Source of the DNA: Kiritimatiellia bacterium
Lineage (GTDB): Bacteria > Verrucomicrobiota > Kiritimatiellia > RZYC01
DNA length: 38,700 bases
Assembly: GCA_028708815.1 (NCBI GenBank)
Contig: JAQVYB010000017.1
Span: forward strand, 1 to 38,700
Direction: 5' to 3'
In this document: positions 1 through 38,700 of the stretch, piece after piece
Layout: every line of letters starts with the position of its first letter
How positions within the stretch are numbered: position 1 is the stretch's first letter
Position numbers and translations under genes: made by a program
Notes under the pieces: generated by a model
What the model saw: the letters and a program-made list of their open reading frames with translations, nothing else
Databases searched by the model: none
Told to the model about the DNA's origin: nothing

Positions 1-53
1 CGTTGGGTTATGATACACCCATTCACGATAACGACGCAAAAAAAGGGGCGCCC

Positions 54-581
54 ATGATCCTGCAAATCCTGATTTTCATCCTGCTCGCCGTGGCCGTATT
101 GGGGTCCACCGTGGCCGGCATCTGGTTTCTGATTGAAGCATTCCGCGTCCACATTCTCTGGGGACTGGCCCTGCTCGTCTTTCCCGTGCTCGGGGCGGTC
201 TTTCTATTCCTCCACTGGGATGATGTGAGAAAACCCTTTCTCCTCAATATGATTGCCGTATCCCTCTTCCTGGCCGCCTTTGCCCTAACCCTGTATGGCG
301 GAAACTCCGCAGAAAACGCCCAAAGCGGACCAGAAACGCCCTCCTTCTCCATCTCCGAGAAAATCGCCGAAATAAAACAGGCCTCCGTCGAACGAAAAGC
401 ACGAGAAGCCATTGCCACACGAGGATTTATGGGACGCACCCTCGATGACGTCGAACAGGAACTCGGCCCCCCCCAGGCACGAATGACGCGCGACAACCTC
501 GTGGAATATCAATATACAGATCGTGGCCTCACACTCATCTCAAGCAACGGAATAACCGTCACCGATGAAATACGCAGGTAA
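54..581 (+). CDS. small integral membrane protein of unknown function
   Basis: A 175-residue protein. The ATG at 54 is chosen because a GGGG ribosome-binding stretch lies just upstream and the hydrophobic region begins at once; an in-frame TTG at 3 would add 17 polar residues. Three hydrophobic segments (about residues 1-28, 32-52 and 62-80) are followed by a soluble tail of about 95 residues. The tail contains GRTLDDVEQELGPP and a nearby YQY, which recalls the short helix-strand repeat of BamE/SmpA-like domains, but the likeness is weak. I do not recognise a family. It converges on the STAS gene at 706, with 124 bp between them and no clear terminator. Confidence 0.7.
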   Translation: MILQILIFILLAVAVLGSTVAGIWFLIEAFRVHILWGLALLVFPVLGAVFLFLHWDDVRKPFLLNMIAVSLFLAAFALTLYGGNSAENAQSGPETPSFSISEKIAEIKQASVERKAREAIATRGFMGRTLDDVEQELGPPQARMTRDNLVEYQYTDRGLTLISSNGITVTDEIRR

Positions 582-705
582 CGCCGGCCGCAAAGACGAA
601 ACACCGCTCTCGTCGAAACGCCGGGAAAGGAGTGAACCCGATAAGGCGAACGCCTCCGGTTGAGGCCGCACAATCCGCCCCGCTCATCCGAAATCGATCA
701 TCTCC

Positions 706-1032
706 TCAGGCCGACAGCACTCTATCCGGATTGCGCACAAGCGGAAACAGATCATCCACGCCGCCCATTTTCAACACCTTGCGTACATGGGAATTCGGCG
801 ACACATAGAACACGCCGTTTCTCTTCCGCACTTCTTTCCCCAATCCCACCAGATGACAAATGGCCGAACTGCCCAGAAACTCCGTCTCCTGCAAGTCCAC
901 CACCATTGTTTTCACATCCCGCTGCATCAACTGCCTGCACTCACTCTCCAGCAGACCCGTCGAAAAACTATCCACCACCCCGGATACCTTCAGAATCAGC
1001 CCTCCGGCCCGTTCGATCACTTCCACTTTCAT
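706..1032 (-). CDS. STAS-domain protein (anti-sigma factor antagonist-like)
   Basis: A 108-residue single-domain STAS protein of the SpoIIAA/RsbV type. The strand VDSFSTG (about 20-26) and the motif VVDLQETEFLGSSAICHL (44-61) match the fold; Ser55/Ser56 sit where the phosphorylated serine lies in anti-anti-sigma factors. In that family the unphosphorylated form binds an anti-sigma/kinase partner and releases a sigma factor or other target. The ATG at 1032 is preceded by GGGAGTGG at good spacing. No partner kinase adjoins it; it is transcribed away from the mevalonate genes, and the palindrome array lies in the shared upstream region. It is the most divergent of three STAS proteins in the window. 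Its actual target is unknown. Confidence 0.85.
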   Translation of the reverse strand: MKVEVIERAGGLILKVSGVVDSFSTGLLESECRQLMQRDVKTMVVDLQETEFLGSSAICHLVGLGKEVRKRNGVFYVSPNSHVRKVLKMGGVDDLFPLVRNPDRVLSA

Positions 1033-1442
1033 GGCCACTCCCTTTCCCGCAACACACCAGTCCTTGTACATGCAGCACGAACACATACAACCCCAAACTG
1101 ATTGTGATAAGTAATACGCTTCCGGCTTGAGACCACAATAAAAAACGTTCAAAATTCGCACCCTCGAAAGGGACTGTTCCACGCTGAAAAAAAAGGGCTG
1201 TAAAACAATATTGAACAACCCCGCACCCCCACATGGGACGCTTTCCAGACATTGGAAATGGGCCCGCCGCCTAATCGAACCACCCAACCGGAATTTCCAA
1301 TCATTGGAAAAATCGCCGGAAAAGTTTCCAATCATTGGAAAAATCGACTAAAAAGTTTCCAATCATTGGAAACTGCGTCGCTGTATAACAGTCCCGCCTG
1401 CGCGGGATTTCCAATCATTGGAAAAAACTTCAAGAGGCGGAT
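1033..1442. other. 410-bp divergent intergenic region holding palindrome array 1
   Basis: No credible gene is seen here; the short open frames across it come from the repeats. It separates the divergent STAS and HMG-CoA reductase genes and carries five palindromes between 1242 and 1424. A GC hairpin (TCCCGC-ctgc-GCGGGA, 1392-1407) lies between the fourth and fifth copies. The first 200 bp hold nothing I can name beyond AT-rich sequence suited to a promoter for the minus-strand gene. Confidence 0.6.
1242..1424. repeat. palindrome array 1: five phased 17-bp copies
   Basis: Copies lie at 1242-1258 (TTTCCAGACATTGGAAA), then 1294-1310, 1325-1341, 1356-1372 and 1408-1424 (all TTTCCAATCATTGGAAA). 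Each is a 7-bp inverted repeat around a 3-bp centre. Start-to-start steps are 52, 31, 31 and 52 bp, close to five and three helical turns. Linkers between copies 2-3 and 3-4 are both 14 bp and similar in sequence (AATCG...AAAAG), so a 31-bp unit has been duplicated in tandem. The last copy ends 18 bp before the HMG-CoA reductase ATG. The layout suits binding of a dimeric protein to one face of the DNA, or a run of RNA hairpins; neither is shown. Confidence 0.9.
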
Positions 1443-2495
1443 ATGAAAGACCAGGCCCGGGATGGAACACTTTGCGCATCAGTCCCCATGCAGCGCGTCG
1501 GGCCGGTCCTGCTGCACGGGCCGGATCTTGAAGGCGAAGTCCTCCTCCCGCTCGCCACCTACGAAACACCCCTCTGGCCCTCCGTAAACCGGGGCGCCCG
1601 CGTGGCCACCCAGTCGGGCGGTTTGCATGTGACCATCAACGACGACCGGATGACACGCTCCATCCTCCTCGAAGCCCCCACCGCCGCCGAAGCCCTGCGT
1701 ATCAGCCGCGAACTACTCACCCGGCATCGTGACACGCTCCGAACCGCCGCCGAAGCCTCCAGCCGCTTTGCCCGCTTCCTCGATCTCCACTCCCAACTTG
1801 CCGCCAACCTGATTTTTCTCCGACTCGAAATGCAGAGCGGCGACGCCTCCGGGCACAATATGCTCACCCAGGCCGCCGAGGCCATGACAAGCGCCATCCT
1901 TCAACTCCACCCCGAACTGCGCTACGTCTCCCTCTCCGGAAACTACTGCACCGATAAAAAAGTCTCCGCCGTCAACGGCATACTCGGACGCGGAAAACAC
2001 GTCACCGCCGAAGCCCTCATCCCTGAAAAAACCTGCGCCCGCTACCTCAAAACCTCCGCGCGCGCCGTCGCCAACCTCAACGTCAAAAAGAATCTGATCG
2101 GCTCCCTGCTCGCCGGCGGCATACGCTCCGCCAACGCCCACTTCGCCAACATGCTGCTCGCCTTCTATCTCGCCACCGGTCAGGACGCCGCCAACATCGT
2201 CGAAGGCTCCCAGGGCCTCACCCATGCCGAAGACCACGACGGCTCCCTCTATTTTTCCGTGACCATCCCGAACATCATCGTCGGCACCGTCGGAAACGGC
2301 AAGGAACTGGACTTTGTGCGCGAAAACCTGAACCTGCTGGGCTGTCTCGAAGAACGCGCACCCGGCGCCAATGCCCGGCGCCTCGCCGCCGCAGCCGCCG
2401 CCGCCGTCTGGTGCGGCGAACTCTCCCTCATGGCCGCCCTCACCAACGAAGGCGAACTCATGGCCGCCCACAAACGCCTGGAACGAAAACCATGA
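1443..2495 (+). CDS. hmgA: hydroxymethylglutaryl-CoA reductase (class I-like)
   Basis: Reduces HMG-CoA to mevalonate with NAD(P)H, the committed step of the mevalonate isoprenoid pathway. The 350-residue protein has no membrane segment and keeps the catalytic set: Glu41 in ETPLWPSVNRG, the block SGNYCTDKK (165-173) with Asp171 and Lys172, Asp248 in GQDAA, and His343 near the end in the position of the class I catalytic histidine. The GRGK (182-185), NAHFAN (231-236) and GTVGNG (281-286) blocks also fit. It is shorter than archaeal enzymes of about 400 residues, mainly at the N-terminus. AGAGGCGG precedes the ATG. The stop overlaps the isomerase start (ATGA), so translation is probably coupled. 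Palindrome array 1 forms its leader. Confidence 0.93.
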   Translation: MKDQARDGTLCASVPMQRVGPVLLHGPDLEGEVLLPLATYETPLWPSVNRGARVATQSGGLHVTINDDRMTRSILLEAPTAAEALRISRELLTRHRDTLRTAAEASSRFARFLDLHSQLAANLIFLRLEMQSGDASGHNMLTQAAEAMTSAILQLHPELRYVSLSGNYCTDKKVSAVNGILGRGKHVTAEALIPEKTCARYLKTSARAVANLNVKKNLIGSLLAGGIRSANAHFANMLLAFYLATGQDAANIVEGSQGLTHAEDHDGSLYFSVTIPNIIVGTVGNGKELDFVRENLNLLGCLEERAPGANARRLAAAAAAAVWCGELSLMAALTNEGELMAAHKRLERKP

Positions 2496-3511
2496 GCGAC
2501 CCCGTCAACCAGCGCAAACTCGAACACCTTCGAATCGCCACCGAAGAACAAGGCGCCGACCGCTGCGCCTCCCACTTCGACGCCATACGCCTCACCCACC
2601 GCGCCCTCCCCGAAATCAACCTCAACCAGGTCGATACCTCCTGCACCTTCCTCGGAAAAACCCTTTCCTTCCCCCTGCTCATCAGCTCCATGACCGGCGG
2701 GGCCGGCGAACAACTCCTCGCCATCAACCGCAACCTCGCCCGAGCCGCCGAAGAAACCGGCGTCGCCCTCGCCGTTGGCTCCCAGCGCGTCCTGTTCACC
2801 AACCCCGAAGCCCGCGCCGCCTTCGACCTGCGCCCACTCGCTCCCTCCGTCCCGCTCATCGCCAACCTCGGCGCCATACAGCTCAACAACGGCTTCGACC
2901 TCAAACACGCCTGCGAAGCCCTCGACGTCCTCCAGGCCGACGCCCTCTACCTGCACCTCAACCCCCTCCAGGAAGCCGTCCAACCAAACGGCGACACAAA
3001 CTTTCACGCCCTCGCCGCAAAAATCGCCTACCTCTCCGAGCAGCTGCCCTGCCCCCTGCTGATCAAAGAAGTCGGCTGCGGCATCAGCCGTGCCGATGCC
3101 CTCCTCCTCCGCGAAAACGGCGTCCGCATCCTCGACCTGGCCGGCGCCGGCGGCACCTCCTGGAGCTTCATCGAACACATGCGCCGACTCGATCTCGACT
3201 GTTCCCTCGGCCTGGCCTTCCAGGACTGGGGCATCCCCACGCCCAAAAATATTGAACTCCTGCGCGACATCCCCGACCTCACCCTCATGGCCTCCGGCGG
3301 TATCCGAACCGGCATCGACATGGTCAAGGCCCTCCTTCTCGGCGCCTCCCTCTGCGGCATCGCCGCCCCTCTCCTCAAACCTGCCATGGAAAGCGCCGAC
3401 GCCGTCGCAAACACCATCCGCCGCCTCAAAAAAGAATTCACCACCGCCCAGTTTCTGCTCGGCATCTCCCACGTCCAGAACCTCATCGGAAACCGCGCCC
3501 TCCTGCTGTGA
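2492..3511 (+). CDS. fni: type 2 isopentenyl-diphosphate delta-isomerase
   Basis: Interconverts isopentenyl and dimethylallyl diphosphate, using reduced FMN in a TIM barrel; this is the last step of the mevalonate route. The 339-residue length is normal. Recognisable family blocks in order are QRKLEHL near the N-terminus (substrate diphosphate binding), SSMTGG (FMN site), LHLNPLQEAVQPNGD (glutamine and acidic residues of the metal/substrate site), DLAGAGGTSW and ASGGIRTGIDMVKALLLGA (flavin phosphate binding). It starts inside the stop of the HMG-CoA reductase gene, so the two are an operon. The 186 bp after it lead to the RAYT element and hold no gene I can support. Confidence 0.95.
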   Translation: MSDPVNQRKLEHLRIATEEQGADRCASHFDAIRLTHRALPEINLNQVDTSCTFLGKTLSFPLLISSMTGGAGEQLLAINRNLARAAEETGVALAVGSQRVLFTNPEARAAFDLRPLAPSVPLIANLGAIQLNNGFDLKHACEALDVLQADALYLHLNPLQEAVQPNGDTNFHALAAKIAYLSEQLPCPLLIKEVGCGISRADALLLRENGVRILDLAGAGGTSWSFIEHMRRLDLDCSLGLAFQDWGIPTPKNIELLRDIPDLTLMASGGIRTGIDMVKALLLGASLCGIAAPLLKPAMESADAVANTIRRLKKEFTTAQFLLGISHVQNLIGNRALLL

Positions 3512-3697
3512 CGACGTGCGGAGAAACGGACTGTCGGTTTCGCGGGGGGCAGGAGGAAGCGATCCTATGGACGGAAGGCAAAATTCATGGCGAAGGATTC
3601 CCGTTGATACTTGCCGATACAGGACACGAACCATGAACCACAAACGTTCCGCGAACACGACGGCGAATGGAGATTCCTCCCCGGCGAAGGCGGCGAG

Positions 3698-4714
3698 ATG
3701 ACGTCATCCGATCTGCAATCCACTGGGACCGCGGGGCTCCGCACGGGGAAGGGGCTCCAAACTGGGAACGCGGGGCTCCGTACTGGGACCGCGGGGCTCC
3801 GTACCCGCATCTCTTTAGAAAACGCGAGTGCAGAGCCTCGCGGTCCCAGTACAGAGCCTCGCGGTCCCAGTACAGAGCCTCGCGATCCCAGTGCAGAGCC
3901 TCGCGGTCCCGGTGCAGAGCCTCGCGGTCCCAGTGCGGAGCCTCGCGGTCCCAGGGAGCCTCGCGGATGGCATTCGCGCGGATACATGCCCCACTTCGAC
4001 TCCAATGACGTGATTCAGCATGTCACGTTCCATCTGGCCGACAGTCTCCCGAAGGATGCCGTTCAGCTTCTCTTGGAGGAAATACAGGATCTGGATCCCG
4101 AGCAGCAGGACATCGAAAAGCACCACCGCCTCGAAGCGCTCATCGACGCCGGACATGGCGCCTGCTGGTTGCGGCGCCCGGATTGCGCGCAAAGAGTCCA
4201 GGATGCCCTCCTGCATTTCGACGCCGAGCGTTACCGCATGATCGCATGGGTCGTGATGCCCAACCATGTCCATGCGCTCTTCCAGACAATGAATCGTTGG
4301 AGCATGAATTCTGTGGTCGGATCATGGAAAACATTCACGGCCAACGCCATTGGAAAGCTCGTTCGCCAACCGAACGAACCGGTGCCCCACGTCTGGTACC
4401 CCGAATTCTGGGATCGCTACATCCGCGACGAAATGCATTTCGCCAACGCCATGGCCTATATTCACAACAACCCCGTGAAAGCGGGTCTCGTCTCGCAACC
4501 CGAACATTGGCTCTGGAGCAGCGCGTCCACTGGGAATGCCGGGCTCCGCACGGGGAAGGGGCTCCAAACTGGGAACGCGGGGCTCCGTACCCGCATCTCT
4601 TTAGAAAACGCGAGTGCAGAGCCTCGCGGTCCCAGTACAGAGCCTCGCGGTCCCAGTACAGAGCCTCGCGATCCCGGTCCGGAGCCTCGCGATCCCAAGG
4701 AAGGGCAACCATGA
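3698..4714 (+). CDS. REP-associated tyrosine transposase (RAYT, Y1/HUH family), REP-encoded ends
   Basis: A single-strand-specific HUH nuclease of the IS200-like TnpA_REP group; such enzymes cut and move REP hairpins. The core runs from about residue 91 (WHSRGYMPHFD) to 274. The HUH motif is MPNHVHALF with His190 and His192, and Tyr254 in AYIHNNPVKAGLV is the likely catalytic tyrosine. Residues 10-90 and 278-335 are coded by the flanking REP arrays as seven-residue repeats rich in PRG and GLR. The ATG at 3698 has AAGG upstream; a start at 3986 would spare the repeats but remove the conserved WHSRGY block, so the longer form is preferred. The stop overlaps the hsdS remnant start. Whether it is active is unknown. 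Confidence 0.85.
   Translation: MTSSDLQSTGTAGLRTGKGLQTGNAGLRTGTAGLRTRISLENASAEPRGPSTEPRGPSTEPRDPSAEPRGPGAEPRGPSAEPRGPREPRGWHSRGYMPHFDSNDVIQHVTFHLADSLPKDAVQLLLEEIQDLDPEQQDIEKHHRLEALIDAGHGACWLRRPDCAQRVQDALLHFDAERYRMIAWVVMPNHVHALFQTMNRWSMNSVVGSWKTFTANAIGKLVRQPNEPVPHVWYPEFWDRYIRDEMHFANAMAYIHNNPVKAGLVSQPEHWLWSSASTGNAGLRTGKGLQTGNAGLRTRISLENASAEPRGPSTEPRGPSTEPRDPGPEPRDPKEGQP
3721..3966. repeat. left REP-like (BIME-type) array of the first RAYT
   Basis: Forward units of the form ACTGGGACCGCGGGGCTCCGT (21 bp, about 3723-3804) are followed by a spacer with ATCTCTTTAGAAAACGCGAG. Then come about seven inverted units such as GAGCCTCGCGGTCCCAGTACA up to 3966. Forward and reverse units are near-complementary, so the block can fold into long GC-rich hairpins. 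Because 21 is a multiple of three, the array stays open and is read as heptads in the transposase frame (TGTAGLR and STEPRGP types). The stretch 3734-3890 recurs downstream at 4541-4675. Confidence 0.9.
4531..4697. repeat. right REP-like array of the first RAYT
   Basis: A near-copy, in the same orientation, of the array on the left side. From 4541 to 4675 it matches 3734-3890 almost base for base, with one 21-bp forward unit fewer, and includes the same ATCTCTTTAGAAAACGCGAG spacer. It codes the last 60 or so residues of the transposase. Together the two arrays bracket a core of about 0.57 kb. Confidence 0.88.
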
Positions 4715-4800
4715 CCCTCAAAACCTTCTTTGAAAAGTTCGACCCCTTCGCCGACGCCCCCAACGCCGTCCCGACAATGCGGGACATGGTGCATATATAA
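4711..4800 (+). pseudogene. 5' remnant of a type I restriction specificity subunit gene (hsdS-like)
   Basis: A 29-residue open frame with a strong ribosome-binding site (AAGGAAGGG) ends in TAA at 4798-4800. Its start, MTLKTFFEKFDPFADAPNAV, resembles the N-terminus common in HsdS proteins (FFEKFD, F/LADAP, AV, then a MREL-like motif; here TMRDM). HsdS proteins are normally about 400 residues or more, so this is at best a relic of the first helix. No hsdM or hsdR is nearby. Its ATG overlaps the RAYT stop. It could be a real short ORF, but the resemblance argues for decay. Confidence 0.55.
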
Positions 4801-4819
4801 GCCCAACATACACGGAGAT

Positions 4820-4849
4820 TTGACAAAGCCGTCGGGCTGCGCGTAGTGT
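4820..4849 (+). promoter_or_regulatory. candidate sigma-70-type promoter for the yqhD unit
   Basis: TTGACA at 4820-4825 is a perfect -35 box. The best -10 match is TAGTGT at 4844-4849 with an 18-bp spacer. It lies about 50 bp before the small ORF at 4898 and 200 bp before yqhD. The -10 match is only fair. Confidence 0.35.
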
Positions 4850-4897
4850 GATGCAACATCAAGGTCTATCGGGGCCAATCAATTACGGAGTTCGAAA

Positions 4898-5050
4898 ATG
4901 AGTGCTTGTTATCGCATAGAGTCAGACCATCTGACGGACGGCGAAAAAGAACCCGTCCACAGGCTCTTCCATTCCCGGACCGATGACGCGAAAATACGCA
5001 AAGCGCAGCACAACCCCTCATCCAAACAAGGAGATAACCGCCATGAATAA
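4898..5050 (+). CDS. possible 50-residue leader ORF overlapping the yqhD start
   Basis: An open frame of 50 codons has a good ribosome-binding site (ACGGAG, seven bases before the ATG) just downstream of the candidate promoter. It ends at TAA 5048-5050, overlapping the ATG of yqhD by eight bases (5043-5050). The product begins MSACYRIESD, is polar and charged, and matches nothing I know. The overlap and RBS suggest translational coupling or a regulatory leader; it may also be chance. Confidence 0.35.
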   Translation: MSACYRIESDHLTDGEKEPVHRLFHSRTDDAKIRKAQHNPSSKQGDNRHE

Positions 5051-6197
5051 CTTCACCTTCTGCAATCCCGTCAACATTCTCTTCGGGCGCGGGCGCATCG
5101 CAGACCTGCCCGGCGAAATCCCGAAGGACGCCCGCGTTCTCATTGCCTACGGCGGCGGAAGTATTAAGAAAAACGGCGTGCTCGATGCCGTCCATACCGC
5201 ATTGGCCGGCTATACCATCACCGAGTTCGCCGGCATTGAGCCGAATCCGTCCTACGAAACCCTGATGAAAGCCGTGGAACTCATCCGCGAAAAGGATATC
5301 AACTTCATTCTGGCCGTCGGGGGCGGATCCGTGATCGACGGCGTTAAATTCATTGCCGCCGCCGTGCCCTTCGAAGGCGACCCCTGGGACCTCCTCACAC
5401 GCGGCGCAAAAGCAAAGTCCGTTCTGCCTTTCGGAACCGTGCTGACCCTCCCCGCCACCGGTTCGGAAATGAACTGCGGCTCCGTAATCACCCGTAAATC
5501 CATACAGACCAAACTGCCGTTCATGTCCCCCCTCATTTATCCGATATTCTCCATTCTTGATCCGGAAACCACCTTCTCCCTGCCCCCCCGCCAGATCAGC
5601 AATGGCATTGTGGATGCCTTTGTCCATGTGATGGAGCAGTACCTCACGTACCCCGCCGAAGGACACCTGCAGGACCGATTCGCCGAAGGCATCCTCCAAA
5701 CCCTCATCGAAGACGGACCCAAAGCCCTCAAAACCCCCGAAAAGTACGAGGTGCGCGCCAACCTCATGTGGTGTGCCACCCTGGCCCTTAACGGTCTCAT
5801 CGGCGCAGGCGTCCCGCAGGATTGGGCCACTCACATGATCGGTCACGAAATCACCGCCCTGCACGGACTCGATCATGCCCAGACCCTGGCCATCGTTCTA
5901 CCCTCCGTCATGACCCTGAAAAAGGACACCAAACGCCTCAAACTCCTTCAGTATGCCGAGCGCGTCTGGGGCATCACCGGGGAGGACGACGACCTCGTCA
6001 TCGACAAGGCCATCGACCTCACCCGCGCCTTCTTCGAACGCGTCGGCCTCAAAACACGCCTGAGTGAATACGGCATCGGCGAGAAAGACATTCCCGCCCT
6101 CGTGCAGCAACTGAAGGCACACGGCATGGTCAAACTTGGAGAACACGGCGACATCTCCCCCGAAGTCAGCCAACAAATTCTGGAGCTAAGCATATAG
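5043..6197 (+). CDS. yqhD: YqhD-like NADPH-dependent aldehyde reductase (iron-type alcohol dehydrogenase family)
   Basis: Reduces a broad range of short-chain and lipid-peroxidation aldehydes to alcohols with NADPH; cytosolic. At 384 residues it aligns by eye with E. coli YqhD nearly end to end. The N-terminal nucleotide domain has YGGGSIKKNG (36-45) and AVGGGSVIDG (91-100). The metal site is conserved as Asp191, His195, His264 and His278 (the YqhD ligands Asp194, His198, His267, His281), within GIVDAFVH and GLDHAQT. LPATGSEMN (137-144) lines the cofactor site. The ATG at 5043 has AAGGAG upstream; an ATG at 4983 in the same frame has no such signal. It is followed after 22 bp by the GH30 gene, so the two may be co-transcribed. 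Confidence 0.95.
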   Translation: MNNFTFCNPVNILFGRGRIADLPGEIPKDARVLIAYGGGSIKKNGVLDAVHTALAGYTITEFAGIEPNPSYETLMKAVELIREKDINFILAVGGGSVIDGVKFIAAAVPFEGDPWDLLTRGAKAKSVLPFGTVLTLPATGSEMNCGSVITRKSIQTKLPFMSPLIYPIFSILDPETTFSLPPRQISNGIVDAFVHVMEQYLTYPAEGHLQDRFAEGILQTLIEDGPKALKTPEKYEVRANLMWCATLALNGLIGAGVPQDWATHMIGHEITALHGLDHAQTLAIVLPSVMTLKKDTKRLKLLQYAERVWGITGEDDDLVIDKAIDLTRAFFERVGLKTRLSEYGIGEKDIPALVQQLKAHGMVKLGEHGDISPEVSQQILELSI

Positions 6198-6219
6198 TCA
6201 CGAAAGACCCGGCAATACG

Positions 6220-8118
6220 ATGTGGAAATGGAAAGCCATAGGACCGATCCTCCTGGCGACGGTCTTTGCGGTACAGGCACAGATCAACGTAACGGTGGAT
6301 GATACGGTAACGTATCAAACCATGAATGGGTTCGGCGCCGCCATTACCGAATCCACCGCTTGGCTGCTCCGCAACAAAATGTCCGCCGCCCAACGGACCG
6401 CCCTGCTGCAGGAACTCTTCTCCGCCGACACCGGCATCGGCCTGAGCGCTCTGCGCATACCCATCGGGGCGTCCGATTTCCGACTCGCCGATTATACGCT
6501 GGACGATATGCCCGCCGGCCAAACCGATTATGCCCTCGACCACTTCTCCTCCGCACGCGACCAACTCTGGCGTATCCCGCTCCTACGTGAAATATGTGCC
6601 ATCAACACCAACCTCATCCTGATCGCCTCCCCTTGGTCGCCCCCCGCCTGGATGAAAAGTTCCGGGCAGCTCTATCGCGGACGCCTCAACACCGGCGCAC
6701 ACCAGGTCTTCGCAGAATATCTGATGAAATTCATTCAGACCTTCACCGCCACCGGGCTCCCGATTTATGCCGTCACCATGCAGAATGAACCGCTCTATGA
6801 ACCCTATGCCTACCCCGGCACCTATATGCCCGCCTCTCAGCAGATCCAACTGGCCGCAACGGTCGGGCGCCTCTTTCAGAGCAATGCCGTTTCCACCCGC
6901 ATTCTCTGCTTTGACCACAACTGGAGCGATTATGCCTATCCCATCACCGTCCTGAACGACCCCGTCGCCCGGCCCTTCCTCGCCGGCAGCGCCTTTCACG
7001 CCTACGAGGGCGCCCCCTCCGCACAATCCCTCCTCCACAACGCACACCCCGACAAGGAAATCCACTTCACCGAAATGTCCTCCGGGACTTGGGCCGGCTC
7101 CTTCAGTAAACGCCTGATATGGGATGCCACCTACCTCCTGATCGGCGCTACGCGAAATTGGGCCCAAACCGTTATAAAATGGAATCTCGCACTCGATCCC
7201 GAAGGCGGCCCGAAAATCGACGGCGGCTGCAACGGATGTGAAGGACTCGTCACCATCCATACCAACAATGGAACCGTCAGCCGAAACTTTGATTATTACA
7301 CCATCGCTCATCTCAGCGCCTTCGTGCAGCCCGACGCCCGGCGCATCGACTCCTCCGATACCGCCTCCGACGGCCCCCTCACCACAGCCTTTCGAAATCC
7401 CGATGCCTCCATTGCTCTGATCGCCCTGAACAAAAATACCGCCGCTCGGGAATTCGTCATCCGCTGGAGCAATCAGCTCATCAATGTTGAAATGCCCGCA
7501 CAAAGCCTGGCAACCATCACCTGGCCCGGCATCGCAGGCGCCACCTCTTCCGTATGGATCACCCGGGGCGATCAAACCGCTCTGCTGCAACCCCAGTCCA
7601 ATCCACCCGCATTCCACCCGCAAACCCTCACCATAAACGTGCAGCCCGAAGAAGCCGAAAACGCCGGCGCACAATGGCGCCTCGACGCCACTGAATGGCG
7701 CGCAGGCAAACAAAGCATCCCGCTCTCCGCCGGAGTCCATACCCTGGAATGTTCACGAATCATCCGCTGGATTGAACCCGCAACCCGCGTCATTACGGTG
7801 GCATCCAATCAGGCCGCCTTTGCCGCCATGACCTACTCCGCCTGGCCCGACGAACCCCGCAGCTTCTATTTTCGGGCCGTCGCCCTGACCAACAGCGTCG
7901 TCCTTTCCTGGCACGATCCACGCCTTTCCTGGTTTACCAACACCACCGTACTCATTCATTACTCCACCAACGACTATCCCGACCACACCGCCGCCGGAAC
8001 CGCTCTCTACACCGGCGAACTGCACTCGGTTGTTCACCAACCACTCATCCCGTTGCACACCTATTACTACACGATCTGGTGCACCCAGAACGGATCAACC
8101 TTCACCAACCCGCCATAG
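6220..8118 (+). CDS. secreted glycoside hydrolase family 30 enzyme with C-terminal accessory domains
   Basis: A 632-residue exported protein; residues 1-20 form a signal peptide ending in VQAQ. The catalytic barrel (about 30-390) resembles GH30 glucosylceramidase/beta-glycosidase enzymes: MNGFGAAITES (35-45), SPWSPPAWMK (137-146), acid/base Glu190 in MQNEP and nucleophile Glu285 in FTEMSSG. The beta-sandwich typical of GH30 follows (to about 455, including LALNKNTA-like strands). The stretch after about 485, with GAQWRLD and a GVHTLE strand, looks like the PEGA-like repeats common in PVC secreted proteins, and the last 90 residues look fibronectin III-like. The probable role is breakdown of a beta-linked glycan or glycolipid outside the cell; the substrate cannot be told from sequence. 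Confidence 0.9.
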   Translation: MWKWKAIGPILLATVFAVQAQINVTVDDTVTYQTMNGFGAAITESTAWLLRNKMSAAQRTALLQELFSADTGIGLSALRIPIGASDFRLADYTLDDMPAGQTDYALDHFSSARDQLWRIPLLREICAINTNLILIASPWSPPAWMKSSGQLYRGRLNTGAHQVFAEYLMKFIQTFTATGLPIYAVTMQNEPLYEPYAYPGTYMPASQQIQLAATVGRLFQSNAVSTRILCFDHNWSDYAYPITVLNDPVARPFLAGSAFHAYEGAPSAQSLLHNAHPDKEIHFTEMSSGTWAGSFSKRLIWDATYLLIGATRNWAQTVIKWNLALDPEGGPKIDGGCNGCEGLVTIHTNNGTVSRNFDYYTIAHLSAFVQPDARRIDSSDTASDGPLTTAFRNPDASIALIALNKNTAAREFVIRWSNQLINVEMPAQSLATITWPGIAGATSSVWITRGDQTALLQPQSNPPAFHPQTLTINVQPEEAENAGAQWRLDATEWRAGKQSIPLSAGVHTLECSRIIRWIEPATRVITVASNQAAFAAMTYSAWPDEPRSFYFRAVALTNSVVLSWHDPRLSWFTNTTVLIHYSTNDYPDHTAAGTALYTGELHSVVHQPLIPLHTYYYTIWCTQNGSTFTNPP

Positions 8119-8162
8119 CCGGAAACCGCCGTCCAATCACTCAGCAAGGAAGGCCATCTGCA

Positions 8163-8807
8163 ATGAAAACAAAAACCGCCCCCCGACTCCTGCTCCTTGC
8201 CCTATGCGCCCTGGGCGCGGGGTGTGCCACCAGGCAGCCCGCTCAAACCAATCCCGACTATTCACCCAGAACCGACGCCTCCAAGTTTGCCGTAAACACA
8301 CTCATCGTCTATCTGCCTGAGTTTCATGTCGCGGCCTGGGGAAACGAAGTGGAGGCGCAGCTCAATCAACTCCTGAAAACAGGCGAAGCCACCGTCCGAC
8401 GCCTGCCCACCTTCTTTTTGGATATCGGGGAAACACAGGAAATCAACGGCATGGGAACCTATACCTTTCCAAGCCACTTCAAGCGCAACGGGACCCCCTC
8501 CAAAACAACCAGTCTGAACATAGGTGCGCTCTATCGGGTCACCCTCCTGAGCGCAACAAACGGCCTGGCCGAACTGGACCTGCACTATGAACGCGCCACC
8601 ATCATCGACTGGAAATCCTTCGGCTCCGAAGAAATCGCCCCCTTCCGAACCTATCCCCTCTGCAGCAAAGAAAAACTGACCTCCCAAATCACTCTCGAAC
8701 CCAAAATATGGCGCGTCGTCGGAAGCTGCAATACACAGGAAATCAATCGCCGCGTGCTCATGCTGCTCTGCCTCCAACCTCCATCGGGGTCAGCCCTTAA
8801 ATATTAA
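8163..8807 (+). CDS. lipoprotein of unknown function, C-terminus set by a RAYT element
   Basis: A 214-residue protein with a lipoprotein signal peptide: charged start, hydrophobic run and LGAGC, with the lipidated cysteine at 21. GGAAGG precedes the ATG at 8163. I do not recognise the mature domain; it contains mixed alpha/beta sequence with a YLPEFHVA segment. The final codons (GSALKY and the TAA) lie inside the left inverted repeat of the element at 8786-9853, so the natural C-terminus has probably been cut or replaced by the insertion. It follows the GH30 gene after 44 bp. Confidence 0.75.
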   Translation: MKTKTAPRLLLLALCALGAGCATRQPAQTNPDYSPRTDASKFAVNTLIVYLPEFHVAAWGNEVEAQLNQLLKTGEATVRRLPTFFLDIGETQEINGMGTYTFPSHFKRNGTPSKTTSLNIGALYRVTLLSATNGLAELDLHYERATIIDWKSFGSEEIAPFRTYPLCSKEKLTSQITLEPKIWRVVGSCNTQEINRRVLMLLCLQPPSGSALKY

Positions 8808-8810
8808 GCG
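8786..8810 (+). repeat. left inverted repeat of the second RAYT element
   Basis: 25 bp, starting GGGGTCAGCC. It is a perfect inverted copy of 9829-9853 and covers the last codons and TAA (8805-8807) of the lipoprotein gene. Confidence 0.9.
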
Positions 8811-8853
8811 AAGGAGTTTGACACCCCTCCCTTTTCATGTTTAAACCACCCGT

Positions 8854-9849
8854 ATGGCGCGCAAACCCAGAGTTTTGTTGGCGGGTGGTATTTATCACAT
8901 CACGAGCCGAGGCAATGACCGGCGCCTGATATTCAAAACGGATGATGACCGACGGCGTTTTCTCGAACGGCTAAGCGAGAGCGCTCAAACCTATGAGGTG
9001 CGCATCTATCTGTATTGCCTGATGGGCAATCATATACACCTTCTGCTTGAAACGCCTCATCCCAATCTGGATCGCTTTATGGGCAGCCTGCTGACGGGTT
9101 ACACGGTTTATTTCAACCTGCGTCATAACCGGGCGGGACACCTGATGCAGGGTCGCTACAACGCACAATTGGTGCAGGGAACCGAATACCTGCTGAAGCT
9201 GAGCCGTTACATCCATCTGAATCCCGTACACATCAAAGAATGGGCCGGCAAACCCCTCCCCGAACGCCTCGCGCACCTGCGTCGCTACCCTTGGAGCAGT
9301 TTCCCGGAATATGCGGGAACAGCCAAGCCCTGCGGATTTCTTTCCACCGAACCGATTCTGGGGCTGATGGTGCAGTTCGGGCGCGGACGAGAAACGACAC
9401 GCTATCGCAAATATATAGAGACCGGACTGGCGCAATCCGACGAAGAGTTTACAAATCTGATGGGCGAAAAAGGTGTAGCCATCGGATCGTCCGCGTTTAT
9501 CGGAGAGGTTAAGGAGCTGCACCGGCAGGCGGCGGAAGAGCGCAATCGACCGGAAGACGTTTCCTTTCGACAACTACGGACATTCCGCGACGCAAAAGAA
9601 GTAACCCGGGCTGTCGAAACCGTTTTGGGGATTTCGGATTTGCAATCGCTTAGTCCTCGTGCCTATTCGACGGAACGCGGTTTTTTGGCATGGGCACTCC
9701 AACATTTCGCGGGATTGACACAGCGAGAGGTTAGTCCATATCTGAACGTGCAAACCGGTGCAACGGTTTGTCTTGCGATCAAGCGGTTTGATGCCGCAGA
9801 AACATGCGAAGAGTGGAAGAAACGTCTTCGCTTAATATTTAAGGGCTGA
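8854..9849 (+). CDS. REP-associated tyrosine transposase with C-terminal helix-turn-helix region
   Basis: A 331-residue RAYT/Y1 transposase of a different subfamily from the one at 3698. It has the MARKPR start and YHITSRGNDR (14-23) typical of the group. The HUH motif is LMGNHIHLLLE (His60, His62), and Tyr119 in RYIHLNPVH is the likely nucleophile. Residues about 200-325 form an extension whose end (GLTQREVSPYLN and following) resembles the DnaA-C-like helix-turn-helix found in longer RAYTs. The last codons (LIFKG) lie in the right inverted repeat. No good ribosome-binding site precedes the ATG. All motifs are intact, so it may be functional. Confidence 0.9.
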   Translation: MARKPRVLLAGGIYHITSRGNDRRLIFKTDDDRRRFLERLSESAQTYEVRIYLYCLMGNHIHLLLETPHPNLDRFMGSLLTGYTVYFNLRHNRAGHLMQGRYNAQLVQGTEYLLKLSRYIHLNPVHIKEWAGKPLPERLAHLRRYPWSSFPEYAGTAKPCGFLSTEPILGLMVQFGRGRETTRYRKYIETGLAQSDEEFTNLMGEKGVAIGSSAFIGEVKELHRQAAEERNRPEDVSFRQLRTFRDAKEVTRAVETVLGISDLQSLSPRAYSTERGFLAWALQHFAGLTQREVSPYLNVQTGATVCLAIKRFDAAETCEEWKKRLRLIFKG

Positions 9850-9853
9850 CCCC
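9829..9853 (-). repeat. right inverted repeat of the second RAYT element
   Basis: 25 bp, the exact reverse complement of 8786-8810. It encodes the last residues of the transposase and contains AAGGG (9841-9845), which sits where the ribosome-binding site of the HAD gene at 9855 must be. Confidence 0.9.
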
Positions 9854-9854
9854 A

Positions 9855-10508
9855 ATGGTTGTGTTTTTTGATTTGGACGGCACGCTGTCGGACCCGGCGG
9901 AGGGGATTACGGAATGCATTCGGCATGCGCTGAAGCGGTTGGGAGCGCCGGTGCCGGAGCGGCATGAGCTGCATTGGTGCATCGGGCCGTCTCTTCAGAA
10001 AAGTTTCATGAAGCTGCTGGGCGAAGAGGCCGGGGCGGCGGAAGAGGGTATTCGGCTGTATCGCGAACGTTTTTCCACGGTGGGAATGTATGAAAACATC
10101 GTGTATGCGGGGGTACCGGAGATGCTGGACGGGCTTCGCTCGGCGGGCTTCACGTTGTATGTGGCGACCTCGAAGCCGCAGGTGTATGCGAAGAAAATTC
10201 TCGATCATTTCGGCCTGACGTCGCGCTTTCACCGGGTGTTCGGTCCGGATTTAAACGGCAAGCGGTCGGAAAAAGCGGAATTGTTGAGTCATGCACTCGA
10301 GGAGGAAGGCCTGGACCCCGGCGCCTGCTGGATGGTTGGTGACCGGATGTTTGACATTGCAGGCGCACGCGCCTGCGGCCTGCGTTCCATCGGCGTGCTG
10401 TATGGTTACGGGTCACGGGAGGAACTGTCGGAGGCGGGTGCGGATTATCTGGCGGAGCGTCCGGAGGATGTCCTTGGTATTATTACAAAGAAGTCAGGTG
10501 GCGTATGA
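9855..10508 (+). CDS. HAD-superfamily phosphatase (phosphoglycolate phosphatase-like)
   Basis: A 217-residue HAD hydrolase of the Gph/PpaX type. Motif I is FFDLDGTLSDP (Asp6 nucleophile, Asp8), motif II is ATSKP with the serine/threonine, and motif III/IV is MVGDRMFDIAGARACG with the metal-binding aspartates. The cap domain between residues about 15 and 80 is helical. It probably dephosphorylates a small phosphorylated metabolite such as phosphoglycolate, which would suit its neighbour exonuclease III because 2-phosphoglycolate arises from repair of DNA 3' ends; that link is inference. Its stop overlaps the exonuclease start (ATGA). The gene starts two bases after the RAYT right end. Confidence 0.88.
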   Translation: MVVFFDLDGTLSDPAEGITECIRHALKRLGAPVPERHELHWCIGPSLQKSFMKLLGEEAGAAEEGIRLYRERFSTVGMYENIVYAGVPEMLDGLRSAGFTLYVATSKPQVYAKKILDHFGLTSRFHRVFGPDLNGKRSEKAELLSHALEEEGLDPGACWMVGDRMFDIAGARACGLRSIGVLYGYGSREELSEAGADYLAERPEDVLGIITKKSGGV

Positions 10509-11278
10509 GAGTGGCAACGTTCAATGTAAATTCGATTCGGTCCCGGCTCGGAATTGTACTGGATTGGCTGGCGGAAAGCGGTACGGATGTACTCTGCCTG
10601 CAGGAAACAAAGTGTCAGGACCCTGATTTCCCGGAGTCGGAATTCCGGGCGGCGGGGTGGCAATTGGCCTTTCGCGGCGAGAAATCGTACAATGGTGTGG
10701 CGTTGGTTTCGCGCCTTCCTCTGGAAAAGGTCTCGGTTGGATTTGAGGATGGCGGGCCAACAGACGGGGCCCGCCTGATCAGCGCGGTGGTCAACGGGGT
10801 GCGGATTGTGAACACGTATGTGCCGCAGGGACGCTCGCTGGATCATGAGATGTATGCCTACAAGCTGGAGTGGTTCAAACGGCTGCACGCCTGGCTCGAA
10901 CAGAATGCATCATCGGATCAGCGGGTACTCTGGTGCGGGGATCTGAATGTGGCGCGTACGGCCCTGGATGTGCATAACGCGAAGGATAAAACACAACACG
11001 TATGCTACCATCTGTCCATCCGGGAGGCCTTTGAAGAAGTGCTCGCGTGGGGATTTACGGATGTGTTCCGTCAATTTCATCCGGAGGAGGAACTCTATTC
11101 CTTTTTTGATTACCGGGTGAAGGACTCCGTGGACCGGAACATCGGCTGGCGCATTGATTACCTGCTGGCCACCCCCGCGTTGGCGGAAAAATGCCGGAAT
11201 TCGTTCATTGATCTGGGTCCAAGGCGACGGGAGAAGCCCTCGGATCACACGGTTATGGTCGCTGATTTTGATCTCTGA
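10505..11278 (+). CDS. xthA: exodeoxyribonuclease III / AP endonuclease
   Basis: Mg-dependent 3'-5' exonuclease and apurinic endonuclease of base-excision repair. The 257 residues are a full-length family member. The conserved blocks are present: FNVNSIRSR (Asn7), LQETKCQD (Glu34), CGDLNVA (Asp and Asn of the active site), RIDYLLA and the C-terminal SDHTVMVADF with the catalytic His. It starts inside the HAD stop codon, so the pair is an operon. It converges on the STAS gene with only six bases between the stops. Confidence 0.95.
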   Translation: MRVATFNVNSIRSRLGIVLDWLAESGTDVLCLQETKCQDPDFPESEFRAAGWQLAFRGEKSYNGVALVSRLPLEKVSVGFEDGGPTDGARLISAVVNGVRIVNTYVPQGRSLDHEMYAYKLEWFKRLHAWLEQNASSDQRVLWCGDLNVARTALDVHNAKDKTQHVCYHLSIREAFEEVLAWGFTDVFRQFHPEEELYSFFDYRVKDSVDRNIGWRIDYLLATPALAEKCRNSFIDLGPRRREKPSDHTVMVADFDL

Positions 11279-11284
11279 CGCGGA

Positions 11285-11677
11285 CTATTCATCAGGCATG
11301 TCGGCGTGTTTCATGGCTTCGCTTCGCTGCATGGCATCGAGGTAGATATCGGCAACCTGCTCGGAGTCGAACACTTCGGTTTTTACCAGGACTTCGGCCA
11401 TCTCCATGACTTTGGCCACGGGCGGCTGCATGTGCAGCACGGCGAATTTTCCACCGGAGGCAACGACCTGCTTTTTCACTTTCAGCACCAGCCGTACCCC
11501 GGCACTGCTGATGTAATCAAGCGCGGCCAGATTGAACAATACGCCGGACACCTTTTCTTTCAGAATAGGCGCGAGTTGATTTTCACAGGTTTTGGCTGTG
11601 TCATGATCCAGCCTCCCGGAAAGCGTTACGGAACAGGCACCGTTTTTCCTGTGGGCAATATGAACTTGTAATGTCAT
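11285..11677 (-). CDS. STAS-domain protein (anti-sigma factor antagonist-like)
   Basis: A 130-residue STAS protein. VTLSGRLDHDTA (17-28) and FNLAALDYISSAGVRLVL (48-65) are the diagnostic strands; Ser57 or Ser58 is the predicted phosphorylation site. AAGGAGAAGG precedes the ATG. It is clearly a paralogue of the protein at 24983: both have the ISS-G-RLVL block and share QP-AKV-E-A-VL further on. The one at 24983 neighbours a kinase, whereas this copy stands alone between xthA and the divergent ABC operon. Confidence 0.9.
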   Translation of the reverse strand: MTLQVHIAHRKNGACSVTLSGRLDHDTAKTCENQLAPILKEKVSGVLFNLAALDYISSAGVRLVLKVKKQVVASGGKFAVLHMQPPVAKVMEMAEVLVKTEVFDSEQVADIYLDAMQRSEAMKHADMPDE

Positions 11678-11756
11678 GGGCCTTCTCCTTGGTTTTGATG
11701 CAGCTTAGCGGAGAGGCATCGCGTTGAAAAGCCTTTTTCCCTTCCGGCTATCAGCC

Positions 11757-11784
11757 TTGACTAATGGGGTCGGTAAAGCATAAT
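11757..11784 (+). promoter_or_regulatory. candidate sigma-70-type promoter of the Gld-like ABC operon
   Basis: TTGACT (11757-11762) and CATAAT (11779-11784), each five of six matches, are separated by 16 bp. They lie about 40 bp upstream of the ABC ATPase start at 11825 in the 147-bp divergent gap. Confidence 0.5.
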
Positions 11785-11824
11785 GCGTAGGTTTGAGCAT
11801 AAACCGGCAATCTGAGAACAGCGT

Positions 11825-12796
11825 ATGATGGTGGAAGTAGATCATTTAACCAAGTGTTATCCCCGCAAGAAGGCGGTGGATAACGTGTCGTTTGCCGTGG
11901 ATTCGGGGGAGATCGTCGGCTTTCTGGGCCCGAACGGAGCAGGCAAGACCACCACCATGCGAATGCTGAGCGGCTACATTCCGGCCAGTGGGGGAAGCAT
12001 ACGTATCGCGGGCATTGATGTGCTGCGCAACTCCCTGGCGGCACGCCGAAAAATCGGTTACCTTCCGGAAAACGTGCCGCTTTACAACGAACTGCGCGTG
12101 GATGAGTTTCTCCGGTTCAAAGCGCATTTGAAGGGGGTTCCTCCGCGTCAGTGTCGGAAGCATGTGGAACGGGTGAAGGAGCTGTGTGGGTTGAGCCGGG
12201 AGGGCCGCCGAATTATCGGACAGCTTTCCAAGGGATTTCGTCAACGGGTGGGGTTGGCGGATGCACTCCTGCATTCGCCTGAATTGCTGATTCTGGATGA
12301 ACCAACGATCGGGCTGGACCCCAGCCAGATACGTTCTGTGCGTGAATTGATCAAGGAACTGGCAAAGCACCATACCATTATCCTGAGCACACACATTCTT
12401 CCGGAAGTGGAAATCACCTGCCAGCGGGTACTGATCATCCATGAAGGCCGGATTGCGGCCTCGGACACTCCCGCGAATCTCCGTGCGGCCATTCAGGGTG
12501 GAACCAGAATTCTGGTGGAACTGCATGCGCCGCGCGAACAGGCGGGTGGACTGCTGGCGAATCTGCCGCATGTGCGGGAGGTGAAATCGGATCAGCGCGA
12601 GGCGTGGACCCATTATGAACTCGAATGCGCCACGGATGTGGATCTGCGGCAAAACGTCTTTGAGTTGGCCGTACGGGAAGGCTGGAAACTGCGGGAACTG
12701 AGCATCAAGAAAACGAGTCTGGAAGAGGCCTTTATCCGGCTAACCACCGGAGAACCGGAAAACCGGGAGCCTTCCATGGATTCCTACGAAGTGTGA
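11825..12796 (+). CDS. ABC transporter ATP-binding protein (GldA-like)
   Basis: A 323-residue ATPase. The Walker A motif GPNGAGKTT is at 35-43, the signature LSKGFRQ at 134-140, Walker B LLILDEPT at 154-161, and the H-loop STH follows HHTIIL. The C-terminal 85 residues are the extension seen in ABC-2 type exporters and GldA. The next genes are a six-helix permease and a GldG-like protein, so this is the energy subunit of a Gld/NosDFY-like complex. In Bacteroidota such proteins support gliding; in PVC bacteria the role is not established, and gliding should not be assumed. The ribosome-binding site before ATGATG is weak. Confidence 0.93.
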   Translation: MMVEVDHLTKCYPRKKAVDNVSFAVDSGEIVGFLGPNGAGKTTTMRMLSGYIPASGGSIRIAGIDVLRNSLAARRKIGYLPENVPLYNELRVDEFLRFKAHLKGVPPRQCRKHVERVKELCGLSREGRRIIGQLSKGFRQRVGLADALLHSPELLILDEPTIGLDPSQIRSVRELIKELAKHHTIILSTHILPEVEITCQRVLIIHEGRIAASDTPANLRAAIQGGTRILVELHAPREQAGGLLANLPHVREVKSDQREAWTHYELECATDVDLRQNVFELAVREGWKLRELSIKKTSLEEAFIRLTTGEPENREPSMDSYEV

Positions 12797-12806
12797 GGAT
12801 CGGAAC

Positions 12807-13553
12807 ATGCGCGCATTCTATGCCTTATGGAAGAAGGAGCTTCAGGGATATTTTCTCTCTCCGATTGCCTATGTGGTGCTGATGTTTTTTCTGCTGCTGA
12901 TGGGGGTGAGTCTCTGGTTTCTGGTGGATATGCTGAGCGGGGGCATGATAGCCGGCGGAGTGATGCAGACCCTTTTCGGAGAAAGCATCTTTTTCTGGGT
13001 GGCGATGCTGATCGCCATACCCGTGATTACCATGCGCCTTTTGGCCGAAGAGGTGAAGCTGGGAACCATGGAGGGCCTGCTGACGGCGCCGGTGGCGGAT
13101 CATACGGTGGTACTGGCCAAATACGCCGGTGCGCTGAGCTTTTTTGTCTGCATGTGGCTGCCCACGGCGGCCTACGGATTTATCATCCGTTATTTCGATC
13201 CGGACGCGACCGTGGATATCGGGCCGATGTTTACGGCATATCTCGGCACGCTGCTTATCGGGGCCTGTTACGTGGCGCTGGGGTTGCTGGCTTCCTCGCT
13301 CACACGCAATCAGGTGGTGGCGGCAGTCATGTGCTTTGCTTTGGTGGGCATCAGCTTCTTTGCCGGATTCATTCCCTACGTCGCAGCCAACCCATCCGTC
13401 CGACATCTCTCGGCCTATTTTTCGCCGGTGATTCACATGATGGATTTCTCGCGCGGTGTGATCGATACGCGCCCGTTGATTCTGTATTTGACCACGACGC
13501 TGGCCCTGTTGTTTGCCGCCATTCAGGTGGTCGAGTCCGGAAAATGGAAGTGA
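12807..13553 (+). CDS. ABC-2 type permease (GldF-like)
   Basis: A 248-residue inner-membrane protein with about six hydrophobic segments, starting with LSPIAYVVLMFFLLLMGVSL near residue 17. The KKELQGYF start, the EEVKLGTMEGLLTAPV segment (about 77-92), where many ABC-2 permeases have an amphipathic loop, and the general length match GldF and related permeases. It begins ten bases after the ATPase gene with AGGATCGG in front of the ATG, so it is translated from the same message. Confidence 0.9.
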   Translation: MRAFYALWKKELQGYFLSPIAYVVLMFFLLLMGVSLWFLVDMLSGGMIAGGVMQTLFGESIFFWVAMLIAIPVITMRLLAEEVKLGTMEGLLTAPVADHTVVLAKYAGALSFFVCMWLPTAAYGFIIRYFDPDATVDIGPMFTAYLGTLLIGACYVALGLLASSLTRNQVVAAVMCFALVGISFFAGFIPYVAANPSVRHLSAYFSPVIHMMDFSRGVIDTRPLILYLTTTLALLFAAIQVVESGKWK

Positions 13554-13557
13554 TCCG

Positions 13558-15039
13558 ATGAAAAATCAGGATAAACGCAATCCGTATATGGCTGAAACAC
13601 ACCGTCGCAGGTGGGCACTGGGGCTCAACGCCGGCGGCGCAGTGATGCTGTCTCTTGTCCTGTTGGTGATGGTGAATTATCTCTCCTTCCGACACTACCG
13701 GCGCTGGGATGTCAGCCAAAACCGCTTTTATGCCCTCTCCGAAAAAACCATACAACTCCTCAATACGGTGTCGAATCCCCTGAGTGTCACCGTTTTTTTC
13801 CAATCGAATCAGGACGTGTACCAGGACCTCAAAAACCTGCTTCAGGAATATGAATACGTCTGCCCGCAAATGCGGGTGGAATGGGTGGATCCGGATCGTG
13901 ATCTGGCACGTACAGAGGAGCTGGCCACGCGGTACGGCGTGGAGGAATCCAACGTCGTGGTCTTTGAACACGACGGGCGCAGCAGCTTCGTCACCTCCGA
14001 AGAAATCGCCCGCTACGACTACGCCCCGCTCCAATCGGGGCAACCCCCGGTTCAAACGGCTTTCAGCGGAGAGAGCGCCTTTTCTTCCGCCATACAGGCG
14101 GTAACCATCGCCAAAAAACCGGTCGTCTATTTCCTGCAGGGACACGGCGAAGGAAATCCGACCGATCCGGACAAGCGCCGCGGATTCTCCAAGATCGCCG
14201 CAGAAATGGAACGCGATACCATTGAGGTCAAACTCCTGCGCCTGGGAAATGACCTGGGGATTCCGAAAGACTGCAACGCCCTGGTGGTGGCCGGGCCCGA
14301 AAAGGACTATTCCATCACGGAAATCGACCTGCTCGCGGCCTATCTGGAAAACAACGGACGCATGATGATTCTGCTCGATGCCGGAAAAGATTCGGGGCTG
14401 GATCTGCTGCTTGAAGATTGGGACATTGAAGTGGGAAACAATCTGGTGGTGGATCCCTCCAAAACACTCACGGGACGCGGCGACCTTTTTGTTACGTCTT
14501 ACTTTACCCACCCGATTACCGAAAACATGGAGCAAATCACCTCGGTCTTTTATCTGCCGCGGTCCATGCGTCCGCTGGCCTACGAAGGCGGGGACGACCC
14601 GGCGGATCGCCCGCACGTCAGCGTTTTGGCAGCCTCCTCGGCCAACGGCTGGGGCGAAACCAACCTGGAGGATCCGCACGCGCACTTTGACGTGGAAGAA
14701 GATCTGGTCGGCCCGATACCCATTGCCCTCGCTGTTGAAAAGGGGCCCGTTCCGGGAATCGACGTCAAAATCAAGCCCACCCGGCTCGTTGTGATCGGCG
14801 ACTCCGATTTTGTGGCCAACAAAGGAGTCATCGGCGGCAACATCCAGTTTTTCATGAACGCCCTTAACTGGCTGCTGGAACGCGACGATCAGATCGGCAT
14901 CGCACCCAAACCGGTTTTACGCAGCAAACTGCTGGTCACGCGGACGCAGAAAACGGCTATTTTCTGGCTTACAGCGGGGGTAATGCCCGGAACCGTGGCC
15001 TTATTGGGCTTGCTGGTGTGGTTGCGGAGAAGGAGATAA
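13558..15039 (+). CDS. GldG-like ABC-associated membrane protein
   Basis: A 493-residue protein of the GldG/ABC-type uncharacterised transport family. It has an N-terminal transmembrane segment (about 20-42), then a periplasmic region with LSEKTIQLL, the beta-strand SVTVFFQSN and the conserved YFLQGHGEGN block (about 191-200) typical of the domain. GDSDFVAN follows near 420, and a C-terminal helix (about 462-487) ends in RRRR. The ATG at 13558 begins five bases after the permease stop. It probably forms the large extracytoplasmic part of the complex. The cargo is unknown. Confidence 0.88.
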   Translation: MKNQDKRNPYMAETHRRRWALGLNAGGAVMLSLVLLVMVNYLSFRHYRRWDVSQNRFYALSEKTIQLLNTVSNPLSVTVFFQSNQDVYQDLKNLLQEYEYVCPQMRVEWVDPDRDLARTEELATRYGVEESNVVVFEHDGRSSFVTSEEIARYDYAPLQSGQPPVQTAFSGESAFSSAIQAVTIAKKPVVYFLQGHGEGNPTDPDKRRGFSKIAAEMERDTIEVKLLRLGNDLGIPKDCNALVVAGPEKDYSITEIDLLAAYLENNGRMMILLDAGKDSGLDLLLEDWDIEVGNNLVVDPSKTLTGRGDLFVTSYFTHPITENMEQITSVFYLPRSMRPLAYEGGDDPADRPHVSVLAASSANGWGETNLEDPHAHFDVEEDLVGPIPIALAVEKGPVPGIDVKIKPTRLVVIGDSDFVANKGVIGGNIQFFMNALNWLLERDDQIGIAPKPVLRSKLLVTRTQKTAIFWLTAGVMPGTVALLGLLVWLRRRR

Positions 15040-15045
15040 CACGCC

Positions 15046-16917
15046 ATGAAAGGAACCGTTACCTTCATCCTTTTTGTGCTCGTCCTTACGCTTGGGGCCT
15101 TTATTTACTTATTTGAGCGCGACACCTGGTCCACCGCCGAACAGAACGCGCACGCGCGGAAGGCCTTCACCTTTGACCCGGATGAAATCTCCCAAATATG
15201 GATCGAGCGCGATGGAGCCCAGCTCATCTGTGAGCGCGAAGAGGGGCTGTGGCACATCCGAACACCCGTGGATGACCACGCCGACGAAGGCCTCATTCAT
15301 CGCTTTCTCTACTACATCGAGCTGCTGCGAAAAAACACCGCCATCACCGCGCAGGACCGCCTGGAACACAACCTGACGCTCTCAGACTACGGCATGGATG
15401 CCCCCCAGGCCATGATCCGCCTCTCCGGAAAAAACCGCACCAAATCCTACCTCATCGGAAAAAAATCCACGCTGGATAACCGGGTTTATGTGAAGGAAGA
15501 AAGCCAGGACGTCATTGTCTCGGTGGATGATCAGCTCCTCAAAATGATTCCCACGTCCCCGTCCGAGTGGCGCGTCCGAGACCTCTTCCGGGAAAATGCC
15601 TCCGACATTACCCGCTTCAGCATACGGCGAGCCGATGGCTTCATTCAGGCGGGCCGTCAGGACAGCGGCCAATGGGTAATTCAACAGCCCATCAAAGCGC
15701 GCGCCTCGGTCACGGCCATACAGCGCCTGCTCGAGTCGCTGCTTCCCCTGCAAATTGATCGATTCGTGACAGACTCCGTGAAAGACCTGACGGCCTACGG
15801 ACTCGATCATCCCATGGCAGAACTTTCCCTGTGGCAGAAAAACAGCAAAACACCGGATACCCTGCTCATCGGAAAGGCCGCAGAAACCACAACCAACGGC
15901 GTCTTCGTCAAATGGAGCTCCAAGACAGCCGTATGCGTGGTCTCCAACGGTCTTCTGCACCTCCTTTCGGTTCCGCTGAACGAGCTGCGTACGCGACGCC
16001 TGACGACCCTGGCGGCACCCGCCGTTCGTCACGTTAAGCTGGCCAGGGGGGAGCAGATCGTCGAATTCCTAAAAACAGAAAACGGACAGTGGGAAATGCT
16101 GCGGCCCACAAGAGAAAAAGCGGACACCATGCTGATCGACATGCTGGTGGAAACCTGGTGCGACTCCGGCATTCTGAGTTATGTGGCGGACGATGTTACA
16201 AACTGGCCTTCCTTCGGCTTTGATCCGCCCCGTTGCAGCGTGGAGCTTTCGATCACCACCAATCAAACAGAGAGCGCTTCCGAAACCAGCGAAAACCGCT
16301 CCTTTGCGGGATGGCAGATCAGTACGCTTCCGCCAGAAAACGGTGTGCTGCTTGTGCGGGCCGACGCCACCTCGGTCTACGGCGTCGCGGCCCAACTGGC
16401 GGACACAGTCAACATGAATCCGCTCTATTACCGCGCGCGGGAACTGCTCAATATTCCGCGCGATCAGGTGCTGCGCATATCCCAAACACTCGACCAGGAT
16501 GAAACATGCGAACTGGTCTATGACGATACCTCCAAAACCTTTACCGTCGTCCGCCCGGAGGGGCGCACCCTCGACGCCGAATCGCTGGATATTTTTCTGC
16601 GCCAGATACTGCGTCTTTCCGCGGAACGCTTTGTGGTGGAGAATCCTGAAAATCTGGCTGAGTTCGGGCTGGATCAACCCTCCGCCGTCATCCGTTTGGG
16701 GTTAAGCGGCTCCGCCGGCATCGGCAGGACCCTGCTGCTCGGCGGCGAGGCCGGAAACGGACATATCTATGCCATGATCCAGGGGCGCGACGTGGTGTTT
16801 GAGCTGAACCGTGTTACGGGCGCGATTCTATGCGCTGAGCTCTTGAAAAAAGCACCCGTACCGAAAACACCAACCCCGGAAGAAAATCCCTCGCGTGAAA
16901 ACCAGCCCGCAGAATGA
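15046..16917 (+). CDS. DUF4340-domain protein
   Basis: A 623-residue protein anchored by one N-terminal helix (about 5-22). It has repeated beta-rich units containing I.RLSGK..YLIGKK, with YGLDHP, FGFDPP and FGLDQP turns near the middle and end; these are DUF4340 hallmarks. DUF4340 proteins regularly follow GldG-like genes in PVC and other Gram-negative genomes, as here with a six-base gap, and are presumed to be periplasmic partners of the exporter. The function is not known. The last 23 bases overlap the next gene. Confidence 0.85.
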   Translation: MKGTVTFILFVLVLTLGAFIYLFERDTWSTAEQNAHARKAFTFDPDEISQIWIERDGAQLICEREEGLWHIRTPVDDHADEGLIHRFLYYIELLRKNTAITAQDRLEHNLTLSDYGMDAPQAMIRLSGKNRTKSYLIGKKSTLDNRVYVKEESQDVIVSVDDQLLKMIPTSPSEWRVRDLFRENASDITRFSIRRADGFIQAGRQDSGQWVIQQPIKARASVTAIQRLLESLLPLQIDRFVTDSVKDLTAYGLDHPMAELSLWQKNSKTPDTLLIGKAAETTTNGVFVKWSSKTAVCVVSNGLLHLLSVPLNELRTRRLTTLAAPAVRHVKLARGEQIVEFLKTENGQWEMLRPTREKADTMLIDMLVETWCDSGILSYVADDVTNWPSFGFDPPRCSVELSITTNQTESASETSENRSFAGWQISTLPPENGVLLVRADATSVYGVAAQLADTVNMNPLYYRARELLNIPRDQVLRISQTLDQDETCELVYDDTSKTFTVVRPEGRTLDAESLDIFLRQILRLSAERFVVENPENLAEFGLDQPSAVIRLGLSGSAGIGRTLLLGGEAGNGHIYAMIQGRDVVFELNRVTGAILCAELLKKAPVPKTPTPEENPSRENQPAE

Positions 16918-19414
16918 AACGGCCCGTCCCTCCAGGCTAAAAAACCACGCCGCCATCCGCACCGCGGGCCGCCTCCTGCGCCGCCTGCTTTTTTTCATCC
17001 TCTTTCTGCTCGCTATGCTGCTTGCGGGTATGGCGTACCTCCAGTTTTTCGGCGTACCGAAATCCTGCCTGCGCTACATGGAACGCGAACTGCACCAACT
17101 GGACTACTCCCTGAGCCTGGGTGCCATGCGGGTGTATTGGCCAGACCGGCTGATCATGAAAAACGTCGGTTATTACTCCAGCGGGATGGAGGCCGGCGCG
17201 CCACTGGTAAGCGCCCGGAACATTGAAACCACGCTGCAATGGAAAAAGTGGATGCAGGAAGGTCTCCTCCTGGAACGATTTTTCATGACCGGCGGCGAGG
17301 TTCGCCTCGCCACCTACGATGGACCCTCTCTCACCAACTCCCCCGCAAACCTTTTCCTGGAAAACATCGCCGGCGAGCTGGTCTATTCCCAATCCGGACT
17401 GACCTTCACCTACCTCAACGGCACGCTCTGCAACATGCCCTTTTCCGCCTCCGGATTCTTTGCCCTGCCGGACGACATGAATCCAGAAAAAACCATCTAC
17501 GAACAGTGGATGAGCCACTTTGTGAAAAATCTGGACGGCCCCATGCCCGAATGGGTACAGGGCATCACCGAAGAACTGAACGCCTGCTCATTTACCGGCA
17601 GCGGACGCCTGGAGGCCACCTTCCGACTCGACCCCGTTCGCCTCAACGGAAACATCATTTCGCTTCATGCCGGCGGCGGGGAAGCGCTGGTCCGCGGAAT
17701 CACACTCACCAACTGGGTCCTCTCCGGTGAACTCACCAACGGCGTCGCCTCCGTCACCAATGCCCGCTTTCACTCCGCAAGCGGAAGCTGCTCGGTACTG
17801 CTGGAGGACGACTTCGCCAACGATCGCCTCGAGGCCTCTGCCGGAAGCACCATGACCATGAACGAAAATCTGGCCCTCCTGCCTCTTGCATGGCAGAATT
17901 TTCTGAAGGACGCCGGCTTCCGTTTCGAGGGCACCTCCGATGCCGGCATCCAGGTGCAGCCCGCCCCCATGGATCAATTCACAGAGAATGTCATCGGTCG
18001 CATCCGAACCGACACCGTACTCTACAAAGATATTCCGCTGCGCAACATCTGCCTGACCTTTGAGTGGGATAAAGACGTGGCCTGGCTGAACGGCTGTAAG
18101 GCAACCATCGATGGCGGGCCTCACGGCCAAGGCACCCTGCAAACCGATGGCATGCTCTATCTGAACAACAACTCCTTTGTGAACCACTTCGACCTCTCCT
18201 TTCAGCCTCAAATCCTGCTGCCCCTGATTCCTGACTCCGCCGATGCCTTCATCCAAAGCTTCGAATTCTCCGGCCCGATGCCCGAAGTGAAGGGCACCCT
18301 CTCCGGACAATTGGCCGACCTAAAAAGCATTCGCTTCAAAGGGCACACCCGGATGCAGGACTTCGCCTGGCAGGGCGCGCCCCTGAGCTCCTTCAACGCG
18401 GACATTCTGGTGACCAACAACTTTATTCAACTGAGCGGGATTCAGGCCGTACGCCAGGAAGGCGACATGACCGGCGAAATCACCATGCCGCTCGACAAAG
18501 ACACCGTTGAATTCAACATCGCCAGCCAAATGAATCCGAAAATCATGGCCGAAATGATTCACCCGGCCGTCGTAAGCATCCTCGAACCCTTTGAATTCCG
18601 AGGGCCAACCGACGTACTCGCCCGGGGCGCCATCGATTATTCCGTGCGAACACAGATGAACTTTCAAGTAGAGGTGCAGGCCACCAACATCTCCATCTAC
18701 AGCCTCGACCTTGATGACTGCAGCCTGACCGTGAGCGGGACCGGCGATGAATACCGCGTGGAGAACTTCAATGGCCGCCTTTGCGGAGGAAGCGCCGTCG
18801 GCTCCATGGTTTTTTTCCCCATCACCACCAACGATGACTACCGATACAACCTCGACGCCGCCTTCACCAACCTCTCGCTGGATGCCATCATGCGCCAAAT
18901 CGGATCATCCACCAACGACCCCTCCGACGCAGCCAAACAGGGCCACGCCACCGGGCACGTCCTCCTCTCCGGACTGACCGAAACCAACTGGCTCAACTCA
19001 CTCGTGGCCAAAGGCCACATCACCATCGACGAAGGAATGCTGCTGAGCATACGTCTCTTCGGCCCGCTTTCCCTATGGCTCTCCCGCGTGGTCCCCAACC
19101 TCGGCTACCTGACCCAAACCGAATTCGAATCCGACTTCACCATCCAGGACGGCCACCTGCAAATGGATAACGCCCGGATGTACGGCACCGTGATCAGCAT
19201 CGCCATACGCGGTCAATACGGGTTGGCCGATCAATCCCTGGACTTCCGCGTGCAGGTCAAATTCCTCCGCAAAAGCCTCTTCGCAAAACTCGTGAACCTT
19301 GTCACCTATCCCATCACCAAACTGCTGCTGGAATTTCAGGTGGGCGGAACCCTCGAAAACCCGGATTGGCGCCCCGTCAACCTACCCAAAGAACTCTACT
19401 TCAATTTCCATTAA
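16895..19414 (+). CDS. AsmA/TamB-like envelope biogenesis protein
   Basis: An 839-residue protein with a basic start, one transmembrane helix (about 31-51) and a very long beta-rich periplasmic part. The C-terminal region (VSIAIRGQYGLADQSLDFRV-type strands, then a VGGTLENPDWRPV motif) is typical of AsmA C-terminal domains, which form hydrophobic grooves that move lipids between membranes. Translation appears to start at GTG 16895 inside the DUF4340 gene, with GGAAG upstream; no in-frame ATG gives a longer fit, and the ATG at 16914 stops after eight codons. Its place at the end of the Gld-like operon suggests a shared role in the envelope, which is inference. Confidence 0.8.
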   Translation: MKTSPQNETARPSRLKNHAAIRTAGRLLRRLLFFILFLLAMLLAGMAYLQFFGVPKSCLRYMERELHQLDYSLSLGAMRVYWPDRLIMKNVGYYSSGMEAGAPLVSARNIETTLQWKKWMQEGLLLERFFMTGGEVRLATYDGPSLTNSPANLFLENIAGELVYSQSGLTFTYLNGTLCNMPFSASGFFALPDDMNPEKTIYEQWMSHFVKNLDGPMPEWVQGITEELNACSFTGSGRLEATFRLDPVRLNGNIISLHAGGGEALVRGITLTNWVLSGELTNGVASVTNARFHSASGSCSVLLEDDFANDRLEASAGSTMTMNENLALLPLAWQNFLKDAGFRFEGTSDAGIQVQPAPMDQFTENVIGRIRTDTVLYKDIPLRNICLTFEWDKDVAWLNGCKATIDGGPHGQGTLQTDGMLYLNNNSFVNHFDLSFQPQILLPLIPDSADAFIQSFEFSGPMPEVKGTLSGQLADLKSIRFKGHTRMQDFAWQGAPLSSFNADILVTNNFIQLSGIQAVRQEGDMTGEITMPLDKDTVEFNIASQMNPKIMAEMIHPAVVSILEPFEFRGPTDVLARGAIDYSVRTQMNFQVEVQATNISIYSLDLDDCSLTVSGTGDEYRVENFNGRLCGGSAVGSMVFFPITTNDDYRYNLDAAFTNLSLDAIMRQIGSSTNDPSDAAKQGHATGHVLLSGLTETNWLNSLVAKGHITIDEGMLLSIRLFGPLSLWLSRVVPNLGYLTQTEFESDFTIQDGHLQMDNARMYGTVISIAIRGQYGLADQSLDFRVQVKFLRKSLFAKLVNLVTYPITKLLLEFQVGGTLENPDWRPVNLPKELYFNFH

Positions 19415-19422
19415 AAACCGTT

Positions 19423-19532
19423 TTTCCAACCATTGGAAAATTTTCCGCGCTTTTTTCCAATCGTTGGAAACTTTTCGGGCGGTTTTTCCAACCGTTGGAA
19501 ACTTTTTGGGCGGTTTTTCCAATCGTTGGAAA
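19423..19532. repeat. palindrome array 2: four copies at exact 31-bp steps
   Basis: Copies are at 19423-19439 (TTTCCAACCATTGGAAA), 19454-19470 (TTTCCAATCGTTGGAAA), 19485-19501 (TTTCCAACCGTTGGAAA) and 19516-19532 (TTTCCAATCGTTGGAAA). The arms are the same as in array 1 at 1242-1424; the central bases vary. Linkers are 14 bp and the last two are nearly identical (CTTTTCGGGCGGTT and CTTTTTGGGCGGTT). The array starts nine bases after the AsmA-like stop. The first copy is followed by ATTTT, so in RNA the hairpins could also help end transcription. Confidence 0.92.
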
Positions 19533-19645
19533 AGGCTCCGTAACCATCTGCCCGGCCCGCTGGAGGGCGAGCATCCCGCGAACCGTTTTCCGTCATGCCA
19601 TTCCGGAGCAGGTCGACCTTCATCCTCGTGGTTTCATCGAAACCG

Positions 19646-19686
19646 CAATCCTGTCGGGCGGGCTGCATCCACCGCCCGACAGATTG
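19646..19686. terminator. strong stem-loop between convergent genes, no U-tract
   Basis: CTGTCGGGCGG (19651-19661) pairs perfectly with CCGCCCGACAG (19672-19682) around a 10-base loop. CAAT/ATTG extend the stem past a one-base bulge. Neither strand has a T-run after it, so it is not a classic intrinsic terminator; it could protect the 3' end of the ACT mRNA, whose stop is 36 bases away. The label terminator is tentative. Confidence 0.4.
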
Positions 19687-19721
19687 TACGGAAAGCCCTG
19701 TGCAGCCAATGTGCCGCACCC

Positions 19722-20153
19722 TTACATGGCATAGACCTGCTCGGCGGTAAGCGCCCGAATGCCGAGGGTGTTAATCACCTTGAGAACGGCTTCGGTATCT
19801 TCGAAGCGAAACACCACCACGGCCTTGCCCGCCGACTTCTCCACAAAGGCATAAAGATATTCAATGGAGAAACCCGCCTGGTTCAGCGTATCCAGAATGG
19901 AAGCCAAACCGCCGGGGGTATCGGGCACTTCGATGGCGATCACGTCGGTCAGGTCCACGGTGAACCCGGCCTCGCGGAATACGTTTTCCGCACGCACCAC
20001 ATCGTTCACGATCAGACGCAGGATACCGAAGTTGGCGGTATCGGCAATGGACAACGCCCGTATGTTGATATCATTTTCGCCCAGCAGCCGTGCGACTTCC
20101 GCCATGCGGCCGGCCCTGTTTTCCAGAAAAACGGATACCTGTTTTACTTTCAT
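19722..20153 (-). CDS. tandem ACT-domain protein (amino-acid binding)
   Basis: A 143-residue protein made of two ACT domains. The first (about 3-66) has VSVFLENRAGRMAEVARLL and DINIRALSIADT; the second (about 72-138) has VPDTPGGLASILDTL and INIEYLYAF-like strands. ACT domains bind amino acids and relay allosteric control. Small ACT pairs of this type are often found next to phenylacetate-CoA ligase family genes, as here, where the gene starts 11 bases after that ligase's stop. It may sense an aromatic or branched amino acid; the ligand is not evident. Confidence 0.9.
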   Translation of the reverse strand: MKVKQVSVFLENRAGRMAEVARLLGENDINIRALSIADTANFGILRLIVNDVVRAENVFREAGFTVDLTDVIAIEVPDTPGGLASILDTLNQAGFSIEYLYAFVEKSAGKAVVVFRFEDTEAVLKVINTLGIRALTAEQVYAM

Positions 20154-20164
20154 GCCGGTCCTCC

Positions 20165-21478
20165 CTATGCCTTTTTATTTGCCGTTGCTCTTGAATCAAT
20201 CACCCGCACCGCCTTGCCCAGACTGCGCTCTATGCTCTTGGGTTCCATCAGCGAGATGGTGGCGTGCAACCCCAGTACGCTGTGAATTTCATGCCGAATG
20301 CGTTGGCGCAGGTCTTCCAGTTTGCGGACTTCATCCGAGAAATTCTCCCGGCAGACTTCCACGCGGATTTCCAGATCGTCCATCGTACCGCTGCGGTCCA
20401 CCACGATCACATAATGCGGTTCCGTCCCCTCCACGCTCATCAGGACACTTTCAATCTGCGACGGGAAGACGTTCACACCCCGAATGATCAGCATATCGTC
20501 GGTGCGCCCGGTGACCCGCCGCATTTTGCGCGAGGTGCGTCCGCATGGGCAGGGCTCCTCGATCAGCGAGGTGATGTCACGCGTTCGATAACGCAGGAGG
20601 GGCATGGCCTGCTTGCTGATGCAGGTAAAAACGAGTTCGCCCTGCTGCCCGGGGGCAACGGGTTGGCCGGTTTCAGGATCAATGATTTCCGGATAGAAAT
20701 GATCCTCAAACACATGCAATCCGGTTTGTTCGAGGCATTCGCTGGCCACGCCCGGGCCCGTCACCTCGCTGAGACCATAGATATCAATCGCCTTCAGATT
20801 CAGTTTCTGTTCGATTTGAATGCGCATCTCTTCGGTCCACGGCTCGGCGCCGAAGAACCCGGCCTTGAGCTTGAAGGCTTTGAAGTCCATGCCCTCTTCC
20901 TCCGCGACTTCCGCCAATTGAAGGGCGTAAGAAGGCGTGCAGGAAAGCAGGGTGGTACCGAAATCCTGCATGAGCATGAGCTGCTTTTTGCTGTTTCCGC
21001 CGGACATGGGAATCACGGTGGCACCCAGCGTTTCGCCGCCGTAATGCAGACCCAAACCGCCGGTGAACAGGCCATAGCCATAGGCATTCTGAAGGATGTC
21101 GTCCGCCGTCCCGCCGCCGCAGGCGAGAGTACGGGCCGCGCAGCGGCCCCAGGTGGTTACGTCCCCCTTCGTATAGCCGACCACCGTGGGTTTTCCCGTG
21201 GTGCCGGAAGAGGCATGCAGGCGGACGATGTCCTTCATCGGAACCGAAAAGAGGCCGAAGGGATATTCGCGCCGAAAGTCATCCTTCACCGTGAAGGGCA
21301 ATTTGACGATGTCTTCGATGCCGCGGATGTCTGCGGGGGTCAGGCCGATCTCATCCAGCTTTCTTTTATAGAAGGGCACCTTGTGATAGGCGCGCTCCAC
21401 GGTCTCGCACAGGCGCTTTCCCTGCAGCGCGCGCAATGCCGCGCGATCCATGCATTCATATTTTTCCTCGAAGATCAT
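20165..21478 (-). CDS. paaK: phenylacetate-CoA ligase family enzyme
   Basis: An AMP-forming acyl-CoA ligase of 437 residues, normal for PaaK. The P-loop-like [17 protein letters not shown], the A5-type [12 protein letters not shown], the YRTRDIT (motif A7-like) and the cysteine pair [10 protein letters not shown] before [20 protein letters not shown] are all family features. It activates phenylacetate or a related aryl acid such as indoleacetate to the CoA ester, often in amino-acid fermentation beside indolepyruvate:ferredoxin oxidoreductase; that partner is not in the window. The ATG at 21478 has GGGAGGA upstream; a longer frame lacks this. It is separated from the upstream porin by a terminator. 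Confidence 0.93.
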
Positions 21479-21524
21479 GTTGCTGTTCCTCCCGAATACG
21501 TCCTCATTTCCGTTTGCGTCGGAC

Positions 21525-21564
21525 AAAAAACCCGCATGTCGCTCCAAAATGCAACATGCGGGTT
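21525..21564 (-). terminator. intrinsic terminator after the porin gene
   Basis: Read on the minus strand, an 11-bp perfect stem (arms at 21554-21564 and 21529-21539) with a 14-base loop is followed directly by six T residues (the A-run 21525-21530 on the plus strand). It begins 20 bases after the porin stop at 21585. Confidence 0.88.
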
Positions 21565-21584
21565 CGGAAAACAAGTTTTAGGAT

Positions 21585-22760
21585 TTAAAACTTGAAGGTC
21601 ATGGCCGCCTGAACGCGGTTGTCCTTCGCGCTGTCGCTGTCTTTATACTTCGTCTCGAGGTATTGATACTCAAGACCCACGATGAGATCCGACGAGAAGG
21701 AGTATTGTATGCTGGCCACCAGCGTTTCATTTTTGCTGCGCATATTCGCGGCCAGATCACCGTCTTTGGGATCATCCACTCCGTAGGTGAAATTCACATT
21801 GACCTTGTCCATCGGGAATACCTGAATCTGAGCGTATCCGCCGGTGGCCTTGATGCCTTTCTGCGCCGTAGGATTGATGCCCTGGCCGATGCCGCCGTAG
21901 TAGGTGTCCAGATTTTCACCGGTCCAGATTGTACCCACCAGCGAAAGCTGTTTGATGATGGGCAGGCACAGACTGCCGATCACAGACCAGGAATCGTATT
22001 TCTTTTCGTCCACGGTCACATCATCTTTTGTATAGCTGTCCACCACTTCCTTGCCCCAATGACCCGAAATACCCGCGACCGTCTTCTTCTCGGTCAACAG
22101 GACGCTCTGCAAGACCACGGCGCCCTGGAAGGTCGGGATATCCGAATCCACGCCGTCATCCTGGCCCCCGCCATCGATGTCCTGGCCGACCGTACGCGCC
22201 ACGGCGCCTTTCAGCACCAGCTTGCTGCTCTCGCTCAGGGCGAAGTCCTTCGTCAGACGGAATTGCGGGCGGCGCAGGCCCAGCGAACCCTGATCCGACA
22301 GCGTCGCGAAGTTGATCGTCGTCGGAACCACCACGATAAAGGTTTCCCAATCCTGACCCGCACGCAGCGACCAGGTGGAAAACGCCCAGTCCAAATAACC
22401 CAGACGCATACGGGGATGATAGGCGTTGTCACTATCGGCTTTCCCGTAGAAATCCATCTCCAACAGACCGGTTACCCTGCCGCCTTCCACTTCAGGACCA
22501 TTGACTTTCAGACCAAGACGCGATTGACGAGCCGTCAGGCGGGTCTCTGAATCCTCTTCGCCATCCACCTTGGGAAGGACAAAAAAGGCCAAGTCGCCCA
22601 CGGCGGTTTTTTGGCTGTCGTAGATTGCATCCAGCTTGATATACCCATAAATGGTTATATCGTACTTGGAGGTTACCTGCCCCACCGGAACGTCGGCCAA
22701 CACCGTGCCGACCAGTACTATGGACAGTGCTGCAACACTGAACGATTTCAAACACATCAT
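21585..22760 (-). CDS. DcaP-like outer-membrane porin
   Basis: A 391-residue outer-membrane beta-barrel. Residues 1-22 are a signal peptide (ending VLADV), then YDITIYGYIKLDAIYDSQ opens the barrel, and alternating strands continue to a terminal aromatic residue (MTFKF), the usual barrel-assembly signal. The motifs TARQSRLGLKVNGP and the GLLEMDFYG/RMRLGYLDW strands, with a SLRAGQDWETF turn, match DcaP-type trimeric porins, which take up small acids or sugars. AGGAGAA precedes ATGATG. It is a single gene ended by its own hairpin terminator. The substrate is not known. Confidence 0.88.
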   Translation of the reverse strand: MMCLKSFSVAALSIVLVGTVLADVPVGQVTSKYDITIYGYIKLDAIYDSQKTAVGDLAFFVLPKVDGEEDSETRLTARQSRLGLKVNGPEVEGGRVTGLLEMDFYGKADSDNAYHPRMRLGYLDWAFSTWSLRAGQDWETFIVVVPTTINFATLSDQGSLGLRRPQFRLTKDFALSESSKLVLKGAVARTVGQDIDGGGQDDGVDSDIPTFQGAVVLQSVLLTEKKTVAGISGHWGKEVVDSYTKDDVTVDEKKYDSWSVIGSLCLPIIKQLSLVGTIWTGENLDTYYGGIGQGINPTAQKGIKATGGYAQIQVFPMDKVNVNFTYGVDDPKDGDLAANMRSKNETLVASIQYSFSSDLIVGLEYQYLETKYKDSDSAKDNRVQAAMTFKF

Positions 22761-23140
22761 ATTTCATTCTCCTGTTTATATACTGTTCGTTATGTCAACA
22801 CCACCCCGGCCCCTGGCCGACTGAGGTGTCGGAAAGCTATCGAATGTGAAAAACCTATGCAAAACTTTTTTTCATAATGTTTTTATGCACAGAAGCACGC
22901 AAACCGAAAACCGGGAGCGTGATTCCATAAACCTTCCGGCGAAAAACACGCCTTTGACGCAAGCGCCGGAACAATAATCAACACAAAAATTCCGCACGGG
23001 ATGCTTTCGTCTTCCGCTTTACGGAAAAAAACAGGTGACGCCTTCTTCCGGCTGGTGTAGATTTCCCGGCAATCAGCGACGGACCGCGTGCGTGCGGGAC
23101 CGTCAGGTGCGGTGGTGATGCTTTCACGAGGAGACGGGTT
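22761..23140. other. 380-bp divergent intergenic region
   Basis: It lies between the start of the porin gene (minus) and the BON lipoprotein gene (plus). It contains AT-rich stretches (around 22860-22890 and 22975-23035) that probably hold both promoters, but no hexamer pair stands out. There is a TTGACA on the minus strand near 22791-22796 with poorly placed TATA-like sequence after it. No gene or RNA is supported. Confidence 0.5.
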
Positions 23141-23464
23141 ATGAGCAGGATAAGCGGGCGTGTGTTTTTGGCGGGTTGCGGTGCGGTATTGCTGAGCTTG
23201 GCGGTGGGTTGCGCGACCGGCGGAGCGGCAGGCCCCCTTTCAGATCAGGAATTGGCGGATGCGGTTTCCATCCGCGTACAACAGGACCAGATCACAGCCG
23301 CCTGCCATCTGATGGTGACCGCGGAAGACGGGGTCGTTTATCTGCGCGGAAAGGCGCCAACCAGCAACATGGTGCGTGCAAGAGCGGTCTCGCTGGCGCT
23401 TGGAACTCCGGGCGTGGTGGAAGTGGTGGACGACCTGTATCCCCCCACCAACGGCGTTTACTAA
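23141..23464 (+). CDS. BON-domain lipoprotein
   Basis: A 107-residue lipoprotein. The signal peptide ends in LAVGC with the lipidated Cys24. The mature part (about 35-103) is a single BON domain: helix, strand LMVTAEDGVVYLRGKAPT, then a helix and GVVEVVDDLY, the OsmY/BON pattern of binding to membrane surfaces or phospholipids. GAGGAG lies upstream of the ATG. It heads a run of five same-strand genes ending in the Ser/Thr kinase. It is probably envelope-stress related, judging from the family only. Confidence 0.9.
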   Translation: MSRISGRVFLAGCGAVLLSLAVGCATGGAAGPLSDQELADAVSIRVQQDQITAACHLMVTAEDGVVYLRGKAPTSNMVRARAVSLALGTPGVVEVVDDLYPPTNGVY

Positions 23465-23510
23465 CCCCACACATTTCTTCCCGTATAAGTCTCCTCCCCG
23501 AAAGTACGGC

Positions 23511-24641
23511 ATGAGCAGATCAGACGATATCTACGGCGAAAACAAGCGAACCGGCTTTCCCAAAAGGAGGGACGGCTCTTCACGAAAAAAAATACGCGTG
23601 GCGTTGACTTCGACGGAACTGGCGGAACGCCTGGAAAACGGACTCCCGCCCACTCGGGTTCGACGCATCTCGCGCCGCCGCAGAAGTCAGTCCGATCGAA
23701 AACGCGATAATCTGCGCCGAGCCGGCCTGGCCCTGATGCTGTTCCTTTTCCTGGTGTATGCCGCCTTTCTGATCCGTTCTTTTCATAGAGCAAGCAAGGA
23801 AACGGCTGACGCGGAAAGGTCCGCAACCAATGAATTGAAAGCAACGGCAAAACACCATATTGCCCCGGAAGAAGGCTCCGTACTCGAACAACTGACCACC
23901 CTGAAGAATCAATCCCAAACAGCCAATCAGCAACTGGCTCTAACCTACAAACTGATTGAAGACGGCGCGTGGGAAAGGGCACTCGACCAGGTGGACGGCG
24001 TACTCGAGACCATGCCGGAAAACATGCCCGCTCGAAGACTCCGCGCCGGCATACACGCCGGCATGAGACAATACGATTTGGCCGTTCAGGAGCTGCTGGA
24101 GGTCCTGGCCGCCACACCGGAAAGCTGGGATGCCAAACTGGGGCTTACGGGCTCCCTGCTGGCCATGAAGGAAAACGAGGCCGCCCTCCTGCTTGCCGAA
24201 TGGATGCTGGAAGAACAACCCTATTCCGTGGAGGCGCGGCGCGCGGCCGCCTCGGCAGGCATGTCTCTCGGGCTCTACCCCCAAACCATACTCCACCTGA
24301 AAAAAATCCTCGAAATCGACAGCGAAAACCGGGATGCGCGCCAGATGCTGAGCCTGGCTTACCGCCGCCAGGGAAGCTACGACCGGGCCATCAAACTACT
24401 GATGGAGCAAATGGCCATGGATGAACAAGACTCCGTCGTATACTACAATTTAGCGGTTTGCTATGCCGCCAAGAATGATCCAACGACCTGCCTGGATTGG
24501 CTCCGCAAGGCCGCAGGCCGCTTCGGCCACTCCTTCGTCGGCTCCTGGATCAACGCCTCAGAGTTTGATCCCGTCAGAACCAACAAAGATTTTGCAGCCT
24601 TTTTCTCGGCGCGCGGCAGCGAAATCAAATTTGCCGAATAG
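23511..24641 (+). CDS. membrane-anchored TPR-repeat protein
   Basis: A 376-residue protein. The cytoplasmic N-terminal 70 residues are very basic (RRISRRRRSQSDRKRDNLRR), a single transmembrane helix covers about 71-89, and a coiled region follows. From about 135 to 345 tandem TPR helices are seen (for example LALTYKLIEDGAWERALDQVD, SLAYRRQGSYDRAIKLL and YYNLAVCYAAKNDP). It is likely a scaffold outside the inner membrane. The ATG at 23511 fits the spacing after the BON gene; a longer in-frame start would overlap that gene. A clear ribosome-binding site is lacking. Confidence 0.85.
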   Translation: MSRSDDIYGENKRTGFPKRRDGSSRKKIRVALTSTELAERLENGLPPTRVRRISRRRRSQSDRKRDNLRRAGLALMLFLFLVYAAFLIRSFHRASKETADAERSATNELKATAKHHIAPEEGSVLEQLTTLKNQSQTANQQLALTYKLIEDGAWERALDQVDGVLETMPENMPARRLRAGIHAGMRQYDLAVQELLEVLAATPESWDAKLGLTGSLLAMKENEAALLLAEWMLEEQPYSVEARRAAASAGMSLGLYPQTILHLKKILEIDSENRDARQMLSLAYRRQGSYDRAIKLLMEQMAMDEQDSVVYYNLAVCYAAKNDPTTCLDWLRKAAGRFGHSFVGSWINASEFDPVRTNKDFAAFFSARGSEIKFAE

Positions 24642-24670
24642 CCGCCATAACAACAGGCAGGGAGGGTATC

Positions 24671-24940
24671 GTGCCCAAAGAAAAACTGAAACAATCATTG
24701 AACCGGCTGAACGAAGAAATCAATCAGCTTCCGGACCAGGCCGACAACCACCGAACCCAACTGAAAACCCTCCATAAGCAGGCCTCGGCCTTTCTGGCGG
24801 ATAACGCAGAAGACCAACCGGATCACCTCCCCCTGCTGGATGAATTCCGGGAAATGGCCCAGCGCCTGGAACTGTCACACCCGGACCTGACCGACGGAAT
24901 CAATCAGGTCCTCAACGCCCTGAGCAACATGGGCATCTAA
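24671..24940 (+). CDS. DUF4404 small protein
   Basis: An 89-residue, mostly helical and acidic protein of the DUF4404 family, shown by the order helix (LKQSLNRLNEEINQL), LLDEFREMAQRLELSHPDLT, then the end LNALSNMGI. Translation starts at GTG 24671 after GGAGGG. Such proteins are short and of unknown role. It sits between the TPR and STAS genes with gaps of 29 and 42 bases, so it belongs to the same operon. Confidence 0.85.
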   Translation: MPKEKLKQSLNRLNEEINQLPDQADNHRTQLKTLHKQASAFLADNAEDQPDHLPLLDEFREMAQRLELSHPDLTDGINQVLNALSNMGI

Positions 24941-24982
24941 GCCCAAGCGTAAACCCCGAAAACGCAGGAAAGGAAACACGGC

Positions 24983-25366
24983 ATGACCCTCAAAACGACC
25001 GTACGCTCCCGCGGAACCGATGGCTGTGAAATGGTGCTCGAAGGCCGCCTGGACTCCAACACGGTTCAGGCCTGCTCGAATACCCTCTCGGAGGTTCTCT
25101 CCAGACCCATTCGGGTGCTTTTGTTTGACCTCACCAACCTTTCTTTTATCAGCAGCATAGGCCTTCGCCTGGTTCTTAATGCTCGCAAACGCCTGGAGGC
25201 CAAGGGTGGCTCCGTCCTCATGACGGGCCTGCAACCCCAGATTGCCAAGGTCTTTGAAATTGCCAACGTCCTTCCCAAAGTCAGCATTTTTGAAAACGTG
25301 GAAGAGGCCGATCGCTACTTTGCCGCCATGCAGCAGAAAGTACTGGACGCGCAAAACGAACCCTAA
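24983..25366 (+). CDS. STAS-domain protein next to a Ser/Thr kinase
   Basis: A 127-residue STAS protein: MVLEGRLDSNTV (17-28) and LLFDLTNLSFISSIGLRLVL (46-65) with Ser57/Ser58 as candidate phospho-acceptors. It is a paralogue of the protein at 11285. AGGAAAGG precedes the ATG. Anti-anti-sigma-type proteins are phosphorylated by partner kinases; the adjacent kinase at 25517 is of the eukaryotic-like type and not the usual RsbW/GHKL type, so a direct link is possible but unproven. The gap to the kinase gene (150 bp) contains a candidate promoter. Confidence 0.9.
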   Translation: MTLKTTVRSRGTDGCEMVLEGRLDSNTVQACSNTLSEVLSRPIRVLLFDLTNLSFISSIGLRLVLNARKRLEAKGGSVLMTGLQPQIAKVFEIANVLPKVSIFENVEEADRYFAAMQQKVLDAQNEP

Positions 25367-25401
25367 CCCTTTAGCCCGGCCACTCCGGTTGAAAAAGCCT
25401 G

Positions 25402-25430
25402 TTGCAATGTATCGTTGTTCCAACTAAGGT
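25402..25430 (+). promoter_or_regulatory. candidate promoter before the Ser/Thr kinase gene
   Basis: TTGCAA (25402-25407) and TAAGGT (25425-25430) with a 17-bp spacer lie 87 bp upstream of the preferred kinase start. If real, they rule out the far-upstream in-frame TTG at 25415 as start. Confidence 0.35.
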
Positions 25431-25516
25431 GTAAGTCATATGCGGCGAACACGACCCAAAATTACAGCGCCGCGAGGGCCTTAAACAGGCGGCATAGTGA
25501 ACAGGATGAGATCGCT

Positions 25517-28000
25517 TTGACCAATTACGATATAATCGGAAAGCGGGTGGACAGCATCGCCTGCAACAAGTGCGGAACCGTGATGGACGTGTGTGATGCG
25601 GAACCGTTTTCGATTGTCCAATGCCCCAAATGCGGCACGCGGCAGGCCATTCCAAAAAGACTCGGTGATTTCCTGCTGCTTCAGTTTCTGGGAAAAGGCG
25701 GAATGGGCGCCGTTTTTCAGGGCTATGACACCAAACTCGGACGACAGGTCGCTATCAAAGTGCTGGGAAAAGTCCTGGGGGACGATCCCGCCGCCATGGA
25801 TAACTTTCTCCGGGAGGCCCGGGCGGCCGCACAAATCAACAGCCCGTATGTCGTACAGATTTTCCAGGTCGGCGAAGAGCGTAACAAACCGTTTATCGTG
25901 ATGGAACTGATCAACGGCGGACAGCTCGACAAAATGATCGAACACCGCCCGCTGCCCGAACTCCGCGCGCTCGAAGTCTGCCGGGATGCCGCGCTCGGAC
26001 TTCAATCCGCCCAGGAAATGGGGCTGTTCCACGGCGATATCAAGCCGGAAAACATTTTGTTCGATCAGCATCAAACCGCTAAAATCGCTGACTTCGGGCT
26101 CGCCCAGTTTCTGCAGCGCGGCCAGCACTCAAAACCCGGCGAAATATGGGGAACCCCCTATTATATCGCCCCGGAAAAAGCGCGCCGACAGCAGGAGGAT
26201 TACCGATCCGATATTTACAGCCTCGGCGCCACTCTCTTTCACGCCTTGACCGGGCAACCTCCTTTCGAAGGCGAGACCGCCGCCGATGTCGTACTCGCAC
26301 GCCTCAAAAACTACGCGCCTTCCATTCTCGATATCAATTCATCGCTTCACGAGGCGACGGCCAAGCTGGTCGCCCGAATGCTCGAACCAGACCCGGCCAT
26401 GCGCTACCCCAATTACACCTCGCTCCTGAGCGACATGGAAAGCGTGATTCAAATTGTAAAACGCACCCCGGCACAACCGACCGGACAAAAGAAAAAGGGC
26501 TGCGGATTCTGGGTTGTTCTTTTTTTCATCCTTCTGGCCGCCGGCGGCATCGGCGCCTACTTCTTCCTTCACAAAGAAGACGCTATTTTTACCGAAGAAG
26601 AACAGCAGCAGTTGATCAAACATGCGAATATGTGGACTCGCAATATCTATCGCTTTGAACCGGCAGCTCTGCTGAGCATGGATGATTCGCTGGTTCGGTT
26701 CGATACCTCGCTTCCCGCGGGACACCCCGGAAAAGACTGGATACCCATCTTCCGCAGTACGGTTCAATTGCTTGCCCTCAATACCAACGAACTGACCAAC
26801 ACCCTCTCAAAACTGCTTGAAGAAAAGAACATTCCGGCACTGATTGACGGCAAACCAAACCGCGCTCTGATGCCCGCCCGCCTGGCCTTCTATCTGATCA
26901 GCACCAACCAGATATTTTCGCCCGGTCCGGAAAAATGGCCCCGCTGGTATCGGGATTACTCCGCCTACGTCATGGCCGTTAAAATGCTCGCCCAGGCCGA
27001 TTACGACAACGCCTTCCAGCAACTCAATGAATATATCGGATCCACCACATTGAGCGAAGAACGTCTATGGCCCTACCTCTTTCAGCCCGTCGCCATGCTT
27101 TTGAACGATCAAATAAAAAAATGGAACGCCCGCCAGGAACTGCTCGATAAATTCATTGCCCGAGGCAATTTCGACAAAGCCCTCGAGCGTCTGGAAAGCT
27201 ATCAGACGGGCACCCCCCCCGTTTTCATGGCCTATGTCAATCGGAACAAACCGAGGGTCGGACAGCAGGAGACCTTCGCACAACCCACACCGACCCCCGT
27301 GGTGGACGAGGAAGCCGTCCGCCGTGCGGAGGCTGAATCCAGAAAACAGCGCGAACAGGCTGCACGCGAAGCCCTGAAACAGCAGGAAGAAGCCGAAAAA
27401 ATAAGACGGGAAACCGAACAGGCTGAGGCGGAGCGCCGGCACCGTCTGGACGTGGAAGCCGATGAGGTCATTATTCGCCAAGCCGCCGCCGCCGCCGCGC
27501 CCGCCATCAATCAACGAGACTATTCATTGGCACAGGAGATTTTGAAGAAGAATCTGACGGAATTGACCACCGATGAAGGCCAACGCGATGCACGGGAAAT
27601 AGACGCCCTTTATTCCGGCATGGCGGCTCTGGAACAGTTGATCGTAAGCGAAATAGGCAAAGCGCCTCTTCCTGCCGCCGTGAAAAAAATGCTGGGGGGT
27701 GAACCCAAACGGGCGGACCGCAACGGCATTGTGATCGCCCTGACGCACGGAGAAACCGTCAAGTCATGGGATCAAATCGGTAATCCGCTCTATATTAAAC
27801 TGGCCGAAAGTATTCTGACCTCTTCCGCCATAGCTGAGGGAACCAAGGCCGAAAGATATATGGCTTTGGCTCTTTTCTGCCGGATAATCAAGGCCCCCAA
27901 CACCTGGGTCACCCGTTATGCTGATCTGGCGGTTGCTTCAGAACCGTCCCTTCGGGTGGAGCTGGATCACTATCAGCAATTGCTCTCGAACGAACCCTGA
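25517..28000 (+). CDS. transmembrane Ser/Thr protein kinase with N-terminal zinc ribbon
   Basis: An 827-residue eukaryotic-like kinase. The preferred start is TTG 25517, with AGGA upstream. Order: zinc ribbon with CNKC (16-19) and CPKC (36-39); kinase domain about 50-312 with glycine loop GKGGMGAVFQG (59-69), Lys81, Glu100, HGDIKPENI (172-180, Asp174 and Asn179), DFG (192-194) and APE (218-220). The catalytic loop reads HGD instead of HRD, so it is a non-RD kinase. A transmembrane helix (329-351) is followed by a long outer part with an acidic and basic coiled coil (about 605-660) and alpha-helical ends. It probably signals from the envelope; all catalytic residues needed for phosphotransfer appear present. 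Confidence 0.9.
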   Translation: MTNYDIIGKRVDSIACNKCGTVMDVCDAEPFSIVQCPKCGTRQAIPKRLGDFLLLQFLGKGGMGAVFQGYDTKLGRQVAIKVLGKVLGDDPAAMDNFLREARAAAQINSPYVVQIFQVGEERNKPFIVMELINGGQLDKMIEHRPLPELRALEVCRDAALGLQSAQEMGLFHGDIKPENILFDQHQTAKIADFGLAQFLQRGQHSKPGEIWGTPYYIAPEKARRQQEDYRSDIYSLGATLFHALTGQPPFEGETAADVVLARLKNYAPSILDINSSLHEATAKLVARMLEPDPAMRYPNYTSLLSDMESVIQIVKRTPAQPTGQKKKGCGFWVVLFFILLAAGGIGAYFFLHKEDAIFTEEEQQQLIKHANMWTRNIYRFEPAALLSMDDSLVRFDTSLPAGHPGKDWIPIFRSTVQLLALNTNELTNTLSKLLEEKNIPALIDGKPNRALMPARLAFYLISTNQIFSPGPEKWPRWYRDYSAYVMAVKMLAQADYDNAFQQLNEYIGSTTLSEERLWPYLFQPVAMLLNDQIKKWNARQELLDKFIARGNFDKALERLESYQTGTPPVFMAYVNRNKPRVGQQETFAQPTPTPVVDEEAVRRAEAESRKQREQAAREALKQQEEAEKIRRETEQAEAERRHRLDVEADEVIIRQAAAAAAPAINQRDYSLAQEILKKNLTELTTDEGQRDAREIDALYSGMAALEQLIVSEIGKAPLPAAVKKMLGGEPKRADRNGIVIALTHGETVKSWDQIGNPLYIKLAESILTSSAIAEGTKAERYMALALFCRIIKAPNTWVTRYADLAVASEPSLRVELDHYQQLLSNEP

Positions 28001-28020
28001 CAGCGGCGGCCCGAACCCTC

Positions 28021-29265
28021 TCAAGGCAGCATAACCCCTACCCGATAAAAACGGCGAAGCCCGTGAACGTCGTTCGTATCCAGAAGCGTAATCGCATCCC
28101 CCGTGCCCAATCGGTGGGCCGCCCCGCTTACCGCAGCCCAATTCGCATCACAAAGATCGCCACACGAAAACAGAGAGTAGACCCGAGACGTGGAGGAGAG
28201 AAACGTAATCGCCTGGTTTTCAGAGGCCGTCATGTCCGAGATCATGAAAACGGAGGCCGCATTTGTCGGCTCGGTGCCGGCCTGGTATTCCTCCGAATCG
28301 GTCATGGCATCGCCATCGTAATTGCCCGAACCGCCCGAAAACAAAGCCATACCTCCGTAGCGTTCCTCCCAGGTGTCGGAAAGTCCGTCGCGATCCATAT
28401 CATCCGCCACCGCGCACCATAGCGCCCACGCGCCGTAGGCCTTCCGGTTGCCGTTGAGCGGCTGACTGTGCGCGGCGATACAAGTGTACCAATCCACACC
28501 CTCCGTATGAGTGCCTTGCCATTCGGTCGCCCAGTTTCCCAGCTCTGTGCCACCCGCATTGTAATAACGGCAATCATCCCCAACGTATTCAAAATAGGTC
28601 TCATCCGGATCGTAATGCTCGATATCCGCAAAGTCATAGAGGACCTTTCCATGAGCTGCACAGTAATCCCGAATCACCTGGCAGGCAGCCTTCTGGGCGG
28701 CATCTGCGCCGTGATCCACATGGCCGGTCATATACACAAACACCACATCCGGATAGGAGGTCTCCAGCATACTCATTGGTGCCAGATATTCATTGGTGAG
28801 CGTTCCTCCCGTATACTTGCCGGACATCTGCCCGCACCAGGACCAGATAATCACATTGACGTTGCTGTTCGCCTGGTTGTCGAGATAAGCCCTGGTGTTG
28901 TTCACCCAGTCCGGATAATACCCCACGTCACCACCCATGGCGTAGTCGTGCAGATCCAACGCCCCGCCGCTTCCACCATTGTTCCACGCAAAAATATCGT
29001 CGGGCATCGTCAGCCCCAACCCGCCTCCGTTGGCAAAGCCCACCAAGCTGGACATGCCTTCGGTCAACTGGCTCCCGTGCGAGGTGTGCCCATAGGCAAT
29101 ATGCAGCACGGACTTCGCCCGGTTGATTTGCCCTTCCGTCAGTTTCGTGATGTCCGTATGACGATGATCAATGGTTAATGAATCGGCTGAAACAAAAGAA
29201 GAACAGAACATCCACGCACAGATACAAGTAATCAAACACCCTCTCGCCAACGATTCCATAATCAT
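28021..29265 (-). CDS. secreted GHTSHG-motif protein with calcium-binding loops
   Basis: A 414-residue exported protein with a signal peptide (about 1-27). The main domain has IAYGHTSHGSQLTEGMSSL, WSWCGQMSG, VYMTGHVDHG and FADIEHYDPDE; histidines and acids suggest a hydrolase-like fold related to SGNH enzymes, but I cannot assign a reaction. Around residues 290-335 two DxDxDG-type loops (DMDRDGLSD and NYDGDAMTD) with an EEYQAGTEPTN end resemble thrombospondin-type-3 calcium sites. The last 70 residues (YSLFSCGDL...RRFYRV) look like a tail shared by many secreted PVC proteins. The ATG at 29265 is preferred because AGGGGG lies seven bases upstream. It ends 20 bases from the kinase stop (convergent). 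Confidence 0.75.
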   Translation of the reverse strand: MIMESLARGCLITCICAWMFCSSFVSADSLTIDHRHTDITKLTEGQINRAKSVLHIAYGHTSHGSQLTEGMSSLVGFANGGGLGLTMPDDIFAWNNGGSGGALDLHDYAMGGDVGYYPDWVNNTRAYLDNQANSNVNVIIWSWCGQMSGKYTGGTLTNEYLAPMSMLETSYPDVVFVYMTGHVDHGADAAQKAACQVIRDYCAAHGKVLYDFADIEHYDPDETYFEYVGDDCRYYNAGGTELGNWATEWQGTHTEGVDWYTCIAAHSQPLNGNRKAYGAWALWCAVADDMDRDGLSDTWEERYGGMALFSGGSGNYDGDAMTDSEEYQAGTEPTNAASVFMISDMTASENQAITFLSSTSRVYSLFSCGDLCDANWAAVSGAAHRLGTGDAITLLDTNDVHGLRRFYRVGVMLP

Positions 29266-29325
29266 GCACAACCCCCTTTTTTCCCTTGTTCAAGACGGCT
29301 TTCATACGACCTCATCCAACGCCAC

Positions 29326-29628
29326 TCAGACTTCGTAATCAATGATGCGCCGATCACAGGCCACGGATTTCACAAAGGAGGCCGCAGCCAGGTGATCCGG
29401 ATGTGTCTGGTAGGCGGCCAGTGCTTCCCGCGAAACAAATTCCGAATACAGCGCAATATCGCCGGAGGCATCCGTCTCTGAAAAATCAAACCCGACCTCC
29501 AGGTTGACCAGACCCGGAATGCGTCCGTTCAGCTCTTCCAACAGCTTGCGCATTTTAATGGCATTCGCTTTCCGGCACACGTCTTCCTGAGCGCCGGACA
29601 GTTTCCAGATAACGATATGTTTGATCAT
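29326..29628 (-). CDS. Dabb (stress-responsive A/B barrel) domain protein
   Basis: A 100-residue Dabb protein: MIKHIVIWKL at the start, LEELNGRIPGLVNLEVGFDFS and LYSEFVSREALAAYQTHPDH are the family signatures. Dabb proteins are small ferredoxin-like dimers; most in bacteria have no proven role. The start overlaps the stop of the zinc-ribbon gene (ATGA), so they are coupled, and the SPFH gene is upstream in the same strand order. Confidence 0.92.
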   Translation of the reverse strand: MIKHIVIWKLSGAQEDVCRKANAIKMRKLLEELNGRIPGLVNLEVGFDFSETDASGDIALYSEFVSREALAAYQTHPDHLAAASFVKSVACDRRIIDYEV

Positions 29629-31580
29629 ACCTCCCCGCTCTTGTTTTGGTGCATTTTTACTTGTGCCTTACTCTGCTGATAAAGCTCTGTGCGCTTGCGG
29701 GCGAGCACCTGGCGGATGTCCGTTTCCGTGAAATGCAGGCGCCGTGCCATATTGACCATGGCCTCTTTCTCCTTCGGCGAAACGACCCCGTCGGCCAGCA
29801 CGATTTCCGCAATGGAATCCAGCCACTCGTTTGCTTCCTCTTGATTTTCAGGCGCGGAAACCGTCAGCGCGCCGGCCCGGCCCGCCGCCATCATGGATTC
29901 CAAACGCTCACGCGGAATCTGCCGGCGGTCCGCAAAATGCCGCAACGCTTCGGTCTCTTTTTCATCGATCGTTCCATCAGCCAGCATCACCTGCACCATC
30001 CAGGCCGCCTGTTCCAATGCACTCGCAGAACGACGGGATATCACCGTCGGATCCGTCGCCCGGATTTTTTCGCGCAGGGCCTGTGCCTCCGGGGTATACA
30101 CGTTCAGAATATCTTCCAGCACCCAGTCCGACGAGCCATCATTCAATATGGCGCCGCAGTACGCGCAGGCATTAGCCACCTCCTCATGAACCGCCGCACC
30201 GCAGGATGGACAATGCGCCGAGCTCAGGCTCAGCGAAAGGTCCGTCTTCACCCCGTGCTTACGAATCAAAACAAACAAATTGTAAATCACATGCGCCTCC
30301 GCCTCCCGGCGGGGCGCCGAATCCGTGCCCACGGAATAAGCCGCGCCGCTCCAGCGAACGCCCATCACCGCCCGATCATAGTCTTCCCCGTGCAGCACGC
30401 CTTCCGTTTCGACCGCACCAATCGCGCACTCACCAAAATAGCGGCGGCGCCCCTGCGGCCCCGGTTCAAAACGCTTCTTCAGTTCCGCACAGAATGATTC
30501 CGCCGCCATTTTGCGCATGGGATCAATCCGTCCCTGCCGCAACGCCGCCACATAACGCCAGAACATGACCCCGGCACGATCTTCCAAATGCTGTATGCAA
30601 AGCCCGGGGTCCGCCGCACGCAACGCCTCGACCCCCGGCACCGCCGCACTCTCCACCGCCACCCATTCGCAGGCCTGCGTAATCTCCGTCAAAATCCAGT
30701 CATACTCACCGCTTCGCACCACCGCGCCGCAGGAGGCGCATTGGGCCGACTCATTCAACTGAAGCCGTGCGCCGCAGTTCGGGCAGTTCCCCTCGATCAA
30801 CCCGTCGCCCTGCAACGTTTTCGCACCGGGACGACGCACAAAACTCCAGAACTCCGTGAACGCCTGCGCCCCGTTCGATCCGGCCACCCGTGCATCCGTT
30901 TTCAGATCTTTCGTGACATCCACCGCCGAGGCCGTGATTCGAACCGTCACCGTATCAAACAACGCATCCGATTCAGCCTGAACCAGCACGATGTCCGTTA
31001 CCCGAACATCCCGCATCTCATTGCGCACGCCTCGCTCGCGCTGCTCCAGGAATTGAAGCTCAAAACGCTCCACCATCCCATCCGACATAAACGCGCGGGC
31101 CGCACGCAATTCCTGACGCCCCCAATCCTCCTGCACACATAAAAACGCCTTCTTCAGCCGACTCAGTAACTGCGCCTGCGTAAATTGCGGATCCCGCGCG
31201 TGAATTCGTTCCACGGCGTTCTCCACGGCCGCGTTCGTCTGCATCTGCCGACCCCGCCGAATCACGCCGCTCTGTCGCTTTGCTTGAAGCTGATTCCCGT
31301 ATTTGAAATACAGTACCGCCGCAATAATCAGCAGAGGAATCCCGATCACCGGATGCCGAATGCACAGATTCAACAGCAGGTAGAGAATAAAAACATCCCC
31401 GCCACCCGAATCTCCTCCGCTGCCGGAACCCCCGCCGCCGCCATAGCCTTCCCCACCACCCGCACGCGCAAAGACATCGGTGCAGCTCATGGCCAAAACA
31501 AAAAGAAAAAGAGCAATGAACTTAAAAGGTACGGCGGAAACACAACGCCGTGCGAATGATGCGGTGACTCGTTTTCTCAT
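29625..31580 (-). CDS. Tim44-like, zinc-ribbon and TerB-like membrane protein
   Basis: A 651-residue protein. It has an N-terminal signal or anchor (about 17-34), a glycine-rich stretch (41-61), then two hydrophobic segments (about 62-93). Two similar alpha/beta domains resembling Tim44-like domains follow (about 135-250 and 325-445). Each is followed by a zinc ribbon: CPNC (266-269) with CASC (281-284), and CPSC (457-460) with CAYC (472-475). The C-terminal 130 residues (about 520-635), with VMLADGTIDEKE and IVLADGVVSPKE, look like a TerB-like all-helical domain. GAGGAA precedes the ATG at 31580. With the SPFH-GYF gene upstream it recalls the YdjG-YdjI type of envelope stress protein pair; the role is inference. 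Confidence 0.82.
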   Translation of the reverse strand: MRKRVTASFARRCVSAVPFKFIALFLFVLAMSCTDVFARAGGGEGYGGGGGSGSGGDSGGGDVFILYLLLNLCIRHPVIGIPLLIIAAVLYFKYGNQLQAKRQSGVIRRGRQMQTNAAVENAVERIHARDPQFTQAQLLSRLKKAFLCVQEDWGRQELRAARAFMSDGMVERFELQFLEQRERGVRNEMRDVRVTDIVLVQAESDALFDTVTVRITASAVDVTKDLKTDARVAGSNGAQAFTEFWSFVRRPGAKTLQGDGLIEGNCPNCGARLQLNESAQCASCGAVVRSGEYDWILTEITQACEWVAVESAAVPGVEALRAADPGLCIQHLEDRAGVMFWRYVAALRQGRIDPMRKMAAESFCAELKKRFEPGPQGRRRYFGECAIGAVETEGVLHGEDYDRAVMGVRWSGAAYSVGTDSAPRREAEAHVIYNLFVLIRKHGVKTDLSLSLSSAHCPSCGAAVHEEVANACAYCGAILNDGSSDWVLEDILNVYTPEAQALREKIRATDPTVISRRSASALEQAAWMVQVMLADGTIDEKETEALRHFADRRQIPRERLESMMAAGRAGALTVSAPENQEEANEWLDSIAEIVLADGVVSPKEKEAMVNMARRLHFTETDIRQVLARKRTELYQQSKAQVKMHQNKSGEV

Positions 31581-31642
31581 GTCGCATTCCTCATTGTTTT
31601 TCCAGTGCGCGGGTTGATTTACACGGGCGCTGTCGGACGGCG

Positions 31643-32755
31643 CTACGACGGCTGGGGCGGCATCGGCGGCGGGCTGCTGAACAAACCGGCCAATTCGCCC
31701 ACCTGCTGCGCAGCACACCAATTCGCCATCCCCTGCTTCCAAACCAGCGTATCCGGCGTAATGGCACCAGCGGCAATTTGTTGCCGGAGGGCATCCGGCG
31801 TCAGCGGGCCGACCTGCTGCCCGTTCACCCCGGCATACCAGGTTGCCGCGGTGGGCAGCGGCGGAGGCATCGCCCCCGGCTGCTGAGGCGCCTGAGCATT
31901 CTGCTGCATGGTGCCGCCCATCACATTACCCACGCCCATACCCGCGATCACACCCATCATCCCCGACCCGGCGCTACCCGGATTGTTCGCCATGTCGCCA
32001 ATCGCGTTGGCCGTTTGAAACTGCGTGTAGGCGCCCATATTCCCGAGAACCCCCATGGAGGACCGCTTGTCCAGCGCTTGTTCCACCTCCGGCGGAAGCG
32101 AGATGTTTTCGACAAGATACTTGGTGAGTTCCACCCCGTACTCCTCGAATTCGTGCTGCATCTGCTCCTGCAGCCGCCCTCCCAATTCATTGTAATTCGC
32201 GGCCAAATCCAATACCGGAATCTTTATTTCACCCAGCGCATCCGCCAAACGGCTGACCAGTATGTTTCTAAACTGCGTGGTGATGTCCTCCGTGCGAAAT
32301 TCCGGAAGAATGCCGCTGATCTGCTTCACAAACCGCCCGGGATCTTTCACCCGAACGCAGTACGTGCCGAACGCCCGCAGCCGCACCGGGCCGAATTCCG
32401 GATCGCGCAGCATAATCGGATTCTGTGTGCCCCACTTCAAATTCGTGAATTGGCGCAGATTCACAAAAAACACATCGCAGCGAAACGGTGCATTAAAGGC
32501 ATATTTCCAGCTTGCGAGCGTGGTCAGCACCGGGATATTCGCTGTGGTCAGCTCGTGACGACCGGGCTGAAACACATCACCCAACTGCCCCTCGTGCAGA
32601 AACACCGCCGACTGTGTTTCACGCACAATCAGCTGCGCGCCGTTCTTTATTTCATTGTCGTAACGGGGAAACTTCCAAACCAGCGTATCCTGCGAGGCAT
32701 TGTCCCATTCAATGACGTCGATAAACTGCCCGGCCACTTTTTTCCATATGCTCAT
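31643..32755 (-). CDS. SPFH-domain protein with C-terminal GYF_2 domain (YdjI-like)
   Basis: A 370-residue protein. The SPFH/Band-7 domain (about 10-225) starts MSIWKKVAGQFIDVIEW and includes LIVRETQSAVFLHEGQ and FAPFRCDVFFVN-like strands (about 85-99), as in the YdjI/"virion core protein" family. A low-complexity Gly/Met/Gln/Pro linker (about 235-302) leads to a GYF_2 domain (305-355: WYAGVNGQQVGPLTPDALRQ, then WKQGM). In B. subtilis YdjI works with PspA-type proteins at the membrane. Here the next gene on the message is the zinc-ribbon/TerB-like protein, 62 bases on. GGAGGAG precedes the ATG. A candidate promoter lies at 32812. Confidence 0.88.
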   Translation of the reverse strand: MSIWKKVAGQFIDVIEWDNASQDTLVWKFPRYDNEIKNGAQLIVRETQSAVFLHEGQLGDVFQPGRHELTTANIPVLTTLASWKYAFNAPFRCDVFFVNLRQFTNLKWGTQNPIMLRDPEFGPVRLRAFGTYCVRVKDPGRFVKQISGILPEFRTEDITTQFRNILVSRLADALGEIKIPVLDLAANYNELGGRLQEQMQHEFEEYGVELTKYLVENISLPPEVEQALDKRSSMGVLGNMGAYTQFQTANAIGDMANNPGSAGSGMMGVIAGMGVGNVMGGTMQQNAQAPQQPGAMPPPLPTAATWYAGVNGQQVGPLTPDALRQQIAAGAITPDTLVWKQGMANWCAAQQVGELAGLFSSPPPMPPQPS

Positions 32756-32811
32756 AATTCGTTCTCCTCCCGCTGTTGTACAGAGCTCTCAATGAATCAC
32801 CAGCCAAGGCT

Positions 32812-32841
32812 GATATAGCCATTCTCCCCGCCCCTGTTCAA
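32812..32841 (-). promoter_or_regulatory. candidate promoter for the SPFH operon
   Basis: On the minus strand TTGAAC (32841-32836) and TATATC (32817-32812) are separated by 18 bp and lie about 57 bp before the SPFH ATG at 32755. This fits with the 170-bp gap that separates this operon from the mevalonate genes. Confidence 0.4.
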
Positions 32842-32925
32842 CACCTATTCCATATTTTCAAAGGCAAAAACAGAAATCGGTTTTTTATGACCCAACTCAT
32901 ACAATCGTTCATCGCGGCACCCTGC

Positions 32926-33903
32926 TTATCCAAAAGGCGCAATGATTCTCACTTCCGGAAAGGCGGACCGTACGGCTGATTCATGCGCGGCAGTAAAAAT
33001 CAGCTTCACATTGGGCCCGGCATCCATGGTGAAATATACGGGAACACCGCTTTCGCGCAAGGCGTGGACGCCATGAATGGCCTGCACACTTTCCGGCAGC
33101 CAGTACATCACCGGCGGCCAGGACTCCAGCATGGTGGCATGCATTCCGAGTGCATTCTGCTCTGCATGTCGCCCGAGTTGCGTCAGATCGCGCCGCGAAA
33201 CGGCCTCTTGCAGCCCCGCCAAATCCTCTTTCACCCGCGCGGGCCACTGCCGATAGAGCAGCGAGGTTTCAACGGTACGCTTCATGGCCTCGCGCGAGCC
33301 GATTGGCTTGGCCTTGTCCGAGAGGAGCAGCAGGCCCATCCGCAAATCCGGCCAGACGGCTTCGAGCGGTTCTGCAAAGCTGTCCATCCCGTCCTCGCGC
33401 TCGCCGGCCTGCCACCGCACAAACCCATCAAACACCGACCGGCTCGCACTTCCACTGCCCAACCGTGCCAAAATCGAAAGCCCCCGCCCGGAAAGGTTCC
33501 AGCCGAATCCATCGTTGAGCGCCTTCGTAAGCGCCGCGAATCCGGAAGCCGACGAAGCAAGCCCCGCCGCCAGCGGAACCGTGCTTTCCGTTTTCACCTC
33601 TACCGGCTCCCTGGTAAAAAGGCGTATAAAATCAAACACGCGCGCCGCCGCCTTGGCTGCCGAATCCATGGGCGTTCCATTCACAAAAAAGGCATCGCGT
33701 GCCGCCGGACGAACCTTCGTTTGTGCGCCGAGGCCCGGCAAACCAATCGAGAGGCTGGAGGTAACAGGCAGGTTCAATTCCTCGTTCCGTTTTCCCCAAT
33801 ACTTGCACAGCGCAATATTGACTGATGCACCACCTTCACCTTCCTCTTTGACCCAATTGCTCGTGCCGCCGGTAACAAGCTGTGCCGCTTCGTGTTTATT
33901 CAT
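32926..33903 (-). CDS. mvaD: diphosphomevalonate decarboxylase
   Basis: Makes isopentenyl diphosphate from mevalonate 5-diphosphate with ATP. The 325-residue GHMP protein has SVNIALCKYWGKRNEELNLP (27-46), SSLS, the ATP loop GLASSASGF (114-122), GSGSASRSVFDGFV (149-162) and the catalytic Asp294 in MDAGPNVKL. KYWGK and DAGPN are specific to decarboxylases rather than kinases. The N-terminus bears about 20 extra residues before the first strand. It starts inside the end of the GHMP kinase gene (eight-base overlap, ATGAATAA), so the two are coupled. It works with the hmgA-fni operon near 1.4 kb. Confidence 0.92.
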   Translation of the reverse strand: MNKHEAAQLVTGGTSNWVKEEGEGGASVNIALCKYWGKRNEELNLPVTSSLSIGLPGLGAQTKVRPAARDAFFVNGTPMDSAAKAAARVFDFIRLFTREPVEVKTESTVPLAAGLASSASGFAALTKALNDGFGWNLSGRGLSILARLGSGSASRSVFDGFVRWQAGEREDGMDSFAEPLEAVWPDLRMGLLLLSDKAKPIGSREAMKRTVETSLLYRQWPARVKEDLAGLQEAVSRRDLTQLGRHAEQNALGMHATMLESWPPVMYWLPESVQAIHGVHALRESGVPVYFTMDAGPNVKLIFTAAHESAVRSAFPEVRIIAPFG

Positions 33904-34843
33904 GGTAATCCAACCTCAACCCTTCCGTTGAACCATGCACCGGGATGGAATCATAATTGGTCAGCGGCCAGTTCGCCTCGCCCAACCCCAGCGCACAATC
34001 GCCCAATCCCGAACCTGAAATCTTCGCACCGAGAATACCCGGCAACAACCGCATGCAGGAGATGATTTCATCCAGTTCCGGCGTACTGACGCCCATACCT
34101 TCCTGCAACGCCTGGTGCTCATTCATCAACCGTCCGAATTTTTTCATGTCCCGTTTTTTCAGTGCGGCCCACCCCTCTTCCGTGCAGAGTCGTATGGCCG
34201 AATCCAGCGCATCAAAACGCTCCAGCTCGTTCTCCCGCGCTTCCTCGACACGGCGTATCACCTCCGGCGTTGGTGTTTTATACCCGCAATACACCAGCAG
34301 GAGCGGAAGGGTGACCGGCAGGCTTTCCATACTGCGCGGCGTCATACAATAGCGAACGACACCACCCAGCACCGCCGCGGCCACATCCGTGCCCGAACCC
34401 GAGCCCTGCACTTCCCGAATAACCCCGAATGTCTCCTCGAAGACGGCCGGCGGCGAGGTGTCGCGTTCAAGCAGCTTGCGTAGCGCCCCGGTCAGCGCCA
34501 CCGTCACCGCAGCGGATGAACCCAGGCCCACCGTGCTGGAAAATGCGGAATCGATTCTTGCCGTGAATCCCTGCGGGACGGCACGGGCATATCGCGCCAT
34601 CACCGTACCTGCAAACCGCAGCGAGAGCGGCGGCGCAAAACGATCGGCCTCTTCCTCATAGGTCCCCAACGCCGATTCAATACGCAATCGACCATCCCTG
34701 CGGCACTGAAGGTCCACCTGAATCCGCTGATCCACGGCGCACGCCAGTGCCGGTGCTCCGCGCAGCACCGCGTGCTCACCCATCAGCATCAGCGTCCCGG
34801 GAGCCGACATGATCACGCGTTTGTTTTTCACGTGTTTATTCAT
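33896..34843 (-). CDS. GHMP kinase, probably mevalonate kinase
   Basis: A 315-residue GHMP kinase. It has SAPGTLMLMGEHAVLRG (13-29), the ATP loop STVGLGSSAAV (103-113) and QGSGSGTDVAAAVLGGV (146-162) with catalytic Asp153, plus KISGSGLGDC near the end. GEHAV and the MNEHQALQEGMGVSTPELDEI segment point to mevalonate kinase. Two features are odd: the lysine of the usual SAPGK is Thr17, and the GSGSGTDVAAA block resembles phosphomevalonate kinases (GSGFDVAAA) more than the SG-D of mevalonate kinase. Phosphomevalonate kinase is the alternative. No strong ribosome-binding site precedes the ATG at 34843; an internal ATG at 34810 is possible. It lies just upstream of mvaD. Confidence 0.85.
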   Translation of the reverse strand: MNKHVKNKRVIMSAPGTLMLMGEHAVLRGAPALACAVDQRIQVDLQCRRDGRLRIESALGTYEEEADRFAPPLSLRFAGTVMARYARAVPQGFTARIDSAFSSTVGLGSSAAVTVALTGALRKLLERDTSPPAVFEETFGVIREVQGSGSGTDVAAAVLGGVVRYCMTPRSMESLPVTLPLLLVYCGYKTPTPEVIRRVEEARENELERFDALDSAIRLCTEEGWAALKKRDMKKFGRLMNEHQALQEGMGVSTPELDEIISCMRLLPGILGAKISGSGLGDCALGLGEANWPLTNYDSIPVHGSTEGLRLDYHE

Positions 34844-34890
34844 AGATAAGAGGCTACATAGCGCCTGAATCGTTTTACGGGCATACTATT

Positions 34891-35670
34891 CTACTTGTCC
34901 CCATCGGTGGCTATCGGCCGGGGCGTTTGACCGTTCACTTTTTTGAGTTGCAGGGCATTCCACTGGGATTGACGGGCGATGCCCATTAGAATTTTCACAT
35001 CCGATTCTGTGAGGAGTCCGCGCGAGAGAATACGTCGTAATCCAAGCATCATGTGCTCGGCCTTGTCCTCTTTCATAAAACCGATGTCGTAGAGTGTGTT
35101 TTCCCAGGCTGAAAACATCCGCTCGCGCAGGGCCGAGGAGGCCTCCAACGAAAGTTCTTCGTTCGGCTCAAACCGTTCCGACGCCAGAAACAACTCATAG
35201 CAGCAGATCATCACGGCGTGCGAGAGATTCAGCGAGGTGTAGTCGGGATGCGATGGGATTTGGATAATCTGCGTGCAGAGGGCCAGTTGCTCTTTGCTCA
35301 GCCCTTTGTCCTCCGTACCGAAAACCAGGGCGATGCGATTGTTCTGCGCCTTTTCATAGAGAATCGGCGCCCATTCGCGGGCTGTTTTGGCGTGACTACG
35401 GTATAAGCCCGATCGGGCGGATGTCCCGGCCACGAGCCCGCAATCGGATACGGCCTCGGCCAGAGTGGCATACTCCCGGCGGTTATCGAAGATGGGCTCC
35501 GCATGCATGGCACGTTTGCGGCATTCGTCGTTGTCCACTTCATAGTTGCGCTCGGCAATCACCAGATCCGAAATACCGCAATTGGCCATGCAGCGGCATA
35601 TCGCCCCGACATTTCCCCCATAAAGCGGATTCACCAGCACTACACGAAAGTTTTTCAGCGGATCATTCAT
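34891..35670 (-). CDS. trmJ: TrmJ-like tRNA 2'-O-methyltransferase (SPOUT family)
   Basis: A 259-residue SPOUT methyltransferase that would methylate the ribose at position 32 of tRNA anticodon loops using S-adenosylmethionine. The TrmH/TrmJ motifs are all present: GGNVGAICRCM (18-28), LVFGTEDKGLS (about 114-124) and IPSHPDYTSLNLSHAVMI (about 138-155), which forms the knotted cofactor site. The C-terminal 90 residues are the TrmJ extension. The exact target site is inferred from the family. It lies 30 bases after argH and 47 before the GHMP kinase in the same direction. Confidence 0.88.
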   Translation of the reverse strand: MNDPLKNFRVVLVNPLYGGNVGAICRCMANCGISDLVIAERNYEVDNDECRKRAMHAEPIFDNRREYATLAEAVSDCGLVAGTSARSGLYRSHAKTAREWAPILYEKAQNNRIALVFGTEDKGLSKEQLALCTQIIQIPSHPDYTSLNLSHAVMICCYELFLASERFEPNEELSLEASSALRERMFSAWENTLYDIGFMKEDKAEHMMLGLRRILSRGLLTESDVKILMGIARQSQWNALQLKKVNGQTPRPIATDGDK

Positions 35671-35700
35671 CGTTGTTCATTCTGATCGGGGGGGTTTATT

Positions 35701-37089
35701 TCAGCGGGAGATTCCCAGTAGGCGCTTATACACAGCGGCGAATTCGCGCTGCTCTTCGTGCGTCCAGGCCAGCGCTTCGCGCATACGCCCATAGAGACTT
35801 TCCAGTTCGAGCCGTCCGGTGGCGCCGAGGCTCTGCTTCTTTTGAATCACTTCGCGGGGATCAAGCTGTTCGAGGGCATGGAGGTTTTGTTTGACGTGGT
35901 CGTAGGCATCGCGGAAGGGCATGCCGCCGGCGACCAGATCGAGCGCCCAATCGGTGGCATACACCTCGGGCGTGAATCCGTTGAGCAGGGCCTCTTCATT
36001 AACGGCCAGCCCTTCGAGGAGCCCGCGCAGGATGCGCAGGGTACTGCGGGTGGTGTCGAAGCCTTTCATGAACGGCTCTTTGGTTTCCTGCAGGTCGCGG
36101 TTGTAGCCGGAGGCCATGTTTTTCATGATGCCGCAGACGCCGTGTGCATCGGCCAGGACGCGTGCGGTCTTGGCACGCACCAGTTCGAGTACGTCGGGGT
36201 TTTGTTTTTGCGGCATGATACTGCTTCCGGTGCAGTATTCCGCCGGGAGTTTGAAGTAGTTGAATTCGGGCATGGTGAAGAGGATGAGGTCTTCGGCAAG
36301 GCGCGAGAGCGTCAACATAACCTGCGCCAGAGCGGAAAGGATGATGGATTCCATTTTCCCGCGGGCCATGATGGCATAGAGTACGGTATGACAGGGCCGG
36401 CTGAAACCGAGTAAATCGGCGGTCATTTCACGGTCCAGCGGGAGCGGAACGCCGTAGCTTGCGGCGGCGCCGAGGGGTGATTGATCGTTGAGTTCATAGG
36501 CATTGATAAGCAGCACGATGTCTTCCAGCAGACCTTCGGCAAAGGCGGCGGCCCAGAGACCAACGGACCCGGGCATGGCAGGCTGGAGGTGCGTACGCCC
36601 CACCATGGGCACGTCGCTGTGCCGGGTGGCAAAATCGAGCAGGGCGGCAGCAAGGTCGGCTGCTTCCTTTATGGTGTCCATCAACTGACTCTTGCCATAG
36701 AGGCGCAGGGCGGTGGCCACCTGATCGTTGCGGCTGCGTCCGGTATGGATTCGCTTGCCGAGCACGCCTAATTTTTTGGTGAGTACCCGCTCGATGGCCA
36801 GATGGACATCCTGATCTTCCACGGTGATCCTGAAGGCGCCCTGACGGGAGCTTTCCGTGATATGGCGCAGGGCGTCCTGAATGGAGCGGCATTCGGCACG
36901 GGTGAAGAGGCGCGGTTTGATGGGTATGCGGGAAAGCATAATGGCGTGGGCGGCGCTGCCCAGGCAGTCGGCCTCCACCAGGGCGGCATCCAGTCGCACG
37001 TCGTCACCTGCCGTATAGGCCAGCACGTCCGCATCCACCATGCCGACTGTCGTTTTTTTTGCCTTTGCACGCATGCTTTTTTTCTTCAT
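35701..37089 (-). CDS. argH: argininosuccinate lyase
   Basis: Cleaves argininosuccinate to arginine and fumarate, the last step of arginine synthesis. The 462-residue length is usual. Family features are HLAIERVLTKKLG, GKRIHTGRSRNDQV, GRTHLQPAMP and the signature GSSIMPQKQNPD with the catalytic serine and lysine. The THLQ block differs from the common THLQRAQP, so the enzyme is somewhat divergent. The ATG at 37089 has AAAGGATC upstream; the open frame runs further upstream only by overlapping the next gene. A lysine-rich extension (MKKKSMRAKAKK) leads the protein. It is 37 bases after the exported protein gene. Confidence 0.9.
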   Translation of the reverse strand: MKKKSMRAKAKKTTVGMVDADVLAYTAGDDVRLDAALVEADCLGSAAHAIMLSRIPIKPRLFTRAECRSIQDALRHITESSRQGAFRITVEDQDVHLAIERVLTKKLGVLGKRIHTGRSRNDQVATALRLYGKSQLMDTIKEAADLAAALLDFATRHSDVPMVGRTHLQPAMPGSVGLWAAAFAEGLLEDIVLLINAYELNDQSPLGAAASYGVPLPLDREMTADLLGFSRPCHTVLYAIMARGKMESIILSALAQVMLTLSRLAEDLILFTMPEFNYFKLPAEYCTGSSIMPQKQNPDVLELVRAKTARVLADAHGVCGIMKNMASGYNRDLQETKEPFMKGFDTTRSTLRILRGLLEGLAVNEEALLNGFTPEVYATDWALDLVAGGMPFRDAYDHVKQNLHALEQLDPREVIQKKQSLGATGRLELESLYGRMREALAWTHEEQREFAAVYKRLLGISR

Positions 37090-37126
37090 GGCCGGATCCT
37101 TTTTATGCCGCGAATGATGCGGCGCT

Positions 37127-38338
37127 TTATTCATCTGTAACGGAATCAGCGTCGAGCTGTCGAGTCTGCAATTTTTCTTCGAGGGTCTGCAGTAAATGAT
37201 CAGCCTTTTCGAGCAGGGCATGCAGTTCTTCATCGGAAGCATCCGTGCTCCACCATCCGTCGGATTGGAGGGGCACGGCTTCCAGGTAATCGAGATAGGC
37301 GCGTGCGGATTCCTGCAGTTCGGGTGCGCGCCCAAGGGAGACCTCCTGTATGCGGGCGGCCAGGGCGGCGGCAAGGGCGGGCATCCAAGAGGCATGACGC
37401 CCTTCAATCATGTCCTGCAGCATATAGGTGTAGGGGACATCCTCCTGGATGACCACACTTATCATCTCCGGATTAATCACCAGACTTTCCCGTAGCCGCA
37501 CGACATCTTCGGGCAGCAGGGCGCCGGGCAGCAGAATGGTGGAAGGGAGCATGGCCAGGTGCAGCGACCAGGCCTGATTCCACTCGCGCAAGGTGCCGAA
37601 ACCGGAACACTGCCCGATCAGCCATTCGCCGGTGATCTCCCTACCGGAACCGACCCGTGCAAGGGCCGCCTGAAAAAGGGCGGCGGAACCGGGTTGGTTC
37701 AGCAGCCACTTGAACCATTCACCCGCCACGCCGGATTGAAGCGGTTCACTCCACTCCTCGCTCAGAATGCGATCAATGGTGAATGTCTCGCCGGCCTCCC
37801 AGGCTTGGAGCAGGGCCTCGCGCCCCGCGATGCGCTGCATGGGAAGCCACTGCATCATCATGCCGTCCACCATCCAGTCGGGAACGGACGGGTCCGAAAC
37901 GGATGGCGCTGCACGAAGACCGCCGCGGGCATAGCGCCCCAGAATAAGGCGGCACAGCGCACGAAGGGCTTCGGTTTGTTCGTTCTTTGTGACGTTCTGC
38001 AAGATCAGCACCTGACGAAAGCCGGCATCGGAATCGTATTGCCGCTCTTCCACACGAACGGGCAGCTCCTCGCCATAGATCAGCTCGATGCGCAGAAGGG
38101 TTTCACCCGCACGCTGAGGATACGGCACGCCCATAAAAGCGGCGATGCGCTCTGCTACGTCCTCGGACCAAAGGGCTATTTCCAGCATTTCCGCCCGATC
38201 GGCACCGACCACATAAAAGAACTGATTTCCACTGATGATGCCCGACTCCTCGGGTTGCCCGGGCGAAAGCTGCTCCTGGGCGCCTGCTGAAAGTGCGCAC
38301 GCCGCAAGAATCGAAAGGATCGTATGCGGGCGCCTCAT
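37127..38338 (-). CDS. exported protein of unknown function
   Basis: A 403-residue protein with a signal peptide (about 1-20, cut near AGAQ). The mature part is mostly helical and acidic. VPDWMVDGMMMQWLPMQ (about 153-169) resembles the segment after the zinc site of gluzincin peptidases, where HExxH is expected on the preceding helix, but no HExxH is seen. I therefore do not call it a peptidase; an inactive relative is possible. The start overlaps the stop of the dtd gene (ATGA, 38335-38338), so they are coupled. Confidence 0.75.
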   Translation of the reverse strand: MRRPHTILSILAACALSAGAQEQLSPGQPEESGIISGNQFFYVVGADRAEMLEIALWSEDVAERIAAFMGVPYPQRAGETLLRIELIYGEELPVRVEERQYDSDAGFRQVLILQNVTKNEQTEALRALCRLILGRYARGGLRAAPSVSDPSVPDWMVDGMMMQWLPMQRIAGREALLQAWEAGETFTIDRILSEEWSEPLQSGVAGEWFKWLLNQPGSAALFQAALARVGSGREITGEWLIGQCSGFGTLREWNQAWSLHLAMLPSTILLPGALLPEDVVRLRESLVINPEMISVVIQEDVPYTYMLQDMIEGRHASWMPALAAALAARIQEVSLGRAPELQESARAYLDYLEAVPLQSDGWWSTDASDEELHALLEKADHLLQTLEEKLQTRQLDADSVTDE

Positions 38339-38700
38339 GGTTTCATGGTCCCCTTGGTTTCGAGCAGCAGGGTGACCGGACCATCGTTTTCGAGCCCCAC
38401 CAGCATGTTTTCACGGAAGCGCCCCATTTGCACGTTGTGCCCGAGGGCGGTCAGTGAGGCGACATACCGTTCATAGAGGACTCGGGCCGCTTCCGGTTCG
38501 GCGGCGCCCACGTAACTCGGACGGTTGCCTTTTCGGCAATCACCAAACAACGTAAACTGGCTGACGGCCAAAATCCCGCCGGCGACATCGGCCACGGAAC
38601 GGTTCATGCGCCCGGCCTCATCATCAAAGATACGCAGGCGCGACGTTTTCCCCGCCAGAAAATCGGCATCGGCTTCCGTATCACCGTGACCAACACCCAC
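38335..38700 (-). CDS. dtd: D-aminoacyl-tRNA deacylase, 5' end cut by window edge
   Basis: Removes D-amino acids (and glycine) mischarged on tRNA. The visible 121 residues cover the last four-fifths of a protein of about 150. VGVGHGDTEADADFLAGKTSRLRIF, SQFTLFGDCRKGNRPS and NDGPVTLLLE are the three signature blocks; the last holds the GP cis-proline motif and the second the Ser-Gln-Phe-Thr substrate site. The coding sequence continues beyond 38700, so the first codon seen (GTG) is internal and not the start. It is the first visible gene of the minus-strand run that continues to the left. Confidence 0.95.
   Translation of the reverse strand: MGVGHGDTEADADFLAGKTSRLRIFDDEAGRMNRSVADVAGGILAVSQFTLFGDCRKGNRPSYVGAAEPEAARVLYERYVASLTALGHNVQMGRFRENMLVGLENDGPVTLLLETKGTMKP

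What the first reader, a model, noticed from the sequence alone, without database searches (positions are those of the whole stretch)
1242..1424. Palindromes spaced by whole helical turns in the leader of HMG-CoA reductase
Five copies of TTTCCAATCATTGGAAA (one with GAC for the inner bases) have start-to-start steps of exactly 52, 31, 31 and 52 bp. Since 31 is about three and 52 about five turns of B-DNA, all copies face the same side of the helix. The array is symmetrical (52-31-31-52) and ends 18 bp before the ATG of hmgA, between divergent genes. This suggests cooperative binding of a dimeric regulator or architectural protein, or a set of RNA hairpins in the hmgA leader. I know of no named element of this form.
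Basis: partly seen in the sequence, partly recalled or inferred. Interest (0 to 1): 0.75.

Follow-up and report, generated by a model that had tools for sequence, protein, structure and literature searches.

The report
Helix-phased palindrome arrays across Kiritimatiellia genomes
A 17-letter DNA palindrome occurs hundreds to more than a thousand times in the genomes of many Kiritimatiellia bacteria, almost always spaced by whole turns of the double helix, so it is most likely the landing site of an unidentified protein that binds one face of the chromosome; the copies before the HMG-CoA reductase gene are just one of hundreds of such arrays.

Summary
A second array (31-31-31) lies at 19423-19532. 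The tie to hmgA is incidental. The own genome holds 280 exact copies (reversed control 0), and four hmgA orthologues checked have no array. Related genomes hold up to 1108 exact copies.

The proposed test of helical phasing was run and passed. In about 2.7 Mb from some 19 genomes, adjacent spacings cluster at 22, 31/32, 42, 52, 63, 83 and 94 bp. Beyond the 31-bp mode, 81 of 97 spacings of 34-260 bp fall on multiples of 10.45 bp (about 30% expected); control motifs show no such bias.

The core is TTTCC-N7-GGAAA with lineage dialects (AA/TT, AC/GT, AT/AT, GA/TC) and the same spacing rule. Sites are mostly intergenic in every gene orientation and hug stop codons. In one genus they also lie inside housekeeping genes, where codons are conserved beyond the protein and sites come and go by substitution. 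Best reading: a genome-wide platform for an unidentified dimeric, cooperative DNA-binding protein, architectural or marking transcription-unit boundaries. The protein and function are not shown. RAYT/REP, RNA hairpin, CRISPR and hmgA-operator readings are disfavoured.

The parts
1242..1258 (.). palindrome copy 1 (TTTCCAGACATTGGAAA)
1294..1310 (.). palindrome copy 2 (TTTCCAATCATTGGAAA)
   Evidence: 52 bp after copy 1
1325..1341 (.). palindrome copy 3
   Evidence: 31 bp step
1356..1372 (.). palindrome copy 4
   Evidence: 31 bp step
1408..1424 (.). palindrome copy 5, ending 18 bp before the hmgA ATG
   Evidence: 52 bp step
19423..19439 (.). second array, palindrome 1 (TTTCCAACCATTGGAAA), 8 bp after the stop of the 16895-19414 gene
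19454..19470 (.). second array, palindrome 2
   Evidence: 31 bp step
19485..19501 (.). second array, palindrome 3
   Evidence: 31 bp step
19516..19532 (.). second array, palindrome 4
   Evidence: 31 bp step
1443..2495 (+). neighbour: HMG-CoA reductase gene (not specifically linked to the array)
   Evidence: Pfam PF00368 E 2.3e-84; orthologues in G024, G036, G041, G002 have no exact site nearby
706..1071 (-). neighbour: divergent STAS-domain gene
   Evidence: Pfam PF01740

Best explanation
The palindromes are binding sites for one unidentified, symmetric (dimeric) DNA-binding protein of Kiritimatiellia. Its half-site is TTTCC plus a lineage-specific dinucleotide, and the two half-sites sit about one helical turn apart. 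Dimers on neighbouring sites touch, or lie on a common surface, only when the sites face the same side of the helix, so spacings are held to multiples of about 10.45 bp: two, three, four or five turns within arrays, and up to roughly 25 turns between sparser sites. With hundreds to more than a thousand sites per genome next to unrelated genes, mostly between genes and often directly after a stop codon, it most likely acts as a chromosome-wide architectural or boundary factor (nucleoid organisation, insulation or roadblock between transcription units) rather than as an hmgA regulator. Shown: the motif, its abundance, the phasing, the dialects, the gene-end bias, and DNA-level conservation inside genes. 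Inferred: the protein, its dimeric and cooperative binding, and the architectural or boundary role.
For: Abundance against reversed control: 280 vs 0 exact in the own genome, 1010, 712, 1108 and 331 vs 0 in relatives. Phasing: in-phase 40/40 (18-28 bp), 33/39 (34-60), 28/32 (61-130), 20/26 (131-260), against 22-33% expected; best period 10.44 bp, n=586. It holds separately in G172, G080 and the other genomes, and is absent for a reversed control motif (36/91) and for degenerate matches away from true sites (317/1152). Spacers inside G008 arrays are no more alike than between arrays (0.424 vs 0.428), so fixed spacing is not just tandem copying there. Dialects with the same geometry: TTTCCAC..GTGGAAA in G075 (22 bp x23, 31 bp x24) and TTTCCGA..TCGGAAA in G052 (31/32 bp); TTTCCAT..ATGGAAA in G027. 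Arrays in tandem intergenic regions: 55/179 within 10 bp of the stop, random placement 27.6 (maximum 44); 8 within 10 bp of the start, random 27.9. In-gene sites of G172 are kept in G080: codon identity given the same amino acid 46/60 vs 4727/9628 background, with the central codon free (FQxLE, SNxWK). Ungapped gain/loss 10, conserved 24, gap nearby 3.
Against: No binding protein was identified. No expression or binding data exist here. Presence is patchy: whole families (f10, f31, f37, f45) lack the motif, so the function cannot be essential to the class. Arrays are not conserved at orthologous genes between families (hmgA). Sites inside genes in genus g19 fit a roadblock role poorly. In the own genome some arrays (L025, L029) carry identical spacers, so local tandem duplication also contributes there.
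Confidence: 0.6

Rival explanations
1. Operator arrays of one classical global transcription factor: clustered, phased operators regulate the promoters of neighbouring genes (hmgA among them).
For: Palindromic 17-bp operators and helical phasing are usual for dimeric repressors and activators; 39 arrays lie in divergent intergenic regions; the hmgA array ends 18 bp before the ATG.
Against: Arrays prefer stop codons and avoid the last 10 bp before starts; many lie between convergent genes; no gene family recurs next to arrays across genomes; hmgA orthologues lack them; sites also lie deep inside housekeeping genes.
Confidence: 0.17
2. A DNA uptake (self-recognition) sequence, like the Neisseria DUS, spread by biased transformation and recombination; phasing reflects multivalent binding to an uptake receptor.
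For: Hundreds to thousands of copies, lineage dialects, sites in coding and non-coding DNA gained by substitution, gene-end clustering, and only 2 matching contigs among 2.9 million viral contigs. DUS dialects are described for Neisseriaceae (PMC3630211).
Against: Known uptake sequences are short and not palindromic and, as far as I know, are not held to helical spacing; these are 17-bp palindromes in phased arrays. ComEC is present in site-rich and site-free genomes alike (29 of 30), so it does not discriminate.
Confidence: 0.1
3. REP/BIME-like mobile palindromes spread by a RAYT (Y1) transposase.
For: Extragenic palindromes in clusters, gene-end bias; Y1 transposase genes occur in the window.
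Against: Y1 copy number does not follow site number: G008 1010 sites with 2 weak hits, G045 105 sites with none, family f18 without this dialect but many Y1 genes. Sites are gained without insertion, spacers differ between arrays, and spacing follows the helix.
Confidence: 0.03
4. RNA hairpins (leader structures, 3' stabilisers or terminators) in transcripts.
For: Each palindrome can form a 6-7 bp stem; position just after stop codons; the RNA of 1242-1442 folds better than shuffles (z -4.7), as any palindrome array must.
Against: Stems are weak (-4 to -6 kcal/mol); no T-run signature, and hairpin+T-run terminators are no rarer or commoner at array-bearing gene ends. Two-mismatch sites mostly change different pairs (186 of 242; 28 stay complementary). 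B-DNA phasing, including spacings between singles inside genes, has no RNA reason. No Rfam family fits.
Confidence: 0.04
5. Tandem (satellite-like) duplication of a 31-bp unit with no function.
For: In the own genome spacers within an array are alike (0.70 vs 0.54 between arrays), some identical (L025, L029), with a common A-tract polarity.
Against: G008 and G035 spacers are unrelated; spacings of 22, 42, 52, 63, 83 and more occur and only in phase; in-gene sites are conserved as DNA between species.
Confidence: 0.03

Closest known systems
REP / BIME elements (Pseudomonadota and others; RepRanger survey PMC12306157)
   Same: Short extragenic palindromes, hundreds of copies, clusters, gene-end bias
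   Different: No link to Y1/RAYT copy number, substitution instead of insertion, strict helical spacing, lineage dialects of the half-site
DNA uptake sequences of Neisseriaceae/Pasteurellaceae (PMC3630211)
   Same: Very abundant, dialects between related genera, in coding and non-coding DNA, established without insertion
   Different: Perfectly symmetric 17-bp palindrome, arrays phased at 10.45 bp, strongly intergenic in most genomes
HIP1 of cyanobacteria (GCGATCGC; PMC4390886)
   Same: Highly iterated palindrome in whole genomes, patchy within a phylum
   Different: Longer, gapped palindrome; arrays; helical phasing; no methyltransferase core such as GATC
Abundant TAACTGA direct repeats of Beggiatoaceae (PMC4679880)
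   Same: Clade-specific short repeats in small intergenic arrays beside unrelated genes, binding protein unknown
   Different: Those are heptamer direct repeats near start codons, read as RNA-level; these are palindromes near stop codons, phased as DNA
Sites of nucleoid or chromosome proteins (parS/ParB, matS/MatP, Noc sites)
   Same: Dispersed palindromic sites for one chromosomal protein
   Different: No ori- or ter-limited distribution was seen in samples of the complete G080 chromosome; far more sites, in phased arrays; protein unknown

Membership tests
REP/BIME elements | Associated Y1 (RAYT) transposase accounts for copy number | tested here: not met
   PF01797 counts do not follow motif counts
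REP/BIME elements | Units arrive by insertion | tested here: not met
   In-gene sites between G172 and G080: 10 lost/gained without gap, 24 conserved, 3 with a gap nearby
REP/BIME elements | Extragenic palindromes in clusters | tested here: met
   (except genus g19)
DNA uptake sequence | Hundreds to thousands of dispersed copies, with dialects | tested here: met
DNA uptake sequence | Short non-palindromic core (9-12 nt) | tested here: not met
   17-bp symmetric palindrome
DNA uptake sequence | Natural competence machinery goes with the motif | tested here: inconclusive
   ComEC family in 29 of 30 genomes, with and without the motif
DNA uptake sequence | Motif-dependent DNA uptake | not testable with these tools
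   Needs a transformation assay
Structured RNA / leader element | Match to a described RNA family | tested here: not met
   No Rfam match near a gathering score
Intrinsic terminator | Stable G+C-rich hairpin followed by a T-run | tested here: not met
   Stem energies -4 to -6 kcal/mol and no link to hairpin+T-run signals
CRISPR array | Repeats of about 23-50 bp with spacers of similar length, cas genes nearby | tested here: not met
   17-bp palindromes with 5-14 bp spacers, hundreds of places, spacing 22/31/42/52; cas genes not searched for
hmgA-specific operator | Conserved upstream of hmgA in relatives | tested here: not met
   No exact site near hmgA of G024, G036, G041, G002
Helically phased protein-binding array | Spacings at multiples of the B-DNA repeat | tested here: met
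   period 10.44 bp, controls flat
Helically phased protein-binding array | A protein binds the sites cooperatively | not testable with these tools
   Needs pull-down, EMSA or ChIP
HIP1-like iterated palindrome | Embedded methyltransferase site | not tested
   No recognised palindromic methylation core seen by eye in TTTCC-N7-GGAAA; no methylome data

The most novel reading that the evidence does not exclude
A class-wide 'facing code' written into bacterial chromosomes: a palindromic recognition site with lineage dialects is kept on one face of the double helix over tens to hundreds of base pairs, inside genes as well as between them, so that the DNA can be laid along an extended protein surface or filament. 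It would be a sequence-specific chromatin-like system with its own, still unknown protein.
Probability: 0.35. Interest if true: 0.92.

Novelty: new variant of a known kind. Interest (0 to 1): 0.78.

Why it matters
Genome-wide elements whose spacing is tied to the helical repeat are, to my knowledge, not described for bacteria in this form. Here the phasing is visible from sequence alone in many genomes, with controls, and reaches into protein-coding genes, where it shapes protein sequence (FQxLE and SNxWK peptides in PrmC, Mpl, DusB, PdxB). It predicts one abundant DNA-binding protein per lineage with co-varying specificity (dialects). It also offers a clean half-turn test of how a nucleoid or boundary protein reads the face of DNA in an understudied class.

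Tried and rejected
RAYT/REP mobility: Y1 counts do not follow site counts. hmgA-specific regulation: orthologues lack arrays. Terminators: no T-run signature and no complementarity with intrinsic terminators. RNA families: none. Recurring neighbour gene families as a regulon or as the binding protein's own gene: only 19 families were shared by 3 or more sampled genomes and none was convincing. Competence as discriminator: ComEC is nearly universal. Spread beyond the class: other Verrucomicrobiota classes have only weak excess, with random inner bases and no arrays in three checked genomes. Literature: no paper in the held library contains the 17-mers or 15-mers, and searches on Kiritimatiellia plus palindromes gave nothing relevant. 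Weak-site autocorrelation suffers from one-base-shifted self-matches of the palindrome, so I rely on the strong-site spacings instead.

Full report
Palindromes of the form TTTCCAANNNTTGGAAA start at 1242, 1294, 1325, 1356 and 1408, steps 52-31-31-52, and the last ends 18 bp before the ATG of a gene whose product matches HMG-CoA reductase. The window holds a second array, 31-31-31, at 19423-19532, between convergent genes and 8 bp after a stop codon. Against shuffles the window has 18 matches where 0.16 are expected.

It is a genome-wide element. The own genome (4.02 Mb, 272 contigs) has 280 exact matches; the pattern read backwards has none. In 288 genomes of the class 93 have at least one exact match, with up to 1108 per genome and essentially none for the control. 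A scan of public genome contigs for phased pairs returned records titled Kiritimatiellae, Kiritimatiellales and Pontiellaceae, plus MAGs labelled Lentisphaerae, Verrucomicrobia or Spartobacteria. I take the class to be Kiritimatiellia (inference from those titles). Other classes of the phylum have only a weak excess; three checked genomes showed random inner bases and no arrays.

The half-site has dialects. The wider core TTTCC-N7-GGAAA is abundant in genomes that lack the AA/TT form. Genome G075 uses TTTCCAC..GTGGAAA, G052 uses TTTCCGA..TCGGAAA, G027 uses TTTCCAT..ATGGAAA. The centre differs too: GCC/GGC dominates in G008 and G035, TCA/TGA in the own genome. Families f10, f31, f37 and f45 have none above control.

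Spacing follows the helix. Pooled adjacent spacings fall at 20-22, 29-33, 41-42, 51-52, 62-63, 83 and 94 bp with almost nothing between. With G172 and G080 added, 586 spacings between 18 and 260 bp fit a period of 10.44 bp best. In phase (within 1.6 bp of a multiple of 10.45) are 40/40 at 18-28 bp, 33/39 at 34-60, 28/32 at 61-130 and 20/26 at 131-260; 22-33% is expected, and the bias fades beyond 260. It holds in G172 alone, in G080 alone and in the remaining genomes, while a reversed motif (36/91) and degenerate matches away from true sites (317/1152) are flat. Dialect genomes give the same rule: G075 22 bp x23 and 31 bp x24; G052 31/32 bp. Caveats: loci were selected for a 30-33 bp pair, which inflates that mode only; G172 and G080 are in one genus and share some site pairs.

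The spacing is not merely inherited from tandem copying. In G008 the spacers inside an array are no more alike than between arrays (0.424 vs 0.428). In the own genome they are more alike (0.70 vs 0.54), sometimes identical, and carry an A-tract with a fixed polarity within each array (25 of 25 neighbours), so local duplication adds copies there.

Placement. With a home-made gene caller, arrays lie in convergent, divergent and tandem intergenic regions. In tandem regions 55 of 179 arrays begin within 10 bp of the upstream stop (27.6 expected, maximum 44 in 1000 random placements), and only 8 end within 10 bp of the next start (27.9 expected). In genus g19 (G172, G080) 46-60% of sites lie inside genes, all along them, while coding DNA is 84-88%. 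Of twenty samples along the complete G080 chromosome all but one carry sites, with no obvious origin or terminus domain.

Sites inside genes are selected as DNA. Between G172 and G080, PrmC orthologues share four sites at the same codons; other shared sites are in an Mpl/MurC-type ligase, a UvrD-type helicase, DusB and PdxB (gene names by my reading of the sequences). When the amino acid is the same, codons are identical in 46 of 60 cases inside sites and 4727 of 9628 outside, and the central codon changes freely (FQxLE with x = W/T). Sites absent from the partner lie in ungapped alignment in 10 cases, against 3 with a gap nearby, so they arise by substitution, not insertion.

Rivals. Y1 transposase numbers do not follow site numbers. 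Stems are too weak for terminators and no T-run goes with them; no Rfam family fits. hmgA orthologues in four relatives have no site nearby, and no gene family recurs beside arrays. An uptake-sequence reading shares abundance, dialects and substitution-based gain with Neisseria DUS (PMC3630211), but not the non-palindromic short core or the lack of phasing; ComEC does not discriminate.

Most likely mechanism. A symmetric protein binds the 17-bp palindrome as a dimer with its two half-sites about one turn apart, and neighbouring dimers cooperate only on the same face of DNA. Given the number of sites, their unrelated neighbours, the preference for gene ends and the phasing over hundreds of base pairs, I judge an architectural or boundary role most likely. 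The protein, the cooperativity and the role are inference. The held literature contains none of the 17-mers.

Noticed in passing
window 3611-4714 and 3722-3966, 4529-4697: A Y1 (IS200-like/RAYT-type) transposase gene carries 21-bp tandem repeats inside its reading frame on both sides of the domain, giving EPRGPS-type peptide repeats; it may be a REP-type element of its own, unrelated to the palindromes.
   Followed up: partly
window 8875-9849: A second, more typical Y1_Tnp gene; the own genome has 10 Y1 matches.
   Followed up: partly
L229:19003-19839, L253:6184-7023: PrmC-like orthologues in two species share in-gene palindromes 261, 83 and 178 bp apart (25, 8 and 17 turns), coding for FQxLE/SNxWK peptides.
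   Followed up: yes
own-genome arrays, e.g. L025, L029, window 1294-1372: Own-genome spacers carry A-tracts with one polarity per array; the five clearly polar tandem-region arrays all point the same way relative to transcription.
   Followed up: partly
G013: The ComEC match in this two-contig genome has 3 in-frame TAG codons, and a Y1 match there has 1; possible TAG recoding or pseudogenes.
   Followed up: no
L273, L274: Only two viral contigs among 2.9 million carry a phased pair; possible viruses or prophages of these hosts.
   Followed up: no
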